Positions 1 through 64,000 of a DNA stretch of 64,000 bases are shown here, piece after piece. A program made the translations under genes and the position numbers. Location of the stretch: contig JAURMR010000026.1 of NCBI GenBank assembly GCA_030830565.1, positions 1 through 64,000 on the forward strand, in the 5' to 3' direction. Below the pieces are notes generated by a model that worked only from the letters and a program-made list of their open reading frames with translations, was not told where the DNA came from and ran no database searches. This stretch comes from Acidimicrobiales bacterium. Lineage in GTDB: Bacteria > Actinomycetota > Acidimicrobiia > Acidimicrobiales > Acidimicrobilacustridaceae. The first letter of the stretch is position 1. Every line of letters begins with the position of its first letter.

Positions 1-585
1 AAGGCCAAGAATCGTTGGAAGGACCAGTTTCCCGGTTGCATCGCCGGAGATGAGAAGCAGAGCGAGCGCAAGTACGGGCATCGCTAATTTCGCGAAGATG
101 TTCCAAATTCCTGATACGAGGATTGAGAGGGTGATCGCCGGAGGCGTGAAACCCCATGACATGTCGATCGCATACGTTGCCCCAACACCCACTGCTCCGC
201 CGAAGGGGAGCGAATTCGAAACCGCGCTACCGGCGAAGTTCACACAGAGTGCCTGTATGTGCTTCAGTCCAGGAAGCGTGTTGGTGAGCACGCCGGTGTA
301 GGCGAGCATTCCGAGAAACCAAAGCGCGATGAGCGCAGCGATTTCGATAGGCGACAACTTGCCCATTTCTGTCCAGACGTCGGCGTAATCAGAGCCCGTG
401 ATTTTTGGAATGACAAAGGCAAAGATGACGACAACAACCGTGAGCGAAAGTCCTACTTCAGCGATACGCCGCGCGCGCGATTTCTTGTGCAATTCGTGAC
501 TTACGACAGCAAACGCGTCAGTGGTTTCTTCCGCGCTTAGTCCTTGGAGAACTTCGGGTAGCTCGTCTTCGGGCAGGTCCGTCAT
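1..585 (-). CDS. YbhN/UPF0104-family integral membrane protein (partial, C-terminus outside window)
   Basis: The first 195 codons are present and the reading frame is still open at base 1, so the C-terminal part is missing. After a hydrophilic, acidic N-terminus of about 40 residues come hydrophobic segments near 45-60, 80-100 and 150-180. The stretch NFAGSAVSNSLPFGG near residue 116 has the Asn/Ser/Pro/Gly pattern of the lysylphosphatidylglycerol-synthase transmembrane (UPF0104, AglD2/YbhN-like) family. Known members are lipid flippases or lipid-modifying proteins; the substrate here cannot be told. The ATG overlaps the stop of the upstream PIG-L gene as ATGA, so the two are probably translationally coupled. 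Confidence 0.72.
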   Translation of the reverse strand, partial: MTDLPEDELPEVLQGLSAEETTDAFAVVSHELHKKSRARRIAEVGLSLTVVVVIFAFVIPKITGSDYADVWTEMGKLSPIEIAALIALWFLGMLAYTGVLTNTLPGLKHIQALCVNFAGSAVSNSLPFGGAVGVGATYAIDMSWGFTPPAITLSILVSGIWNIFAKLAMPVLALALLLISGDATGKLVLPTILGL

Positions 586-1433
586 TGACCGGCAGACGTA
601 AAGAGATCGGCGAATACTTCGGGAAGAATGCGTCCAGAACCGCCAGACGCATCCGATGTGTTCGAAAGGACAAACCACTCGGTGCTGAAGGCGATAGCGA
701 AGATTTCATCGGGGAGCCCAAGGAAGACTGACAGCGTGCGAACGGTGTCGGGAGCTCCAGATGCTTGAGTCGCGTGTGCGGCCATTGACGCTTTGCGCTT
801 GTCAAGCACCATGCTCACGTCGACTTTGTGGGTGATTTCGATTGCGGGCGTGTACCAAGTTGAAAGATCTTCGGGGACAAAACCTTCGGGAACCTCGAAG
901 CCCATTCCCTTGGCGAGCTCGATGCCGCCGGCAAGGAACTCTCGGTCGATCGTGGCCTGCAGGAGGGGGAGACCGGCGAGTTCTGCTGCGGCCCACGCCA
1001 CACGGTGTACCTGCCGATGATCGGGGTGGCCGTAGCCGCCATTGCGATCATCGGCGATGAGGAGCGATGCACCTTCTGCGGTGAGGATCGCCGCGAGTGC
1101 TGCGGCGGCTTCGTCGGAGGGGGCAGCACAGAACGTGCCCTCAGGCCATTGGCCATTGGCGTTGGGGGAGTGACCGGAATCGAGGTAGTCGAGGAAGATG
1201 ACCCGATCGGCACCGATTGCCGCAGCGGATGCCTCGGCCTCAGCGGATCGGCGCTGGGCGAGACCTTCGTCGACACCGAGCACTCCTTCGCCGACGTCTC
1301 CAGCATCGCCACGAGTGGCCAGAACGAGCACGACCCGATGGCCAGCTTGGGCGGCTCGAGCCAGCGTGCCTGCATCAAGTAGCGCCTCATCGTCGGGATG
1401 GGCATGAAAGGCGACCAGCGTCCCGTTCGGCAT
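582..1433 (-). CDS. PIG-L/LmbE-family N-deacetylase (MshB-like)
   Basis: The 283-residue product has the two zinc-site motifs of the PIG-L family, AHPDDE at residues 11-16 and HPDH at 136-139 inside a GGYGHPDHRQVHR context. Family members remove acetyl groups from N-acetylglucosamine conjugates; in actinomycetes these include MshB and Mca of mycothiol metabolism. Substrate assignment would need comparison with those paralogues. I chose the ATG at 1433, just before the first beta strand, over an in-frame TTG at 1454 that lacks a ribosome binding site. The gene is divergent from the glycosyltransferase gene at 1505 and overlaps the downstream membrane protein gene by four bases. Confidence 0.82.
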   Translation of the reverse strand: MPNGTLVAFHAHPDDEALLDAGTLARAAQAGHRVVLVLATRGDAGDVGEGVLGVDEGLAQRRSAEAEASAAAIGADRVIFLDYLDSGHSPNANGQWPEGTFCAAPSDEAAAALAAILTAEGASLLIADDRNGGYGHPDHRQVHRVAWAAAELAGLPLLQATIDREFLAGGIELAKGMGFEVPEGFVPEDLSTWYTPAIEITHKVDVSMVLDKRKASMAAHATQASGAPDTVRTLSVFLGLPDEIFAIAFSTEWFVLSNTSDASGGSGRILPEVFADLFTSAGQ

Positions 1434-1504
1434 TTGTGCATTCTTGCAGAGCAACGGCGAGGACTACCGTGAACCAGTGTTCGTCCGCCGTCCAGAGGAG
1501 TCGT

Positions 1505-2653
1505 GTGACTGACGCCGATGCGACAATTCGATCTGAATCTGGACGACTCAAGATCGCGCTGATCTCCGATTGCTACGTCCCACGCCTAGGCGGCATTGAG
1601 ATGCAGGTTCATGATCTGGCTCGCCATTTGCAGCGGGCCGGACACGAAGTTGTGGTCGTGACCACAACCGGTGGGCCCGATGTCGTTGATGGCGTTCGAG
1701 TTCATCGCATTGATGTGCCGTTGCTCCCGTTTGACATCCCCTTTACTCGCCGCGCATTCCGCAGCGTGGCCGATGCACTGGTCGCCGAGCGAGTTGATGT
1801 GGCTCATTTCCACGGCGGAGTCGTGAGCCCACTTGCCTACAAAGGAGCGCGCGACGCACAGCATGCGGGAATTCCTGTTGTGGTCACTCTTCATTGCATT
1901 TGGAGTTACGCGACTCCGTTTTTTTGGGCGATCAACAAAGTGACGAAGTGGGGGCAGTGGCCGGCGGTGTTGTCTGCGGTGAGTGAAGTTGCGGTCGCGC
2001 CCGTTCGGCGCATTGCTGCGAACGACGCGACTGTCGTGGTGCTGCCTAACGGAATCGAAAACGAGACCTGGAAGATCGAACCGGCTGAACGTGATCGTTC
2101 GGTTGTCACTCTTGTTTCGGTCATGCGACTTGCTCCGCGAAAGCGTCCGATGCATTTGTTACGAATGATTAAGGACGTGCGCGATCGGACCCCGCGATCA
2201 ATCGATGTTCGACTCGTCGTCATTGGCGATGGTCCTGAATTGGGTCAGATGGAGAAGTACGTGCGCGAGAACGGACTCACGAACACCGTGTCGCTGGTTG
2301 GTCGTCGAACTCGTGAGGAAATTCGCGAGATTTACAGTCGCGCTGACGTGTTTGTTGCCCCCGCAAACCTTGAGTCATTTGGTATCGCTGCGCTTGAGGC
2401 ACGTTGCGCTGGGCTACCTGTTGTTGCGAAAGCTCAGACTGGAATTCGTGAGTTTGTGACCCATGAACGAGAGGGTCTCCTTGCGGCCAACGATGCTGAG
2501 ATGGCTCGCGAGCTAACGAGAATCGTGAACGATCGACTTTTGCGAGAGAAAATTGCAACGCATAATCGCTCGACGCCTTCGCCGGTTGACTGGGCGGACG
2601 TGGTTGAACGCAATGTCGAGGCCTATCGACTCGCGATCAGTTTGCAGTCGTAA
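1505..2653 (+). CDS. Family 4 (GT-B) glycosyltransferase
   Basis: A 382-residue GT-B enzyme. The N-terminal Rossmann half begins with LKIALISDCYVPRLGGIE, the typical GT4 opening with the Gly-rich acceptor loop. The C-terminal half holds the nucleotide-sugar motif of the E-x7-E type, in FVAPANLESFGIAALEARCAGLPVV. It should transfer a sugar from a nucleotide donor to a lipid or polysaccharide acceptor on the cytoplasmic face; the sugar is not predictable. The GTG at 1505 is preceded by AGGAG at 1496-1500. The reading frame is open far upstream, but that part is only the complement of the PIG-L gene. The 3' end overlaps the convergent PAP2 gene by 17 bases. Confidence 0.87.
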   Translation: MTDADATIRSESGRLKIALISDCYVPRLGGIEMQVHDLARHLQRAGHEVVVVTTTGGPDVVDGVRVHRIDVPLLPFDIPFTRRAFRSVADALVAERVDVAHFHGGVVSPLAYKGARDAQHAGIPVVVTLHCIWSYATPFFWAINKVTKWGQWPAVLSAVSEVAVAPVRRIAANDATVVVLPNGIENETWKIEPAERDRSVVTLVSVMRLAPRKRPMHLLRMIKDVRDRTPRSIDVRLVVIGDGPELGQMEKYVRENGLTNTVSLVGRRTREEIREIYSRADVFVAPANLESFGIAALEARCAGLPVVAKAQTGIREFVTHEREGLLAANDAEMARELTRIVNDRLLREKIATHNRSTPSPVDWADVVERNVEAYRLAISLQS

Positions 2654-3506
2654 CGGGAGCGCCTCGACCGGCTCGGGTGATCGCACGAGCCGCATAGTAG
2701 GCAAAGGTGAAGAGAGCGAAACCGGCAACAGCGTCGAGCACGTAGTGATTTGCCGTGATGACCACGACGTAGACGGTCATGATGGGGTAGAGGATCACGA
2801 GCGTCTTCGACCACCACGACTTCATTCGTGGAAGTAATGCAATGAGTCCCCAGAATGCCCATCCGCAATGGAGTGATGGCATCGCCGCGAATTGGTTAGA
2901 GATCGTTTTCATTGCCTCATCGTTAAATGACCAGAAGGTCGGGAACTCGACGAGCGTGTCGACAAAGCCGAACCAGTTGCCGGCGTTGGCTCCGTGAAGA
3001 AGCAATGTGTCGTCAAGGAGGCGGGGCGGCATAAGCGGGAACAGCGCGAATCCGATGAGTCCGCAAAGAGTGCCAATCATCAGAGTGTTTCTAAACAACG
3101 AATAGTCGTCGGGGAACTTCCGATACAGGAAGATCAACGTGAAAATTGTTGCGCCCATATAGACAGAGCCATAGAAGTAATTCGCGAAAACGATGAGGGC
3201 AGTGAAGTCAAGTGCGAAATTCTGCATTGCTTGTTCGTGCCAAATGCCGAGCGTGCGCTGCCAGTCAATGATTCGCAGAGCGTTTTCGTAGGCCTTATCG
3301 GGTTTGCCAGCCGAAAGATTTCGCACGGTTTCGTACACAATGTCGACCACGACGACAATCAGAATTTCGCGCCACCAAAAGAGTTTCTTGCCGTCGGAAA
3401 GTGTGCGCCCCGCAAATAAATTGCGTCGCTGAGCGGGCCGAGTCGTTTCCGATGACCCCGCTGAACCCGTTGGCCCGCCTGATGCCTCGATATTGGTTTC
3501 GGTCAT
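2637..3506 (-). CDS. PAP2-superfamily membrane phosphatase / inositol-phosphoryl-transferase-like protein
   Basis: A 289-residue polytopic protein with about six membrane segments after a hydrophilic, Ser/Gly-rich N-terminus. The PAP2 active-site signature is visible as MPPRLL, then MPSLHCGWA (catalytic His in the SLH motif), then TANHYVLDAVAG, where the His/Asp pair completes the phosphatase site. The layout resembles the PAP2_3 branch that includes inositol phosphorylceramide synthases, so the substrate is probably a lipid phosphate handled outside the membrane. It starts with ATG overlapping the sugar dehydrogenase stop (ATGA), so the two form an operon. Lipid phosphatase and lipid head-group transferase roles cannot be separated from sequence alone. 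Confidence 0.8.
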   Translation of the reverse strand: MTETNIEASGGPTGSAGSSETTRPAQRRNLFAGRTLSDGKKLFWWREILIVVVVDIVYETVRNLSAGKPDKAYENALRIIDWQRTLGIWHEQAMQNFALDFTALIVFANYFYGSVYMGATIFTLIFLYRKFPDDYSLFRNTLMIGTLCGLIGFALFPLMPPRLLDDTLLLHGANAGNWFGFVDTLVEFPTFWSFNDEAMKTISNQFAAMPSLHCGWAFWGLIALLPRMKSWWSKTLVILYPIMTVYVVVITANHYVLDAVAGFALFTFAYYAARAITRAGRGAPVTTAN

Positions 3507-4918
3507 CCCGCCACCAACCGTTGCACTGAACCGCCGGCAGTAACGATGTACAACTCGCCTTGGTTGTCCTCGGCGAACGCCACTATCGAGTTGGTACCGA
3601 GCTGCGGTCCGATTGCTTTGTCATCAAGAAGAACACCCTTCCGCTGAAGGAGTCCTTTGACAGTTCCGGTGCAGAAGTCGCCATAGATATAGACACCCTG
3701 AAGTTCGGTGATCGAACCGCGGTAGACGAAGCCGCCAATGACGGGGCAGTTGGCGCCATTGCTCGGGGCTACCGCAATGGGGGTGACTAGCGAAGAAGGG
3801 GCACCCTCAGTGACTGGCCCGGGTTCTTTTCCATCTTTATAGGGCCAGCCCAAGTTGGCGCCATCGCCAGCCCCGGACGACACGGGGAGGTAATCGATTT
3901 CACTGAATTGAACGCGGCCGGCGTCAGCGACCCACATATTTCCATTGGCTCGATCAAAACTGAATCGGAGAGGGTTCTGCGCGCCCAATGACCAGATCTG
4001 CGGAGCTCCGCCACCAGCAGCAAATGGATTGCCCGGAGGAATGGCATAGGGATCGGCCAAAGTCGCTCCGCCTGGATCGATACGAAGGATCTTTCCGAGC
4101 AGCGACTCTGGGTTCTGCGCGGCCTTTTCCACTCCACCATTCGGCGAGTCGCCGACACCGATATAGAGAAATCCGTCGCGACCCAATGTGAGTTGACCGG
4201 AGTAGTTGGTTGTTCCTTCGCGCGCGATTGTGAGAAGCGTGCGCTTTGATCCCGCATCGACAACGGGCGCGGGGATGACGGGCAGCACCTGCGTCGTTGT
4301 CGAGGTCGGTGCAGCAGTTGTTGTGGGTGCGCCAGGCACAGTTGGTCCCGGAGCCGGGGGAGCAGGAATGGTGACAGGCGGTGGAACTGGGTCGGAGACG
4401 TTCCACGACGCGACAACAATCTCGCCCTTCTTATTCACGTAACTGAGGAACAACGAGCGCGCGTCGGTGGAGAACGCGATTCCAAGCAGGCCTCGTTCAC
4501 CATCAGACGCGACGTCGCTGGAAATGTCGAAGACCGCACCGGGGTAGGTCTTGAAACCGTTGCGCTGAGTTTGACCAAGTTCAAGATTCCACGCGGTTTG
4601 GATTTCGATTACGCGGACGGCTCCGGACCGTTGGGTGACCCAAAGCTGATTCCGCATCGGACGCGAGACGATGTTGGTGGCATCGTTGAATCCGCCAGCT
4701 ACTTCCGTTGCGAGCATCGTCTTGGAAATTGATGTTGGCCCGGTGCCCGTATCGACCGCCGTCGTAGGAGTAGTCGCTTGAGGGGTTTCGTCGGTGGAGG
4801 ACTTCTCTGGCGCGCTGCAGGCAACGAGGGTGATGCCGAGTGCCACCGCAACGGCGCCAGCAAGTGCCCGGAACGCGTGTCCGGTCCTTTTGCGGCGGGG
4901 TTCGTACTGGTGGGCCAT
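3503..4918 (-). CDS. PQQ-dependent sugar (glucose/sorbosone) dehydrogenase-like lipoprotein
   Basis: The 471-residue protein starts with a basic n-region and a hydrophobic stretch ending in the lipobox LVAC, so it should be exported and lipid-anchored at about Cys35. The body is a six-bladed beta-propeller of the soluble glucose dehydrogenase (GSDH) family, with GERGLLGIAFS, GVGDSPNGG, LLGKILRIDPGG and WSLGAQNPLRFSFD in the family order. A Pro/Thr-rich insertion of about 45 residues lies between early blades. Relatives oxidise aldoses with PQQ, but many actinobacterial members have no tested activity. The gene is divergent from pstC and is co-transcribed with the PAP2 gene downstream. Confidence 0.83.
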   Translation of the reverse strand: MAHQYEPRRKRTGHAFRALAGAVAVALGITLVACSAPEKSSTDETPQATTPTTAVDTGTGPTSISKTMLATEVAGGFNDATNIVSRPMRNQLWVTQRSGAVRVIEIQTAWNLELGQTQRNGFKTYPGAVFDISSDVASDGERGLLGIAFSTDARSLFLSYVNKKGEIVVASWNVSDPVPPPVTIPAPPAPGPTVPGAPTTTAAPTSTTTQVLPVIPAPVVDAGSKRTLLTIAREGTTNYSGQLTLGRDGFLYIGVGDSPNGGVEKAAQNPESLLGKILRIDPGGATLADPYAIPPGNPFAAGGGAPQIWSLGAQNPLRFSFDRANGNMWVADAGRVQFSEIDYLPVSSGAGDGANLGWPYKDGKEPGPVTEGAPSSLVTPIAVAPSNGANCPVIGGFVYRGSITELQGVYIYGDFCTGTVKGLLQRKGVLLDDKAIGPQLGTNSIVAFAEDNQGELYIVTAGGSVQRLVAG

Positions 4919-5133
4919 GGCGCATTGAGGCTACCGATGTTTTTGCGAGCGTTGCAGCCAGGGCAGTGTTGGAACGACATCTCCGAGCAACCCGTTGTTC
5001 ACCTTCGGGGGAATTGATTCATGAGGTGTTGGTACGGGGTTTGTTGTTCTTTCGGCTCGGTTCACGTTCACTACGAACACCTGTGGAAGCAGGCCCGTAC
5101 GAGGGCCGATTCCCGAACCCGTCTCCGGAGTTG
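4919..5133. promoter_or_regulatory. Divergent intergenic region upstream of pstC
   Basis: The 215-bp gap separates the divergent sugar dehydrogenase and pstC genes. It contains GTTCACC at 4997-5003 and two head-to-tail GTTCAC hexamers at 5060-5071, which resemble half sites of actinobacterial PHO boxes but not in the usual 11-nt register. The pstC ribosome binding site CCGGAG is at 5125-5130. A phosphate-responsive promoter is expected from the gene content, but the operator position is uncertain. Confidence 0.35.
4928..4933 (-). promoter_or_regulatory. Candidate -10 box for the sugar dehydrogenase gene
   Basis: On the minus strand TAGCCT lies nine bases before the ATG at 4918, with no ribosome binding site between them. 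This fits a leaderless or nearly leaderless transcript, which is common in actinobacteria. No clear -35 hexamer is visible. Confidence 0.35.
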
Positions 5134-6165
5134 ATGAACGTCGTGCCCGGCACAGTTGTAGAGGACCCACCGGTCGCCGAAGACCCTCCCGCGCCACGGG
5201 AGCGGACTCGCAGAGTCATTACCGAAGTGCCAAGCCGGGCAGACCGACGGTTCAATCAGATCACGATGGGTGCTGGCATTTCCGTGCTGGTCCTGCTCAC
5301 CCTCGTAGGTCTCTTCTTGATGATCCAGAGCAGCGATGCCCTTGGGGAAACGGGGATCTGGACATTCCTGACCCGCACTGAATGGCGCACCGATGTGACC
5401 CCAGCCCGGATCGGTGTTCTCGGTCTTCTTGCCGGAACGGTTTTGGTCGCGGTTGTTGCCGTTGTCATTGCAGTGCCACTGAGTGTCTTTAGTGCTCTTG
5501 CGATCACGGAGTATTCGACGGCGAAGCGTCGGAAGTGGTTAGTCGGAGTGGTTGACCTCCTCGCTGCGGTCCCAAGTCTTCTTTTTGGCCTCTGGGGTTT
5601 TCTCTATCTTTCGGACAAAATCGTGCCGATTTCGCTGTGGTTGACCCAGAACTTCGGTTGGTTCCCGCTCTTTAAGACCTCGGAAGACGCGAGCCTCACC
5701 GGTTCGATTTTCATCGCAGGAATCGTGGTTGCACTGATGGTCTTACCGATCATCACCTCGGTCGTGCGCGAAGTGTTTTCGCAGACTCCGCCAGGTGAAA
5801 AGGAAGCGGCACTCGCTCTGGGGGGAACTCGCTGGGGGATGATCAAAACTGTCGTGCTGCCATTTGGCAAGGGCGGAATTGTCGGTGGCTCAATGCTTGG
5901 TTTGGGTCGCGCACTTGGAGAGACGATCGCGGTCGCGCTGTTGCTTCCGCAGGTGCCGCAGAAGATCGGCGAAAGCATTCACATTCTCCAAAATGGTGGA
6001 GCAACCGTTTCGGGTTTCATTGCAAACCGAGCTGGCGCAGACGAATTCACTACCTCGGGTCTTCTTGCCGCAGGTCTTGTGCTCTTCATCATCACCCTAG
6101 GAACCAACATGATCGCTTCGGTCGTGGTGTCAAAGAGCCGCTCTGGTGCGGGGGTTGACATATGA
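5134..6165 (+). CDS. pstC: Phosphate ABC transporter permease PstC
   Basis: The 343-residue protein is one of the two membrane subunits of the high-affinity phosphate importer. A hydrophilic Pro/Glu/Arg-rich N-terminus of about 45 residues is followed by six predicted membrane helices. The family landmarks LLAAVPSLLFGLWGFL and the EAA loop KEAALALGGTRWGMIKTVVLP, which docks on PstB, are present. I chose the ATG at 5134 because CCGGAG stands immediately before it; the frame is open further upstream without conserved sequence. The stop overlaps pstA (ATGA), and the pst genes run in the order C-A-B-S rather than the more common S-C-A-B. Confidence 0.95.
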   Translation: MNVVPGTVVEDPPVAEDPPAPRERTRRVITEVPSRADRRFNQITMGAGISVLVLLTLVGLFLMIQSSDALGETGIWTFLTRTEWRTDVTPARIGVLGLLAGTVLVAVVAVVIAVPLSVFSALAITEYSTAKRRKWLVGVVDLLAAVPSLLFGLWGFLYLSDKIVPISLWLTQNFGWFPLFKTSEDASLTGSIFIAGIVVALMVLPIITSVVREVFSQTPPGEKEAALALGGTRWGMIKTVVLPFGKGGIVGGSMLGLGRALGETIAVALLLPQVPQKIGESIHILQNGGATVSGFIANRAGADEFTTSGLLAAGLVLFIITLGTNMIASVVVSKSRSGAGVDI

Positions 6166-7388
6166 CCTCAACAACATCAGCAACCTCTGCAACACCGGAA
6201 ACCTCGACAAAAACAACGACAATGGCGACCGCGTCACGAGCCCCGAGAAATCGTAAGCGCACAGCTCGACGACCACGAGAGTTCACGACGTTCGACGTGT
6301 GGGTCCTCGTTGGTTCCCTCATTAGTGCGTTGTGTTTGAACTGGTTGATCTTCTATCGACTGACAGCCGGTGCGAGCGCCTTCGGATTTCTCCTCGGTTC
6401 GTACGTCACGTTTCTTGCGATCTTTGCGATCGTGACCACGGATCGTGTTGGTCGCCTCGTCGCATCCGATCGAGTTATGACAGTTGTCGTAGTGACCGCA
6501 GCGGCGATTGTGTTCATTCCGTTGGTGCTTTTGATCGGCTACATCCTCGTTGAGGGTCTAAAGGCGCTCCGCCCCAGTTTCTTCTTTGAGGATCAGCAAG
6601 GCATCACCCCTGTGATGCCGGCGACGTCGGGTGGTGGCTTCCACGCAATCATCGGCACCATCGAACAAGTTGGTCTCGCGCTGCTCTGGTCGCTGCCCCT
6701 TGCACTCGCAGCTGCGGTCTTCCTCAATGAGAGCCGAAGCAAATGGCGTCGCCCGGTTCGGATCTTCGTCGACGCGATGAGCGGGCTTCCGTCGATCGTT
6801 GCGGGTCTCTTCATCTTCGCAACATTGATTCTTCCATTCGCGAAATCGGGAAATCCGCTGTTTGGCTACAACGGATTTATGGCCAGTTTGGCGCTGGCGA
6901 TCACGATGCTTCCAACAATTACCCGAACAGTCGAAGTCGTTCTTCGACTTGTTCCTGATGGTTTGCGTGAGGCCAGCCTTGCTCTCGGCGCATCGCGTGC
7001 ACGCACGGTTTGGTCCGTCGTCTTCCCGACGTCACGGACGGGTATGACCACCGCAGTTGTTCTCGGCATCGCTCGAGCCGTTGGTGAAACCGCTCCGCTT
7101 TTGTTCACATCGTTTGGCTATGACCTTATGAACAGCAATCCATTTGCAGGCTCACAAGAAAGCCTGCCGCTATTCGTCTATCGGAATATTCGAAAGCCGG
7201 ATATCGCAGCGGTGCAGCGCGGATTCGCTGGCGCGCTCGTTCTCATGCTCATCGTCTTGGGTCTCTTCGCTATCGCACGCTTTATCGGCCGTGATCGGTC
7301 GAAGCGAAAGGCTCGAGGGCCAAAGCCCGCAACTCCCAACTCAGCGCAAGCAGCGAAACAACCACTGAAGGGTGGATCAAATGCCTGA
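6162..7388 (+). CDS. pstA: Phosphate ABC transporter permease PstA
   Basis: The second permease subunit of the phosphate importer. At 408 residues it is about 100 longer than the Escherichia coli protein. The first 40 residues are Thr/Ser/Arg-rich, followed by two additional helices near 47-65 and 70-90, an arrangement I associate with actinobacterial PstA. The core contains [15 protein letters not shown] and the EAA loop [20 protein letters not shown]. The C-terminus is basic. It overlaps pstC by four bases and pstB by eight bases. Confidence 0.95.
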
Positions 7389-8289
7389 TGTCGATGTAGA
7401 TGTAGATGTCGATAGTGAGGTTGAGCAGGATCTTGAGGAGAACCTGACCGAAGACGATCGCAACGAGGCTGAAAAAGTCTTTGCCAAGAAGGTCGAGATC
7501 ATCGGGGGACCTCCGGCTGGTCCCGCAACGCTCGAGGCAAAAGATGCCTGTGCTTGGTTCGGGGATCGTCTTGTTCTCGAGGGAGTCGACCTCATCATGC
7601 CGAAGGGAAAGGTGACTGCGCTTATTGGGCCCTCGGGTTGCGGTAAGTCGACCTTCCTTCGCCTTCTGAACCGCATGCATGAACTCATTCCCGGCGCTGC
7701 GCTTGACGGAGAAATTCTTCTTGATGGAGACGACATCTACGCGGCTGGCACTCGCGCTCAGCAAGTTCGCATGCGAATCGGCATGGTGTTTCAGAAGCCG
7801 AACCCATTTCCGGCAATGACAATCCGCGAAAACGTGCTTGCTGCTCTCAAGCTCGCGCGTTTGAAATGTGACGACAAAGACACACTCGTTGAGCAGTCGC
7901 TTCTGCGAGCAGGTCTCTGGAAAGAGGTTCGCGATCGTCTTGACAGTCCTGGCGGTGCGTTGTCCGGTGGTCAGCAGCAGCGGCTTTGTATTGCTCGATC
8001 GCTCGCCGTGCACCCCAATGTTTTGCTGATGGACGAGCCATGTTCCGCGCTTGATCCGACCTCGACTCGTCGTGTGGAAGAGACGATCGATGAGCTTCGC
8101 GGCGAAGTCACGGTGGTGATCGTCACCCACAACATGCAACAGGCACAGCGTGTCTCGGACTTATGTGCCTTCTTCCTTGCTGCTGAGAATCAGCCAGGAA
8201 TGGTGGTCGAACAGGGCCCGACCGACGTCATGTTCTCGACGCCAACCGATCCTCGAACACTCGACTATGTGCAAGGACGGTTCGGCTGA
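7381..8289 (+). CDS. pstB: Phosphate ABC transporter ATP-binding protein PstB
   Basis: The 302-residue ATPase powers phosphate uptake from the cytoplasmic side. Walker A is GPSGCGKST, the Q loop lies in [10 protein letters not shown] (the PstB type), the ABC signature is LSGGQQQR, and Walker B is VLLMDEP followed by the H loop VTHNMQQ. The N-terminus carries about 35 extra residues that are strongly acidic, beginning with alternating Asp-Val. I prefer the ATG at 7381, which has AAGGGTGG six to seven bases upstream, over the in-frame GTG at 7372. It overlaps the pstA end, and its stop overlaps the next start as TGATG. Confidence 0.95.
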
Positions 8290-9800
8290 TGCCTGCTGGC
8301 AAACGCACACTCATGCAGCGCACGCGTCGCATCGCAGGTGGTATTGCACTTGCAGCTGTTGCGCTTCTTGCATCTGCCGACGTTGCATCGGCGGCCCCTG
8401 CCCGCGTGAATGGTCAGGGTTCGTCCTATGTTGCGCTCGCCATGCAACAGTGGGTCGCCGATGCACAGACCACTGGCTTGCAGGTCAACTATCTGCCGAC
8501 TGGTTCACCGCAGGGCCTGACGTCATTTGGTCAATCGCTGGCGGACTTTGCTGGCACGGAAGCTGAATTCTCCGCGTTGTCATCTCCAGGTTCTGGAGAT
8601 AGCCGTGGTTATCAGTACGTACCAAGTGTCGCGGGCGCTGTCGCAGTGATGTACAACGTGCAGGACTCGGCGGGAAGAAAAGTCGACTACCTCCATTTGT
8701 CGCGCCGCACCGTTGCACGTATTTTCACCGGCGATATCAGCCGTTGGAACGATCCGGCGATTGCTGCGGATAATCGCGGTCTTGTACTTCCTGATCAACC
8801 CATCACCGTTGTGTATCGCGGAGGGCAATCGGGAACAACCGGACTCTTTTATGATTTCGTTGCCAACGTAGCGCCAGACATTTTTGGTCCATGGGCAGCG
8901 CAGAATCGCTTCCCCACGAGTGTTCGCATCATTCAGCTTGATAGTTCGCCTGGATTTGTTCCGAAGTCGCAAGCCTTCCAAGGCTCTGATCAGATCGCGC
9001 AGTTCATTGCGAGTGGTCAAGGACTTTGGAGCATCGGCTACGACGAATTTGGCTACTCGAAGACCTACAACGCCCCTTCGGCTTGGATCGAGAACGCAGC
9101 AGGCGAATGGATCCTTCCTTATGCGGAAAACATTTCCGCTGCACTTGAAGCAGCACAGTTGCGACCGGACCTGAGTCAGGAATTGTCGGGGGTTTACAAC
9201 TCGGGCAATCCGAAGGCGTATCCAATTTCGGCGTACAGCTACATCGTGACTCAGTGCACTCAGTCGCCTGATCGTCCGACGTGTAAGGGCCCCTACTCAA
9301 ACACGGGGGTGACCGAAACGTTGGCGTTGTGGCTTCGCTACATCGCGTGTGATGGCCAAGTGAACATGGCGAAAATCGGCTATTCGCCTCTGCCTCCGAA
9401 TCTTTCCCAAGAAGTTGCGAATTCAATCGCGAGATTGACCGGTCAGCCTCCTGAACAACTAAGCGCTGCAAATTGCGCGAATCCCCGGTTCTCAGGATCG
9501 GTAGGTGAAGGAGGGGGTAGTCCCCCCGACCCGTTGGCGGGCATCGCCTCGATTGGTGACGTCGCTGGCGGAGCAGTCTCAACAGCAGCCGATGCAACCG
9601 CAACCGCTTCGGGCGCGACAGGAGCAGCAAAATCCGCAGGAGGTGGAAGCACTGACTGGAGGAAAGCGACACCTGTTGCCTACACCGGGCCTTCGATTCC
9701 GACGTCGAACACCCTCGCGCTCGTGTTGTTGCTCATTGTGATGATCATGCCTATTGGTTTCGGGATTTTTCGATCGCGGCGCAACGCAAACAGCGCGTGA
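8289..9800 (+). CDS. PstS-like phosphate-binding protein with C-terminal sorting-signal-like anchor
   Basis: The 503-residue protein has an N-terminal export signal (about residues 12-36), a PstS-type binding domain, and a C-terminal membrane segment at about 475-494 followed by basic residues. PstS landmarks include TGDISRWNDPAI, the SGTT phosphate loop in RGGQSGTTGLF, and PISAYSYIV. Just before the membrane segment, VAYTG at 463-467 resembles the LAXTG motif recognised by class E sortases, with Val in place of Leu. A Ser/Gly/Ala-rich linker separates the domain from the anchor. It is the last gene of the pstC-A-B-S overlap chain. Wall attachment and simple membrane anchoring are both possible. 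Confidence 0.85.
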   Translation: MPAGKRTLMQRTRRIAGGIALAAVALLASADVASAAPARVNGQGSSYVALAMQQWVADAQTTGLQVNYLPTGSPQGLTSFGQSLADFAGTEAEFSALSSPGSGDSRGYQYVPSVAGAVAVMYNVQDSAGRKVDYLHLSRRTVARIFTGDISRWNDPAIAADNRGLVLPDQPITVVYRGGQSGTTGLFYDFVANVAPDIFGPWAAQNRFPTSVRIIQLDSSPGFVPKSQAFQGSDQIAQFIASGQGLWSIGYDEFGYSKTYNAPSAWIENAAGEWILPYAENISAALEAAQLRPDLSQELSGVYNSGNPKAYPISAYSYIVTQCTQSPDRPTCKGPYSNTGVTETLALWLRYIACDGQVNMAKIGYSPLPPNLSQEVANSIARLTGQPPEQLSAANCANPRFSGSVGEGGGSPPDPLAGIASIGDVAGGAVSTAADATATASGATGAAKSAGGGSTDWRKATPVAYTGPSIPTSNTLALVLLLIVMIMPIGFGIFRSRRNANSA

Positions 9801-9824
9801 GCAACTTGGTGGCTGTTTCCCAAG

Positions 9825-9857
9825 GTTGACGCGAACTTCACCCGAAGTTTGGTCACT
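9825..9857 (+). promoter_or_regulatory. Candidate PHO box upstream of the second PstS gene
   Basis: Two adjacent 11-mers, GTTGACGCGAA and CTTCACCCGAA, match at 8 of 11 positions and are followed by GTTTGGTCACT. Tandem 11-nt direct repeats with a GTTCAC-like start are how actinobacterial PhoP recognises phosphate-regulated promoters. The rest of the 168-bp gap holds a six-base-pair hairpin at 9899-9913 and the ribosome binding site GAAAGGA. Confidence 0.4.
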
Positions 9858-9968
9858 GAAAGGAAGCCGTTCACCTCTCTCTGTCAACAATTTCTGCGTG
9901 GGCTGAGAGCCCATCGCGGAAGGGCGTAGTGATGACGCCACCGTTCCCTTGAAAGGACCTGGAAAAAC

Positions 9969-11333
9969 GTGAAGAGTCCCTTGTTTAAACGAAGCCTTCT
10001 TGTGGGTGGAGCTCTCGCAACGCTTGCTGCGAGCCTCATCTCGACAAGCACCGGTGCTTCAGCGCAGATCGCGCCGCAGACCGCTGGTGTCGTTCTTGCC
10101 GCCGGCGGTTCGGACACGACGGAAAAGGTCATGGATGCGGTCTTGAGTCAGGCCAACGCCAATGCAGGCGAGACTTGGGTGAACCTTCCTTCATTCCCCA
10201 CCACCGCCATTCAGGTCCCTGGAGATCTGAACTGTCCGACGATGAGCTGGCAGCCGAATGGCGTTACGCCAGTCGCACCTGATCGCACCGTTCCCGCCGG
10301 TTCAGGAAATGGTCGTTCGATGTTGCAGACGTTGATCAACGACAACAACACCTACGGTTCACCAGCACGACCGGTGAAGGGTTGCTTGGACATCGCTCGT
10401 TCCTCGTCGTATAGCTCCTCGTCGCCAGCTGTTGGCACAGGCGAGTACTACGCCTTTGCTCTTGACGCTGTTTCGTGGGCAACGGGAAGCCTTTCTGCTC
10501 CCGCAGCTCTTTCAAAGGCTGATCTCGTCAAGATTTACAACTGCACCTACACCGACTGGTCGCAGGTTCCGGGCGGTTCCGCCGGCCCGATCCAGCGCTA
10601 CCTTCCGCAGTCAGGATCGGGCACCTATTCGTTCTTCCTGTCTGACGTGTTGGGCTCGTCTGCGTTCAACTTCGGAACACCTTCAGCGGATTGCCCTGCA
10701 CCAATCACGGTGAATGCTTCGGGTGCACCGCTTGAAGAGAACAACGCAAGTGTCATCAACCCGGCTCACTGGCAATCGGCGATCTTCCCGTATTCAGCTG
10801 GTCAGTGGGTCTACCAGGCCAACAACGCCGCCAACCCCACCATTGACAAGCGAGTGCTTCCCAGCGGCGGTGCCCCGGCTCGACTTGGTGGCATCCTCAC
10901 CAATGTTGACGCCAATGGCCTCACCACCACGAAATCGATGAATGCCAATCCAGCGGCCTACAACATCACCGATCGCAAGTGGCAGCTCAACGACGCTGGT
11001 CTGTCAGTCGTGCAGCCAAATGCCTCGGGCGGCTATCCGATCACTGAAGCGAGTTCAACCCGTGTGAACACCGTCCCGGCCTACATCGGTGTCCGCTTCG
11101 TGTACAACGTCCTTGACACCCGTTCGCCGAACTACAACGAAGCGCTCCTTGCTGTCGGCTTTGACAATGTCAACGGTGGCACCACGAAGAGTGCTCTGTG
11201 TGATGGACAGCGTGCAGCGATTATCGCGAGCTACGGCTTTGCTCCGCTTCCAACTACCAGTGTGACCGGAACCGTTGCTGCGTCAGCGAACTACAACCTG
11301 GCCAACTCAACTTGTCGAAGGATCGCAATCTGA
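9969..11333 (+). CDS. Secreted PstS-like substrate-binding protein
   Basis: The 454-residue protein has a Sec signal peptide (basic start, hydrophobic core, cleavage expected near residue 33 after GASAQ) and no C-terminal membrane segment. The mature part begins with a PBP-type strand and GGSDTTEKVMDAVL, and later has PQSGSGTYSFFL, the equivalent of the PstS phosphate loop. It is more divergent than the protein encoded just upstream, so another oxyanion ligand is possible. The GTG start at 9969 has GAAAGGA upstream. It is transcribed separately from pstC-A-B-S and ends in a strong hairpin terminator at 11341-11374. Confidence 0.78.
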   Translation: MKSPLFKRSLLVGGALATLAASLISTSTGASAQIAPQTAGVVLAAGGSDTTEKVMDAVLSQANANAGETWVNLPSFPTTAIQVPGDLNCPTMSWQPNGVTPVAPDRTVPAGSGNGRSMLQTLINDNNTYGSPARPVKGCLDIARSSSYSSSSPAVGTGEYYAFALDAVSWATGSLSAPAALSKADLVKIYNCTYTDWSQVPGGSAGPIQRYLPQSGSGTYSFFLSDVLGSSAFNFGTPSADCPAPITVNASGAPLEENNASVINPAHWQSAIFPYSAGQWVYQANNAANPTIDKRVLPSGGAPARLGGILTNVDANGLTTTKSMNANPAAYNITDRKWQLNDAGLSVVQPNASGGYPITEASSTRVNTVPAYIGVRFVYNVLDTRSPNYNEALLAVGFDNVNGGTTKSALCDGQRAAIIASYGFAPLPTTSVTGTVAASANYNLANSTCRRIAI

Positions 11334-11340
11334 TCGATCT

Positions 11341-11374
11341 CGTTGGGGTCGGCACAGCGGTGCCGGCCCCAACG
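11341..11374 (+). terminator. Rho-independent-type hairpin after the second PstS gene
   Basis: A 15-base-pair stem (CGTTGGGGTCGGCAC with its complement, one G-U pair) closes on the loop AGCG. It starts eight bases after the stop codon. The following sequence is only modestly T-rich, as is common for actinobacterial terminators. Confidence 0.75.
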
Positions 11375-11399
11375 ATCGGTTTGATCTGATCGTTGCCTT

Positions 11400-12041
11400 A
11401 TGAGAAATCGTCGACTTCCCCTCGTTGGTGCCTTCGCTGCTGTCGTCGTTGTTGTGGCGCTTCTCGTCATCGCAACACGTGGTTCGTCGACGTCACAAAC
11501 GGAAGTTCGGGATGCCGGTTCGACGACCAACGTCTCCGAAGCTGAGACCTCAGCGTCAAGTTCAAGCACGACAATTGCGCCAGTGCCGGTCACCGATCCG
11601 ACTCCGACGGGCCCCTATACCACCCCGGATATGCCGGTGGCCGTCGCAGTCTCGACAACAACCGGTCTCCGTTCCGGTGATGTTGTAAGCGCAACGGCGT
11701 CGCCGGAAAATGGTTCTCCGGTCTACGGCGTCGAAGCTCGCTTGTGTTCGGGAACTGCGTCGATCAAATTCGACGGACAACTCTTCCCCACTCGAGCAGG
11801 CATGTGTCTTCCCAAGCCATTCGCTGAGGGGACCGATTCATTTGTCGAAGTCAAGAACGAACCGCCTTACGGGCCGGTCGTTGTGAAGTTTCGAGTGGGA
11901 ACCGGATCGCAGACGATTGCACTGCAAGACGGGACTCAGTCGACCATCACCTGTGATTCGGCACATCCCTGCCAGATCGTCCTGAAGATGCAGTACCCGA
12001 ATGGGTTCGGATTCCAAGGTGTGCCAGTCACGTTTCGGTGA
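11400..12041 (+). CDS. Membrane-anchored protein with neocarzinostatin-like four-Cys domain
   Basis: The 213-residue protein has an N-terminal membrane segment at residues 9-26, a Ser/Thr-rich linker to about 75, and one beta-rich domain (78-213). The domain has Cys at 116, 136, 185 and 191, a long loop pair and a short pair. This matches the disulfide spacing of the neocarzinostatin family, and the flanking sequence (a T-x-GL-x-x-GD/Q start and a GVPVTF end) also fits. The same domain occurs in the next two genes. The ATG has no ribosome binding site and lies 25 bases after the terminator. No function can be assigned; the pst setting suggests a surface or envelope role. Confidence 0.72.
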   Translation: MRNRRLPLVGAFAAVVVVVALLVIATRGSSTSQTEVRDAGSTTNVSEAETSASSSSTTIAPVPVTDPTPTGPYTTPDMPVAVAVSTTTGLRSGDVVSATASPENGSPVYGVEARLCSGTASIKFDGQLFPTRAGMCLPKPFAEGTDSFVEVKNEPPYGPVVVKFRVGTGSQTIALQDGTQSTITCDSAHPCQIVLKMQYPNGFGFQGVPVTFR

Positions 12042-12072
12042 CTGATTCCGCTCTGGGACTCGAACGCAAAGA

Positions 12073-12094
12073 GTTCACCTGCCGTTGATCCGTG
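12073..12094 (+). promoter_or_regulatory. Candidate PHO box upstream of the repeat-containing NCS-like gene
   Basis: GTTCACCTGCC is followed directly by GTTGATCCGTG, two 11-mers in the direct-repeat register of actinobacterial PHO boxes. The first is close to the commonly cited GTTCACC core; the second is weaker. It lies about 100 bases before the next start codon. Confidence 0.38.
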
Positions 12095-12192
12095 GTTTCC
12101 CACATCTCAACGCCTCGCTCATCTACGCAGTTCATTCTTCCTTTGTACGCAGTCAACTCCTGCACCCTCAACCACGAAGAGGTCGTACACCG

Positions 12193-13842
12193 ATGTCAAA
12201 GATCCGAATCCTTCGCAACCTGGGCGTCGTTATCGCCCTTGTGGCGTATGTGCTTTCGATTGCCACTCTCAACCCCGCAGGCGCTGAAACATCCTCCGTT
12301 CCGGTGAATGTCACGGCCTCGCCGACGGTCGGTCTCGTCGATGGCCAGGCCATCACCGTGACGGTCACCGCCGGGTCCAGTTTCATATACGGCATCGAAG
12401 CTCGGCAGTGTTCCTCGACCGCTGGGCCGATCGACTACACCGCTGACTTCTCGCCGACTGTTTCAGGTAAGTGCACGCCTACCGCTCTTGGCTCGGCTGG
12501 TGCGGACGCCTATAAGACCGTGACCGCCGTTGCTCCGTTCAGCACCGCCTCGCTTGAGTTCAAGGTCGGCAAGGGTTCCAGCGGCTCCTTCAACCTTCAG
12601 TCAGGCGGAACCGCAACGGTTCAGTGCGACGAAACTCATGCGTGCAAGCTCACACTTCTTCTCCAGGTTCAGGGCGGAACAGTGTTCCAGTCGTTCCCGA
12701 TCGGTTGGGATGGAATGGGCGCTCGATTCAACCCAATCACGCCAGTTCGAATTCTCGACACTCGTACCACGAACACTCCGAGTGGAGTCGCCGGTCGAGT
12801 GCCATCGGGCGGCACTATTGATCTTCAAATCACCGGAGATAACGGGATCCCTGCCGATGCCACGGCAGTCGTCATGAACGTGACTGCTGTAGCGCCGACT
12901 GGTGCTGGATTCATCACGGTTTGGCCTCGAGGGGTTACTCGACCTCTCTCGTCGAACCTGAATTTCGCGCCTGGTGACATTGTTCCCAACCTAGTGACGG
13001 TCGGTATCGGTTCGAACGGCCAGGTGAGTCTGTATCACCAGGGTGGAACCAACAATCTCATTGCAGACGTGGTTGGCTACTACTCGCCAGTGAATGGTGA
13101 CTACTTCACACCGCTCACGCCAGTACGTGCACTCGATACTCGTACAACAAACACCCCGAGCGGAACAGCAGCTCGAGTCGGTCAAGGTGGGGAGATTTCG
13201 CTCACCATTGCAAACGCAAATGGCGTTCCGGCGGATGCAACGGGTGTCGTTCTGAATGTGACCGCGGTCGGTCCCACGGCTGCCGGATATGTCACGGTGT
13301 ATCCGAATGGAGTGACTCGTCCGCTTGCTTCGAACCTCAACTTTGTTCCTGGCGACACGATCCCGAATTCGGTGATTGTCGGCATTGGCTCACAGGGCAA
13401 GGTCAATCTCTTCAACGCAAACGGAACGGTTAATCTCATCGCCGACATTGTTGGTTACTACTCACCCGACAACACCGGTAAGCAGTTCTTCCCAATCACG
13501 CCGGTTCGTGCCCTCGACACCCGCAATGGCACCGGCGGCTTCTCCGCAGCTGTTGGTCAGGCCGCGACGATTGACCTCGACATTCGTGGCGCCAATGGCA
13601 TACCCAATGGCGCTGGTGCGATCGTGATGAACACCACCGCAGTGTCTCCTACGGTCAGCAGCTACCTCACCGTGTGGCCGACCGGCGTTGCTCGTCCCTT
13701 GGCATCGAACCTCAACTACGGCGTTGGAGATGTCATCCCGAACCTTGTGCAGGTTGGAATCGGCAGCAACGGCAAGGTGAGCCTCTATAACAATGGCGGC
13801 TCTGTGAACCTCGTCGCCGATCTCACGGGGTACTTCGCTTGA
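12193..13842 (+). CDS. Secreted protein: NCS-like domain plus three beta repeats
   Basis: A 549-residue exported protein. The signal peptide covers about residues 1-31. The neocarzinostatin-like domain lies at 36-172, with Cys at 73, 94, 145 and 151. Then come three repeats of about 118 residues (179-297, 304-424, 432-549), each opening with a TPVR-x-LDTR motif and ending in an AD-x-x-GYY/GYF motif. This repeat is widespread in secreted actinobacterial proteins, and I know no established function for it. The ATG at 12193 is preceded by GAAGAGG ten bases upstream; the open frame before it looks non-coding. It ends just before the hairpin at 13868-13897. Confidence 0.8.
   Translation: MSKIRILRNLGVVIALVAYVLSIATLNPAGAETSSVPVNVTASPTVGLVDGQAITVTVTAGSSFIYGIEARQCSSTAGPIDYTADFSPTVSGKCTPTALGSAGADAYKTVTAVAPFSTASLEFKVGKGSSGSFNLQSGGTATVQCDETHACKLTLLLQVQGGTVFQSFPIGWDGMGARFNPITPVRILDTRTTNTPSGVAGRVPSGGTIDLQITGDNGIPADATAVVMNVTAVAPTGAGFITVWPRGVTRPLSSNLNFAPGDIVPNLVTVGIGSNGQVSLYHQGGTNNLIADVVGYYSPVNGDYFTPLTPVRALDTRTTNTPSGTAARVGQGGEISLTIANANGVPADATGVVLNVTAVGPTAAGYVTVYPNGVTRPLASNLNFVPGDTIPNSVIVGIGSQGKVNLFNANGTVNLIADIVGYYSPDNTGKQFFPITPVRALDTRNGTGGFSAAVGQAATIDLDIRGANGIPNGAGAIVMNTTAVSPTVSSYLTVWPTGVARPLASNLNYGVGDVIPNLVQVGIGSNGKVSLYNNGGSVNLVADLTGYFA
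12727..13839 (+). repeat. Three tandem coding repeats (about 118 codons each)
   Basis: The units are 12727-13083, 13102-13464 and 13486-13839, within the gene at 12193. Shared positions include the LDTR start, an NVTAV or NTTAV core, RPL-x-SNLN, and the GIGS-x-G-x-V segment. The DNA has diverged enough that recent duplication is unlikely. Confidence 0.8.
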
Positions 13843-15929
13843 CGGACACTCCCTGTTCCGCAGGTGGAAACTCCCGGCGACACGTCGCCGGGAGTTTCGT
13901 ATTCCTGATTTCAATTGCAGTCGTAGCGCTCGTCATCCTTTCGCTCGTGCCTCTGGTATCCAAAAGTGCGGGAGCTGCGAATGCGGCGACCCCATGGACG
14001 GTGTCAGTGACACCTTTCAATGATGTGAGCGATGGCACGCGCATCCGGATCACACTCCAGACGTCGGATGCCCATCCCATCTCGAGCGCGAAAGCCCAGG
14101 TGTGTCGTGCTGGTGTGAGTTACGGAACCAGTACGTCCTTTGTCCCGAATGATGATTTCCGAATCGGTGGCGCGAATTGTCCATCGATTCCGATCTCCAC
14201 ATCCGCCGACCTCTCGGCGCAGGCGTCGAATACTTATACCAACGCAACTCGACCGGGCGGTGACACCTTCACCATTTCGGCTGGGGTTGGAACTGTTGCG
14301 TGGAATGACACCAACGGTCAGGCCATGACGCTCACTTGTGATGCCCAAAATCCATGCGACCTTGTTGTTCAGGTTCGAGGAATCGACAATGACGGAGTGT
14401 TGCGATGGGTGCCCTATACCCAGCGGCTGACCTATCGAATCGATGACCCCATCGCCGGTTGCGGTGGACCTGCTCAAGGACTCGTTTCAAGTGCAAGCTC
14501 CGAGAGAAACAGTCGATTCTGGATTGATCTCACCCTTGCCCAGTGCAAGTCACCGGGTGCGCAGGCGGGAGCTCTCAGCAGCTCAAGTTTCGCGGGCGAG
14601 GGCAACGCGCTCGACATGTACACGCGTGGCGATGTCGATCTTGCCTACAGCAGCGTGGTCTACGACACCGCTCCGGGTCTCGGACGCGGGGATTCGTCAA
14701 GCCCGATGACTCCTCGCGAGTCGGCGATCGTTCCGATCGCTCTCAATGCGACTGTTCTTGCAGTTGGTAATGGCTATCAAGACGCCAATGGCGACAAGGC
14801 ACCGTATTCAGACGTCAAAATGACCCTTGATGAAGTTGCTGCTCTGTTGTCGGGCGGACCTGATCAGATCAATGGCTATCTTCCAGCAATTTATGGACGG
14901 AACCCACAGCTTCAGGGAACGGGGATGTTCTCAACGAGCTCCTCTATTCGCTTAGGCGCAGCGCCTGATGCGGAAAGCACAACCTGGTACTCAACCGGCA
15001 TCCTCGATGCGTTGCGTCCCAATCTTTGGAGGGTGCCAAACACCGGCACGTTCGGAATTGATGCGGGACGAGATCGCACTGCGGTCACATCGTTCGCACT
15101 TGCAGACCCTTCGTTTCAAGGAGTGCTGAACCTCTATACGGGTACATCAATTCTTGACAAAGCGATCAAATTGCAAGGCAACGGAGATTTTGGCGGCATT
15201 TGGGCGGTCACTGATCTAGCGACAGCCCGCAGTCTCGGGATGTCGGTTGTCCAGATTGAGAATGCAGCAGGCGCGTTTGTCGAACCGACGGAAGCATCGA
15301 TGCTCTCTGCGGTCGCTTCGATGACCACCGCGTCTGACGGGCGCTTGGTGCCCAATTATTCAGCCGCCGCCGTGCAGGGAGTTGAGCCCTATCCGCTCAC
15401 GTTTGTTGAGTACGCAGTAGCGCCCTTGAAGCCGTTGGTTGATGTTCGTTGTAACCCGCGATTGACCTCGCAGCAGTTGCTGACCAACTGGCTTACCTAT
15501 GTGACTCATGCGGGCCAACAGAACCTGCCTGCTGGCATGGTTGCGATCACCCCAGCAATGGTGCAGAGCGCTGAGGCACAGATCGCAAAAGTTGGGACCG
15601 TGGCCAATACCTGCGTGCCTGTTCCTGATGGCCCGGCTACTCCCAATAGCGGTACAGATGGAATCGTGACTCCGCCATCGGCGCTCACGAGTCGTTACGC
15701 CACGTCGGGTCTAGCGCGGGTTGCTCCAGATGGTTCGACTGTTGCTGTCGATGCGCAGCTGGCCTCCGTGCAAGCAGAAATGCCAGATTTCGTTCGACGC
15801 TCAGCGAGTGGAAATGCGCTCGCGCTCATGGGGTTGGTTGCCGTTCTGGCACTTCTCACGCTTTCGGCAATGGCGACGTCTGGTCGACTTTCCTTCGATC
15901 GTTTCCGTCGCGGCGGACGGTCCTCGTGA
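13839..15929 (+). CDS. NCS-like domain fused to a PstS-like domain, membrane anchored
   Basis: The 696-residue protein has an export signal or anchor at about 19-40, a neocarzinostatin-like domain at 52-199 (Cys 89, 114, 167, 173), a PstS-like binding domain from about 206 to 600, and a C-terminal membrane segment near 666-684 with a basic tail. The PstS part is recognisable by a MYTRGDVDLAYSS segment and by YPLTFVEYAVAP near its end. The only conventional start in frame is TTG at 13839, overlapping the previous stop as TTGA, with no clear ribosome binding site. A strong hairpin lies within the first 20 codons, so expression may be restricted. It overlaps the sortase-like gene by four bases. 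Confidence 0.72.
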   Translation: MTDTPCSAGGNSRRHVAGSFVFLISIAVVALVILSLVPLVSKSAGAANAATPWTVSVTPFNDVSDGTRIRITLQTSDAHPISSAKAQVCRAGVSYGTSTSFVPNDDFRIGGANCPSIPISTSADLSAQASNTYTNATRPGGDTFTISAGVGTVAWNDTNGQAMTLTCDAQNPCDLVVQVRGIDNDGVLRWVPYTQRLTYRIDDPIAGCGGPAQGLVSSASSERNSRFWIDLTLAQCKSPGAQAGALSSSSFAGEGNALDMYTRGDVDLAYSSVVYDTAPGLGRGDSSSPMTPRESAIVPIALNATVLAVGNGYQDANGDKAPYSDVKMTLDEVAALLSGGPDQINGYLPAIYGRNPQLQGTGMFSTSSSIRLGAAPDAESTTWYSTGILDALRPNLWRVPNTGTFGIDAGRDRTAVTSFALADPSFQGVLNLYTGTSILDKAIKLQGNGDFGGIWAVTDLATARSLGMSVVQIENAAGAFVEPTEASMLSAVASMTTASDGRLVPNYSAAAVQGVEPYPLTFVEYAVAPLKPLVDVRCNPRLTSQQLLTNWLTYVTHAGQQNLPAGMVAITPAMVQSAEAQIAKVGTVANTCVPVPDGPATPNSGTDGIVTPPSALTSRYATSGLARVAPDGSTVAVDAQLASVQAEMPDFVRRSASGNALALMGLVAVLALLTLSAMATSGRLSFDRFRRGGRSS
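13868..13897 (+). terminator. Perfect 14-bp hairpin after the repeat protein gene, inside the next reading frame
   Basis: AAACTCCCGGCGAC pairs perfectly with GTCGCCGGGAGTTT across two bases (four unpaired in practice). It begins 25 bases after the stop at 13842 and is followed by CGTATTCC. It looks like an intrinsic terminator, but it overlaps codons 10-20 of the downstream gene, whose basic signal-peptide start it encodes. Confidence 0.65.
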
Positions 15930-17110
15930 CATCGGTACTTGATCGAATGCAAACGACAGATTCCGAAACGCACGACGTAAGCGATGAGGTTGAGCCCGAG
16001 GTTGAGATCGAAGAGGATTCCTCCGAAGACCTCACCGCGGCGCGAACGATGGCGACTGGTCCGTTGGTGGCGCTTTGGATCGTTATTGCTGTCCTGATTC
16101 TCGGCATCGTTCTCTATGTGATTGAACCCATGTTTCAAGAGCGCGATCAAGGGTTACTGCTTGATCGCTACCGGACGACCGTCGACAAAGCAGCGAACCA
16201 GGCAACCGGACTCCAAGGCGTCGAAGTTCCCACGACTGCGCCGGCGTTCGGAAGCCCAGTTGGCATTCTCGAAATCGGTTCGCTCGGTCTGCAAACGGTG
16301 ACGGTTGAAGGCGTCGACTCGGCGACAACTCGAGTTGGGCCGGGACATGTCCCTGGCACCGCTGCTCCAGGTCAACCCGGTAACTCGGTAATCGTCGGTC
16401 GTCGAACGATGTTCGGCGGTCCATTCGGTGACATTTCAACGATGCAGGTCGGCGACGAAATCATTGTCACGACGACGCAAGGTCAAAGCTTGTACCAAGT
16501 GACCGATGTTGGCCAGGCGGAGCTGACGTCTGAAGCAACTCCGGCGACTGCACCAGCTGTTGCTGCACCGACCACGACGACGACCAGCACCACGACGACA
16601 ACAATCGCCGGTGCCGAAGCGGCCCCGATCGTGGAAGCGACGCCGACTGAGCCTCTTGTGGATCCCGCAGCAGGGGAAGCGGTTGCAGAGCCGACCACGA
16701 CAACGACAATCGCCGCTGTCGAGTCGTCGCTCACGGGCGGCCGCATTCCGCTCAATAGTTTGTATGGCACTTCATCTGATGACCGACTCACATTGGTCTC
16801 TTCAGCCAGTGCGTTTCCGTGGAACTCGGCTCAGGCTGACGTCGTCGTTGCCGTCATGATTGGCAAGCCATTCGCGCCAACTCCACAAAATGGTCGTATG
16901 GCCGGTCAAGGTGGAAACGTTGGCGATACAGCGGCATGGCCGATTGTTCTTCTTGCCTTCATCTTCCTCGGAGCAACGGTGACCGGCGCGGTTCTGCTGT
17001 ATCGACGGTCCTCGCCTCGAGTGGCGTACCTGCTGACAGTTCCGCCGTTGGTCGTCTTTGCGATCCTTGCTGCTGAATCGTTTAGTCGATTGCTTCCGGC
17101 CTGGTCATAG
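15926..17110 (+). CDS. Class E sortase-like protein lacking catalytic residues
   Basis: The 394-residue protein has an acidic cytoplasmic N-terminus, a membrane segment at 47-66, a sortase-like beta domain, and two C-terminal membrane segments near 337-358 and 367-384. RVGPGHVPGTAAPGQPGNSV and the later TMQVGDEIIV segment match class E sortases. The catalytic positions do not: Arg159 replaces the His of the GHRTT motif, Ser292/Ser293 stand where TLxTC has Cys, and the following Arg is absent. A Thr/Ala/Pro-rich insertion of about 70 residues splits the domain. It is probably a non-catalytic sortase fold working with the neighbouring surface proteins. The GTG start overlaps the previous stop (GTGA). 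Confidence 0.75.
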   Translation: MTSVLDRMQTTDSETHDVSDEVEPEVEIEEDSSEDLTAARTMATGPLVALWIVIAVLILGIVLYVIEPMFQERDQGLLLDRYRTTVDKAANQATGLQGVEVPTTAPAFGSPVGILEIGSLGLQTVTVEGVDSATTRVGPGHVPGTAAPGQPGNSVIVGRRTMFGGPFGDISTMQVGDEIIVTTTQGQSLYQVTDVGQAELTSEATPATAPAVAAPTTTTTSTTTTTIAGAEAAPIVEATPTEPLVDPAAGEAVAEPTTTTTIAAVESSLTGGRIPLNSLYGTSSDDRLTLVSSASAFPWNSAQADVVVAVMIGKPFAPTPQNGRMAGQGGNVGDTAAWPIVLLAFIFLGATVTGAVLLYRRSSPRVAYLLTVPPLVVFAILAAESFSRLLPAWS

Positions 17111-17119
17111 CCAACGCCC

Positions 17120-17971
17120 TTAGCGCGGTGGTCGGATAAGGCCCTCTTGCACCACAGTGACGGCGAGTTTGCCTTCGCTCGTGAACACTGAACCAGTGGC
17201 AAATGCTCGTCCGCTCGCTGCGCTCGGGGTTTCTTGTGCGTACAGCAGCCATTCGTCGGCCCGGAAGGGGCGGTGGAACCACATTGCGTGATCGAGGCTG
17301 GCCATAAAGACATTGTCGATGGGCCCCAGAGCATGCGGGAGTAGAGCAGTGTCGAGCAACGTCATATCGGAGGCGTAAGTGAGCGCACAGGCGTGCAGGA
17401 CCGGATCGTTCGGCAGCTTGCCGGTGGCCTTCATCCACACACGCTGGTAGGGCGGAAGTTCGCGTTCACGATCACGCGGCGTCCAATCGCAGTTGCGCAG
17501 GTCGAAGGGAAGGTCGAGTTCGAACCGATGGTCATCATGTTCGGCCGCAACTTCGGCCCATCGCTCTTGAACGGTTGGCAAGGTGTCGGGGGCCGGAACA
17601 TCGGGCATTGCCGCTGAATGGTCGAAGCCGTCTTCGGGAACCTGGAACGAGGCGGAAAGGCTGAAAATGGCGCGGCCATGTTGAATGGCGGTGACCCGAC
17701 GCGTGGTGAATGAAAGGCCGTCTCGGATTCGCTGAACCTCATAGAGAATCGGAACTCGCGAATCTCCCGGGCGAAGGAAGTACGCGTGCAGCGAATGGAC
17801 TCGGGTCTCGGGCTCAACGGTGCGGGCTGCAGCAATGAGTGCTTGACCGGCAACCTGACCGCCGAAGACGCGCTGCTGCTCTGACGGAGGACTGATTCCT
17901 CGAAACATGTTGACCTCAATGGGTTCGAGATCAAGAAGAGTGAGGAGTGCGTCTACTGCGGCCTGAGTCAC
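17120..17971 (-). CDS. tesB: Acyl-CoA thioesterase II (TesB)
   Basis: The 283-residue protein is a double hot-dog thioesterase that hydrolyses medium- to long-chain acyl-CoA in the cytoplasm. It aligns along its whole length with Escherichia coli TesB: QRVFGGQVAGQALIAA, HSLHAYFLRPGDS, the LRDG-like turn, and IDNVFMASLDHAMWFHRPF with the catalytic Asp/His region. I chose the GTG at 17971, which has GGGAG nine bases upstream and starts where TesB starts; an ATG six codons earlier is also possible. It converges with the sortase-like gene and diverges from the glycosidase. Confidence 0.9.
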   Translation of the reverse strand: MTQAAVDALLTLLDLEPIEVNMFRGISPPSEQQRVFGGQVAGQALIAAARTVEPETRVHSLHAYFLRPGDSRVPILYEVQRIRDGLSFTTRRVTAIQHGRAIFSLSASFQVPEDGFDHSAAMPDVPAPDTLPTVQERWAEVAAEHDDHRFELDLPFDLRNCDWTPRDRERELPPYQRVWMKATGKLPNDPVLHACALTYASDMTLLDTALLPHALGPIDNVFMASLDHAMWFHRPFRADEWLLYAQETPSAASGRAFATGSVFTSEGKLAVTVVQEGLIRPPR

Positions 17972-18039
17972 CCTCTTAATCTCCCACATTGCGCCGAGAT
18001 TTGTCGGTGTTCTTCCCTCATCGAGTGCGACACTGCCGG

Positions 18040-18045
18040 TAGGGT
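18040..18045 (+). promoter_or_regulatory. Candidate -10 box for the glycosidase gene
   Basis: TAGGGT lies six bases before the ATG at 18052 with no ribosome binding site, the spacing expected of a leaderless transcript. Confidence 0.42.
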
Positions 18046-18051
18046 CCGCGC

Positions 18052-19239
18052 ATGGCTACAAACTTTCCGCAGGGATTCCGTTGGGGCACCGCTACCGCGG
18101 CACATCAGGTCGAGGGTGGGAACTGGAACAACGATTGGTGGGCGTGGGAACACGCTCCGAATACGCCGTGTGAAGAACCAAGTGGCGATGCATGTGATCA
18201 GTTGAACCGCTATGACTCGGACATCGCGCTCTGCGCCGCCCTCGGGTTCGATAACTACCGGTTCTCCATTGAGTGGTCGCGTATCGAACCCGAGCCCGGT
18301 GAATTCTCGATGGCCGCGCTTGATCACTACCGACGAGTGTTGGCGTCGTGCCATGCCCACGGCATTGAACCAGTCGTGACTTTTCATCACTTCACAACAC
18401 CTCGTTGGGTCGCAGCGGAAGGCGGATGGCATACGGCGTCGACCGTTGATCGCTTTCTGCGTTTCGCCGAGAAGTCGGTGAATCACCTTGGTGATCTGAT
18501 TGGAACTGCGTGCACGATCAACGAGCCCAACATCGTTTCGTTCATCGGCTACCAGCTTGCTTTTTTCCCTCCCGGTGTCGCTGACGACGCGCAGTTCGAA
18601 GCAGCGAATGCGAATTTCATTGACGCACATCGTCGAGTCGTTCCCATCTTGAAAGGTGGGCCAGGAGATTTTCCTGTTGGGTTGACACTGTCAATGGCCG
18701 ACTATCAGGCAGTTCCAGAAGGCGATGCGGACGCCATCAAGCGCCGCGATCACGTTCGTGCTGTTTCTGAAGATCAGTTCCTCGACATCGTTGGGAATGA
18801 TGACTTTCTTGGAGTGCAGGTCTACAGCCGCACTCGTGTTGGTCCGAACAGTGTCTTGGGTGGCGAGGAAGGTGTTCCGACACTTCCAATGGGTTATGAG
18901 TTCTGGCCGGAATCACTCGGGGCATGTTTGCGACGCGCATGGGACTACACCGGTGGTTCGGTTCCATTGCTCGTGACCGAAAACGGAATCGGCACCAATG
19001 ATGATTCGCAACGGATTGACTACGTGCAGCGCGCGCTTGAGGGAGTCCTTGCGTGTATTGCCGACGGTATTGATGTTCGCGGCTACACCTATTGGAGCCT
19101 TATGGATAACTTCGAATGGGCGTTCGGGTATCGACCACGATTTGGCATCATCGAAGTAGATCGTGAAACGCAACGGCGCACGGTGAAGCCCAGTGGCGAA
19201 TGGTTGAGTGGCATCGTGCGAGCAAATTCGCTCGGATGA
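18052..19239 (+). CDS. Glycoside hydrolase family 1 (beta-glucosidase-like)
   Basis: A 395-residue, apparently cytoplasmic retaining glycosidase. The N-terminal signature FRWGTATAAHQVEGG is typical of family 1. The acid/base Glu158 lies in TINEPN, the nucleophile Glu310 in LVTENG, and the aglycone-side motif YWSLMDNFEWAFGY is near the end. The length is slightly short of the usual 440-470. Family 1 covers beta-glucosidases, beta-galactosidases and phospho-beta-glycosidases; the substrate is unknown. No signal peptide is present. A -10-like TAGGGT directly before the ATG suggests a leaderless mRNA. Confidence 0.92.
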   Translation: MATNFPQGFRWGTATAAHQVEGGNWNNDWWAWEHAPNTPCEEPSGDACDQLNRYDSDIALCAALGFDNYRFSIEWSRIEPEPGEFSMAALDHYRRVLASCHAHGIEPVVTFHHFTTPRWVAAEGGWHTASTVDRFLRFAEKSVNHLGDLIGTACTINEPNIVSFIGYQLAFFPPGVADDAQFEAANANFIDAHRRVVPILKGGPGDFPVGLTLSMADYQAVPEGDADAIKRRDHVRAVSEDQFLDIVGNDDFLGVQVYSRTRVGPNSVLGGEEGVPTLPMGYEFWPESLGACLRRAWDYTGGSVPLLVTENGIGTNDDSQRIDYVQRALEGVLACIADGIDVRGYTYWSLMDNFEWAFGYRPRFGIIEVDRETQRRTVKPSGEWLSGIVRANSLG

Positions 19240-19331
19240 CGTCGATTGCGAAGCGGTCCCGCTATTCAGGGCCGGTCCACAGTGGGAACTAGGGTATTTG
19301 TGCTCGGCTCGAACGCGAGGAGCACCCCCTG

Positions 19332-19835
19332 ATGAGCCACGAAATCAATCACGAGTTCCCCGCGTCCTCGCACACTGTTACGCCACTTCCTGAGACCTCA
19401 GGGCTTATCGGCAAGATCGTGCTTTCCATCCGTACTCGCGGGCTGCGATACGCAATGGTTGCAGTCGTCAATGTTGTTGTGGGTCAAAGTCTGTTGTTGC
19501 TTCTTCAGGGTGCAATGCGCCCGAGTTGGGCGAACGTGGTTGCCGTTGGGATATCAGCGGTCCCGGCGTATTACATGAATCGCGCATGGGTCTGGGGAAA
19601 GCGAGGCAAGAGCCACTGGAAGAAAGAAGTTCTTCCGTTTTGGCTGTTCACCGCTGCGGGGCTCTTGCTCTCAACCGTCGCGATCTGGGCAGTTCATTTC
19701 TTTACCGAAAAGAAGTTGGTGATCAACTTCGTTCAGCTTGTTTCCTTCGGCATCCTTTGGGTGATTAGGTTCTTCGTACTCGACAAGTTGTTCCACGTTG
19801 AAGTCTTTGAAGACGACACTCCTGACGAGGACTGA
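19332..19835 (+). CDS. GtrA-family membrane protein
   Basis: A 167-residue protein with four predicted membrane helices from about residue 38 to 150, the GtrA architecture. The signature AVPAYYMNRAWVWGKRGKS (the GtrA YxxNRxWVF motif) is clear. GtrA proteins are thought to help move polyprenyl-linked sugars across the membrane for polysaccharide or glycolipid decoration. GAGGAG stands about ten bases before the ATG. The gene is three bases upstream of a methyltransferase and probably co-transcribed with it. The preceding 92-bp gap shows no other feature. Confidence 0.85.
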   Translation: MSHEINHEFPASSHTVTPLPETSGLIGKIVLSIRTRGLRYAMVAVVNVVVGQSLLLLLQGAMRPSWANVVAVGISAVPAYYMNRAWVWGKRGKSHWKKEVLPFWLFTAAGLLLSTVAIWAVHFFTEKKLVINFVQLVSFGILWVIRFFVLDKLFHVEVFEDDTPDED

Positions 19836-19838
19836 GAC

Positions 19839-20459
19839 ATGGATTCTGTGATGCAGGCCGCTGCTGAAGCCGCTCGCGGCTTTATGCCACCCGACGAAGG
19901 TCTCGCGTTGCATGAGGCTGCGCTTCTGGTTGCCGATGGCGCATCTCCAATGTTGGAAATCGGGAGCTACTGCGGAAAGTCCGGGATCTATCTCGGCTCT
20001 GCAGCGAAAGAGCGAAACACGATTCTCTTTGCACTCGATCATCATCGTGGCTCTGAAGAGAACCAGCCCGGTTGGGAATGGCATGAACCCGATCTGGTCG
20101 ACCCCGAAGTTGGTGTCATCGACACACTGCCGCGATTCCGCCGCACACTGTTCGATGCGGGACTTGAAGGAACCGTGGTTGCGCTCGTGGGCGACTCCCC
20201 AACAGTTGGTTCGCGTTGGAAAATTCCCTTGTCGTTCTTATTCATCGACGGTGGTCACGGCTCCGAGCCGGCGCATCGAGACTTTGAACTTTGGACACCA
20301 TGGATCGAATCAGGTGGCATCCTCGCCATTCATGATGTGTTCCCAGACCCGGCCGATGGTGGCCGCCCGCCGTTCGAGATCTATTGCCGGGCGATTGAGT
20401 CCGGCGAATTCACCGATGTCTCGGCAACCGGATCACTCAGAGTGCTGCGCCGGTCGTGA
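19839..20459 (+). CDS. Class I SAM-dependent methyltransferase (Methyltransf_24 type)
   Basis: A 206-residue single-domain Rossmann protein. The SAM loop is MLEIGSYCGKSGIYLG (motif I, ExGxxxGxS), an acidic strand end FALDHHRGSEE follows, and FLFIDGGHGSEPAHRDFELW matches the metal/substrate region of the Methyltransf_24 family with its Asp-Gly-x-His. Relatives methylate sugars or small molecules, often in polysaccharide clusters, which fits the neighbouring gtrA and glycosyltransferase genes. The exact acceptor is unknown. It converges with the alpha/alpha-barrel gene 20 bases away. Confidence 0.8.
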   Translation: MDSVMQAAAEAARGFMPPDEGLALHEAALLVADGASPMLEIGSYCGKSGIYLGSAAKERNTILFALDHHRGSEENQPGWEWHEPDLVDPEVGVIDTLPRFRRTLFDAGLEGTVVALVGDSPTVGSRWKIPLSFLFIDGGHGSEPAHRDFELWTPWIESGGILAIHDVFPDPADGGRPPFEIYCRAIESGEFTDVSATGSLRVLRRS

Positions 20460-20480
20460 CGAGAACCGAGAACGTACGGG

Positions 20481-21569
20481 TCAATCAGCTCGGTCGTTGA
20501 TGGAATCGTCGGTATCGATCTCGACTAGCGGCGGAAGCGCATCGTGATCAATGAATAATCCGGATGCCGGTGACGTGCGGCTCAGCGCGTCGGCCGCAAG
20601 GATGATCGCAGCGTCGGTGTAGGTGGTGCGCTCATCGGCGGGGAAGTGAACCTCATCGGGAAACACGATGCCGGTCCAGTAGTGGCCGTCTTCGCAACGC
20701 AATTGTTGTGCCCAAGAGAAGAGTTGTAGAGCCTGTTCGCGATTGCCGACTGACAACTCGGCAATCAGGCACTCACAGGTTTCCGCAGCTGTGATCCATG
20801 GACGGTCGCTCACGCAGCGAACGCCGCGATCTTCGACGACAAAGGTTTCGCGACGCGCATCGAGGCGAGCGCGAGCTTCGGTGCGCGTGAGTACACCGCC
20901 AAGAACGGGGTAATACCAGTCCATGGCCCACCGAGCCTTCGGGGCGAACGCGTCAGGCGCATTGCCGAGACAGTGCTGGCGAATGACATGAGCCAGGCGA
21001 GCAGCACTCAGTTCCCAATCAGGGCGTTCGTGACCGAGAAGTTCTGCGATTGCAATGGCGCAACGAAGGCTGTGGCAGATGCTGGATGAACCCGTGAGCA
21101 ATGCGAATGACCACGGAGTTCCGTCCGCATGTCGTGCCCAAAGGATTTCACCCCGCGGTGTTTGAAGATCAAGAACGAAATCGATTGCATTCTCGACAAC
21201 TGGCCACATTGTTTCGACGAAGCCAGGGTCACGCGCAACAAGCCAGTGATGCCAAACGCCAGCCGCGATGTAGGCGATTGTGTTGGCATCGAGCTTGTCT
21301 TGTTCGATTCCATCGGCGAGGTAGTACTGGTGCCAGGAACCGTCGTGGCGCTGACTATCAGCAAGCCATTGGTACGCGTGCTCGGCCTCGGGGCGCATGC
21401 CGGCAAGATCAAGTGCCATTGCCGCTTCGATGTGGTTCCACGGATCGGCATGGCCGCCCGGGTACCACAGGATCATTCCATTGGGCTGTTGCCAGTCGGC
21501 GATCGCTTCGGCGGTCTGACGAACCTGCTCTGCGGTGATGATGTCGTCAACGAAAGGGATCTCGGTCAC
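20481..21569 (-). CDS. Alpha/alpha-barrel protein, prenyltransferase/squalene-cyclase-like
   Basis: A 362-residue soluble protein of repeated helix pairs, with QPNGMILWYPGGHADPWNH near the start and DSQRHDGSWHQYYLADG shortly after. These QW-like repeats place it in the six-hairpin/terpenoid-cyclase-like barrel superfamily, often annotated as prenyltransferase in actinobacteria. The cyclase DxDD catalytic motif is not visible, so cyclisation is doubtful; glycan binding or hydrolysis is as likely. The GTG at 21569 overlaps the upstream methyltransferase stop (GTGA) and has AGGTG five bases upstream. It is the last gene of a three-gene operon with a methyltransferase and a GT4 glycosyltransferase. 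Confidence 0.68.
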   Translation of the reverse strand: MTEIPFVDDIITAEQVRQTAEAIADWQQPNGMILWYPGGHADPWNHIEAAMALDLAGMRPEAEHAYQWLADSQRHDGSWHQYYLADGIEQDKLDANTIAYIAAGVWHHWLVARDPGFVETMWPVVENAIDFVLDLQTPRGEILWARHADGTPWSFALLTGSSSICHSLRCAIAIAELLGHERPDWELSAARLAHVIRQHCLGNAPDAFAPKARWAMDWYYPVLGGVLTRTEARARLDARRETFVVEDRGVRCVSDRPWITAAETCECLIAELSVGNREQALQLFSWAQQLRCEDGHYWTGIVFPDEVHFPADERTTYTDAAIILAADALSRTSPASGLFIDHDALPPLVEIDTDDSINDRAD

Positions 21570-22312
21570 TTTGCACCTGCCGTGGCTGCATGACGGATCG
21601 GCTTGGTCGCATACACAACGAGCGACTTCCCCAATACGGGATTGAGAGCTTTTTCCGTCAGACGTGTCAGAGGAGGTGCAGACATGATGTCCCACTCAAG
21701 AAACTTTGTGTATGCCTTGACCGCAGCATTTGTGTCATTGCGCGGCCCAACTGCACAGCGAAGCCACCAATACGGAGAATGCAATGCGTGCGCGCGATGA
21801 GAACTTCCGAGGATGAGGCCCGCGGACTTCATCTTTTGTCGAAGATCGTTCTCGGAGTAAATGCGAACATGTCCGCCTTCGGACTTCGGCGCGTAGTACT
21901 CGTCAGAAAGTTTCCAGCAGATCTTTTCGGGAAATTCGGCGGGCACGGTAATTGCAATTGTTCCGCCGGGACGGAGCACTCGAATGAATTCGGAAAGCGC
22001 GGCGTTGTCGTCGGGAACATGTTCCATGACTTCCGACGCGATGATGCGATCAAAGGAGTCGTCAGCAAAAGGAAGCTTGGTGCCATCGCCTGCAACCGAG
22101 GTGCATGAAATCGTCGGCGCAATTTCTTCGGCTTCCTTCATTGCCGAAGTGGTTGCGGCAACCTGTTCAAGTTCCGGTACTGCCATATCGCAAGCGACCA
22201 CGCGAGCGCCACGACGAAGTGCTTCGAACGCATGACGACCAAAGCCACAGCCCAGATCAAGCAAACGGTCTCCGGGTCGAAGGCCCAGGCGGTCGTAGTC
22301 CGCAGTCAGCAC
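21566..22312 (-). CDS. Class I SAM-dependent methyltransferase (Methyltransf_11 type)
   Basis: A 248-residue methyltransferase with motif I LLDLGCGFGRHAFEALRRG, an acidic residue after the second strand (VVACDM), motif LPFADDSFDRIIASEVMEHV, and LRPGGTIAITVPAE. This is the UbiE/Methyltransf_11 pattern. The C-terminal 90 residues hold Trp- and Tyr-rich segments typical of family members that act on large glycolipid or quinone substrates. The start is GTG at 22312, three bases after the upstream glycosyltransferase stop. The operon context suggests modification of the product of the neighbouring GT4 enzyme. Confidence 0.85.
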   Translation of the reverse strand: MLTADYDRLGLRPGDRLLDLGCGFGRHAFEALRRGARVVACDMAVPELEQVAATTSAMKEAEEIAPTISCTSVAGDGTKLPFADDSFDRIIASEVMEHVPDDNAALSEFIRVLRPGGTIAITVPAEFPEKICWKLSDEYYAPKSEGGHVRIYSENDLRQKMKSAGLILGSSHRAHALHSPYWWLRCAVGPRNDTNAAVKAYTKFLEWDIMSAPPLTRLTEKALNPVLGKSLVVYATKPIRHAATAGAK

Positions 22313-22315
22313 TGG

Positions 22316-23689
22316 TCAGGCTCCCGGACGCATGATGCGAGATCGTTGGAAGCGCGGTGCCGCGCCGGCGCCACCGGGGCGACGGGCCTGAATATGAGGA
22401 GTCTCGGCAAGAAGTGCTCGGTAATGCTCCACCGTGCCGGTCGCCGTGTGGCGCCAAGTCCAGCGATCGATCACACGTTGGCGGCCAGCGGCGCCGATCC
22501 GATCGCGGAGTGCTTCGTCGTCGAGGGCCGTGCGCAGCATCGCGGCTAGCGCTTCGCTATCACCCGGGGGAACAACGAGCGCTGTTTCGTTGTGGTTGCC
22601 CACGACTTCTGGAAGTGCGCCGCCGCTGGTCGCAACCAGCGGAACGCCACAGCTCATAGCTTCGATTGCCGGAAGTGAGAAGCCTTCGTAGAGCGAAGGA
22701 ACAACCGCGACCTGAGCTTCGGAATACAGCTCGATAATTCGCTCCTCGGGCACGCCCGTAATGAACGTGACGGCATCGCGAAGACCGAGTTCATCGATGA
22801 TGCGTGCCGAAGGTCCGCCTTCCTTGAGGCGACCAATGACGACAAGTTCAATATGGCGCTCAGTGCGGAGCTTGGCGATTGCCTCAAGCAGGTAGCGCAG
22901 GCCCTTCATCGTGACATCGGCACTCGCTGTAGTGATGAGGCGACCTGGAATGCGCTGAACCGACGGAATGGGCTTGAACAGATCCTGATCTACGCCAACA
23001 GGAACGACATGCAAGCGATCAAGCGGAACTTTTTGATCGGCGTGAATGTCAGCAAGCGAGTTTTGTGAAACGGTGATGACGCGAGGCATACGCGACGCGA
23101 CCCGTGTCTGCATCTTGGTAAAGCTGTACCAGCGACCCTTCGAGAATCGCTTCCACGAAGTTTCAGCGTGTTCCATCTCGAGACGACGATCAACAGTGAT
23201 GGGGTGATGGATGGTGGCCAGCACCGGAAGTCCGGCGCGCTCCATACCCAGAAGGCCGTAACCGAGGCACTGGTTGTCCTGAACGAGATCGAACTCGTTT
23301 ACACGGTTGCGAAGGTGCTGCCAGGCGCGAATGCTGAACGCCAGCGGTTCGGGGAAGGAGCCACCGATGAAACTTCCAACCTCAACGGCATCGCCAAGGT
23401 TTTTGATTTCGAACGGAAGCGGGAGTCGCATCGGATAGGCGTCGTTGTAGATATCGAGACTCGGAAGTTCGACAAGCGGCACCCGGGGATCGAGGATCGG
23501 GTACGGCTGACCGCCCAGCACCTCAACCTCATGACCCATATCAACGAGGGCCTTGGTCAGATGGCGGGTGTACACGCCCTGACCACCGACATGGGGCTTG
23601 CCCCTGTAGGTGAGGAAGGCGATGCGCAGGGGGAGCTCGCCATCAGCGGCAAGATCGGTGCGCCCGGAGGGTTCGGGGCGGGGAGACAT
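22316..23689 (-). CDS. Family 4 glycosyltransferase
   Basis: A 457-residue GT-B enzyme and first gene of a three-gene operon. The N-terminal domain has RIAFLTYRGKPHVGGQGVYT, the Gly-rich acceptor loop of GT4. The C-terminal domain has VAVVPSLYEGFSLPAIEAMS, the E-x7-E donor-site motif, then GVPLVAT and GALPEVVG. It is unrelated in detail to the other glycosyltransferase of the window (1505-2653). The acceptor is probably a lipid or glucan, made or modified together with the downstream methyltransferase and alpha/alpha-barrel proteins. The 165-bp region upstream holds a dtd remnant on the other strand. Confidence 0.88.
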   Translation of the reverse strand: MSPRPEPSGRTDLAADGELPLRIAFLTYRGKPHVGGQGVYTRHLTKALVDMGHEVEVLGGQPYPILDPRVPLVELPSLDIYNDAYPMRLPLPFEIKNLGDAVEVGSFIGGSFPEPLAFSIRAWQHLRNRVNEFDLVQDNQCLGYGLLGMERAGLPVLATIHHPITVDRRLEMEHAETSWKRFSKGRWYSFTKMQTRVASRMPRVITVSQNSLADIHADQKVPLDRLHVVPVGVDQDLFKPIPSVQRIPGRLITTASADVTMKGLRYLLEAIAKLRTERHIELVVIGRLKEGGPSARIIDELGLRDAVTFITGVPEERIIELYSEAQVAVVPSLYEGFSLPAIEAMSCGVPLVATSGGALPEVVGNHNETALVVPPGDSEALAAMLRTALDDEALRDRIGAAGRQRVIDRWTWRHTATGTVEHYRALLAETPHIQARRPGGAGAAPRFQRSRIMRPGA

Positions 23690-23778
23690 GGGTCGTCAAG
23701 TTTCGTCGGGGGCGTTGACAAAGGTCAAGACAGGCGCCGATCGTCATCCACAGGCCCTATCGGGGCGAGACTGAGAGG

Positions 23779-23898
23779 GTGAGAGCAGTCATCCAGAGGG
23801 TCGAAAAGGCCTCAGCGGCCGTGGCTGGAGCGGTTGTGAGGAAGCTCGGGCCGGTCACGCTGACTGTTGAGGTGGGAACTTCGAGCGCAGCGTCGTGA
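23779..23898 (+). pseudogene. Probable remnant of D-aminoacyl-tRNA deacylase (dtd), internally deleted
   Basis: A 39-codon frame starting with GTG reads VRAVIQRVEKASAAVAGAVV, close to the canonical DTD N-terminus (M-R-A-V-I-Q-R-V...A-S-V-x-V-x-G). After five more codons it gives GPVTLTVEV, which resembles the GPVT...LEV ending of DTD. About 115 residues, including the SQFTL core, are missing between them. The two ends remaining in frame suggest an internal deletion. It overlaps the lnt 3' end by 44 bases. It is too short to be a working deacylase; a chance match is possible but unlikely for the first 20 residues. Confidence 0.5.
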
Positions 23899-25351
23899 AT
23901 CGGTTTGTGGCGAACCACCATGCGGTCGCAATCAAAAGAAGTGAGAGCACAACAATCGGAAGAGGCCCGATAACTGTTGCGATGGTGTCACCTGATCGAA
24001 GCATGACCTCTTGTTGAAGTACTGCTTGTTCAGAGATTGCCGTTCGTTGCACAACATCGCCGGTGGGAGTGACGATCGCAGAGAAGCCCGTGGGCGCTGC
24101 TTGCAGTACCCATCGACCTGATTCGATCGCGCGCAATTGACTTGATGCAACTTGTTGCGTTTGCACTTGCGTCAACCAGTAACTCGAACCATTCGTTGGG
24201 TTGAGCAAGATCTGACCACCGTGCAGTACGCCGTCGCGTCCACGATTGGTAAAGAAGATTTCCCAAGAGATCGCAACGGCGAGGTCTCCTGCAGGGGTAT
24301 GCAAGATTGCCGGTTCACTGCCGGCGACTGCGTCGCGCGATGGAAGCCCGCTGTTGGAACCTGCGATCTGTTCAAGGATGCCTCGTAATGGCACGTATTC
24401 ACCAAACGGAACTCGGCGAACTTTGTCGTAACGCTCACCCGAAGAACCGTCGGGCAGGTACACGATCGATGCATTGGCAAAGTTCGAAGAATCGATCCCT
24501 TCGGTAATGCCGACAACGAGGGTTGTGTCGAGGCTCGAAGCCAAAGCAGAGAGTTCTGCGTTCTCGCGATTTACCGAAATCGGTCCTTCGACAGCCACGA
24601 CATTTTCGGGCCAAAGGACAAGGTCAACGGGAGTCGTGACGCGCTTGGTCGCTTCGATATGCCGATTGAAAACATCGCGTGGGTTGGTTTCCGTTGCTCG
24701 TGTCCCTTGCGGCCCGCCGCCTTGAACGACTGCGGCATTGATCGCGCGAATGTCATGGCCGCTGGGAGCAATGATCGCAACGAGCCACAACGCAACGACT
24801 CCAGCAATCGTGATGGCGCCGAGAAGGTGGCGACGTTCCCAAAGCGCCGACAACGCCACGCCAATCACCGCAACGGCGAAGGTGACACCGACGGCACAGA
24901 GCACTCGAGCGATCTGACCCAACGGGGCACTGGCCTGACCCATTGCGGTCGTTGCTAATGGAACTCCGCCAAAGGGAAAGGTGCATCGTGCTGCTTCGGC
25001 AAGTGTGAATGCGGCAGGAAGTGCAAGCCATCGAACCCACGAACGAGAACTTCGTCCCGGCACAGCAAGGCCAGCAACGCCCACGTACACCGCAAACACG
25101 ATGACGGCGATGGGGTAGCCGGGTGGGGTGAGGTCGACCATCCACAACATCGTCGGCGCAAACCACGCAATCGCGAGAACTGTTGATCGGACGAATCGAG
25201 CGCGGGGCTTGGCGTTACAGAGCAAGCGGTCCCACATCGCAACGCCGATAAACGCAAGTGGCCACCATCCCCACGGGGGAATTGACGCAGCAATGAGCAG
25301 ACCAGCAATGACAGCGCGGAGCAACGCTCGGAGTGCGCGCGGGTCGATCAT
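23855..25351 (-). CDS. lnt: Apolipoprotein N-acyltransferase homologue with Cys-to-Ser change
   Basis: A 498-residue protein with about six N-terminal membrane helices, a nitrilase-type extracellular domain (about 203-440) and a C-terminal helix, the Lnt layout. Lnt adds the third acyl chain to lipoproteins with a Glu-Lys-Cys triad. Glu249 (LWPEN) and Lys310 (YDKVRRVPFGEY) are in place, but the Cys position in the family's I-C-x-E segment is Ser362 (ISWE; TCT codon at 24266-24268). The protein may be a slow or altered acyltransferase, a paralogue or inactive. It lies four bases after the metal ABC permease gene and is probably co-transcribed with it. Confidence 0.82.
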   Translation of the reverse strand: MIDPRALRALLRAVIAGLLIAASIPPWGWWPLAFIGVAMWDRLLCNAKPRARFVRSTVLAIAWFAPTMLWMVDLTPPGYPIAVIVFAVYVGVAGLAVPGRSSRSWVRWLALPAAFTLAEAARCTFPFGGVPLATTAMGQASAPLGQIARVLCAVGVTFAVAVIGVALSALWERRHLLGAITIAGVVALWLVAIIAPSGHDIRAINAAVVQGGGPQGTRATETNPRDVFNRHIEATKRVTTPVDLVLWPENVVAVEGPISVNRENAELSALASSLDTTLVVGITEGIDSSNFANASIVYLPDGSSGERYDKVRRVPFGEYVPLRGILEQIAGSNSGLPSRDAVAGSEPAILHTPAGDLAVAISWEIFFTNRGRDGVLHGGQILLNPTNGSSYWLTQVQTQQVASSQLRAIESGRWVLQAAPTGFSAIVTPTGDVVQRTAISEQAVLQQEVMLRSGDTIATVIGPLPIVVLSLLLIATAWWFATNRFTTLRSKFPPQQSA

Positions 25352-25355
25352 CAGT

Positions 25356-26201
25356 TCAAGCGTGCGCGAGATGTGTACGGCGTCCGATGCGACTTACGAG
25401 CTCGCGGCCGGCCAACACAATAAAGAAGATCGCAACTGCGGTGCCCGCCATCGTTGCGCCGGCCGCAGTATCGAAGTGATAGGTGATGATCAGCCCGATG
25501 AAGATTGACGAGACACCGATAAGGCAGGCAGTCACCATCATTGTGGGCACTCGTCGGACGAGTAGTGCCGCAGTGGCAGGTGGTGCAATCAGTAATCCGA
25601 AGACCAGCAACGTTCCAACAGTTCGGAACGAAGCAACGATCGCAATAGCGATAAGCGTGAGCATTGCGATGTGCGCGAGCCGAGGGCGCATGCCCAGTGA
25701 CGCGGCTTTATCGGAGTTGAACGACAGCGCGAGGAACAAGCGGTGGAACACGACGACTGCGATGAGGGTGACGACCGCTGCAATTGATTGCAGCCAAATG
25801 TCGGAGTTCTTCACGCCGAGGACAGAACCGAAGAGAAACGACGTGAGATCGCCGGTGAACGAACGAGTTCTCGAAATGATCACGACACCGAGCGCGAGCA
25901 TGCCTACAAAGAGCAAGCCAATACCGGTATCAGCAGAGAGTTTTGAGGCGCGGTTCACGAGATTGATGCCGATGACCATGATGATCGCCGAAACGAATGC
26001 GCCAATGGCGATATCGATACCAACAATGAACGCAACGGCAATGCCGGGCATTACGCCGTGGGCAAGCGCGTCTCCCATAAACGACATACCCCGGATAACA
26101 ACCCATGTGCCGATGAGCGAGCACGTGACCGCGGCGAGACAACCGGCGAACAATGCTCGCAGGATGAAGTCGTAGTGGAAGGGGTCAGTGAGCCAGGACA
26201 C
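25356..26201 (-). CDS. Zinc/manganese ABC transporter permease (ZnuB/AztB family)
   Basis: A 281-residue protein with about eight membrane helices. Family landmarks are GMSFMGDALAHGVMPGIAVAF, the conserved region near the second helix, and FRTVGTLLVFGLLIAPPATA. It forms the channel of a metal importer together with the binding lipoprotein encoded upstream at 26246-27256. The partner ATPase gene is not between or beside them. The GTG at 26201 has no clear ribosome binding site, but a -10-like TAGCCT lies nine bases upstream. lnt follows after four bases. Confidence 0.9.
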   Translation of the reverse strand: MSWLTDPFHYDFILRALFAGCLAAVTCSLIGTWVVIRGMSFMGDALAHGVMPGIAVAFIVGIDIAIGAFVSAIIMVIGINLVNRASKLSADTGIGLLFVGMLALGVVIISRTRSFTGDLTSFLFGSVLGVKNSDIWLQSIAAVVTLIAVVVFHRLFLALSFNSDKAASLGMRPRLAHIAMLTLIAIAIVASFRTVGTLLVFGLLIAPPATAALLVRRVPTMMVTACLIGVSSIFIGLIITYHFDTAAGATMAGTAVAIFFIVLAGRELVSRIGRRTHLAHA

Positions 26202-26210
26202 AGTGGTGGG

Positions 26211-26216
26211 AGGCTA
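26211..26216 (-). promoter_or_regulatory. Candidate -10 box before the metal permease gene
   Basis: TAGCCT on the minus strand, nine bases before the GTG at 26201, inside the 44-bp gap after the binding-protein gene. It would allow separate leaderless expression of the permease and lnt. Confidence 0.28.
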
Positions 26217-26245
26217 GAGGCTGCCTCGAATCCGAGCGAGATTGG

Positions 26246-27256
26246 TCAGCGACCAGTCAAGCCATTGGCGATGAGCCGAGCCGTGGCGACGATGAGGCCG
26301 GGATAGGTGTCGGTGTCGCTGCCGGGCTCTCCGAGTGTGTCTGTTGAAAGTTCGACGACCTGCACCTTCGACCCGACTTCACGGCTCACCGTGTCGATCA
26401 ATTTCGCCGAAACGGTGCTTTCGGAAAATATCGCTTTCACATTGTTCGCTTTGATGAGTTCAACGAGTTCAGAAAGGTCGGCAGCACTCGGTTCGGCCAT
26501 TGTCGATCCGCCTGGGATCACCGTTCCGATGACTTCAAGGTTGAATCGATTGGCGAAGTATTCGAGCGCGTCGTGGTTGGTGACGAGTTTGCGTTGATCG
26601 GCGGGAACCACCGAAAGGATCTCGATTGCCTGAGCCTGGGCAGCCAGTGCGGAATCCGCGTAGGTCGCAGCACGCGACTGAAACCCAGCTGCATCAAGAC
26701 CGGTTGTGGCTGCTAACTGCCCAGCAACGAGCGAGGCAGCGGTTGCCATGCGTTCGGGATCAAGCCACACGTGCGGATCTTCTGATCCGTGACCGTGTTC
26801 CTCTTCCGCGGGGCCGGGTTCTGAATGGTTCTCAGTGATTGCGAGCGGATCGAGTTCCTCGCCGACTTCGTAGACGGTGACACCATCTCGACGTGCACCA
26901 TCAATGGAGCTTTCGAGTTGCTGTTCAAGACCAAGTCCGTTGGCCACAATGAGCGATGCATCCCGCAGTCGAGCCGCTTGGGCTGCTGATGGTTCGAAAT
27001 CATGGGGATCGGCGCCAAGTGGAATCAACACCTCAACCGTGACGTCCTCGCCGCCGACTGCCTCTACGAGTTCGCCCAGAATCGGGGTAGTTGCGATAAC
27101 GAGAGGCTTCTTCGATCCATCGGCACCATTGGCCGAGTCGCCGCTACAAGCAGTGAGGAATCCCAGAGCAAGCATCGCGACCAACGCAGTCGCGGCGAGC
27201 GACAGCTGTCTCCCTCGAAAAGATTGAAGCGAAGTGAGGTGGTTGAAGCGCAACAT
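26246..27256 (-). CDS. Metal-binding lipoprotein of a Zn/Mn ABC importer (ZnuA family)
   Basis: The 336-residue cluster A-I binding protein has a signal peptide with lipobox LTAC (Cys37). Expected metal ligands are His85 in GADPHDFEPS, His162 in DPHVWLDP and His228 in TNHDALEYF, with an Asp near 314-316 (SDTDTYPG). A short acidic/His-rich loop, EEEHGHG, precedes His162, as in many zinc-binding members. It should capture zinc (or manganese) outside the cell and pass it to the permease. The ATG has GGAG five bases upstream and lies 17 bases downstream of a Zur-like palindrome, which argues for zinc. Confidence 0.92.
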   Translation of the reverse strand: MLRFNHLTSLQSFRGRQLSLAATALVAMLALGFLTACSGDSANGADGSKKPLVIATTPILGELVEAVGGEDVTVEVLIPLGADPHDFEPSAAQAARLRDASLIVANGLGLEQQLESSIDGARRDGVTVYEVGEELDPLAITENHSEPGPAEEEHGHGSEDPHVWLDPERMATAASLVAGQLAATTGLDAAGFQSRAATYADSALAAQAQAIEILSVVPADQRKLVTNHDALEYFANRFNLEVIGTVIPGGSTMAEPSAADLSELVELIKANNVKAIFSESTVSAKLIDTVSREVGSKVQVVELSTDTLGEPGSDTDTYPGLIVATARLIANGLTGR

Positions 27257-27273
27257 GCTGACTCCATAGTGAG

Positions 27274-27292
27274 AATGAGAAGCGTTCTCATT
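27274..27292 (-). promoter_or_regulatory. Zur-like operator upstream of the zinc-binding lipoprotein
   Basis: AATGAGAAGCGTTCTCATT is a perfect 8-3-8 palindrome. Its TGA(A/G)AA-N3-TT(T/C)TCA core differs from the actinobacterial Zur box (TGAAAATGATTTTCA) mainly by a symmetrical G/C change. The candidate -10 CACTAT follows directly, so a bound repressor would block transcription of the gene starting at 27256. Confidence 0.6.
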
Positions 27293-27331
27293 ATGGGCCT
27301 CAGGTCTGAGGCTTGCAACTCGCCCCTCGAA

Positions 27332-27913
27332 TTACTGGCCTGGGAGCTTGAGGCGTGGAGGCAGGAGTAGATCGGCGATGGCGGAATAGGGCTGCACTTC
27401 CGCTTCGATGGTGAGCGCTCCAGCCTTTTCGAACTGCAGAGTGATCGGAATCTTCTGACCAACCGAGAGTGGTGCCGTCAGTCCGCTGAGGAGGAGTTGG
27501 TCACCACCCGGAATGAACTTCAGTTCGGTGAAGCCAGGGATATCGATGCGATCGACGGTGATGTACGTGCCACCAGTTGCTGGCATATTGGGAGTACTTG
27601 TCGTCGTTGTTGGATCAATGATCTGCAGTTCGATAGATCTCGCCGCCGGGGATGTCGCGCTCAGCAAGGTGTCAGATCCCCCGGCATTGTTGAGAATGAA
27701 ATATGCGCCGGTTGGATCGTTCTCGGCACCAATAAGTTCGGTGCGCGTCGAAAGATCGGGTGAAGGACTCTTGAACGGTCGGACGAATCCGACGACAACC
27801 AAGATGCCAATGCAGAACAACACGACGAACACCGGAGCGAAGCGCACGATGCGCGAATAGATGTCGGGCTTGCGATCGGGCGTGGGAGCTGCGGCGGGGG
27901 AATCGCTCGTCAT
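27332..27913 (-). CDS. Membrane-anchored PCu(A)C-like protein without metal ligands
   Basis: The 193-residue protein has one N-terminal membrane segment (about 25-45) and an extracellular beta domain that follows the PCu(A)C copper-chaperone pattern: GAYFILNNAGGSDTLLSATS, SIELQ, a Thr-rich loop, IPGFTELKFIPGGDQLLLSG, and PITLQFEKAGALTIE. The ligand set H(M)x10Mx21HxM is lost: Gln97 replaces the His of ELHE, and DQL (Asp138) replaces HxM. Copper delivery by the usual site is therefore unlikely. It lies upstream of the zinc-binding lipoprotein gene on the same strand, with the Zur-like site in the gap. A scaffold or another partner role is possible. Confidence 0.62.
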   Translation of the reverse strand: MTSDSPAAAPTPDRKPDIYSRIVRFAPVFVVLFCIGILVVVGFVRPFKSPSPDLSTRTELIGAENDPTGAYFILNNAGGSDTLLSATSPAARSIELQIIDPTTTTSTPNMPATGGTYITVDRIDIPGFTELKFIPGGDQLLLSGLTAPLSVGQKIPITLQFEKAGALTIEAEVQPYSAIADLLLPPRLKLPGQ

Positions 27914-27968
27914 TGACGGTCCATTCTCTTTGCGATGGCCTCATCCTTACCGCCTCGCCGGCCACTGG

Positions 27969-28631
27969 TCAGATCGGGGGACTGTGCGGTTGCTCGCCCC
28001 GCGCGACTGCATCGAGCCATACGGCCAACGCAGAGGTGAGTGGTGTGTCGAACCGATGGCCGCCACTGACTTCCTTCCACGTCACGAGTGCGTCGGCCCG
28101 GTGGAGGGCCTTTGATGCGGAACGACCGCGGATCGGCTCAACGAGTTCGTCGTCTTCGCCGTGGGCAAGGAGCACGGGTCGGCCGGCAGCCCGCGAGAGA
28201 TCAATCGATTGGTCGTCGCGGGTTGGTAGATACGCCGCAAGAGCGGCGGTGGCACGCGGTGTCACCACCGAGGTCGGATCGACGAGGTGCGCGAGAGCGA
28301 TGGCGCCACCTTGAGAAAAACCAACAACAACGAGTTCATCGTTACTCAGGCCGGTTTCGGTGAGAACCGACACACAGAGTGCATCGATCGCACCGACCGC
28401 CGCGCCAAGCGCAACAGGGTCAGGTCCGTTTTCGTCAACGTCATACCAATACGGACCGCGGTCGCTTGGGGTCTGCGGCTCAACCGTGACGATCAGCCAG
28501 TTTTCGTTGGGGTCGAACGATGACGCGCGCTCAAGAAACGGCTCAGGCCTATCGCCATAACCGGGAATGAGAACGAGCACTCGTTCGGGCGTTGTGGGCC
28601 CTCGTCGAATGCTTCGCAAAGTTTCGGTCAT
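27969..28631 (-). CDS. Alpha/beta hydrolase (phospholipase/carboxylesterase family)
   Basis: A 220-residue cytoplasmic esterase-type hydrolase. The nucleophile Ser106 lies in GFSQGG, the acid is Asp in AHGEDDELV and the His is in SGGHRFD, in the order expected for the carboxylesterase/phospholipase family. An oxyanion-side motif, LIPGYGDRPEPF, is near the start. I chose the ATG at 28631, which has GGAAGG five bases upstream and overlaps the NlpC/P60 stop (ATGA), over an in-frame start 13 codons earlier. The substrate is not predictable. Confidence 0.83.
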   Translation of the reverse strand: MTETLRSIRRGPTTPERVLVLIPGYGDRPEPFLERASSFDPNENWLIVTVEPQTPSDRGPYWYDVDENGPDPVALGAAVGAIDALCVSVLTETGLSNDELVVVGFSQGGAIALAHLVDPTSVVTPRATAALAAYLPTRDDQSIDLSRAAGRPVLLAHGEDDELVEPIRGRSASKALHRADALVTWKEVSGGHRFDTPLTSALAVWLDAVARGEQPHSPPI

Positions 28632-29173
28632 CGAACCCTTCCAGCTCGTGTCGTTGCGCCAGTCCACCAATCGATGGAGTCATAGCGCACCACACCAGAG
28701 CTGTTGGGTGCGTGAATCATGATGCCGTCGCCCACATACAGGCCGACGTGGTCGGGCTCGCCGCCGCCGAAGCCCCAGTTGAACAGGAGATCGCCGGGTT
28801 GAAGATCTTCGAGCGAGATCTGGTCGACCGCCGCCCATTGAGCGCCGGAATTGTGGGGTAGCTCGACGCCAAGTTGCCTCCACGCCCAGCTCGTGAAGCC
28901 GGAGCAGTCGAAGGCATTGGGGCCAGCAGCGGAATACACATACGGAGCGCCGAGTTTGGTTTCGCCTGCATCAATGACGGCCTGGCCGATGGCCATGCGC
29001 CAGGTGGCAGCGGTGAGTTGGGCACCACTTTCGGGAACCGGCGCGGACGCCGTTGCCGGCGTGACGACAAGCGCGGCACTCGGGCGGGTGGAGAATCCGA
29101 GGCCAAAGGTGAGTACGGCTGCGGCAAGGGCAATGGAAACGAGGCTGGTCCGGCCAAGGGGGGTTGATCGCAT
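28628..29173 (-). CDS. Secreted NlpC/P60 peptidoglycan endopeptidase
   Basis: A 181-residue exported protein with a signal peptide (about 1-35) and an NlpC/P60 domain at its C-terminal end. The catalytic Cys90 is in FDCSGF, His142 in PDHVGLYV and the third polar residue His154 in MIHAP. Such enzymes cut the gamma-D-glutamyl-diaminopimelate bond or equivalent cross-bridges in the wall. No LysM, SH3 or coiled-coil part is present, so this is a compact single-domain enzyme. It heads a two-gene operon with the esterase. Confidence 0.9.
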   Translation of the reverse strand: MRSTPLGRTSLVSIALAAAVLTFGLGFSTRPSAALVVTPATASAPVPESGAQLTAATWRMAIGQAVIDAGETKLGAPYVYSAAGPNAFDCSGFTSWAWRQLGVELPHNSGAQWAAVDQISLEDLQPGDLLFNWGFGGGEPDHVGLYVGDGIMIHAPNSSGVVRYDSIDWWTGATTRAGRVR

Positions 29174-29263
29174 TGTTACGAAAGTGTTGCGGTTTCATCG
29201 CAGTCTCGCAACGTAGCCGCAACGGTTTTGCAACAAATAGCGCCCTGAGCAGGGGAAATGCCC

Positions 29264-29280
29264 GTGACATTTTCTGTCAC
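29264..29280. repeat. Inverted repeat in the gap between hemG and the NlpC/P60 gene
   Basis: GTGACA and TGTCAC are separated by five bases. It could be a regulator site for the NlpC/P60 gene or a weak hairpin after hemG; the spacing does not fit the TGTGA-N6-TCACA Crp site. Confidence 0.3.
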
Positions 29281-29311
29281 ATATCGATCAAATGTGGCTG
29301 TTTTTGACGCG

Positions 29312-30721
29312 TCAGGCGATGGCAGCGGCGGCCTGGCGACCCTGGCGAATGCAGGCCGGGAGACCAAGTCCGTCATAGGCGGCGCCGGCAATATGAATGC
29401 CGGGAGCTTCTGCGGCAACGCCCGAACGCCACGACGCAACACGAGCCGGATGGCCGGGCCGGTATTGCGGCAGTGCGTCGATCCAGCGGGTGACTCTTGA
29501 TGCGAGTGGTGGAGCGTTGATGCCCATCGTGGTCTCGAGATCGATGCTCAACGCTGCAACGAGCGCTGCATCATCAAGATCAAGAGCGTGGGTATCGCCA
29601 TGCTTGCCCGCAGACACCCGCAGGATTGCGACCTCGGGGTCGTCGAGGTGCGCCCATTTGGCCGATGCCCATGAACACGCGGTGAGTGTTGGCAACGGAT
29701 CGGTTTGGGCGACAAGAAATCCACTGGCATCGAGTGGAACGCCGAGAGATTTTTTGGAGATGGCAAGCGTGACCATCGCTGCCGAGGCGTACTCAAGTGA
29801 CGCGAGATCGCGAGCTGGTTCGGGAGCGATCGTCTCAAGCAGACGTGCGGTTGGGTGGGCAGGTGTCGCGAGGATGATTTCCTCTGCAGTAATTGGACCG
29901 AGCGGAGTGGAGAGCGTCCACGTCTTTTCGCCCCGGGTGATCGAAGCCACCGGGCACGACAGATGAACGGGCACGTCGGCCTGAGTGAGTCGAGCGAGCA
30001 TCAGATCGGTCAGTGTTTGCGTTCCCACCGGGATGCCGTGGAAGACCGGTGTCTCGGGGTTGATCTGTGCTGCTGTCGATTGCGCGCGCAACGCAGTGAT
30101 GAGGCTTGGTGACGTGCGCGCAGCAACGGCGATCTGCGCCGCACCGGCCGCAAGACTCAGATAGTCGGCGTCGCCGGCGTTCACACCCGAGAGAAGTGGC
30201 GACACCAATTTCTCGTGAACTTCATCGCCCAGTCGCGTTCGGATGAGGTCTCCGACCGATTGATCATCGGCACCATCGGGATCGACCCCGTTTGCGCTAT
30301 CGATCCATTCGGTGCGGGTGAGATCTTGTGAAGCGCGTGCGAGTCCGTCATCGCTCACAATTCCTGATGCTGCGAGCGCATCGAGATCCGTCGGCACGCC
30401 AAGTACGAGACCAGATGGCAAATGGTGAAGACCGCCATTCACCCAGACGTAGGCGGACTTTTGCGCGGGCGAAGTGAGAATTGTTTGAAGACCAAGCTCG
30501 CGACAAAGTTCAAGTGCTTCCGGAACGCGAGCAAGAAACGCGTCGGCGCCGCAATCAACCGGACGGCCAGCAAAGGGAGTGGTGAGAATCTTTCCACCGA
30601 CTCGTTCGCTTGCCTCAACCACAACGACATCAGTGTCAGGACGGTTTGTCGCGAGAGTGAATGCTGCGGTGAGCCCGGTGATGCCGGCACCAACAACAAC
30701 GACTCGTCGACGACTTGTCAT
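29312..30721 (-). CDS. hemG: Protoporphyrinogen/coproporphyrinogen oxidase (HemY/CgoX type)
   Basis: A 469-residue FAD enzyme with the dinucleotide loop VVGAGITGL at 9-17, ASERVGGKI next to it, and the C-terminal FAD segment HIAGAAYDGLGLPACIRQG. It oxidises the porphyrinogen ring. In actinobacteria the HemY-type enzyme usually acts on coproporphyrinogen III before iron insertion, which fits its co-transcription with hemE and ferrochelatase. No membrane anchor is visible. The ATG overlaps the hemH stop (ATGA). Substrate choice between copro- and protoporphyrinogen is inference. Confidence 0.92.
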   Translation of the reverse strand: MTSRRRVVVVGAGITGLTAAFTLATNRPDTDVVVVEASERVGGKILTTPFAGRPVDCGADAFLARVPEALELCRELGLQTILTSPAQKSAYVWVNGGLHHLPSGLVLGVPTDLDALAASGIVSDDGLARASQDLTRTEWIDSANGVDPDGADDQSVGDLIRTRLGDEVHEKLVSPLLSGVNAGDADYLSLAAGAAQIAVAARTSPSLITALRAQSTAAQINPETPVFHGIPVGTQTLTDLMLARLTQADVPVHLSCPVASITRGEKTWTLSTPLGPITAEEIILATPAHPTARLLETIAPEPARDLASLEYASAAMVTLAISKKSLGVPLDASGFLVAQTDPLPTLTACSWASAKWAHLDDPEVAILRVSAGKHGDTHALDLDDAALVAALSIDLETTMGINAPPLASRVTRWIDALPQYRPGHPARVASWRSGVAAEAPGIHIAGAAYDGLGLPACIRQGRQAAAAIA

Positions 30722-31629
30722 TGGATCTGTGCGACAACCAAATCGGCGAGTGCAGTCATGACAACCTCATCGGCATTCAGTGAACGTGTACGACCGAACG
30801 CGAGGCCGAGTTCTTCGGCGACCTTTGCCGCTTCGATATCGAGGTCATAGAGCACCTCGAGGTGGTCCGAAGTGAAACCTTGTGCGCATACCAGCACGCC
30901 ATCGGCAGATCCCTCAGCTGCGATGCGACGGAGTTCATCAAGGATGTCCGGACCACGCCATGGTTCCGGCGTTCGACCAGCGCTTTGCCAACCGAGGGAC
31001 CAACTTTTGAGTCCGAGCTGTTCGGCGACGTAGGTCGCGCTGGCTGCGAGTTCGTCTGGGTACGGGTCGTTCTCCAGCACTCGTTCAGGCAGTGAATGGG
31101 CGGTGAATAGCACCGTGGTGCGCTCGGGAAGCAAAGCAAGGGCGTCGCGAACTGCCGAGGTAAGGAAGTCGAGATAGGCCTGTTCGAGGTGCCAATTGTT
31201 GATGCCGTGCATCGTGAGCCCACGTTCGGCGCCAGCCTCAGCGGCCCGTCGCTGGTATTCGCCAACGCTGAATCCTGAGAAATGGGGAGCAAGAACAAGA
31301 CCAACCGCATCGGTGATTCCCGCGTCGGCCAACTCGGCAACGCCGTCTTCAATAAACGGTTCAGCGTGTTTCTGTCCAAGAACAACGGTCCAGGCTCCAG
31401 GCATGCGTGCTTCGAGTGCGGACTCGAGTGCCGCCCGTTGCGCTTCAGTGAGGCTTGCAAGGGGAGAGATGCCACCGATTGCGTCGTAGCGTGAAATGAG
31501 ATCAGCAAGTTGCTGTGGCTCTGGTGCGCGACCGCGACGAATGTGTGTGTAGTACGGCTCAATATCCGCAGGTGTACGGGGCGTTCCGTAGGCCATCACT
31601 ACGAGGCCAATTTTGGATTCAGTGCTCAT
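30718..31629 (-). CDS. hemH: Ferrochelatase (coproporphyrin ferrochelatase type)
   Basis: A 303-residue protein that inserts Fe2+ into porphyrin. The metal-site His is in GQKHAEPFIED and the second signature FTAHSLPERVLENDPYPDEL is intact; the acidic residue lies in DHLEVLYDLD. Length and lack of a C-terminal membrane anchor fit the short bacterial, CpfC-like form. No Cys cluster for a [2Fe-2S] centre is visible, unlike some mycobacterial enzymes. It overlaps hemE and hemG by four bases on each side. Confidence 0.95.
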   Translation of the reverse strand: MSTESKIGLVVMAYGTPRTPADIEPYYTHIRRGRAPEPQQLADLISRYDAIGGISPLASLTEAQRAALESALEARMPGAWTVVLGQKHAEPFIEDGVAELADAGITDAVGLVLAPHFSGFSVGEYQRRAAEAGAERGLTMHGINNWHLEQAYLDFLTSAVRDALALLPERTTVLFTAHSLPERVLENDPYPDELAASATYVAEQLGLKSWSLGWQSAGRTPEPWRGPDILDELRRIAAEGSADGVLVCAQGFTSDHLEVLYDLDIEAAKVAEELGLAFGRTRSLNADEVVMTALADLVVAQIQ

Positions 31630-32693
31630 TGTGCGACTCCATCACATCGACCTTCGTTATGGACAAGTTCAACAACACGTTCAAGGACGGTTGGATCAGT
31701 TTCGGGCATCACGCCATGGCCGAGATTGAAAATGTGCGCCGGATTACCGGCGTTGCGACGAAGAACGTCGCGTGTTGCCTCGGCAACAACATCCCAAGGA
31801 GCAAATGCCAGTGCGGGATCAAGGTTTCCTTGCAGTGCGATGTTCGCGGGCACACGCGTGCGTGCGACATCAAGTGGGACGCGCCAGTCAACGCCAACAA
31901 CGTCGGCGCCGGCTGCAGCCATGAGTCCAAGGAGTTCGCCCGTTCCCACACCGAAATGAATACGGGGAACATTGAGGTCGGCAACTTCGGCGAACACTCG
32001 TTGACTATGCGGAAGTACAAACTTCTCGTAATCGGGAGCGCTCAACGTTCCGGCCCACGAATCGAAAATTTGAACTGCAACAGCACCGTTCTCAATCTGC
32101 GAACGTAACGACACAATCGCGAGATCGGAAAGTCGTTCCATCAGCTTGTGCCAAAGACCAGGATCGCCGTGCATCAGAGCTTTGGTTTTCGTGTAGGTGC
32201 GAGAAGGTCGACCTTCGATCAGGTAACTCGCGACGGTGAAAGGTGCGCCGGCGAATCCGATCAATGGCACCGGAAGTTCGCGAGCGAGGATGCGCACGGT
32301 CTCGAGCACATACGGCGTATCGGCTTCGGGGTCGAGCGGGCGAAGTCGTTCGAGGTCGGCAGCGCGAGTGAAGGGCTGCTCCACGACTGGGCCAACACCC
32401 GGCGCAACATCGACGCCGAAACCAATTGCCGCAACCGGCACGACGATGTCGGAATAGAGGATGGCGGCGTCGACGTCATATCGACGCACCGGCTGCATCG
32501 TGATCTCGGCTGAGAGTTCGGGGTCGGCGATGGCGTCGAGGATGCTTCCCGAGCCGCGGATTGACCGGTACTCGGGCAGGGACCGTCCGGCCTGTCGCAT
32601 GAACCACACCGGCACGCGATCGCCCGGACCTCCGAGGATGCCGCGGCAGGCTCGTAGGAAGGGCGGGAGAGGGGAAGGGGCTGCATCGGTCAC
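31626..32693 (-). CDS. hemE: Uroporphyrinogen decarboxylase
   Basis: A 355-residue enzyme that removes the four acetate carboxyls of uroporphyrinogen III to give coproporphyrinogen III. VPVWFMRQAGRSLPEYR near residue 28 carries the substrate-binding Arg residues, ILYSDIVVP the catalytic Asp region, and IFDSWAGTLSAPDYEKF the conserved middle block. It is the first gene of the hemE-hemH-hemG operon. The GTG at 32693 has no ribosome binding site, and a -10-like TAGCGT is six bases upstream. Confidence 0.96.
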   Translation of the reverse strand: MTDAAPSPLPPFLRACRGILGGPGDRVPVWFMRQAGRSLPEYRSIRGSGSILDAIADPELSAEITMQPVRRYDVDAAILYSDIVVPVAAIGFGVDVAPGVGPVVEQPFTRAADLERLRPLDPEADTPYVLETVRILARELPVPLIGFAGAPFTVASYLIEGRPSRTYTKTKALMHGDPGLWHKLMERLSDLAIVSLRSQIENGAVAVQIFDSWAGTLSAPDYEKFVLPHSQRVFAEVADLNVPRIHFGVGTGELLGLMAAAGADVVGVDWRVPLDVARTRVPANIALQGNLDPALAFAPWDVVAEATRDVLRRNAGNPAHIFNLGHGVMPETDPTVLERVVELVHNEGRCDGVAQ

Positions 32694-32699
32694 GAGGCC

Positions 32700-32705
32700 A
32701 CGCTA
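32700..32705 (-). promoter_or_regulatory. Candidate -10 box for the hemE operon
   Basis: TAGCGT on the minus strand, six bases before the GTG at 32693, consistent with a leaderless transcript. TTGTCG directly upstream is too close to serve as a -35. Confidence 0.4.
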
Positions 32706-32843
32706 CCGACAAGGTCTCGCCGGGGAGAATCCGGCGGCCTGAGGCCATTTGGTTGAGGACCGCTAAAGTGAAGAACCCCCTTCGGAGCCCCGCTGGAGAA
32801 TTCCGGCGGATCGAAGAAGGCCTCAAATCATTCGACGGAGCCC

Positions 32844-34967
32844 ATGGCCCCACATCCCGATCTCGAAGCCGAACAGGCCTATATCGATCACGCGTATGCG
32901 TGTCTCGAAGAGTCGCGGCAGGCCGCGTCTCGGCTGACGTCGATGGTCGAGGTCGGTCGGGGCGGCACGGAACAGGCTCGGTTTGAGCGTGAAGTCATCC
33001 ACGAGACCGTGTTCAACCGGCTGACACAACTTCAGCTGGGCGATGCGGCCCTGTGCTTCGGTCGGATTGATCGCGAAGCTGAATCACCCGATGGGCTGAT
33101 GGAGAGTTTCTATATCGGTCGAATTGCTGTGAGTGATTCCGCGCAGGATCCGGTGATTGTTGATTGGCGAGCGCCGGTGGCGGAACCGTTTTACCGTGCA
33201 ACCGGTCGGCAACCAATGGGGTTGGCTCGTCGACGGCATTTCGCAACTCGGGGCCGTCGTCTGCTGGGCGTAGAAGACGAACTCTTCGGCGCAACACTGG
33301 CGAGCCTCGGCATGCCCGTTGGTGAAGCGACCGTCGATACGGGCAATGTCGTTCGTGGCCAAGGCGCGTTGTTCACCGCACTTGAAACAGCGCGCACCGG
33401 TCGCCTCGGCGACATTGTTGCAACCATTCAGGGCGAGCAGGACGAAATCATTCGTGCACCACTTCCTGGCGTACTTGTGGTCCAAGGTGGACCAGGCACA
33501 GGCAAGACTGTGGTTGCACTGCACCGCGCTGCTTACCTGCTGTACACGCATCGTTTCCCACTTGAAGGTCAGGGCGTTCTTGTCATCGGCCCGAATCGAT
33601 TGTTCCTCGGGTACATCGAACAGGTGCTGCCGTCGCTCGGCGAAGCGGGAGTCGAACTTGCGGTGCTCGCGGATCTTGTTCCCGATGTGAGTATCCGTCA
33701 TTACGACGTCGGGCTGACATCACGCGTGAAGGGTGACCCGCGCATGGTGTCGTTCCTTTCGCGAGCAATTCGTGACCGTCAACGTCCGTTGCGTTCTGAT
33801 TTGGTCGTTGGATACGGACTTCAACGACTCACCGTTTCCCGTTCGCGCAGCGCACAAATCATTTCTGATGCTCGTCGTCGCTATCGCCGACACAATCCGG
33901 CGCGCAAGTACGTCGAAAACGAACTCTTTGCCGAACTTGCACTTTCGGGTCGTGGGGAAATCGCAGCGTCTGAAGTTCGAGAACGTCTGCGTCGTGACCC
34001 TTCTATTCGTGAAGCACTTGAGTGGATGTGGCCAACGCTCACTCCTGCGCAGTTCCTGCACGATCTCTACGGCGCGCGTGGGTTGCTGCGCAATGCGGCA
34101 GGAACATCGCTCTCTGAAGCCGAATGGCAATCGTTGCATCGTGAGCGTTCTGAATCGGTAAGCGAAATCGACTGGACCCACGACGATGCGCCACTTCTTG
34201 ACGAAGCTCGGGCGCTGCTCGGGCCAAAGCCGCGTCGCCGTCGTCAGGGCGAAGCCAATGATGACGATGAAATTCGTACCTACGGCCACATCGTCGTCGA
34301 TGAGGCACAGGATCTTTCACCGATGCAACTGCGCATGCTTGAACGCCGTTCGCTGAATGGTTCGATGACTGTGGTGGGTGACATTGCCCAAGCCACCGGT
34401 CAGTGGGCACATGAATCTTGGGAAGAAATTCTTTCGTTACTTCCGTCGAAGCGAGAGCCACGACGAAACGAACTCACACTCGGTTATCGGCTGCCTGCGC
34501 CAATCATGAAACTCGCGGCGCGTGTGCTGCGATGGGCAGCCCCGGACCTTCGGCCACCGCGTTCGGTTCGAGAAGACGGCGCTGAACCGATTATTGAGCG
34601 CGCTGCACCAGGGCAATTAGCCCAAACTGTTGCTGCAGTAACGCTCGGTGAACGCGCGGCTGTTGATCCCGGTCAGGTCGCAGTCGTGTGTGCGTCATCA
34701 ATCATTGATGAAGTATGTGATGGACTCGAAGAAGCCGGAATCGCGTTCGGCCGGGCTACTCGCCATGGTCTTGAACATCGCGTCACAGTTGTTGAAGTCG
34801 GACTCGTGAAGGGTCTTGAAGTCGATGCAGTGATTGTGGTGGAGCCGTCACTGATTGTTGCCGAACAGGCACAAGGAAACCGCGCGCTGTACGTGGCGCT
34901 CACCCGTGCAACGAAACGCCTCGCGATCGTCCATGAAGACGATCTGCCCGAGTCACTTCTCGACTAA
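32844..34967 (+). CDS. helD: HelD-family RNA polymerase-associated ATPase
   Basis: A 707-residue UvrD/Rep-like motor. The long coiled N-terminal arm (about 1-70) leads into FYIGRIAVSD and DWRAPVAEPFYRATG, segments characteristic of HelD. Walker A is GGPGTGKT near residue 215, and Walker B is VVDEAQDLSP. A C-terminal superfamily 1 half ends with LVKGLEVDAVIVVEP and YVALTRATKRL. HelD releases stalled RNA polymerase from DNA and, in some actinobacteria, protects against rifamycins. The ATG has GGAG four bases upstream. It is convergent with the DtxR-family gene 15 bases away. Confidence 0.9.
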   Translation: MAPHPDLEAEQAYIDHAYACLEESRQAASRLTSMVEVGRGGTEQARFEREVIHETVFNRLTQLQLGDAALCFGRIDREAESPDGLMESFYIGRIAVSDSAQDPVIVDWRAPVAEPFYRATGRQPMGLARRRHFATRGRRLLGVEDELFGATLASLGMPVGEATVDTGNVVRGQGALFTALETARTGRLGDIVATIQGEQDEIIRAPLPGVLVVQGGPGTGKTVVALHRAAYLLYTHRFPLEGQGVLVIGPNRLFLGYIEQVLPSLGEAGVELAVLADLVPDVSIRHYDVGLTSRVKGDPRMVSFLSRAIRDRQRPLRSDLVVGYGLQRLTVSRSRSAQIISDARRRYRRHNPARKYVENELFAELALSGRGEIAASEVRERLRRDPSIREALEWMWPTLTPAQFLHDLYGARGLLRNAAGTSLSEAEWQSLHRERSESVSEIDWTHDDAPLLDEARALLGPKPRRRRQGEANDDDEIRTYGHIVVDEAQDLSPMQLRMLERRSLNGSMTVVGDIAQATGQWAHESWEEILSLLPSKREPRRNELTLGYRLPAPIMKLAARVLRWAAPDLRPPRSVREDGAEPIIERAAPGQLAQTVAAVTLGERAAVDPGQVAVVCASSIIDEVCDGLEEAGIAFGRATRHGLEHRVTVVEVGLVKGLEVDAVIVVEPSLIVAEQAQGNRALYVALTRATKRLAIVHEDDLPESLLD

Positions 34968-34982
34968 CGCAACACAGGTCGT

Positions 34983-35654
34983 TTAGGCGGCGGTAACGAG
35001 AATTCGCTGTGTTGCGAATTGATTGATTTCGACGGTTTGGCCATCGATTTCCACGACCGTTATGCCTTTTGCCGCAAGTGCCGTGACAGTTCCTGAATGA
35101 CCAGGCAAAAGTGACGAGGACTCAAGAAATTCAAGAAGTCCGGGAGTGAACTCGAGTTCTTCGGGAATTCGAGACACCGTGAATGTCTGGCCGACAGTGA
35201 GTGTGTCAAGAGTGACCGAGGTTGGCGGCTGATAGTCGGTTCCCGGAATTGGGTTGCCGTGCGGACACGTGGTGGGGTCCCCGAGCGCGCGCATCATCGC
35301 CACTTCGACGGTGGGAGAGATGACGTGTTCCCAACGACCAGCTTCGTCGTGGGCTTCGGCCCAAGAGAGTCCGAGCATGTCGGTGAGGAACCGTTCGGCA
35401 AGTCGGTGACGACGAACGACGGTTTCGGCGAGGGAATGGCCATCGGGAAGCAAGCGAATGACGCCGCCATTGATTTCGATAAGGCCAGCGCCTTCCATGC
35501 GACGAATCATTTCGGAGACCGCTGGGCGAGAAACTTCGAGTCGTTCGGCGATGCGTGCCTGAATGACGTCAACGTCGTCTTCGCGCAACTCGAAGATGGC
35601 CTCGCAATATTCCTCAAAGGCGGGGTGCCATTCGCGCTGCTTATTCGGGGCCAT
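34983..35654 (-). CDS. DtxR/MntR-family metal-dependent repressor
   Basis: A 223-residue regulator with a winged helix (about 10-75; RIAERLEVSRPAVSEMIRRME is the recognition region), a dimerisation/metal domain and a C-terminal FeoA/SH3-like domain, as in DtxR and IdeR. By alignment, ancillary-site His83, Glu87 and His102 and primary-site Glu109 and His110 are present. Two primary ligands differ from IdeR: Glu15 replaces Met10 and Gly106 replaces Cys102. The Glu-Tyr-Cys-Glu start is closer to MntR. It probably senses Fe2+ or Mn2+; which one is open. A -10-like TAGACT six bases before the ATG suggests a leaderless mRNA. Confidence 0.85.
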   Translation of the reverse strand: MAPNKQREWHPAFEEYCEAIFELREDDVDVIQARIAERLEVSRPAVSEMIRRMEGAGLIEINGGVIRLLPDGHSLAETVVRRHRLAERFLTDMLGLSWAEAHDEAGRWEHVISPTVEVAMMRALGDPTTCPHGNPIPGTDYQPPTSVTLDTLTVGQTFTVSRIPEELEFTPGLLEFLESSSLLPGHSGTVTALAAKGITVVEIDGQTVEINQFATQRILVTAA

Positions 35655-35660
35655 AGGGAG

Positions 35661-35666
35661 AGTCTA
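35661..35666 (-). promoter_or_regulatory. Candidate -10 box for the DtxR-family gene
   Basis: TAGACT on the minus strand, six bases upstream of the ATG at 35654, with no ribosome binding site between. It lies in the 42-bp gap after the S53 peptidase gene. Confidence 0.42.
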
Positions 35667-35696
35667 CGGGTGAGCGCCAATGACGCGGCGGGCGGA

Positions 35697-37034
35697 TCAG
35701 CCGGTGAACGCAGGCTTCACTGGCTCACGAGGTGATGTGAGCGCGCCTAGCAGCTTGGCGAATCGGAGCTCACCGAGGCCGCTGGCAAGATCGAACCCGT
35801 CGCCGGCATCGCAGCAATCAACCTCGGGATAAATGCGGTTCGAGCCGAGCACAACATCAAAGAAGGAAGCTCGGTCGACCTCGGTGCCCTTGGCGGTCGC
35901 ATAGAGAACCTGATGGAGGTTGCTTGGGAACGCAATGCCTTTGGCGGAAAGCGCTGTTCGAACCGATGCAAAAGCACCGGCATACAGAGGGGCAGCAAAA
36001 CTTGTTCCCTCACCGGCAAACCACGCTCCTGATCCATCAATAAATGCGTATCCAGGTTGCCCGGCGAGAGCGCTGACATCGGGCACTCGACGTCCAGCGC
36101 GCTTGTTTGGGAGCAGCCCGTCTTGCCAACTCGGGGTCGCGGAGAAGTGCGCAGAAATCCCGCCGCCGCCTGCCCCGCAACGTGTGGGAAGTGATGTTGC
36201 ATCCCACACCTTGATCGTGTCGAGCGGCGTGAATTGAGTCCCGCCGACAGAGATCACAGAAGGGGAACTTGCGGGATAGTTCATCATTTCGTCGCGTCGC
36301 GAATCTTGGATGCATTGAGGGTGCGGTGAACATTCCGATGGTCCGGCATCTCCTGCAGCCTTAAAGAACCAAATTCCGGCATCGGTGAGTCGTTGGAGCG
36401 CTTGTTCGGTGCGGGCGATCGCTCCTGGATGGTTGTCGTTCCAACTGGTTTCGCAACTTCCGAAACTCAATGAAACGACATCAACGCGACGTCCGTCGGT
36501 GAGTGAAGCGTTCGTAATGCCGTCGATGATTGCAGCGAGATCGGTTTGCTCGTTGCCGGTCGTCACCAATGAGTAGATGCGGTCAATGTTGGGAGCGCCT
36601 ATGGAGAGTGCTTGAACATCGCCTTGTGCTTCGTTTCCACTCGCAGGAAATGCGCCGGTCGTGATGACTGCATCACCGTTTCCGTTGAACGTCACGAGTC
36701 GCTGATCGAGTGGATCTCCCGGGAGGCCGAAGCATTGGCGCCAATCGCTGAACGCGGAGTCGTCGACGGACTGGTTGAACTCAATAACCGCTGCCGTCCG
36801 ACCGCGTCCATCAAAACCACTGTTGTGAATTTCTGTGAGGTCGTAGTGGTTGGCGATTTCCTGCGGAGTGCGCGAGTTGCTATTTGGACGAGACCCACAA
36901 ATTGCAGGCAGCGCCTGCGATTGAACCGAAGGCGAAACATCGAGCGCCGAAGCAACGTCGATTCCCAGAAATCCGGCAATCAGGAGTGCTGAAACAACGA
37001 CTATGGAACGCGAGCGGCGGGTGCGGGTTGGCAT
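35697..37034 (-). CDS. Secreted S53 (sedolisin) serine-carboxyl peptidase
   Basis: A 445-residue exported peptidase with a signal peptide (about 1-30). The S53 catalytic set is complete: Glu135 and Asp139 in NEAQGD, the oxyanion Asp229 in AAGDAGPSE, and Ser345 in GTSFAAP. The C-terminal DGFDLASGLGEL segment matches the calcium-site region. The usual propeptide of about 150-200 residues is missing; only about 25 residues separate the signal peptide from the mature-like TPQEIANHYDL. S53 enzymes are acid-active endopeptidases. The gene stands alone, with a -10-like box six bases before the ATG. Confidence 0.86.
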   Translation of the reverse strand: MPTRTRRSRSIVVVSALLIAGFLGIDVASALDVSPSVQSQALPAICGSRPNSNSRTPQEIANHYDLTEIHNSGFDGRGRTAAVIEFNQSVDDSAFSDWRQCFGLPGDPLDQRLVTFNGNGDAVITTGAFPASGNEAQGDVQALSIGAPNIDRIYSLVTTGNEQTDLAAIIDGITNASLTDGRRVDVVSLSFGSCETSWNDNHPGAIARTEQALQRLTDAGIWFFKAAGDAGPSECSPHPQCIQDSRRDEMMNYPASSPSVISVGGTQFTPLDTIKVWDATSLPTRCGAGGGGISAHFSATPSWQDGLLPNKRAGRRVPDVSALAGQPGYAFIDGSGAWFAGEGTSFAAPLYAGAFASVRTALSAKGIAFPSNLHQVLYATAKGTEVDRASFFDVVLGSNRIYPEVDCCDAGDGFDLASGLGELRFAKLLGALTSPREPVKPAFTG

Positions 37035-37040
37035 CGCACC

Positions 37041-37046
37041 AGTATG
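37041..37046 (-). promoter_or_regulatory. Candidate -10 box for the S53 peptidase gene
   Basis: CATACT on the minus strand, six bases before the ATG at 37034; a weaker match than the TAGNNT boxes elsewhere in the window but with the same spacing. Confidence 0.3.
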
Positions 37047-37058
37047 GCAATCGCTGGG

Positions 37059-37454
37059 TTAGCCCCGACCCATGATTCGGGTCACTGCGATCTCAATGAC
37101 GACGCGGTCATCTCGCTGCTTTGGTTCCCGATAGCGACCTGCATAGCGCTTTACCGCCATCGCCACTCGCTCTGGGTCACCGGTCACGGTTGCGGTGCCT
37201 TCGAGTGACAGCCATCGGCCGCCATCGACCTGACAAACGGCTGCCGGTGAACCGGGTCGCTCGGCAACGTTGCGTGCTTTGCGACTTCCCGCCCAGGTAA
37301 TGACACGCACGAGCGATTCATCGGGATCCCACGTGAAGCCAACCGCAACGACGTGAGGAGTGTTGTCGGCGCGCATTGTTGTGAGTGACGCCAAATGACG
37401 TTCGGTGAGGAACGTGGTGACTTCGGGTCCGAGAGCAGCAGGGTTGTGGGCCAT
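37059..37454 (-). CDS. PPOX-class F420-dependent (split-barrel) oxidoreductase
   Basis: A 131-residue split beta-barrel protein of the pyridoxamine-phosphate-oxidase-like superfamily, F420-binding branch (FDOR-B type). VTTFLTERHLASLTTMRADN and HVVAVGFTWDPDESLVRV are typical, followed by the SRKARNVAERPGSPA segment, whose Lys/Arg residues contact F420 phosphate in relatives. Substrate unknown. The ATG overlaps the stop of the ABC permease (TGATG), so it is the third gene of that operon; the functional link is unclear. An upstream open frame overlaps the permease gene and is not real. Confidence 0.8.
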   Translation of the reverse strand: MAHNPAALGPEVTTFLTERHLASLTTMRADNTPHVVAVGFTWDPDESLVRVITWAGSRKARNVAERPGSPAAVCQVDGGRWLSLEGTATVTGDPERVAMAVKRYAGRYREPKQRDDRVVIEIAVTRIMGRG

Positions 37455-40012
37455 CAGTCGCTCGAGATCGCTCGAAGAACGTCGAGACGAGCTGCTCGAC
37501 GAGCCGGATAGAGAGCGGCACCAACGCCGGCCAAGATCGCGATGATCACGATGATCACGAGCTGGCTCCAAGGAATTGCGAAGGAAGTGATGCCCTCATC
37601 AACCAGAGCGGTCACCAGCGCCCATCCGAAAATGATGCCGATGACGAGGCCGATAAGCGTGCCCATCAAGCTGATAATGACCGACTCGAGTCGAATCGTT
37701 GAACGAACTTGGCGACGGCTCATGCCAACGGCTCGAAGGAGGCCGAGTTCGCGGGTTCGTTCATAGACGGACAACAACAGCGTGTTGACCACGCCCACAA
37801 TTGCGATGATGAGAGCGAGTGCCAGAAGCACGTAGACGATCTGCAGGAACTGGTTGACCTGATCGGTCTGTGACTTCTTGTATTCGTTCAGGTTCTGGAG
37901 TTTGGCGCCAGGAACCGCGTCGGTTACTGCCTTGAGTCCCGGGAGTGCTGCGTCGACTCCCGCTGACGACGTGTCATCAAGTTTGATGTAAATCGCTGAA
38001 TACGTTTGCTGTGAAGGTGGCACCAACGTATTGAACTGGTCGGTGGAGATGATCCAACCTGGACCTTGAATCGGGAATTCCGTCTTGTAGATCGATGTGA
38101 GAGTCAGTGTGGTTGCGCCACCCTGAAGAAACACCAATTGGACTGGATCGCCGACTTTGAGGTTCTTGTCCTTCGCGAGTTTTTCGGAGGCGGCGATCTG
38201 GCCAACGCCGAGCGAAACGAAAGATCCTTCGACGTCGTTGAATTCGATGACCTGCGAGATCGCATCTGGATCAACCGCAAGAATGACCTTGCCGGAGTTC
38301 CCAACGTTGGCGAACGTCGCGCTGATGCCAGCAGCAACACGAACTCCCGCCACATTGTCAAGGTCTGTCGCCATTGATTGGGGAAGCGCGGTTGATCCGA
38401 AACTTTCGGTCGTCACCACGTATTGGCCGGTGACCGATTGATTAATCGCGTCCACGGTCGATGCTTTGACCGACTGGGCGGTGACAGCGATGAAGCCGAC
38501 AAGGCCGATACCGATCATGAGTGCCGAGGCTGTGGTTGATGTTCGACGCGGATTACGCATCGCGTTTTCGCGTGCGAGACGTCCGGTGATTCGGCTGGCC
38601 TTCTGCAGCGGCCATCCGAGTGCACTGGCAAAGGGCGTCGCAATGACCGGGCCGATAACGGTGAGCGCAATGAAGACGAAGAATGCTCCGCCGCCGATGA
38701 TCTGCAGCCCGGAATCGGAATTGCCGTTGAGGCCGAACCAAAGCATGAATGCGCCCAGAGCAAGAAGAATCAGCCCGAACGCGACGCGAAGTCGTGATGC
38801 ACCGGTTCGATCCACTGCGACATCACGCATTGCGGCGATTGGCGGAACAGTCGCTGCACGACGAGCCGGGAACAGCGCAGAAACGAGCGTGATGATTGTT
38901 CCAACGAGCAAGGAAACGAGGACTGCAACTGGCGGAATGACGATCGGCGTATCGGGGCCCGAGAAGCCGATTGATTGCATCAGTTTGTTGAGACCAATAG
39001 CCAAAAGCACACCGCAACCCACGCCAACGATCGAAGCGGTAAGACCAACGAAGAAGGCTTCGAGAACGATTGAACGCAGCACTTGACCGCGGCTTGCTCC
39101 AAGTGCTCGGAGAAGGGCGAGTTCCTTTGTGCGTTGCGCAACGATGATTGAGAACGTGTTGTAGATAATGAACGAGCCAACGAACAATGCGATTAACGCA
39201 AACACCAAGAGGAAGGTGCTGAAGATTCCGATGATCTTCTGAAACGCACTCTGACTTTCTTCGGTGAACTCGGCACCGGTGATTGCTTCAGTCCCTGAAG
39301 GTATGGCTTTTGAGATCGCTTCACTCAATTGCGTCTGGGACACGTTGTTTTGGCCGGCAACCGAAATCCAGTCGTACGTGCCAGGTTCGCCAACGAGGGT
39401 CTGGATCGTTGGGGTTGCAAAAAGTGCGGCCTGTGCGCCACCCCAAGTTTCAAGTTTTCCGAATTTCGCGACGCCTACGACCTTGAACGACTGCACACCC
39501 TTTGTGGCGGAAACGTTGACCGTGTCGCCAACGGCGTAGTTCCCTTGGTCGGCAGTTTTCACATCAAGGACGATGTCGTTCGCAGCAACTGGCGGCGCGC
39601 CGTTGACAAGTGTCCATCCGTTCAGCGATGGAGAATCAAGCCAGTTGAGTCCGAAGTTCGGCGGACCTTGTGCCGTCACCAGTGGTTGATTGTCTTTGTC
39701 GAGAACCTTGATTTGGCCGACAACTTGTCCTTCAGCGGCCTCAACTCCGGGGACACCGATGACCGTGGGCAATACCGATTCAGAAATTCGGGTTCGCTCC
39801 GGGCCGAACGGAGTGTCGACTTCATTTGTTGAACGAACAACGACATCGATCGACGCGTAAACGTCAGCAAATACCTTGTCGAAACTCGCGCTCACGCTTG
39901 ATGTCAGTACCTGCGTGCCCGACATGAAGGCAACGCCGAGGAGGACACTGACCGCGGTCGCGATGAGGCGAACCTTGTGGGCCATGAGCCCACGCAACGT
40001 GACTTTCAGCAC
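37454..40012 (-). CDS. FtsX/MacB-family ABC transporter permease
   Basis: An 851-residue permease with two FtsX-type units. Membrane helices occur at the N-terminus, near 265-415, near 475-500, and near the C-terminus. Two large extracellular MacB-PCD-like domains lie between them. The motif ALLRALGASRGQVLRSI in the middle is mirrored by GLLRAVGMSRRQVRSTIRLE near the end; these are the two coupling loops for the ATPase. Such pairs export lipoproteins, peptides or antibiotics, or act as mechanotransducers. The GTG start is one base after the ATPase gene stop. Confidence 0.9.
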   Translation of the reverse strand: MLKVTLRGLMAHKVRLIATAVSVLLGVAFMSGTQVLTSSVSASFDKVFADVYASIDVVVRSTNEVDTPFGPERTRISESVLPTVIGVPGVEAAEGQVVGQIKVLDKDNQPLVTAQGPPNFGLNWLDSPSLNGWTLVNGAPPVAANDIVLDVKTADQGNYAVGDTVNVSATKGVQSFKVVGVAKFGKLETWGGAQAALFATPTIQTLVGEPGTYDWISVAGQNNVSQTQLSEAISKAIPSGTEAITGAEFTEESQSAFQKIIGIFSTFLLVFALIALFVGSFIIYNTFSIIVAQRTKELALLRALGASRGQVLRSIVLEAFFVGLTASIVGVGCGVLLAIGLNKLMQSIGFSGPDTPIVIPPVAVLVSLLVGTIITLVSALFPARRAATVPPIAAMRDVAVDRTGASRLRVAFGLILLALGAFMLWFGLNGNSDSGLQIIGGGAFFVFIALTVIGPVIATPFASALGWPLQKASRITGRLARENAMRNPRRTSTTASALMIGIGLVGFIAVTAQSVKASTVDAINQSVTGQYVVTTESFGSTALPQSMATDLDNVAGVRVAAGISATFANVGNSGKVILAVDPDAISQVIEFNDVEGSFVSLGVGQIAASEKLAKDKNLKVGDPVQLVFLQGGATTLTLTSIYKTEFPIQGPGWIISTDQFNTLVPPSQQTYSAIYIKLDDTSSAGVDAALPGLKAVTDAVPGAKLQNLNEYKKSQTDQVNQFLQIVYVLLALALIIAIVGVVNTLLLSVYERTRELGLLRAVGMSRRQVRSTIRLESVIISLMGTLIGLVIGIIFGWALVTALVDEGITSFAIPWSQLVIIVIIAILAGVGAALYPARRAARLDVLRAISSD

Positions 40013-40013
40013 G

Positions 40014-40769
40014 TCAGGCCCCGAAGCTCTTCATGCGATCGATCACCGAATCTGTAGTGGGCGATTGCAGATCGTCGACAACCTTCCCATCGACGAGAAA
40101 TACAACACGGTCGGCGTAACTCGCAGCGAGGGGATCGTGGGTCACCATCACGATTGTCTGCGCGAATTTGTCAACGGCTGTGCGCATGAACTCGAGAATT
40201 TCTGAACCACTGCGTGAATCGAGGTTGCCGGTGGGTTCGTCTGCAAAAATAATTGCAGGCTGACTCGCAAGTGCGCGTGCAACGGCGACGCGTTGCTGCT
40301 GCCCACCTGAAAGTTCACTCGGGCGGTGCGAAAGGCGATCACCAAGGCCAACAGTGGCGACGATGGTGTCGAGCCATTCCTGATCTGGGGTGCGACCGGC
40401 AAGATCCATCGGAAGTGTGATGTTCTCCAGCGCGGTCAACGTGGGTACAAGGTTGAACGCCTGGAAGACGAAGCCGATTGTGTCGCGGCGCATGCGCGTG
40501 AGCTGCTTGTCGTTCAACCCACTCAGATCGACGTCTCCGATGAAGATTCGACCAGTGTTGATGGTGTCGAGACCAGCAACGCAATGCATCAGGGTGGACT
40601 TGCCACTGCCGGACGGGCCCATGATGGCGGTGAACTTGCTCCGCTCAAAAGAAACGCTCACATTGTCAAGAGCGGTAACGAGCGTGTCGCCGGCTCCATA
40701 GACCTTGGTGACGCTCTCGGTATGAGCAGCAGTCGAGGTACCGGCAGGAGAAGAAGTAGTCGTTGTCAC
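40014..40769 (-). CDS. LolD/MacB-type ABC transporter ATPase
   Basis: A 251-residue ATPase paired with the FtsX-like permease just downstream. Walker A is GPSGSGKST, the Q loop FVFQAFNLVPTLTALEN is of the MacB/LolD type, the signature is LSGGQQQR, and Walker B is IIFADEPTGNLD, followed by VTHDPLAASYADR. About 18 Thr/Ser-rich residues precede the domain. The GTG start has no ribosome binding site but a -10-like TAGCCT seven bases upstream. It heads the three-gene operon with the permease and the F420-type enzyme. Confidence 0.93.
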   Translation of the reverse strand: MTTTTSSPAGTSTAAHTESVTKVYGAGDTLVTALDNVSVSFERSKFTAIMGPSGSGKSTLMHCVAGLDTINTGRIFIGDVDLSGLNDKQLTRMRRDTIGFVFQAFNLVPTLTALENITLPMDLAGRTPDQEWLDTIVATVGLGDRLSHRPSELSGGQQQRVAVARALASQPAIIFADEPTGNLDSRSGSEILEFMRTAVDKFAQTIVMVTHDPLAASYADRVVFLVDGKVVDDLQSPTTDSVIDRMKSFGA

Positions 40770-40776
40770 GGCCGAA

Positions 40777-40782
40777 AGGCTA
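40777..40782 (-). promoter_or_regulatory. Candidate -10 box for the ABC operon
   Basis: TAGCCT on the minus strand, seven bases before the GTG at 40769, just downstream of the peroxiredoxin terminator. Fits a leaderless transcript. Confidence 0.42.
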
Positions 40783-40797
40783 GGGCCTAGACGCGCG

Positions 40798-40825
40798 AAG
40801 GGGACAGGCGGTGGCCCGTCCCCTT
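40798..40825 (-). terminator. Hairpin terminator after the peroxiredoxin gene
   Basis: AAGGGGAC pairs with GTCCCCTT over a 12-base loop in which GGC and GCC can pair further. It lies 24 bases after the peroxiredoxin stop and separates it from the ABC operon on the same strand. Confidence 0.6.
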
Positions 40826-40848
40826 TGACGAATCGAACGACGGATTAC

Positions 40849-41484
40849 TCAGCGGTTGGGCTGAGGGGTAATGCGGAGGTAGGGCTTGAGCTTGGTGAAT
40901 CCTTTGGGGAAACGCTCGGTGGCCTCTTCATCCGAAAGGGCCGGAACGACGATGACGTCATCTCCATCCTTCCAGTTCGCCGGCGTTGCAACTTTGTAGC
41001 CATCGGTGAGCTGCAGTGAGTCGATGACTCGCAGGAGTTCGTCGAAATTGCGTCCGGTGCTGGCCGGATAGGTGAGGATGAGGCGAACTTTGTTGGCCGG
41101 ATCGATCACAAAGACCGAGCGAACGGTCATGGTGTCGCTGGCGTTCGGGTGGATCATGTCGTAGAGGTCGGCCACGGTTCGGTCCGGGTCGGCGATCATG
41201 GGGAAGTTGACGGCCTGGCCTTGCGTCTCCTCAATATCGCCTTCCCACGAGATGTGGGAGTCGACCGGGTCGACCGAAAGTCCGATCGGCTTGACGTTGC
41301 GCTTGTCCCATTCGGGCTTGAGTTTGGCCACGGTGCCCAGTTCAGTGGTGCACACGGGGGTGAAGTCCTTGGGGTGGGAGAAGAGGACGGCCCAAGAGTC
41401 ACCCTTCCAGTCGTGGAAGGACACGCTGCCCTGGGTGGTCTCAGCGGTGAAATCGGGGGCGGTATCGCCAAGGCGTAGTGCCAT
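40849..41484 (-). CDS. 1-Cys peroxiredoxin (Prx6 family)
   Basis: A 211-residue cytoplasmic peroxidase. The peroxidatic Cys45 lies in SHPKDFTPVCTTELG. No other Cys is present, so this is a 1-Cys enzyme needing an external reductant. DSHISWEGDIEE and TGRNFDELLRVIDSLQL, followed by PANWKDGDDVIVVP, are the usual Prx6 landmarks. It reduces hydrogen peroxide and lipid peroxides. A GGAGG site ten bases before the ATG supports the start. It is transcribed alone and followed by a hairpin. Confidence 0.95.
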   Translation of the reverse strand: MALRLGDTAPDFTAETTQGSVSFHDWKGDSWAVLFSHPKDFTPVCTTELGTVAKLKPEWDKRNVKPIGLSVDPVDSHISWEGDIEETQGQAVNFPMIADPDRTVADLYDMIHPNASDTMTVRSVFVIDPANKVRLILTYPASTGRNFDELLRVIDSLQLTDGYKVATPANWKDGDDVIVVPALSDEEATERFPKGFTKLKPYLRITPQPNR

Positions 41485-41623
41485 GTTTCTGAAGCCTCCG
41501 TGGCTCGAAAGTGGGTGGGGGCGACATCATGCCCGAACCTCGCACAAAAGTCGACCTGTTTGGTCGGGAATTCAGTTTCGGCAGGATTTGATGCTGAGAA
41601 GCCCCTATTTGCTGACGTAGATC

Positions 41624-42580
41624 TCAGTCGGCGTCAAGACCTGACCATGGGTCGCCCACGTTGCCCTTCTCAGGGCGAACGACATCGGGTTCAAGGAAGA
41701 TTCGACTCGCTGTTGGCACAGCGGTTCTGACGCGTGCCTCTGTCTCGTCGATGATGTTGGCGAGGTCTTTCATCGTGAGCGATTGATCGAATTCAACTTT
41801 TGCGGCAACGAGGATGTCGTCGGGTCCGATGTGCTCGGTGCGAAGGGAAATGAGTCGTTGTACCGATGGCGTCGCCACGATGGCCGACTCAATAGCGGTT
41901 TCATCTTCCATGGTCGCGGATTCGCCGATCAAAAGGCTCTTCATCTCAGCAGCGAGAACGATCGCGATCACGCCGAGTAATGCTCCGATGGTGATCGACC
42001 CCACCCCGTCCCAAACACCATTGCCTGTGGCCGCGGCCACGGAAACGGCGATGAGGGCAAACACCAAACCAAACAATGCGCCGGTGTCCTCGAGAAGCAC
42101 GACGGGAAGCTCGGGTGATTTGGAGCGACGGATGTAGGCCGACCACGAACTCTTTCCTTTTACATGCCGCGCTTCGACGACAGCGGTTCTGAATGAATTG
42201 GCTTCGAGGAGAATCGAAAAAAGAAGAATGCCAATGGCCCAGGACGGTGACTCAAGCGGATGAGGATGCAGCACCTTCTCAACGCCTTCGTACATCGCGA
42301 ACATTGAACCCAAAGAAAATAAAATGATTGAGACTACAAAGGCCCAAAAATAACGCTCGCGGCCGAATCCAAACTGATGGAGTCGGGTTGGTGTCATCGA
42401 GGCCCGCTTGCCACCGAAAAGCAGCAGTACCTGATTGCCTGTGTCGGCCAGCGAATGAATGCTTTCGGCGAGAAGCGAACTCGACATGGTGAAGAGGAAG
42501 CCAGCAAATTTGGCAACTGCAATGCCGAAGTTCGCAATCATCGCTGCGACGATTGCGCGTTTTGATCCGCCTGTAGACAT
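41624..42580 (-). CDS. Cation diffusion facilitator (CDF) metal exporter
   Basis: A 318-residue protein with about six membrane helices and a cytoplasmic C-terminal domain (about 215-300). The transport site in the second helix is HSLAD (His42, Asp46). The fifth-helix region has LLEDTGALFG, a Glu-Asp arrangement seen in the ZnT9/SLC30A9-like branch rather than the classical HxxxD. It probably exports Zn2+ or a similar divalent metal by proton exchange. It lies 38 bases after the divergently placed ppa end on the same strand; the 139-bp gap before peroxiredoxin shows nothing definite. Confidence 0.87.
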   Translation of the reverse strand: MSTGGSKRAIVAAMIANFGIAVAKFAGFLFTMSSSLLAESIHSLADTGNQVLLLFGGKRASMTPTRLHQFGFGRERYFWAFVVSIILFSLGSMFAMYEGVEKVLHPHPLESPSWAIGILLFSILLEANSFRTAVVEARHVKGKSSWSAYIRRSKSPELPVVLLEDTGALFGLVFALIAVSVAAATGNGVWDGVGSITIGALLGVIAIVLAAEMKSLLIGESATMEDETAIESAIVATPSVQRLISLRTEHIGPDDILVAAKVEFDQSLTMKDLANIIDETEARVRTAVPTASRIFLEPDVVRPEKGNVGDPWSGLDAD

Positions 42581-42618
42581 GAAGTGTTTCTAGTCGTTCC
42601 GATGCGTGATGGGTGGAG

Positions 42619-43110
42619 TCAATGCCCGTTTGGCACGTAACGAGCGAGCGAGGCAGCGATTTCTGTCCATGCTGCATCCTTCCCTTCGAAATCTCCGACC
42701 TCGGAAAACTTTCCCGGTTCAAGGTCTTTGTAGATCGAGAAGAAGTGTTTGATTTCGGCGAGCGTTTCGGCGGGAATGTCGTCGATGTTCGCGGCGTCGC
42801 GCCAACGTGGCTCACGATGGTGCACGCACAGGATCTTGGCGTCGCGGCCGGCGTCATCGGTCATCCACATCACGCCGACGGGGCGAACATGAATCCAACA
42901 ACCAGGGAATGTTGGGTCCTCGGTCAGGACAAGGACATCGAGCGGATCGCCGTCCTCGGAGAGGGTGTCAGGAATGAATCCGTATTCGGTGGGGTAGGTC
43001 GTGGCAGAGAAGAGGCGACGATCGAGGCGAATTCGGCCTGTTTCGTGGTCGATCTCATACTTATTGCGGCTGCCACGAGGGATTTCGATGACGACATCGA
43101 TGGTTTCCAT
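42619..43110 (-). CDS. ppa: Inorganic pyrophosphatase (family I)
   Basis: A 163-residue soluble enzyme that hydrolyses pyrophosphate to phosphate with Mg2+. The family I site is complete: IEIPRGSRNKYE, the YGFIPDTLSEDGDPLDVLVL block with its metal-binding Asp residues, and the HFFSIYKDLEPGK segment. Length is typical of bacterial hexameric forms. A -10-like CAGAAT six bases before the ATG suggests a leaderless mRNA. A long open frame on the opposite strand is an antisense shadow of this gene. Confidence 0.97.
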   Translation of the reverse strand: METIDVVIEIPRGSRNKYEIDHETGRIRLDRRLFSATTYPTEYGFIPDTLSEDGDPLDVLVLTEDPTFPGCWIHVRPVGVMWMTDDAGRDAKILCVHHREPRWRDAANIDDIPAETLAEIKHFFSIYKDLEPGKFSEVGDFEGKDAAWTEIAASLARYVPNGH

Positions 43111-43116
43111 TTGCCC

Positions 43117-43122
43117 ATTCTG
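43117..43122 (-). promoter_or_regulatory. Candidate -10 box for ppa
   Basis: CAGAAT on the minus strand, six bases before the ppa ATG at 43110, with no ribosome binding site between. Confidence 0.33.
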
Positions 43123-43182
43123 CCCGGTTCCCGGTCAGGCGGAGGAAGGACGAGTTCAGGGACTGTGCGAGACTCACCGATC

Positions 43183-44076
43183 GTGACTACGCGCAAACTC
43201 ACCTCAACCGACGGTTTCGTTGTCATCGATCTTGATGATGCTCCGATCGCCGTTGGCATTGTTCGCTCTGCACCCAAGGTGCTTGTCGACGGAGCCACGT
43301 GGCTTGCTCGCTCCGAGACCTACCGGTATGCGTTCTTTGGTCGCAAGGTGTCGGGTGCGTCGGCAGCGGTGAACGCGCCCGTCGATGCCAAGGCAGATGC
43401 TCTCAGCGCGTTTGCTACAGAACTCGCCGAAGACTCGTTCTCCTCAGTCCATCTCACCGCGGGCCGAGGAGTTTCGGCAGACGATCTGTCTGCGTTGCGC
43501 TCCCGTGATCCTCGTCCCGAAGAGTGGTGGGCGCAGCGCGACGCACTCACCGCCTCTGGAATTGTTGCCGCAGCTGATCGTGCGCTCGGCGGACTCGCCG
43601 GACGCACCGTTGCGATTGAAACGTTCGATGCGGTGTCGTCATCGCTTGGCGATCTTTTTCGGTCGGCGGGAGCAACTGTCATCGAACCTGATATTTCTGA
43701 AGATGCCAATGCGGTACTTCATGCCGAAGTTGACGTCTTGGTTGCAGGCTCGAAAGTGGGTGTCATTGGGCATGCCAATGTCGAGAATGTGCGTGCGAAA
43801 TTGATCGTTCCCAGTGGCTCGATGCCTGTCACCGCAAAAGCGCTTGCTGCGTTTGTGCGCGCCGGCGTCGTGGTGCTTCCTGATTTCGTCACAACTTCCG
43901 GGCACCTGGCTGCATGGCCAGTCGATGATTCGCCAACCGACGCCTCCGAACTCGTGGGCGATGCGATCGCGCAGGTCATTGACGCTCCCAACGGAGCGCT
44001 TCTCGGCGCGTGTGAAATTGCCGAGGCGTTTCTTTCAAGTTGGGCAACAGTTCCCTTCGGCCGACCGATCGCCTGA
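43183..44076 (+). CDS. Degenerate Glu/Leu dehydrogenase-like Rossmann protein
   Basis: A 297-residue protein whose second half follows the NAD domain of Glu/Leu/Phe/Val dehydrogenases: GIVAAADRALGGLAGRTVAIE, EVDVLVAGSKVGVIGHANV, AKLIVPSGSMPVTAKALAAF, and VVVLPDFVTTSGHLAAW. The Gly-rich nucleotide loop (GFGNVG in true enzymes) reads ETFDAVSSS, and the Lys-containing catalytic domain motif is absent, so it is probably not an active dehydrogenase. The start is uncertain: GTG at 43183 precedes the first conserved-looking residues, while GTG at 43165 follows AGGGA too closely. It lies five bases upstream of the photolyase gene. Role unknown. Confidence 0.68.
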   Translation: MTTRKLTSTDGFVVIDLDDAPIAVGIVRSAPKVLVDGATWLARSETYRYAFFGRKVSGASAAVNAPVDAKADALSAFATELAEDSFSSVHLTAGRGVSADDLSALRSRDPRPEEWWAQRDALTASGIVAAADRALGGLAGRTVAIETFDAVSSSLGDLFRSAGATVIEPDISEDANAVLHAEVDVLVAGSKVGVIGHANVENVRAKLIVPSGSMPVTAKALAAFVRAGVVVLPDFVTTSGHLAAWPVDDSPTDASELVGDAIAQVIDAPNGALLGACEIAEAFLSSWATVPFGRPIA

Positions 44077-44081
44077 TCAGC

Positions 44082-45476
44082 ATGGCCACAACGTCGGGGT
44101 TGGTGTGGTTCCGTCGGGACCTTCGTCTTGATGACAATCCGGCTTGGTCTGCGGCAACTTCCGAGCATGGCGAGGTCACTGCACTGTTCGTAGTCGATCC
44201 AGCGCTTTTTGATCGCGCAAGTTCGCGTCGCGCTTCTCGACTCTTAGGAGATGTCGCTGCCCTCGATGAATCGCTTTCTGAACATGGTGGCCGACTGCTC
44301 GTTCGTGTTGGCGACCCCCGAGTTGTTGTCCCGCAGGAAGCAAAACGGTTGAACGTTGCTGCGGTTCACCTCAACCATGACGTGACGCCGTATGCGGCTG
44401 AGCGCGATGGCTTCGTGCAGTCTGCTCTCGAATCGCTTGGAGTGGAGTGGGTTCCCGAGTGGGGAACCTTGGTGCACGAACCAGGGAAAATACGAACGAA
44501 TGCTGGTTCGCTTTCACAAGTATTCACGCCCTTTTTTCGTGTTTGGGAACGTACGCCGTGGACACCATGGCCGACGAGTGGGGACGCGAAAATTGCGAAT
44601 GACTGCGGAGACGCGCTTCCCGTTTCAACTGGCAGTTACCCGTTACTCGATGGTGAAACGGGCGAAGCGGCGCTGCCCGGCGAGCGTGGAGCGCTTGCAC
44701 GTCTTGGTCTCGCTGCCGGCCGCGCGGACTCTTACGACGAGGATCGAAACACTCCATCGATCCTTGGGACATCACAACTTTCGATAGACCTCCGCTTTGG
44801 GACGGTATCGCCGAGGCGCGCTGCGCAAGTTATTGGTGAGTCCACCGCCGGACGCGCAGCATTAGTTCGGCAACTCGCGTGGCGCGATTGGTATGCGCAT
44901 TTGCTGGCCGCAACGCCGACACTGGTAGAGCAACCGATGAAGTCGCAGTACGCAGCAATTGAGTGGCGTAAGGACGACGAAGGTTTTGAGGCGTGGAAGA
45001 ACGGTCAAACCGGTTACCCGTTCGTTGATGCAGGAATGCGCCAACTTCGTGAAACGGGTTGGATGCACAACCGGGTTCGAATGGTGACTGCGTCGTTCCT
45101 TGTCAAGAATTTGCTTATCGATTGGCGACGCGGTGAGAAGTATTTCCGACACGTGTTGCTTGATGCCGATGTTTCGCAGAACGTAGGAAATTGGCAATGG
45201 GTTGCGGGCACCGGTCCCGATGCTTCGCCGTACAACCGGGTGTTCAACCCCGTTTTACAAAGCCAACGGTTCGACGCAAGTGGTGACTACATCCGACGAT
45301 GGGTGCCTGAGCTTGCAGGTCTTGATTCTTCGGCAATCCACGAGCCTTGGACGGTTGGTCCACTTGAACTCGCAGCTGCAGGAATTGAACTAGGAACCGA
45401 TTACCCGGATCCGATTGTCGACTTGGCGTTCAGTCGCGGCCGCGTACTTGACGCTTACGCAGCCGCGAAACGTTGA
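44082..45476 (+). CDS. phr: Deoxyribodipyrimidine photolyase / cryptochrome family
   Basis: A 464-residue flavoprotein. The N-terminal antenna domain opens with LVWFRRDLRLDDNP. The FAD domain contains the DNA-lesion and flavin-binding blocks GYPFVDAGMRQLRETGWMHN, FLVKNLLIDWRRGEKYF, and NVGNWQWVAGTGPDASPYNR with the electron-transfer Trp residues. It should repair cyclobutane pyrimidine dimers using blue light. The ATG at 44082 is six bases after the previous stop, so the two genes are probably co-transcribed. It converges with whiB, three bases between stops. Confidence 0.93.
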   Translation: MATTSGLVWFRRDLRLDDNPAWSAATSEHGEVTALFVVDPALFDRASSRRASRLLGDVAALDESLSEHGGRLLVRVGDPRVVVPQEAKRLNVAAVHLNHDVTPYAAERDGFVQSALESLGVEWVPEWGTLVHEPGKIRTNAGSLSQVFTPFFRVWERTPWTPWPTSGDAKIANDCGDALPVSTGSYPLLDGETGEAALPGERGALARLGLAAGRADSYDEDRNTPSILGTSQLSIDLRFGTVSPRRAAQVIGESTAGRAALVRQLAWRDWYAHLLAATPTLVEQPMKSQYAAIEWRKDDEGFEAWKNGQTGYPFVDAGMRQLRETGWMHNRVRMVTASFLVKNLLIDWRRGEKYFRHVLLDADVSQNVGNWQWVAGTGPDASPYNRVFNPVLQSQRFDASGDYIRRWVPELAGLDSSAIHEPWTVGPLELAAAGIELGTDYPDPIVDLAFSRGRVLDAYAAAKR

Positions 45477-45479
45477 ACG

Positions 45480-45782
45480 TCAGGATGCTCGGGCAGCGTC
45501 CTGAACTGAACGGCGGCTGATTGATCGTGGGGAGTGCCCAGCAGCAGCACGCTCTTCTTCATTCTCTCCGCCCCAGAATCCGTTCTCACGATTTTCGCGG
45601 GCCATCTCACGGCATTCGAAGTTGACCGGGCAGGCCGCGCACATGGCGCGAGCAGTCGCTTCACGACGGACTCGACGTTCAGGGCGTTCCCCGGCAATGC
45701 CGAAGAAAAGGTTTGTTCGACCCTTGCAAGAAGCGTGGTCCATCCATTCGGGCCGGGCTACTGCGAGCAACATGGATTCCAT
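45480..45782 (-). CDS. WhiB-family [4Fe-4S] transcription regulator
   Basis: A 100-residue Wbl protein. Four conserved Cys residues (19, 48, 51 and 57; CAACPVNFEC) hold an oxygen- and NO-sensitive [4Fe-4S] cluster. GFWGGENEEER at about 68 is the turn that contacts the principal sigma factor, and the basic tail (residues 86-92) contacts DNA. WhiB proteins are restricted to actinobacteria and their phages. AGGAG six bases before the ATG supports the start. Which Wbl subclass it belongs to is not clear. It diverges from cobA/hemD across 163 bp. Confidence 0.95.
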   Translation of the reverse strand: MESMLLAVARPEWMDHASCKGRTNLFFGIAGERPERRVRREATARAMCAACPVNFECREMARENRENGFWGGENEEERAAAGHSPRSISRRSVQDAARAS

Positions 45783-45933
45783 CTCAACTCCTGGGTTCGT
45801 GAACCGAGTGACGTCGTCGTCATGAGGTGTAACGGAATTTAGTGCTAAATATTTCGCGTTCCTCAGGAAACTTTCGAGAACGCTCTGTGACCTTGGGCAT
45901 AGGTGGCCGAGACCGAGACCGAAGCCTTCCCCC

Positions 45934-45939
45934 TAGGCT
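45934..45939 (+). promoter_or_regulatory. Candidate -10 box for cobA/hemD
   Basis: TAGGCT lies six bases before the GTG at 45946 with no ribosome binding site, the leaderless arrangement also seen before hemB. Confidence 0.45.
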
Positions 45940-45945
45940 CACGCC

Positions 45946-47481
45946 GTGACTGTCTTTCTCGTCGGAGCTGGGCCGGGCGATCCGGGATTGCTAACCGTTC
46001 GCGGGGCTGAAGCCTTGGCGATGGCCGACGTTGTGGTCTACGACCGCCTGTCAGTTGGCGCCCTCCTCGAACTGGCTCCCCCCGAGGCCGAGCGCATCAG
46101 TGTGGCGAAATCGGCTGGAAAAGCCGTGATGCCACAGGACGACATCAATGCCTTGCTGGTGAAGAAGGGGAAACAGGGCCTGACCGTGGTTCGCCTCAAG
46201 GGCGGTGACCCGTTTGTCTTTGCCCGTGGGGGAGAGGAAGCGGCTGCGCTTGCCGAAGCTGGTCTCCACTACGAAGTCGTGCCTGGAGTGACCTCCGCGA
46301 TCGCGGTTCCGGCTTATGCCGGTATCCCCGTCACATTGCGCCACTCGTCCACTTCGTTCACCGTTATTACTGGTCACGAGGATCCCGATAAAAGTGATGA
46401 AGTCAATTGGGAGGCCGCTGCACAATTAGGCGGCACCATCGTGATCCTCATGGGCGTTGGGCGCCTGCCGAAAATTGTCAATCGTTTAATTGCCGGTGGA
46501 CTGGCGCCAGAAACACCAGCGGCCGCTATTCGATGGGGCACCCGCCCCGAACAGCACACGGTGCGTTCGACCCTTGGCGCAATCGCAAATGAACCGTTGG
46601 CATCGCCGAGCGTGATTGTTGTTGGTCAGGTTGCGGCGATGGACCTTTCGTGGTTCGAATCGCGACCGCTTTTTGGGAAGAAAGTGATCGTGACGCGACC
46701 AAGGCACCAATCTTCGGTGCTTGCCGACCGATTGCGGGAGGAAGGCGCCGAGGCCCTGATCGTTCCGACAATCGAAATCGTCGATCCGCTTGACGGAGGC
46801 GCAGCGTTGGCTGCAGCGATCACGCAGCTTCACGCGTATGACTGGGTTATTCTCACTTCTGCCAACGGCGCGGCCCGGTTCTGTGAACAGCTTCGCGACG
46901 GTCGTGATCTCGCTGGTGTGAAGCTCGCGGCAATCGGTCCCGGTACTGCCGATGTTCTCGCGGAACACAATCTTGTGGCTGACCTGATTCCCGATCGATT
47001 TATCGCTGAATCACTGCTTGAGGCGTTTCCGTTGCCGCAGGTCGATGACAATCGCAGAGTCCTGCTCGCGCGCGCCGAGGTTGCCCGTGATGTCTTGCCC
47101 GACGGACTGCGCGAAATGGGATGGCGTGTCGACGTGGTCGATGCCTACCGAACGATTCCGGTTGTACCAACTGACGCTGAACGCGAGCGAGTTGTTCGTG
47201 CAGACGTCGTGACGTTTACGTCCTCGTCGACCGTCGAGAACTGGGTGGCCGCGTTCGGAACGGAAACGCTCCCAAAAACTGTGGCGTGCATCGGCCCAAT
47301 TACGGCTGACACAGCTCGACGTGCGGGCATGCGAATCGATGTCATCGCTGACGTCCACACGATCGACGGGCTCGTCGACGCGCTCGTTGAGCGCACCGCT
47401 CACCCATCCGCACCAAAGAACAAGACTCCACGGCGTTCCGGTCGTGGCTCTCGATTCGGCCGCCAACAGCGGCGTGCCTAG
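45946..47481 (+). CDS. cobA/hemD: Fused uroporphyrinogen-III C-methyltransferase and uroporphyrinogen-III synthase
   Basis: A 511-residue bifunctional protein. Residues 1-245 are a SUMT domain: VGAGPGDPGLLTVRGAEAL, then VVRLKGGDPFVFARGGEE, then VVPGVTSAIAVPAYAGIPVTLR. It makes precorrin-2 for siroheme or cobalamin. From about 247 a HemD domain begins with KKVIVTRPRHQSSVLADRLR and includes ILTSANGAARFC and VTFTSSSTVENW; it closes hydroxymethylbilane to uroporphyrinogen III. The C-terminus is basic. The fusion is common in actinobacteria and puts the branch point between heme and siroheme in one protein. hemB follows after 11 bases. Confidence 0.95.
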   Translation: MTVFLVGAGPGDPGLLTVRGAEALAMADVVVYDRLSVGALLELAPPEAERISVAKSAGKAVMPQDDINALLVKKGKQGLTVVRLKGGDPFVFARGGEEAAALAEAGLHYEVVPGVTSAIAVPAYAGIPVTLRHSSTSFTVITGHEDPDKSDEVNWEAAAQLGGTIVILMGVGRLPKIVNRLIAGGLAPETPAAAIRWGTRPEQHTVRSTLGAIANEPLASPSVIVVGQVAAMDLSWFESRPLFGKKVIVTRPRHQSSVLADRLREEGAEALIVPTIEIVDPLDGGAALAAAITQLHAYDWVILTSANGAARFCEQLRDGRDLAGVKLAAIGPGTADVLAEHNLVADLIPDRFIAESLLEAFPLPQVDDNRRVLLARAEVARDVLPDGLREMGWRVDVVDAYRTIPVVPTDAERERVVRADVVTFTSSSTVENWVAAFGTETLPKTVACIGPITADTARRAGMRIDVIADVHTIDGLVDALVERTAHPSAPKNKTPRRSGRGSRFGRQQRRA

Positions 47482-47484
47482 GCT
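47479..47484 (+). promoter_or_regulatory. Candidate -10 box for hemB, overlapping the cobA/hemD stop codon
   Basis: TAGGCT starts with the TAG stop of cobA/hemD and ends eight bases before the hemB ATG. No ribosome binding site is present, so hemB could be expressed from a leaderless mRNA. Confidence 0.4.
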
Positions 47485-47492
47485 CTGCACCG

Positions 47493-48476
47493 ATGAGTTT
47501 CCCCCAACGCCGACTCCGTCGCCTCCGTCGAACACCTGCGCTTCGTCGTCTGGTCGCCGAAACGCGACTCACGCCGGCCGATCTGATCGCTCCGTTGTTC
47601 GTGCGCGAAGGGATCACTGAGCCGCAGCCGATTGCATCAATCCCAGGTGTCGTTCAGCACACGCTTGGGTCACTACGCGCTGAAGTCGCCGACTTGATCG
47701 GACTTGGTGTTCCGGGCGTCATTCTCTTTGGTGTTCCGGAAAAGAAAGATGACATTGGTTCGGGTGCTTGGGATCCCGACGGCATTGTGCAGATTGCTTT
47801 GCGTGAGTTGCGCGACACCTTTGGCGATCGTGTTGTCCTGATGTCCGACCTTTGTCTTGACGAGTACACCTCGCACGGTCATTGCGGTGTGCTTGATGGA
47901 CGGGGCAGCGTTGACAACGACGCGACACTCGACCTCTACGCAAATATTGCGATCGCTCAAGCAGCGGCGGGTGCTGATGTGGTTGCGCCTTCAGGCATGA
48001 TGGACGGTTCCGTTGCAGCGATTCGCGACGCGCTTGATGAAGATGACTTCACTGAAACGGCGATCATGGCTTACTCGGCGAAGTACGCGTCAGCGATGTA
48101 CGGCCCCTTTCGCGACGCGGTCGATGTCACGATTGAGGACGGCGGAGATCGCAAGGGCTACCAACAAGATCCTGCAAATGCGCGCGAGTCGCTCGAGGAA
48201 ATTCGTCAAGACATTCTCGAAGGCGCAGACATCGTGATGGTGAAGCCGGCGATGTCGTATCTCGACATCATCGCAAGGGCACGCCAAGAAGTCGACATTC
48301 CTATGGCTGCGTATCACGTGTCGGGTGAATACGCGATGGTCAAGGCGGCAGCAGAGCGCGGATGGATCGATGGGGACGCAGTTGCAATTGAGCAACTCAC
48401 ATCGATTCGTCGGGCGGGTGCCGACATGGTCCTTACCTATTTCGCGCGAGATGTCGCCGAACTCCTTAACGATTGA
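47493..48476 (+). CDS. hemB: Porphobilinogen synthase (5-aminolevulinate dehydratase)
   Basis: A 327-residue enzyme that condenses two 5-aminolevulinates to porphobilinogen. Schiff-base Lys residues lie in AYSAKYASAMYGPFRDA and VMVKPAMSYLDII. The metal segment reads LCLDEYTSHGHCG: the first and third zinc-type Cys are kept and the middle one is Asp, the form I associate with actinobacterial enzymes. The magnesium/allosteric segment RKGYQQDPANARESL is present. hemL follows four bases after the stop. Confidence 0.96.
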   Translation: MSFPQRRLRRLRRTPALRRLVAETRLTPADLIAPLFVREGITEPQPIASIPGVVQHTLGSLRAEVADLIGLGVPGVILFGVPEKKDDIGSGAWDPDGIVQIALRELRDTFGDRVVLMSDLCLDEYTSHGHCGVLDGRGSVDNDATLDLYANIAIAQAAAGADVVAPSGMMDGSVAAIRDALDEDDFTETAIMAYSAKYASAMYGPFRDAVDVTIEDGGDRKGYQQDPANARESLEEIRQDILEGADIVMVKPAMSYLDIIARARQEVDIPMAAYHVSGEYAMVKAAAERGWIDGDAVAIEQLTSIRRAGADMVLTYFARDVAELLND

Positions 48477-48480
48477 ATTC

Positions 48481-49746
48481 ATGACACCAACAAACGAATC
48501 ACTCTTCGAACGTGGTCAGCGCGTCATACCCGGCGGAGTGAACTCGCCTGTTCGCGCATTCCGTTCAGTGGGTGGAACCCCTTATTTCGTAGCCAGTGGC
48601 AACGGTGCGCGTGTCACCGATGTCGAAGGAACGACATTCCTTGATCTTGTGCAGAGCTATGGCGCGATCATCGCTGGACATGCGCACCCAAAGATCATTG
48701 AAGCAATCCAGAAGGCAGCCGTAGACGGAACGTCATTTGGCGCGCCAACGCCGCGAGAAGTTGAACTCGCGGAAGCGATTAACGAACGCGTGCCATCCTG
48801 CGAAAAGTTGCGCATGGTAAATAGCGGAACCGAAGCCACGATGAGCGCGATTCGCGTTGCCCGAGGCGCAACCGGTCGACCGAAGATTTTGAAGTTCGCG
48901 GGAAATTATCACGGACACAGTGATGGTCTGCTTGTTTCAGGTGGAACAGCGATGGCATCGCTTGGCATTCCGGCCTCGGCTGGCGTTACCGAAAACGCAA
49001 TTGCCGACACTGTTGTTGCGCCCTACAACGTCGTGCCGACGCTTGACGAATCGTTCGCTGCGATCATCGTAGAACCATGTGCCGCGAATATGGGACTCGT
49101 TCCGCCTGCGCCCGGTTTCCTTGAAGGACTCCGTGCCGAATGTGATCGTGTCGGCGCACTGTTGATCTTTGATGAAGTCATCACCGGGTTCCGCGTTGCG
49201 CGCGGCGGCGCACAACAACTTCTCGGTGTCACTCCTGATCTCACTGCATTCGGAAAGATCATTGGTGGCGGTCTTCCCGTCGGTGCATTTGGCGGGCGCG
49301 CCGATGTGATGGACAACCTCGCTCCGCTAGGGCCCGTGTATCAGGCAGGAACGCTTTCAGGGAATCCGCTCGCAACGGCTGCAGGACTTGCTGCACTGTC
49401 GTTGCTTGATGATGACGCGTACGCGTTGATTGAGTCGCGAGCCGATTGTCTCGCTGGTTCGCTCGCAAACGCATTTGGGGCTGCGGGAATCAATGTTTGT
49501 GTTCCGCGATTCGCAACACTGGTCGGATTGTTCTTTGGTGAAACGCCGCCGACTGACTACGTCAGTGCGTGCACAACCGATGAAGCGTTGTATGCAGCGT
49601 TCTTTCATGAACTTCTCGATCGACATGTTGCGATTGCTCCAGGGGCGTACGAAGTGATGTTCCCGGGTCTTGCACACGACGACGAAGTTCTGACGGCGAT
49701 AAGCGATGCTGCGCACGTGGCCGCTGCAGCGGTTGCATCGCGTTAA
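48481..49746 (+). CDS. hemL: Glutamate-1-semialdehyde 2,1-aminomutase
   Basis: A 421-residue PLP enzyme that turns glutamate-1-semialdehyde into 5-aminolevulinate, the C5 entry to tetrapyrroles. It opens with the family N-terminus FERGQRVIPGGVNSPVRAF. NSGTEATMSAIRVARG binds the PLP phosphate, IFDEVITGFRVA holds the cofactor Asp, and the PLP Lys is in FGKIIGGGLPVGAFGG. The ATG at 48481 follows the hemB stop by four bases; an upstream open frame overlaps hemB and is not used. Its upstream partner hemA is not in the window. Confidence 0.96.
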   Translation: MTPTNESLFERGQRVIPGGVNSPVRAFRSVGGTPYFVASGNGARVTDVEGTTFLDLVQSYGAIIAGHAHPKIIEAIQKAAVDGTSFGAPTPREVELAEAINERVPSCEKLRMVNSGTEATMSAIRVARGATGRPKILKFAGNYHGHSDGLLVSGGTAMASLGIPASAGVTENAIADTVVAPYNVVPTLDESFAAIIVEPCAANMGLVPPAPGFLEGLRAECDRVGALLIFDEVITGFRVARGGAQQLLGVTPDLTAFGKIIGGGLPVGAFGGRADVMDNLAPLGPVYQAGTLSGNPLATAAGLAALSLLDDDAYALIESRADCLAGSLANAFGAAGINVCVPRFATLVGLFFGETPPTDYVSACTTDEALYAAFFHELLDRHVAIAPGAYEVMFPGLAHDDEVLTAISDAAHVAAAAVASR

Positions 49747-49827
49747 TCAAACTGCGCTGATACGACTGCGCCGATACATCTGCGCTGCAACAACGTCGCG
49801 ACTACAACATCGCTGTACGCGAAAGGA

Positions 49828-49843
49828 CCCCGCCGAAGCGGGG
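49828..49843. terminator. Hairpin between convergent hemL and cytochrome c genes
   Basis: CCCCGC and GCGGGG pair around CGAA, with two further G-C pairs outside a mismatch. Placed in the 125-bp gap between two convergent genes, it can stop transcription from both sides. On the minus strand it is followed by TCCTTTCG. Confidence 0.6.
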
Positions 49844-49871
49844 CCCGTTCAAACAAAACTGTTGCAGTGTC

Positions 49872-50672
49872 TTACGACTTTGAACCAACTGGCATTGTCC
49901 AGTTCGGCTGAATCGTGAGCTTTCCGCTTGGATCAAACAGCGGCGTGCCTTCGGGCGTGATGAGTTCGCCTGCTGCGTTGAGCATCGGCTTTCCATCGCC
50001 GTAGGTGATGTTCCCAGTTGCATCAACTGTGGTCTTGCCGCCGGAAAGCGTTTCCCACTCGTAGCGCACAACTGCGAGCAATTCAGCCTGGGAGAGCGAC
50101 TTATCAAAGTTCGGCATTGGGTTGCCGTTGTAACTCAGCGTCTTGTGTTGTCCGCCTTCGCGAGCCGGATCGCCGTACGGCGTGCCGGCTGGGCCAGTTC
50201 CGTTTGAACCGATCCACACAAACTCAAGTTGACCAAGGATGTCGGGGAATGTGGCAACAAGTGCGCCGTCGGTCATCACGCGACCGACACCTCCGCCACC
50301 TCCAGCACCGTGACAACCTGCGCAGTTCGCAGCGAAGATCGTTCCGCCGGTTGCCAACTGAGAAGGTGCTCCACTCGATGCGGGGGAGAGGCCACCGATA
50401 TAGATGACAGCCCACAGCGGCAGGAAGGCCAGCACGGGCATGGCCCAGAACGGGATCTTCTTGCGCTTGATTGCTGCTTCGACATACGGCGGAACCGGTT
50501 CAGGCGCTGCCGCGGGTGCAACGGCGGCAGGAGCAGCAGCTGCAGCAGCGGTTGCCTTCTCGACCGGTGCGCTCTCGGCGGCCGGTGCTGCATCGGCAGC
50601 GGGTGTTCCACCGTCGAGCGATGTCCGACGGTCTTTGGAGCGCTTGAGCAGATGCTCGGGAACTTCGGTCAC
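49872..50672 (-). CDS. Membrane-anchored monoheme cytochrome c
   Basis: A 266-residue protein. The N-terminal 70 residues are cytoplasmic and Ala/Pro-rich, opening with MTEVPEHLLKRSK, nearly the same as the start of the subunit IV-like protein at 52747. One membrane helix follows (about 75-94), then an extracytoplasmic cytochrome c domain with CAGCH (Cys117, Cys120, His121) and MPNF as the likely Met ligand. It probably carries electrons from the Rieske/cytochrome b complex encoded divergently. The GTG at 50672 has GGAGGAA just upstream; the open frame before it is not coding. Confidence 0.85.
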   Translation of the reverse strand: MTEVPEHLLKRSKDRRTSLDGGTPAADAAPAAESAPVEKATAAAAAAPAAVAPAAAPEPVPPYVEAAIKRKKIPFWAMPVLAFLPLWAVIYIGGLSPASSGAPSQLATGGTIFAANCAGCHGAGGGGGVGRVMTDGALVATFPDILGQLEFVWIGSNGTGPAGTPYGDPAREGGQHKTLSYNGNPMPNFDKSLSQAELLAVVRYEWETLSGGKTTVDATGNITYGDGKPMLNAAGELITPEGTPLFDPSGKLTIQPNWTMPVGSKS

Positions 50673-50975
50673 GGTTCCTCCGAAGCGGACGGGGAGAGGA
50701 TGGGAGCAGTGATCGGGCGGAGCAATCGGCGAAGCCAACTGACACCGTCCGGACTCGTGCAAACCTAGACGACGCGGAGAGGGCGGAGCCAAGTATCGAG
50801 ACCGAGAGTTCGCGAACTTCCACTGGTGAAATGTCACGTCCACGAATGACGCGTGGAATGTCTCAACTCCCGTGTGGCGGTGCTAGACAAGTGGGGCGCC
50901 AAACCGACCCGATCGGACTTGGCTCAGTTCTGTCCGTACCATTTGTGCAAACGTTCACGAGGGAGGCCAACCCGG
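50673..50975. promoter_or_regulatory. Divergent control region of the respiratory island
   Basis: The 303-bp gap separates the divergent cytochrome c gene and the bc operon. It holds a ribosome binding site at each end (GGAGGAA on the minus strand, GGGAGG at 50961-50966 on the plus strand). I see no convincing palindrome, terminator or conserved short gene; both promoters must lie here. Confidence 0.45.
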
Positions 50976-51431
50976 GTGGTTGCGTTCATCGCATCGGTGC
51001 TTGTAGCGGTTCTTTTGACCGCTCTGGTGATTCCGATGGCCAAGCGACGTCCAGTAGGTACCCCGCTCACTTGGGGCGAGGCCATGGTGGCGTCGGTTTA
51101 TGCCTTTTTCCTTATGTTTTGGGTGTATGGGCTCGTCCCGCACCTTTGGCTGACATGGTCGGACAATGAACTTGGTTGGCGTCCGGACAACATCGTCTAC
51201 GGGCCCTTCGGGATTTTGAAGCCGCAAGCGGTTGACGGCTGGAATCCCGTCACGATCACCTATCAATCGATCCGCGACATCATCGCTGTTCTGATTTATG
51301 TCGTTCTTCTCGGTGGCCAGATCGCTCTGTGGATGTGGTGGCAGAACCGCGGCAAGCGTGCGGCAGCGGCAGAAACCGCTCAGGCCACGGCAACCTCCGA
51401 ATACGGCCGTCCGCTGGTCCGGAAGAGCTGA
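50976..51431 (+). CDS. Small membrane protein of the Rieske/cytochrome b operon (unknown function)
   Basis: A 151-residue protein with three hydrophobic segments (about 1-18, 35-55 and 108-128) and a charged Ala-rich C-terminus. The middle, GYPFG-like stretch DNIVYGPFGILKPQAVDGWN, is predicted outside or in a loop. I do not recognise the family. The GTG at 50976 has GGAGG nine bases upstream. It is the first gene of the operon and the ferredoxin gene starts two bases after its stop, so an assembly or accessory role in the complex is likely. Confidence 0.7.
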   Translation: MVAFIASVLVAVLLTALVIPMAKRRPVGTPLTWGEAMVASVYAFFLMFWVYGLVPHLWLTWSDNELGWRPDNIVYGPFGILKPQAVDGWNPVTITYQSIRDIIAVLIYVVLLGGQIALWMWWQNRGKRAAAAETAQATATSEYGRPLVRKS

Positions 51432-51433
51432 TC

Positions 51434-51850
51434 ATGGCCCGCATTGACGCCAATCCCCCGATGCCGGAGTTCCGCGACGATTACGTCTTGCGGGAAGTCG
51501 ACGCGGAATGGCTGTCGAAGGCGGTCAAGCCAAAGCAATTCATTCATATTGACCAGTCCGAATGCATTACGTGCGAAGGCTGTGTCGATATCTGCCCGTG
51601 GAAGTGCATCCATTTGGTTCGCACTTCTTCCATCGATGAGGCCCTCGGGACCGAATTGCCAGGGGACGATCCCGGCGACCATTCCGTCTTCCTCATCGAC
51701 GACGATGTCTGCACCCGTTGCGCCCTTTGCGTCGACCGGTGCCCAACAGGTGTCATCATCCTTGGAAAGGTCGGTGCTGCACCGGCCGATGGTGACTCCC
51801 ATCAGCGCACGCCAACCCACGGCTACGGCTATGGCATGCGTCTCGGTTAG
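51434..51850 (+). CDS. Ferredoxin with two [4Fe-4S] motifs
   Basis: A 138-residue soluble protein with two cluster motifs, Cys44/47/50...54 (CITCEGCVDICPW) and Cys93/96/99...103 (CTRCALCVDRCPTG). An N-terminal extension of about 35 residues and a Gly/Tyr-rich tail flank the domain. The position between a membrane subunit and cytochrome b suggests a peripheral electron carrier of the b6f-like complex on the cytoplasmic side, where the extra heme c(i/n) would be exposed. That link is inference. GGAAGAG precedes the ATG. Confidence 0.88.
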   Translation: MARIDANPPMPEFRDDYVLREVDAEWLSKAVKPKQFIHIDQSECITCEGCVDICPWKCIHLVRTSSIDEALGTELPGDDPGDHSVFLIDDDVCTRCALCVDRCPTGVIILGKVGAAPADGDSHQRTPTHGYGYGMRLG

Positions 51851-51947
51851 TGCTACACCTTGTTTTTCCTGATTTTTTCTGTCGTTTAGAACTCGAACCA
51901 CCCTCCCGGAATCGTTCCTCGATCCCGGCTCACACGGAGTAACTGCC

Positions 51948-52736
51948 TTGGCAAAGACCATGGAGCGCCCTAGCGGGAAGAAGACCCCCGCCCAGCGCGT
52001 CAGTGAAATCGTCGACAAGACGCAGGGCTCACAGGCCTGGAATTCAATCTTCCGACCCGGGTCGGTGTTCCGTAAGGGCTACACCGATAGCCCACGTAAC
52101 CGCTCGTACGTGATCATGAACAGCGTGCTGTACCACCTTCACCCGGTGAAGGTGAAGCGACACGCGGTCAAGGTCAGCTACACCCTCTGCCTCGGTGGCT
52201 TGAGCTTCTTCCTCTTCATCCTGCTCACCATCACCGGCATCTTCTTGATGTTCTTCTATCGCCCCACCGCGGCGCAGGCATGGAATGACATCTACACCCT
52301 TCAGACTTCGGTGGCCTTTGGGCTTCTCGTGCGAAATATGCACAGATGGGCCGCCCACCTCATGGTGCTGTCGGTCTTCCTCCATATGGCTCGCGTCTTC
52401 TACCACGGCGCCTACAAGCCACCCCGAGAATTCAACTGGGTCATCGGCGTCATTCTTCTGACCCTCACCCTTCTTCTTTCCTTCACCGGTTACCTCCTTC
52501 CGTGGGATCAGCTCGCACTTTGGGCGGTAACGGTGGGTACGAACATGATGGGCTACACGCCTGTGTTTGGCGACCAAGTGAGATTCGTGCTCCTTGGTGG
52601 TAAGGAAATCGGTACCGACACCTTGTTGCGTTGGTACGTCTTGCATGTGTTGTTTGTTCCGTTTGTGACTGTCATCTTCCTTGCGATCCACTTCTGGCGG
52701 GTCCGCAAGGACGGCGGCATCTCCGGACCGTTGTGA
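51948..52736 (+). CDS. Cytochrome b6-like subunit (N-terminal half of cytochrome b)
   Basis: A 262-residue protein with four membrane helices and both heme b sites: His132 and His146 in the second helix, His233 and His248 in the fourth. The 14 residues between the last pair are the b6f spacing (13 in mitochondrial-type cytochrome b). Cys81 in TLCLGG aligns with the Cys of cytochrome b6 (YCLGG) that holds the extra heme c(i/n). SFTGYLLPWDQLALWAVTV is the quinol-site block. The TTG start has GGAG eight bases upstream; an ATG four codons on is poorly placed. The 97-bp gap before it is T-rich and may hold an internal promoter. Confidence 0.93.
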   Translation: MAKTMERPSGKKTPAQRVSEIVDKTQGSQAWNSIFRPGSVFRKGYTDSPRNRSYVIMNSVLYHLHPVKVKRHAVKVSYTLCLGGLSFFLFILLTITGIFLMFFYRPTAAQAWNDIYTLQTSVAFGLLVRNMHRWAAHLMVLSVFLHMARVFYHGAYKPPREFNWVIGVILLTLTLLLSFTGYLLPWDQLALWAVTVGTNMMGYTPVFGDQVRFVLLGGKEIGTDTLLRWYVLHVLFVPFVTVIFLAIHFWRVRKDGGISGPL

Positions 52737-52746
52737 TCGAGGCGCC

Positions 52747-53529
52747 ATGACTGAGATCCCTGAACACCTCCGTAAGCGGGCCGAAGAGGCCAAGGCCAAG
52801 GCAGCAGCTAAGGCTGCTGGCGACGCGCCCGCCGAAGTAGCAGCGGAAGCTCCGGCCGCAGCTGCTCCCAGCGCGGGCGATAGCCGAATCCCGGCCCATC
52901 TGCTTGAGCGTTCAAAGTCGGCCAAGGCCAAGAAGGAAGGCGGCGCTGAAGCCGCTGCACCGGCCGCTACCGGCGGTGGCGTCGCCACCGCTGTCGCTGA
53001 CGCAGCTCCGCCCCCCACCGCAACGGGCCCTGGTGGTCACACGCAGCGCTTGCTCACGGTGGTCAAGGCCGGCTCTATTCAGGACGTCAAGGCCACACCA
53101 GTCGACAAGGTGCACACATGGCCGCACCTTTTGGCCGTGGAATTCGTTGCGGCTCTCGCCATTACGGTTTTCACCCTGATCTTCTCGATCTTCGTGAATG
53201 CCCCGCTGCTTGAGCTTGCAAATATCAATCAGACCCCGAACCCGTCGAAGGCCCCGTGGTACTTCCTCGGACTTCAGGAACTGCTCACGATGTTCCATCC
53301 AATGGTCGCTGGTGTGACCATTCCGGGTATGGGCATCTTCTTGCTCATTCTCGCTCCGTACATCGACAAGAACCCGTCGAATAAGCCTGAGGATCGTAAG
53401 TTCGCGATCTCACTTTTCACGGTTCAGCTCATGTTCTGGGCAGTACTCGTAATCATTGGTTCCTTCTTCCGCGGTCCTGGCTTCAACTTTGTGACGCCTT
53501 GGACTGGCGGTCTGTTCTTCGAGTTGTGA
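52747..53529 (+). CDS. Subunit IV-like protein (C-terminal half of cytochrome b) with long N-terminal extension
   Basis: A 260-residue protein. The last 140 residues form three membrane helices and the quinol-site loop NPSKAPWYFLGLQELL, where the PEWY Glu of classical cytochrome b is replaced by Ala. The first 110 residues are an unusual Ala/Lys-rich extension carrying two copies of a P-x-HL-x-x-R(S/A) motif: PEHLRKRA at 5-12 and PAHLLERSK at 49-57. The same motif opens the divergent cytochrome c. Separate genes for the two halves of cytochrome b are a b6f-type feature. The start lies ten bases after the b6 stop. Confidence 0.9.
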   Translation: MTEIPEHLRKRAEEAKAKAAAKAAGDAPAEVAAEAPAAAAPSAGDSRIPAHLLERSKSAKAKKEGGAEAAAPAATGGGVATAVADAAPPPTATGPGGHTQRLLTVVKAGSIQDVKATPVDKVHTWPHLLAVEFVAALAITVFTLIFSIFVNAPLLELANINQTPNPSKAPWYFLGLQELLTMFHPMVAGVTIPGMGIFLLILAPYIDKNPSNKPEDRKFAISLFTVQLMFWAVLVIIGSFFRGPGFNFVTPWTGGLFFEL

Positions 53530-53554
53530 TGGCGCAAACGCAGGAGTCCCCCAA

Positions 53555-54409
53555 ATGAATCCTCTAGTCATCGTTATCCCCGTCGTCGTTGTTCTGGCCG
53601 GCGTGGTGTTGTTCGCTGCTTCACGTCGTCGTGATAGCGGCGGTGCAACCGGTGCGCTCAGCCGCGAAACGGTTAAGCGCGATAAACCGGCAACCGCTCT
53701 GGAGACCGACGCAGAGCTCGTTGGCGTTTCTGGTCGTCAGGTTGAGGCAACCGCTGCGCTTGACCGTCGCCCGGCCGCACCGGCAACGCAAAACACTGAC
53801 GTTGCACCGTTCGTTGCTCCCGATGCTGACGCCATTGGTATCTCTCGCCGCAAGTTCTTTAATCGGTCCATCATCGTGATGATGGGCCTCGGCCTTTCCG
53901 GCTTTGGCGCAGCGATTCTTGCTTTCCTTTGGCCGATGCCGAAGGGTGGCTTCGGCTCAAAGATTCGTGTTGGTGCTGTCTCGGACGTACTCGCCAAGAT
54001 CAGCGCGAACAAGGGTTTCTTGTATTCGGCCGAGGGTCGTATGTGGCTCACCGCGTATCCCACTTCGGCAATCGAAAAGGCCAAGGCGGTTTATCCGTCG
54101 GCAGTGCTTCCATCAATGGAAGCGGGCGTCGTTGCTCTCTACCAGAAGTGCCCACATCTCGGTTGCCGCGTTCCCTCTTGCCAGACCTCGCAATGGTTTG
54201 AGTGCCCCTGCCATGGTTCGCAGTACAACCTTGCTGGCGAAAAGAAGGGTGGCCCGGCGCCGCGTGGCATGGATCGCTTTGCGACATCGGTAACCGCCGA
54301 CGTGCTTACGGTCGATACCGGCACGATCCTTCAGGGTCCGGCGATCGGAACGAACACCACAGGCCAGGAAGCTGAAGGCCCACATTGTGTGGGTGGAGGA
54401 AGTCACTGA
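53555..54409 (+). CDS. Rieske [2Fe-2S] subunit
   Basis: A 284-residue protein with two predicted N-terminal membrane helices (about 4-20 and 107-127) joined by an Ala/Arg-rich segment, and a C-terminal Rieske domain. Cluster ligands are Cys199/His201 (CPHLGC) and Cys217/His220 (CPCHGS), with Cys204 and Cys219 forming the stabilising disulfide. It moves electrons from quinol to cytochrome c. Two N-terminal helices resemble actinobacterial QcrA more than the single-helix b6f protein. The stop overlaps the cytochrome c start (TGATG). Confidence 0.95.
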   Translation: MNPLVIVIPVVVVLAGVVLFAASRRRDSGGATGALSRETVKRDKPATALETDAELVGVSGRQVEATAALDRRPAAPATQNTDVAPFVAPDADAIGISRRKFFNRSIIVMMGLGLSGFGAAILAFLWPMPKGGFGSKIRVGAVSDVLAKISANKGFLYSAEGRMWLTAYPTSAIEKAKAVYPSAVLPSMEAGVVALYQKCPHLGCRVPSCQTSQWFECPCHGSQYNLAGEKKGGPAPRGMDRFATSVTADVLTVDTGTILQGPAIGTNTTGQEAEGPHCVGGGSH

Positions 54410-55509
54410 TGCACGATCTGTTGATCCTGGCGAGCGCGCAGAAGACCATCGGCTATGTCATTGCCGGCATTCTTTTGCTCGCGTTTGTTGTCGCCATCGC
54501 CGTCAATGTGCGCAAGGGCCGCGCCGAGGTGGGTTCGGAAGTCGAACTTGCTGCCAACCGCAAGCCCTACATGGACGACGAAGAGCTGGAAACCAAGAAG
54601 CTCGATCGCACCCTTGGCCTCGGCCTTGTTGCGCTCGGCGTTATCGCTCTGACTCTTCCGCTCTACTGGCTGGCCGAACCTGGCCGTCAAGACGACATGG
54701 TCAAGCAGTTTGAAGATGTCGCAATCTCCCGTGGCGAAGAGCTCTATACCGTTGGCGCACAGTGCGCTGGTTGCCACGGACCGAATGGCGTTGGTGGTGT
54801 TGCGAGTTACACCATCACCGATCCGGCAACTGGTAACTACGTCGATCAGGTGCAGTGGAAAGCTCCGGCTCTCAACACGATCATGTATCGCTATACGCCC
54901 GAGCAGGTCACGTACATCCTGAACTACGGCCGTGGTTATTCGCCGATGCCGGCGTGGGGTGCTCCTGGTGGTGGCCCACTCACTTCTCAGCAGATCGAAG
55001 AAATCATCGCGTATCTCACTTCGATTCAGCTTCCGGCCGAGCAGTCACTGACCGAGGTTCAAGCCGAACTTGATCTCACCTGTAAGGCAGACGACGACGG
55101 TAACTGCACGATTCCGGGCGGCAAGTACAAGACCCTCGGTGAAGCAGTGTTCAACATGGGTTACGACACGGGCTTTGCTGGTGGCGCCTATGCGTGTGGA
55201 CGTTGCCACACCAACGGATGGTCGTTTGGCCAAGCCAAGATTGCCGGTGGCGGTGCCATGGGTCCCAACCTCACTGGCGGATCCGAGTTGCGTCAGTTCC
55301 CCGTTGCAGCACAACAGGAAGCATTCGTTTCGGCCTACCCGAAGATGGGAACGGCCTACGGCACCAACGGGTGGTCCAGCGGTCGCATGGGCAGTTTCGG
55401 CACCAATCCGAATGCGCAGGATCCAAAGACTGCAATCATGAGTGAAGATCAGGTCATGCTGACCCCGGCACAGATCGCAGCAGTTGTTGCGTACGAGCGG
55501 AGCCTCTGA
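54409..55509 (+). CDS. Diheme cytochrome c subunit
   Basis: A 366-residue protein with two membrane segments (about 14-32 and 70-88) and two cytochrome c domains outside: CAGCH (Cys119, Cys122, His123) and CGRCH (Cys263, Cys266, His267). A possible Met ligand is in SPMPAWG. Diheme cytochromes in actinobacterial bc complexes (QcrC) pass electrons directly to the terminal oxidase, and this protein probably does the same. GGAGGA eight bases before the ATG supports this start over an in-frame upstream one. The stop overlaps the next start as TGATG. Confidence 0.92.
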   Translation: MHDLLILASAQKTIGYVIAGILLLAFVVAIAVNVRKGRAEVGSEVELAANRKPYMDDEELETKKLDRTLGLGLVALGVIALTLPLYWLAEPGRQDDMVKQFEDVAISRGEELYTVGAQCAGCHGPNGVGGVASYTITDPATGNYVDQVQWKAPALNTIMYRYTPEQVTYILNYGRGYSPMPAWGAPGGGPLTSQQIEEIIAYLTSIQLPAEQSLTEVQAELDLTCKADDDGNCTIPGGKYKTLGEAVFNMGYDTGFAGGAYACGRCHTNGWSFGQAKIAGGGAMGPNLTGGSELRQFPVAAQQEAFVSAYPKMGTAYGTNGWSSGRMGSFGTNPNAQDPKTAIMSEDQVMLTPAQIAAVVAYERSL

Positions 55510-56453
55510 TGCAAACAATGAACGTTCTCGCTGGCATCGCGTTTGATCCAGGTATCCGTGGTGTTCTTGTTGTCATGGTGGGCGTCGTTGTTCTCATGGG
55601 CTCCACCTATCTCCTCCTTGCGACCAACGTTGGCGCCCGCTTGGGGTTCCTTCTGGCGTTGACCGGACTCTTCGGATGGTTGGTGATTCTTACGATGATC
55701 TGGTGGCTTACGCCGCCGGCGATTGGTCCTCGCGGCAATCTTCCGTCGTGGAAACCGGTCGAGATCTACGTCAATGGCGGTTCCGATCAAGCCAAAACCG
55801 ACGCGCTCGCTGGGCTGATCGATCCGGCCTCGTTGCCGAAGGCTGATCAGATTCTTGCGGGAAACCCCGATCTGGCAAAGGAGTTCCCGAACGGGTTCAC
55901 CCTCTCCGACCTCCAGACCAATAACCCTGCAATCGTCTCGCAGTACCTTGATGCCGAAGCGCTGAATGGCTGGTCGTTAGTTGGCGCTGCGAATGCCGGT
56001 GAAGCACAAGCTGCTGCCGACCTCGAACTCGCTGCATCAGGTGTGTTCAAGAGCGCAACGGAGTACAAGAAACTCAACGTCTGGGACTACGGCGGCAAGC
56101 CAACCCTGAAGGACGATTGCCCTGATGGCGGCACGATCTGCCGAGTGCAGCACCGCATCACTTCGGCGCTCCAGATCAAGAACCCGAAGCACTACTCCGT
56201 CGTGCAGGTGCAAAAGGTGATTCCGCAACAGACGATTCCTGGTCAGGCACCGCCGATCCCGAAGGCCGATCCTTCGCAGCCAGTGATTTCTGTGGTGATG
56301 GTCCGCGACATTGGCAACGAGCGAGTTATTCCGTTCTTGTACTTCGTGATTTCGTTGACGCTTTTCATCATTTCTGCATGGGCCTTGCACAACCGTGACA
56401 AGGTGCTCATGAAGAACAAGGCGATGGCCGACGCCGCTTCGAAGGAGAGCTGA
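55509..56453 (+). CDS. Membrane protein between the bc operon and complex I (unknown function)
   Basis: A 314-residue protein with two membrane helices near the N-terminus (about 17-38 and 45-66), a hydrophilic domain of about 200 residues predicted outside, and one helix near the C-terminus (about 276-293). No cofactor motif is visible; its two Cys residues (in DDCPDGGTICRV) could form a disulfide. I do not recognise the family. It overlaps the diheme cytochrome gene and ends five bases before nuoA, so it may couple or assemble the two complexes, which is inference. Confidence 0.72.
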   Translation: MQTMNVLAGIAFDPGIRGVLVVMVGVVVLMGSTYLLLATNVGARLGFLLALTGLFGWLVILTMIWWLTPPAIGPRGNLPSWKPVEIYVNGGSDQAKTDALAGLIDPASLPKADQILAGNPDLAKEFPNGFTLSDLQTNNPAIVSQYLDAEALNGWSLVGAANAGEAQAAADLELAASGVFKSATEYKKLNVWDYGGKPTLKDDCPDGGTICRVQHRITSALQIKNPKHYSVVQVQKVIPQQTIPGQAPPIPKADPSQPVISVVMVRDIGNERVIPFLYFVISLTLFIISAWALHNRDKVLMKNKAMADAASKES

Positions 56454-56458
56454 CCAGC

Positions 56459-56917
56459 GTGGGGCAGTATCTGCCGATCTTCGCGATGCTTGTGTTGGCG
56501 ATCATTTTCGCCGCCGTGAGCCGCGTTGTTTCGCAACTCCTCGCGCCCCGTCGACCTTCCGAAGCCAAGTCGTCTCCGTACGAATGCGGCATCGTGCCCG
56601 ACCAAGGTCCGCCGGAACGATTCCCGGTGAAGTTCTTTCTGGTCGCGATGATTTTCATCGTGTTCGACATTGAAATCATTTTCTTGTTCCCGTTTGCGGT
56701 TGTGTTTCGTTCTCTTGGTGGCTACGGAATCGCTGCGATTCTGATTTTCACCGCAGCAGTGTTCGAGTCATTCGTGTATCTCATCGGCAACGGCGCGCTT
56801 GACTGGGGTCCGGCCAAGCATCTGCGTCGTTCCGGTGTTGTTTCTCCTGCCCGTACAGCGACGAGCACAATCCGTCGCGTCGGCCTCGAAGGCCGTTCGA
56901 CTGAAGAGGCCGCATAA
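56459..56917 (+). CDS. nuoA: NADH-quinone oxidoreductase subunit A
   Basis: A 152-residue membrane subunit with three helices. The family segments SSPYECGIVPDQGPPERFPV (the conserved Cys loop near the quinone site) and FLVAMIFIVFDIEIIFLFPF are intact. A basic C-terminal extension of about 35 residues exceeds the usual length. Start is GTG at 56459, five bases after the previous stop. First gene of a nuo operon that follows the standard A-B-C-D-E-F-G order. Confidence 0.96.
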   Translation: MGQYLPIFAMLVLAIIFAAVSRVVSQLLAPRRPSEAKSSPYECGIVPDQGPPERFPVKFFLVAMIFIVFDIEIIFLFPFAVVFRSLGGYGIAAILIFTAAVFESFVYLIGNGALDWGPAKHLRRSGVVSPARTATSTIRRVGLEGRSTEEAA

Positions 56918-57505
56918 GTGTCGAGCGAGACCAGGCCAACAGGCGGACTCCTTGAGTCCGGACTTGAAGGACTTAGCCACAACTTCCTTACCGGCACGCT
57001 TGAAGAGCTCGTCAAGTGGGCCCGTCGCCACAGTGTGATGCCCGCCACGTTCGGTCTCGCGTGTTGCGCACTCGAGATGATGGCGGCTGGTGGTCCCCAC
57101 TACGACCTCTCGCGCTACGGCATGGAAACCTTCCGCGCTTCGCCTCGTCAGGCCGATCTCATGATCGTTGCCGGGCGCGTGTCACAGAAGATGGCTCCGG
57201 TTCTTCGCCAGATTTACGACCAGATGATGGAACCCAAGTGGGTTATCTCGATGGGAGTGTGTGCATCTTCAGGCGGCATGTTCAACAACTACGCCATCGT
57301 GCAGGGCGTCGATCAGATCGTTCCGGTCGATGTCTACGCACCGGGTTGTCCACCATCACCCGAAACGCTCATGCACGCGATCCTCACGCTTCACGACAAG
57401 ATCAAGACCGGTGAACTCACTCGCCGCAAGGGTGAAGGCCTTGGTTTGGTCGTTGAACAGATGGGTCCCTCAGGACCTGTGCCTGTCACCTTGGGTCAGG
57501 GCTGA
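56918..57505 (+). CDS. nuoB: NADH-quinone oxidoreductase subunit B
   Basis: A 195-residue peripheral subunit that carries cluster N2, the last iron-sulfur centre before quinone. Ligands are the tandem Cys of [10 protein letters not shown], the Cys of [10 protein letters not shown] and the Cys of PGCPPSPE. The GTG start directly follows the nuoA TAA. About 35 residues at the C-terminus vary from other species. Confidence 0.97.
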
Positions 57506-57507
57506 AC

Positions 57508-58038
57508 ATGACCGACATCGACGCCCAAGGTGGCGAGGCTGACACCCCAGCCGAGATCGCACCCGAGACCCTTTTCGACACCCTGCTGACTCGTTCACAT
57601 GAGCAGCTTGTGTTGCATCCAATGCGAGAGAAGTACTCCTCTCTGCTCGCAACACTTCACAGTGCCGGATATCACTCCGTTATCGATTTGTGTGGAGTCG
57701 ATTACCTCACAAACGATTCGCGCCAACTTCCCGAGGGCATTGAGCCGGAGCGTTTCGAAGTTGTGGTGAACCTCATCAACCACCGCGAACGTGCTCGACT
57801 TCGCTTACGAGTGCAGGTTCCTGAAACTGACCCTGTGCTTCCTTCGGCGTTCAATCTCTATCCCGGTACCGAAGCCATGGAACGTGAAACTTTCGACATG
57901 TTCGGCATCGCGTTCGATGGTCACCCTGACCTCACCCGAATCCTCATGCCCGAGGACTGGATCGGACACCCGCTGCGCAAGGACTACGACGTAGGTCGAA
58001 TTCCGGTGCAGTTCAAGGGCGCTCCCGCGAATCGTTGA
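57508..58038 (+). CDS. nuoC: NADH-quinone oxidoreductase subunit C
   Basis: A 176-residue peripheral-arm subunit of the 30-kDa family. The signature [27 protein letters not shown] and the following HPLRKDY are conserved. An acidic N-terminal stretch of about 20 residues precedes the domain. It is separate from nuoD here, unlike the fused form of Escherichia coli. Two bases separate it from nuoB. Confidence 0.96.
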
Positions 58039-58042
58039 TCTC

Positions 58043-59377
58043 ATGACTGCAACTCACGAACTTCCTACGAATGTGAAGCAGACCTCCGAAGGCGGTCAAG
58101 AACTCACCTCAGCCGATGTTGTGGCTGCTGGCGAGCGACTCCGCGAACTCGGGGCAGTTCTGCGCTTATCTGAGAACGACGCCCTCGTCGCCGAACGTGA
58201 ACAGGTTTCCGACGACGAAACCATGATCATCAATATGGGTCCACAGCATCCGTCGACTCACGGTGTGTTGCGTCTCATGCTTGAGCTTCAGGGCGAGACC
58301 GTCCTTCGTTGTAAGCCCATCATCGGATACCTACATACCGGTATGGAGCGAACGGGCGAAGAACTCACCTATTTGCAGGGCCCCACCAACGTGACGCGCA
58401 TGGATTACGCAGCGCCGTTGTTCACGGAACTTGCCTTCTCGCTCACCGTTGAGAAGTTGCTCGACATCGAGGTGCCCGAGCGCGCGATCTGGATCCGCAT
58501 GCTCATGACGGAGATGAATCGCATCTCTTCGCACCTGCTCTTCATGGCGACGAACGGCATGGATCTTGGGGCAGTGTCGATGATGCTTTACGGCTGGCGT
58601 GAACGCGAAGAAGCGCTTCGCTTCCTTCAGGAAGTCACCGGTCTGCGCATGAATCACAACTACATCCGTCCGGGTGGTGTCGCTGCCGATCTTCCCGACG
58701 GCTGGCGCGACGGTGTTCTGCGTCTACTGGACATGCTTCCTGGCCGCCTTGCGGAATACGACACGCTGCTTAACCAGCAGCCGATTTGGCGTGAACGACT
58801 TCAGGGTGTGGGCGCGATTTCTGCAGACGAATGTCTCGCTCTCGGAGTAACCGGACCGATCCTGCGTTCGACTGGTTACGACTGGGATCTTCGTCGCGAT
58901 ATGCCGTACCTCGCGTTCGACCAGGTGGACTTCGACGTAGTTGTCGGTTCGTATGGCGACTGTTTCGACCGTTACGCAATCCGCCTTGCGGAAATTCACG
59001 AGTCGATGAAGATCGTCCGTCAGTGCCTCGAAAAGATGCCGAAGGGCGACTACCGCATCCAAGACAAGAAAGTCACTCCGCCGCCGCGTGCGCGAATCGA
59101 CGAGTCCATGGAAGCGCTCATCCACCACTTCAAGATCTTCACCGAAGGCTTCAAAGTTCCCGAGGGCGAGGCCTACGTTTCAATCGAATCGCCTCGCGGT
59201 GAACTCGGTTGCTACATCGTGAGCGACGGTTCATCGAAGCCGTACCGCATGCACGTTCGTGCCCCAAGTTTCGTGAACCTTCAAAGCCTTCCGCATCTCA
59301 TGCACGGAAGCCTTGTTGCCGACGCCGTGGCCATCATCTCGAGCGTCGATCCCATCCTCGGGGAGGTCGATCGCTAA
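58043..59377 (+). CDS. nuoD: NADH-quinone oxidoreductase subunit D
   Basis: A 444-residue 49-kDa-family subunit forming the quinone cavity with NuoB. NMGPQHPSTHGVLRLMLELQ carries the quinone-site His, and the YLHTGMERTGEELTY and MTEMNRISSHLLF blocks follow in the expected order. About 55 extra residues precede the conserved domain. Its TAA overlaps the nuoE ATG (TAATG). Confidence 0.97.
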   Translation: MTATHELPTNVKQTSEGGQELTSADVVAAGERLRELGAVLRLSENDALVAEREQVSDDETMIINMGPQHPSTHGVLRLMLELQGETVLRCKPIIGYLHTGMERTGEELTYLQGPTNVTRMDYAAPLFTELAFSLTVEKLLDIEVPERAIWIRMLMTEMNRISSHLLFMATNGMDLGAVSMMLYGWREREEALRFLQEVTGLRMNHNYIRPGGVAADLPDGWRDGVLRLLDMLPGRLAEYDTLLNQQPIWRERLQGVGAISADECLALGVTGPILRSTGYDWDLRRDMPYLAFDQVDFDVVVGSYGDCFDRYAIRLAEIHESMKIVRQCLEKMPKGDYRIQDKKVTPPPRARIDESMEALIHHFKIFTEGFKVPEGEAYVSIESPRGELGCYIVSDGSSKPYRMHVRAPSFVNLQSLPHLMHGSLVADAVAIISSVDPILGEVDR

Positions 59378-59991
59378 TGGCTCGCCTTACGAACGACAAC
59401 GTTGAACTCGCGCGCGAAATCATTGGCCGCTACCCGCGTCCGAAGTCTGCGCTCATCCCCTTGTTGCACCTTGCACAAGAACAAGACGGGTATCTCACCG
59501 ACGACGCAATGGCGCATATCGGTGAACTCGTCGGCGTTTCATCTGCTGAAGTTCTCGGGACTGCATCCTTCTACGAGATGTTCAAGATGGAGCCTGTTGG
59601 CCGCTACATGGTCAATATCTGCACCAATATTTCGTGCCAGCTGCGCGGTGGCGAGGAACTTCTCGCTCACGCAGAAAAGACGCTCGGCATTCGCCCCGGA
59701 CAAACAACCTCCGACGGTCTTTTCACTCTTGAAGACGTCGAATGCATTGCAGCGTGCACCGAAGCTCCGTGCTTGCAGGTGAACTACCGCTACGAACACC
59801 GAATCTCGAACGAAGGCTTTGATCAACTCGTGAACGATCTTCGCGCCGGCCGTCGCACCGACGTTCCCGCACATGGTGTTCTTGCTGAAGTTCGTCAGCA
59901 CATTCCAGAAGATCGTCGTGCAGGTGTTGTTACCCCTGAAGACAAAGATGTACCGGTCTGGATCTCAGCAGCGGGGGAGAGCAACCGATGA
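59377..59991 (+). CDS. nuoE: NADH-quinone oxidoreductase subunit E
   Basis: A 204-residue 24-kDa-family subunit with a [2Fe-2S] cluster (N1a): Cys residues in NICTNISCQLRGG (C-x4-C) and ECIAACTEAPC (C-x3-C). A C-terminal tail of about 35 residues exceeds the usual length. An upstream open frame is a shadow of nuoD. The stop overlaps nuoF (ATGA). Confidence 0.96.
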   Translation: MARLTNDNVELAREIIGRYPRPKSALIPLLHLAQEQDGYLTDDAMAHIGELVGVSSAEVLGTASFYEMFKMEPVGRYMVNICTNISCQLRGGEELLAHAEKTLGIRPGQTTSDGLFTLEDVECIAACTEAPCLQVNYRYEHRISNEGFDQLVNDLRAGRRTDVPAHGVLAEVRQHIPEDRRAGVVTPEDKDVPVWISAAGESNR

Positions 59992-61331
59992 TTACTGACG
60001 CCCCTCGCATCATTACGTCGCGTTTTGACAATGCCGACAGCTTCACGCTTTCTGGTTACGAAGCAACAGGCGGCTACCAAGCGCTGCGCAAAGCGCTCGG
60101 AATGGGGCCGGCTGCAGTAGCTGACGAAGTCAAGACAGCGACACTTCTTGGCCGTGGCGGTGCAGGTTTCCCCGCTGGCGTGAAGTGGGGTCTTGCCCCA
60201 GAGAACGTGTGGCCTCGTTACCTCGTTGTCAACGGCGACGAGTCCGAACCGGGCACCTACAAGGATCGCCTCCTCATGGAGCGCGATCCTCACCAGCTCA
60301 TTGAAGGCGTGCTGCTCGCGTGTTATGCGATCGGTTGCGGCCAAGCTTTCCTTTACGTGCGCGGCGAAATGCCGCTTGCTCAGGAACGCATCGCTGCCGC
60401 ACTGAACGATGCCTACGCAGCTGGTTACATCGGCAAGAACATCCTTGGTTCAAACTTTTCCGTTGACATTGTTCTTTCTTGGGGTGCGGGCGCTTACATC
60501 GTGGGCGAAGAAACTGCACTCATCGAAAGTCTTGAAGGCAATCGCGGTATGCCGCGTCTGAAGCCGCCGTTTTTCCCGGCGGCCAAGGGTCTGTACATGC
60601 AGCCCACGATCGTGAACAACGTCGAGACGCTTTCGAATCTGCCCTGGATCGTTACCAATGGCGGTGAGGCATTCGCAGCACTTGGCGCAGAGACCTCACG
60701 CGGCACGCGCATGTTCGCTGTGTCCGGTCATGTGAAGAACCCTGGTGTGTTCGAGGTCGAATACGGCGTCACCACATTCCGCGATCTCATTTACGCCCCC
60801 CAGTACGCAGGCGGCATCCTCGGCGATCGCGCGTTGAAGGCGTATATCCCCGGCGGCGCGTCGGCTCCTTGGTTCTTCGAAGAGCATCTTGATCTTCCGC
60901 TCGAGAAGGTCACTGTCGATCGTGCCGGTTCAATGCTTGGCTCTGGTGCTGTCGTCGTAATGGACGAAACCACCGACGCTGTTAAAGCGTGTCTTCGCGT
61001 GGTTCGTTTCTTTGCTCGCGAATCGTGTGGCAAGTGCGCACCGTGTCGCGAAGGAACAACGTGGCTCGAAAAAATTCTGCAACGAATCCAGGATGGTTAC
61101 GGACGTCCCAGTGATCTCGATCTGCTCATGGATGTCTCTGACAACATTTCTCCCGGAATCGCGTGGCCGCCGAAGCAGACAACAATCTGCCCGCTTGGTC
61201 CGTCGGCAGTGTCGCCCATCGCGTCGGCTCTGCAGCGTTTCCGTCCTGAGTTCGAAGCGCGTATTGCTCAGGCCGAAGAGGCTCGTCACTCGGTTCCCGT
61301 GAACATCTCGAAGGTGTCGTCGCATGGCTGA
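59988..61331 (+). CDS. nuoF: NADH-quinone oxidoreductase subunit F
   Basis: The 447-residue NADH-binding 51-kDa subunit. GRGGAGFPAGVKW and NGDESEPGTYKDR bind NADH and FMN, and the N3 [4Fe-4S] cluster uses ESCGKCAPCREGT plus the Cys in TTICPLGPSA. NADH is oxidised here. The stop overlaps the nuoG start by eight bases. Confidence 0.97.
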   Translation: MITDAPRIITSRFDNADSFTLSGYEATGGYQALRKALGMGPAAVADEVKTATLLGRGGAGFPAGVKWGLAPENVWPRYLVVNGDESEPGTYKDRLLMERDPHQLIEGVLLACYAIGCGQAFLYVRGEMPLAQERIAAALNDAYAAGYIGKNILGSNFSVDIVLSWGAGAYIVGEETALIESLEGNRGMPRLKPPFFPAAKGLYMQPTIVNNVETLSNLPWIVTNGGEAFAALGAETSRGTRMFAVSGHVKNPGVFEVEYGVTTFRDLIYAPQYAGGILGDRALKAYIPGGASAPWFFEEHLDLPLEKVTVDRAGSMLGSGAVVVMDETTDAVKACLRVVRFFARESCGKCAPCREGTTWLEKILQRIQDGYGRPSDLDLLMDVSDNISPGIAWPPKQTTICPLGPSAVSPIASALQRFRPEFEARIAQAEEARHSVPVNISKVSSHG

Positions 61332-64000
61332 GTCGGACGTGACCCCGATCGACGGCGTGGCCGTCGAAATCAATGGTGTTGAGGTCATCGCCCACAAGGG
61401 TGAACTCCTCATCGATGCTGCGGAACGCACTGGCACGTACATTCCGCGTTTCTGTTACCACGAGCGCATGAACCCCGTCGGCATGTGCAGGATGTGTTTG
61501 GTCGAGGTCGATACAGGTCGCGGTCCGGCACTCCAACCGAGCTGCATGCTCGAGTGCACGCCTGGGATGAAGGCTGATACAGAATCCGCCGTCACCAAGA
61601 AGGCTCAAGACGGCATTCTTGAATTCCTGCTTGCGAATCACCCGCTTGATTGTCCGGTCTGCGATAAGGGCGGCGAATGCCCGCTTCAGGATCAGACCAT
61701 GGCCTATGGCCCCGGCGAAAGCCGCTTCGTCGAAGAGAAGCGTCACAAGGAAAAGCCGATTCCGATCAGCGACCTTGTGCTCCTCGACCGTGAGCGCTGC
61801 ATCCTTTGCGACCGTTGCACACGTTTCGCGAAGGAAGTGGCTGGCGATCCGCTCATTCACTTCATTCATCGCGGCAACAACACCGAAGTCAATACGTTCC
61901 CGGATGAACCATTCGCTTCGTACTTCAGTGGCAACACCGTTCAGATCTGTCCGGTGGGCGCGCTTACGTCGTCGACCTACCGTTTCAAGGCTCGTCCCTG
62001 GGATCTTGAAACCACTGAATCAACATGTCAGACCTGTTCGGTTGGTTGTCGTATTTCAATCGACTCATCGCGCGATCAGGTGCAGCGTTTCGCCGGTGTC
62101 GACATTGATCCTGTCAACTGGGGTTGGCTGTGCGATAAGGGCCGCTTCTCCAGCGAAGTCGTAACGTCCGACGCTCGACTTTCCGAGCCGCTCGTGCGAG
62201 ACGGTTCCGGCCTCGTTCCAGCCAAGTGGTCCGACGCGCTGAATCGTTTCGCGAAAGCGCTCGACAACGCGTCGTCGGCACAATCGATTGGTGTCATCGG
62301 AGGCTCACGTCTCACGAACGAAGACGCCTACGCATGGTCGAAGTTCTTTAAGGGTGTTCTCGCTACGGACAACGTCGATGCACAACTCGGCGACGGACTT
62401 CCCGCTCATGTCGTGCTCGGTCTCCCCAGCGCAACGATCGATGAAGTTTGCGCTCCCGGCGGCACGGTCTTGTTGCTTGGTCCTGATGTGAAGGAAGAAC
62501 TTCCGGTTCTGTTCCTTCGTCTCCGCCACGCAGCAGTCGAAGATCGCGTCACCATCGTCGAGGTTTCACCCCGTTCCACTGGCGTTACTTCTCTCACGAA
62601 GGCATCAGTGCATCCTCGCCCGGGCGAAACGGCTGACGTTGTTGCTGCGCTCATGAGTTCGGCTGCCATCGATCGCGAGATCGCTGGTGTTGCGGCTGCA
62701 GAGCTCGAAGCCGCACGCGCCGCACTTGCCGCCGCAACGGGACCAATCACTGTGGTGCTCGGTCGCGCATCGCTTGCTGAATCAGCAAGCGTCACTGTCG
62801 CCGCTGCTTCAGCCATTCTCGCCGCTCGTCCCGACACCACGTTCCTTTCGGCGCTTCGCCGCTCGAACGTGCGCGGTGCGCTCGACATGGGTCTTGCCCC
62901 GGGACTTCTTCCCGGTCGCGTCACCCTCGAAGACGGTGCTGAGTGGTACTCCGAAGTCTGGCCATCGATGCCGGCGGCGGTCGGGCTCGACACTGAAGGC
63001 ATTCTTCGTGCCGCTGCGGACGGACGCATCGACGTCCTTGTTCTCCTCGGCGCCGATCCGCTTTCCGATTTCACCGATGCCGACCTTGCTGAACGTGGTC
63101 TCACTGGTGCGCGCACAGTGCTCTCTGTCGACACCGCACTCAATCCATCAAGCAAGCGAGCCGACATTGTCTTGGCTGCGGCAGGTTTCGCCGAAAAGGC
63201 CGGCACCACCACCAACATCGAAGGCCGCGTCAGCACGTTGTCGCAGCGGGTTACGCCGCCAGGCACCGCACGCGCCGACTGGATGCTGGCTGCTGAGGTT
63301 TCAACCCGACTCGGAACCGACCTCGGTTTCGAAAGTTTCGGCGACGTGCTTGCTGAAATCTCTGCAGTCGCACCTGCCTACCTTGCACTCGACCAAGCCA
63401 TTGCCGAAGGTTCACCCGATGGCGTCATGCTTCCGCTCGACGTTGTGGTCATCATTGATGAAGACGACGAGGACATTGTGATCGTCGATGAAACTGTCAC
63501 CGTTTCACAAGACGGTGCCGAGGTCGATGTCACCGCCGATGTTGTCGTTGATGATGCCGACGCCGCTGACTCGGAAAGTACTGAAGGGCTGATCGAGATC
63601 ATCGCTGACGACGCGGATGTTGCTGGCTCGATGCCTCCATTTGTGCAGTTCACCCCAATCCAGATGGTCACCGCTCCTCCGGTGGATTCCTACAGTTTCC
63701 GACTTGTCGCTTCTCGCAAGTTGTACGACCAGGGAACGCTGGTGCAGTCAGCGCCTTCACTGGCACCGCTTGCTCCAGGATCAACGGTCTCGCTGAACCC
63801 ATGGGAATTCGATCGACTCGGAGTCGCCACGGGTGGCCGTGCAATCGTTCGCACCGCAAAGGCGTCGGTGAACGTCACCGTTCAGTCCGATTCAGGTGTG
63901 CCGCGTGGTGTGGCCGCAATGATCGTGAATCAGGCCGACGGTCGCGTGAGCGATCTTGTGTCTGCCGATGAACTCGTTGCAGAAGTCAGAATTGAGACTG
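61324..64000 (+). CDS. nuoG: NADH-quinone oxidoreductase subunit G (partial, cut by window end)
   Basis: The frame is open from the ATG at 61324 to the end, 892 codons, so the C-terminus is missing. N-terminal cluster sites are complete: [2Fe-2S] (FCYHERMNPVGMCRMCLVEV), the His-Cys3 cluster (HPLDCPVCDKGGECPLQD), a [4Fe-4S] site (CILCDRCTRF...CPVGAL), and the optional N7 site (CQTCSVGC...LCDKG). A degenerate molybdopterin-oxidoreductase domain follows. Residues about 706-768 form a strongly acidic, Val/Asp/Glu-rich insertion that I do not know from other NuoG proteins. The end region resembles the molydopterin dinucleotide-binding barrel. Confidence 0.95.
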   Translation, partial: MAESDVTPIDGVAVEINGVEVIAHKGELLIDAAERTGTYIPRFCYHERMNPVGMCRMCLVEVDTGRGPALQPSCMLECTPGMKADTESAVTKKAQDGILEFLLANHPLDCPVCDKGGECPLQDQTMAYGPGESRFVEEKRHKEKPIPISDLVLLDRERCILCDRCTRFAKEVAGDPLIHFIHRGNNTEVNTFPDEPFASYFSGNTVQICPVGALTSSTYRFKARPWDLETTESTCQTCSVGCRISIDSSRDQVQRFAGVDIDPVNWGWLCDKGRFSSEVVTSDARLSEPLVRDGSGLVPAKWSDALNRFAKALDNASSAQSIGVIGGSRLTNEDAYAWSKFFKGVLATDNVDAQLGDGLPAHVVLGLPSATIDEVCAPGGTVLLLGPDVKEELPVLFLRLRHAAVEDRVTIVEVSPRSTGVTSLTKASVHPRPGETADVVAALMSSAAIDREIAGVAAAELEAARAALAAATGPITVVLGRASLAESASVTVAAASAILAARPDTTFLSALRRSNVRGALDMGLAPGLLPGRVTLEDGAEWYSEVWPSMPAAVGLDTEGILRAAADGRIDVLVLLGADPLSDFTDADLAERGLTGARTVLSVDTALNPSSKRADIVLAAAGFAEKAGTTTNIEGRVSTLSQRVTPPGTARADWMLAAEVSTRLGTDLGFESFGDVLAEISAVAPAYLALDQAIAEGSPDGVMLPLDVVVIIDEDDEDIVIVDETVTVSQDGAEVDVTADVVVDDADAADSESTEGLIEIIADDADVAGSMPPFVQFTPIQMVTAPPVDSYSFRLVASRKLYDQGTLVQSAPSLAPLAPGSTVSLNPWEFDRLGVATGGRAIVRTAKASVNVTVQSDSGVPRGVAAMIVNQADGRVSDLVSADELVAEVRIET

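Follow-up and report, generated by a model that had tools for sequence, protein, structure and literature searches.

What a phosphate importer might gain from genes that lie beyond its standard set is the question raised by this locus. Textbooks cover the Pst transporter and as a rule give it four components. In the window analyzed here, a stretch of 64,000 nucleotides from an Acidimicrobiales bacterium, the genes for such an importer share one gene run with a second PstS-like gene, with three proteins (A, B and C) that have a four-cysteine domain in common, and with a sortase-like protein (S). We asked what these additional proteins are, whether they are tied to phosphate uptake, and what part they could play in it. 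What stands out is that one subtype of Pst comes with two pseudo-proteins, C and S, that have been maintained.

The pst gene run

The host genome is a 2.0 Mb assembly in 44 contigs, 71% complete. Within the window, pstC, pstA, pstB, pstS1, pstS2, A, B, C and S form a run on a single strand, 4840–17110 (+), with stop/start overlaps that include the pstB–pstS1, B–C and C–S junctions, among others (Table 1). Family models identify the transporter genes, in some cases with scores below the cut-off of the model. The best family for PstS1 is TIGR00975 (1.9e-49), at 168.5 bits against a cut-off of 205, and its SGT loop is kept in an alignment to 8ods. A hydropathy scan found no transmembrane segment (TM) in PstS2. 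The closest named relatives of S among the matches listed are metagenome-assembled genomes (MAGs), mostly labelled Actinomycetota, Actinobacteria, Acidimicrobiia or Microthrixaceae. PHO-box direct repeats were considered and rejected as not above chance: a scan with a direct-repeat pattern, which we take to be that of the PHO box, gave 12 matches against a shuffle mean of 7.24, and 7 of 100 shuffles reached 12.

Table 1 Features of the pst gene run in window coordinates, with the match or architecture on which each assignment is based.
Feature	Coordinates	Strand	Match or architecture
pstC, permease subunit	4840..6165	+	conserved part from ~5197; TIGR02138 241.3 bits, above cut-off 196.45
pstA, permease subunit	6162..7388	+	TIGR00974 222.7 bits, above cut-off 193.45
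pstB, ATPase	7372..8289	+	best family TIGR00972, 320.2 bits, below cut-off 343.2
pstS1, phosphate-binding protein	8289..9800	+	SGT loop, C-terminal TM and basic tail
pstS2, second PstS-like binding protein	9969..11333	+	PF12849 5.3e-9
Protein A	11400..12041	+	N-terminal hydrophobic segment, then neocarzinostatin-like domain
Neocarzinostatin-like domain of A	11634..12029	+	C-domain profile match, residues 79–210, E=4e-13
Protein B	12193..13842	+	signal-like segment, neocarzinostatin-like domain, three ~115-residue beta repeats
Neocarzinostatin-like domain of B	12301..12681	+	C-domain profile match, E=8.9e-11
Protein C	13839..15929	+	N-terminal hydrophobic segment, neocarzinostatin-like domain, PstS-like domain without SGT loop, C-terminal TM and basic tail
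Neocarzinostatin-like domain of C	13989..14456	+	profile match, residues 51–206; predicted fold
Protein S, pseudosortase	15926..17110	+	N-terminal TM, class-E-like sortase domain without Cys, two C-terminal hydrophobic segments
Arg159 codon of S, at catalytic His site	16400..16402	+	sortase alignment
Ser293 codon of S, at catalytic Cys site	16802..16804	+	sortase alignment

A four-cysteine domain in three consecutive proteins

A preliminary description of this DNA had proposed that A, B and C share a neocarzinostatin-like domain with one long and one short cysteine pair, fused in one case to a PstS domain, and that these domains are tied to phosphate uptake and might bind a small ligand, polyphosphate or a teichoic-type polymer. 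The cysteine pairs are where they were said to be, at 116/136 and 185/191 in A, 89/114 and 167/173 in C, and 73/94 and 145/151 in B when its residues are counted from 12193 (in the numbering of the long ORF that runs from 12085, these are 109/130 and 181/187). Shuffle tests and a C-domain profile bear out the homology of the four-cysteine domain across the three consecutive proteins. With 500 shuffles per comparison, the A–B alignment scored 216 against a best shuffle of 55 and the A–C alignment 96 against 55, while the B–C score of 67 exceeded its best shuffle of 60 by a narrow margin. The domain profile (A3), which was built from 18 C-domain relatives alone, gave 47.2 bits for A and 39.6 bits for B from the window, whereas no shuffled copy of either (500 of each) scored higher than 9.9 bits. 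Each of the 16 C proteins aligned has all four domain cysteines.

The proposed fold holds for C, for which family profiles and the predicted structure agree, and reaches A and B by homology only. In a Pfam search at E ≤ 1, none of the three window proteins matched PF00960, and matches of the single proteins to NCBIfam chromoprotein models were weak (0.0029 for B, 0.032 for C, none for A). Among the 18 members of the C-domain set, however, five matched PF00960 at E ≤ 0.1 (best 6.5e-10) and seven matched NF040680, the NCBIfam enediyne chromoprotein model (best 3.8e-12). Searched against the PDB, the C-domain profile returned kedarcidin, C-1027, macromomycin and two neocarzinostatin entries as its top five, with E-values from 2.2e-4 to 0.097. 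An AlphaFold model of C (pLDDT 72.5, pTM 0.63) matched 2cbo (2.2e-4), 1nco (5.5e-4) and 2mcm (6.1e-4) in Foldseek, with a probability of 1.00 and TMt of 0.53–0.59 over ~150 columns. PstS structures ranked ahead in this search, with neocarzinostatin and macromomycin lower down, and the residues of C matched by the neocarzinostatin hits are taken to be those of its N-terminal domain. Unrelated large proteins also appeared at similar E-values, with lower probability. That all three proteins would be predicted to have the same fold had been set beforehand as a test, and the prediction came out that way for C; the model of B is too weak for such a comparison (pLDDT 68.3, pTM 0.45), and no neocarzinostatin occurs among its 50 listed Foldseek matches.

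A binding-protein domain without the phosphate loop

The fusion to a PstS domain is confirmed in protein C by a TIGR00975 match (E=4e-4; 19.6 bits, below the cut-off of 205), by Foldseek matches to PstS (7.4e-12), and by a family-profile match to PstS structures. Phosphate is bound in PstS by an RxxxSGT loop. At the corresponding position, SGT is missing from C of the window and from all 16 family members aligned, several of which read NAD there. A regular expression for this motif found it in 33 of 40 PstS1-like ORFs versus 3 of the 68 ORFs listed for C, where two of the three represent a single locus fetched twice and the third is protein A.

PstS1 and most C proteins end in a C-terminal TM followed by basic residues, and the tails beside the membrane share a loose, Pro-containing pattern with no LPxTG. 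A VAYTG tail as a covalent anchor of PstS1 found no support as a family trait, the pentapeptide being found among the listed PstS1 tails only in the window (W), L089, L091 and L099.

A sortase without its active site

Protein S matches the sortase family PF04203 (7.3e-14; 52 bits, above the cut-off of 26.6), and its best NCBIfam model is that of class E sortases, at 70.8 bits and below the cut-off of 160. A sortase profile searched against the PDB matched 5cuw, the class E sortase SrtE1 (E=3.2e-10), and 5go6, labelled as a putative secreted protein (8.2e-20). The catalytic residues of class E sortases are His, Cys and Arg. At these sites S of the window has Arg, Ser and Ala, and there is no Cys anywhere in the protein. 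Its hydropathy profile reveals one N-terminal and two C-terminal hydrophobic segments, and hydrophobic anchors are present on PstS1, C and S alike. S, the more unusual member of the set, was not mentioned in the preliminary description.

Related sortases were collected with a profile of four S-like proteins searched against 296 genomes of the class; 40 regions were taken from the matches listed, mostly by rank, and 80 of the 160 confirmed loci were taken in as named loci. The resulting table holds 120 distinct rows, identical sequences and fragments blank at both sites having been dropped. Genomic context was defined as lying within 8 kb on the fetched piece, with PstS1 counted as pst.

Site composition follows this context closely. 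Of the 40 rows near pst, 39 have Arg at the His site and one has a blank there, and the Cys site is Ser in 29, Ala in 7, Met in 1, Val in 1 and blank in 2. The 12 rows near C only all have Arg at the His site, with Ser (10), Ala (1) or Gly (1) at the Cys site. Where neither pst nor C is nearby (68 rows), the His site is His in 63 and Arg in 5, and Cys is found in 62 rows by column, or in 63 if L150 is included, which reads Met by column with its Cys shifted by one. A catalytic His or Cys was thus seen in none of the 52 rows near pst or C, while both are kept in 63 of the 68 others. The third catalytic residue, Arg, is present in 10 of the 52 linked rows (Ala in 27) versus 63 of the 68. Rows blank at one site among the 52 are cut or broken sequences, namely L099 and both rows of L129, a locus that contributes two rows owing to its broken frame. 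The cut pieces L092 and L099 belong to the same MAG.

Five rows with a dead active site have neither pst nor C nearby (L065, L066, L092, L104 and L105), mostly on short contigs. L065 adjoins a PstS2 match, L066 adjoins an ORF that looks PstS2-like by eye, and L105 has a weak, sub-threshold match to C.

In a tree of 118 rows, 55 dead rows fall on one side of a single branch with support of 99/93, the active-site columns being included. When five columns around each site were masked and a quicker method was used, the dead rows still grouped together, with support of 87. The motifs GPGH and GQPGN and the residues Phe167 and Tyr190 are about equally conserved in the dead and active groups (56 and 57 rows, defined by Arg or His at the His site), indicating that the sortase domain is not decaying. 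From these alignments S reads as a maintained pseudo-enzyme rather than a decaying gene. Many of the active sortases in the set adjoin another ABC ATPase.

Partnership of C and S and association with one pst type

C and S are neighbors in most cassettes, and, apart from the five unlinked rows, the dead sortases among the 120 rows adjoin C or belong to its gene run. The two proteins form a single ORF in two species of the same genus, of 1000 aa in one (C at 27–705, sortase at 722–1000) and 1324 aa in the other (221–874 and 881–1323). Another subtype (L072, L076, L077, L079 and L173) has genes intervening between C and S, with pstB after S; a Pfam search at E ≤ 0.01 found no family for the intervening ORFs of L076 and L079.

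A profile search at E ≤ 1e-20 found C in 21 of 148 genomes of the class, and 89 of the 148 have a pstC match. Where the best pstC match was at or below 1e-70, a cut-off set after viewing the list (the next matches, 3.4e-65 and 1.0e-61, lie in genomes without C), C was present in 20 of 21 genomes, versus 1 of 68 with other pstC. The corresponding Fisher p is ~1e-17, to be read with the cut-off being post hoc and genomes being counted regardless of their relatedness. The sole C genome among those with other pstC (G243) has a match to the PstS lobe only, and in the one genome with this pstC type and no C seen (G072) the contig ends just past pstA. Four loci of other pst types (L174–L177) showed neither C nor S. 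Reading of the fetched pieces from the 20 genomes with C and this pstC type placed S next to C, or fused to it, in 15 and slightly further off in the same gene run in 3 (G102, G190 and G271), and the contigs of G159 and G259 end in or just past C.

The survey of genomes for co-occurrence of the domain with pst therefore did reveal an association, and the suggested tie to phosphate uptake is strong for C. It is less broad for A and B, which as separate genes were found among the named loci listed only in L088–L100 and L111, part of the tree. Since 68 of the 89 pstC-bearing genomes lack C, phosphate uptake as such does not depend on the cassette, and with C in just 21 of 148 genomes the idea of a class-wide feature was abandoned. 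A single-sequence search with C, superseded by the profile searches, had reached 10 of the 148 genomes, and apart from the window itself 2 of its matches were close to full length.

Beyond the class, this set occurs in Amycolatopsis, in Actinomadura and in a MAG labelled Lapillicoccus, with a more distant version in Streptomyces sp. CB02009. C proteins from these hosts keep four cysteines near the N-terminus, more widely spaced in Streptomyces. In Fodinicola, the frames of a related locus are broken.

Possible roles of the two pseudo-proteins

We tentatively propose that the locus encodes a distinct Pst importer subtype of Actinomycetota, whose additional membrane accessory consists of the pseudo-proteins C and S, with S acting as a docking scaffold; to this reading as a whole we give slightly less than an even chance. 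S would neither cut nor join proteins and would serve as a dock outside the membrane. It would hold C, as suggested by the occurrence of both in one polypeptide in one genus, and possibly also the PstS1 tails that resemble sorting signals. Sortase substrates have a C-terminal TM and basic end like those of PstS1 and most C proteins, whereas the conserved pentapeptide is absent here, and a tail might be recognized by S but left uncut. We infer that the binding proteins would thereby be kept beside PstCA in a cell that lacks an outer membrane. C would look like PstS but take no part in transport, and would position or regulate the other components, its neocarzinostatin-like domain serving perhaps as a spacer or a wall-facing adhesive module, and A and B would be extra copies of this module in the window's own lineage.

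A more far-reaching form of the proposal is possible, though we lean against it. Here the sortase fold would have been co-opted as a non-catalytic receptor, and the dead sortase, with a conserved Arg in its former active site, would together with the neocarzinostatin-bearing PstS look-alike form a module that a Pst subtype in one Actinomycetota clade requires for regulation or docking. If true, phosphate capture would be controlled by two pseudo-proteins, one of transpeptidase and one of binding-protein origin.

S may alternatively be a sensor, its emptied pocket, which now holds a conserved Arg, binding phosphate, polyphosphate or a carboxylate tail and signaling to the transporter or gating it. 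The replacement of His by Arg in 51 of the 52 linked rows (with a blank in the remaining one), followed by a second Arg in 36 of the 56 rows of the dead group, would suit such a function in a phosphate-uptake locus. The third catalytic Arg, however, is mostly gone from the same rows, most often in favor of Ala, and L172, a later locus, carries Lys rather than Arg at the His site. On balance we consider a sensor unlikely.

It is rather improbable that we are dealing with an ordinary wall-facing Pst locus in which duplicated PstS paralogues and adhesive domains are accompanied by S as a passive relic. Several PstS paralogues are found in many Gram-positives, and the B homologues differ from one another in their repeats. 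A relic would nevertheless have to account for the conservation of S over two classes, its persistence beside C, its retained structural residues and the C fusion in one genus.

Retained enzymatic activity, with a Ser or Thr nucleophile that anchors PstS1, C or B to the wall, appears more improbable still. The Cys site is most often taken by Ser (39 of the 52 linked rows), and the membrane-spanning, basic ends of PstS1 and most C proteins resemble sorting signals. But Ala, Met, Val or Gly is found at this site in 11 of the 52, His is found in none of them, Arg is mostly lost, and the tails have no conserved pentapeptide. Finally, the similarity in fold and profile to enediyne apoproteins could mean that the domains bind a small hydrophobic ligand, making the set a ligand uptake or self-protection device and not a phosphate accessory, which is highly improbable given the strict linkage of C to one pst type.

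A Pst-linked dead sortase conserved over two Actinomycetota classes would represent a sortase fold with a role other than transpeptidation, and annotators would have reason not to label these S-type genes sortases. Cultured hosts such as Amycolatopsis and Actinomadura make the question testable.

Comparison with known systems

In the titles and abstract openings of the open-licence papers searched we found no description of a Pst-linked set of C and a pseudosortase. CwpG of Actinoplanes missouriensis is a Cwp-named protein with a neocarzinostatin-like domain, and the passages of its report consulted mention neither a pst link nor a pseudosortase, unlike the window set (PMC13251363). The apoproteins of neocarzinostatin, C-1027, kedarcidin and macromomycin (PF00960) have the fold that is predicted for the domain of C, with two cysteine pairs of which the second is narrow, but the window domains differ in being fused to PstS or to TM anchors and in having longer insertions. 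By sequence, the profile of the C family comes closest to PstS3 of Mycobacterium tuberculosis (4lvq, E=1e-23), which keeps SGT where C does not. S shares its sortase domain with class E sortases such as SrtE1 (5cuw), from which its family departs by the change of His to Arg and of Cys to Ser, Ala or another residue, and by the loss of the catalytic Arg in most rows. With the Pst importer, PstSCAB, the locus shares pstC, pstA, pstB and a PstS1 with an SGT loop; it differs in its PstS2, protein C and dead sortase, and in the C-terminal TM of PstS1. Protein C and the dead sortase point to an undescribed accessory part of this textbook transporter.

Cassette variants and neighbouring genes

The pst cassette, which combines pst genes with protein C and a pseudosortase (S), also occurs as a second subtype (loci L072, L076, L077, L079 and L173) with the gene order pstC, pstA, pstS, C, additional genes, dead sortase, pstB. 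In the two loci that were scanned against Pfam (L076 and L079), none of the genes between C and the dead sortase matched a family. A window-type cassette was found in a record labelled Bifidobacterium breve (L091); it clusters with Acidimicrobiia rows in the sortase-row tree, and the label looks wrong.

The C-terminal repeats of protein B, which also carries a neocarzinostatin-like domain, had no Pfam match and are replaced by a different C-terminal part in the B homologues of L094 and L096. An additional neocarzinostatin-like domain in the window's own genome (PF00960, 24.9 bits) lies at the C terminus of an ORF that resembles a hydrolase (L001 1441-2859, G000:C29).

One gene separates the pst cluster from an upstream PAP2 phosphatase gene. 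Active class-E-like sortases of Acidimicrobiia often have as their neighbour an ABC ATPase that is divergent and not the same as PstB (e.g., L084 8859-10597).

Features of the window in and near the pst cluster
Feature	Coordinates	Strand	Motif
PAP2 superfamily phosphatase gene	2637-3506	minus	
Three repeats in B, ~115 residues each	12709-13839		ITPVRxLDTR...LVADxxGYY
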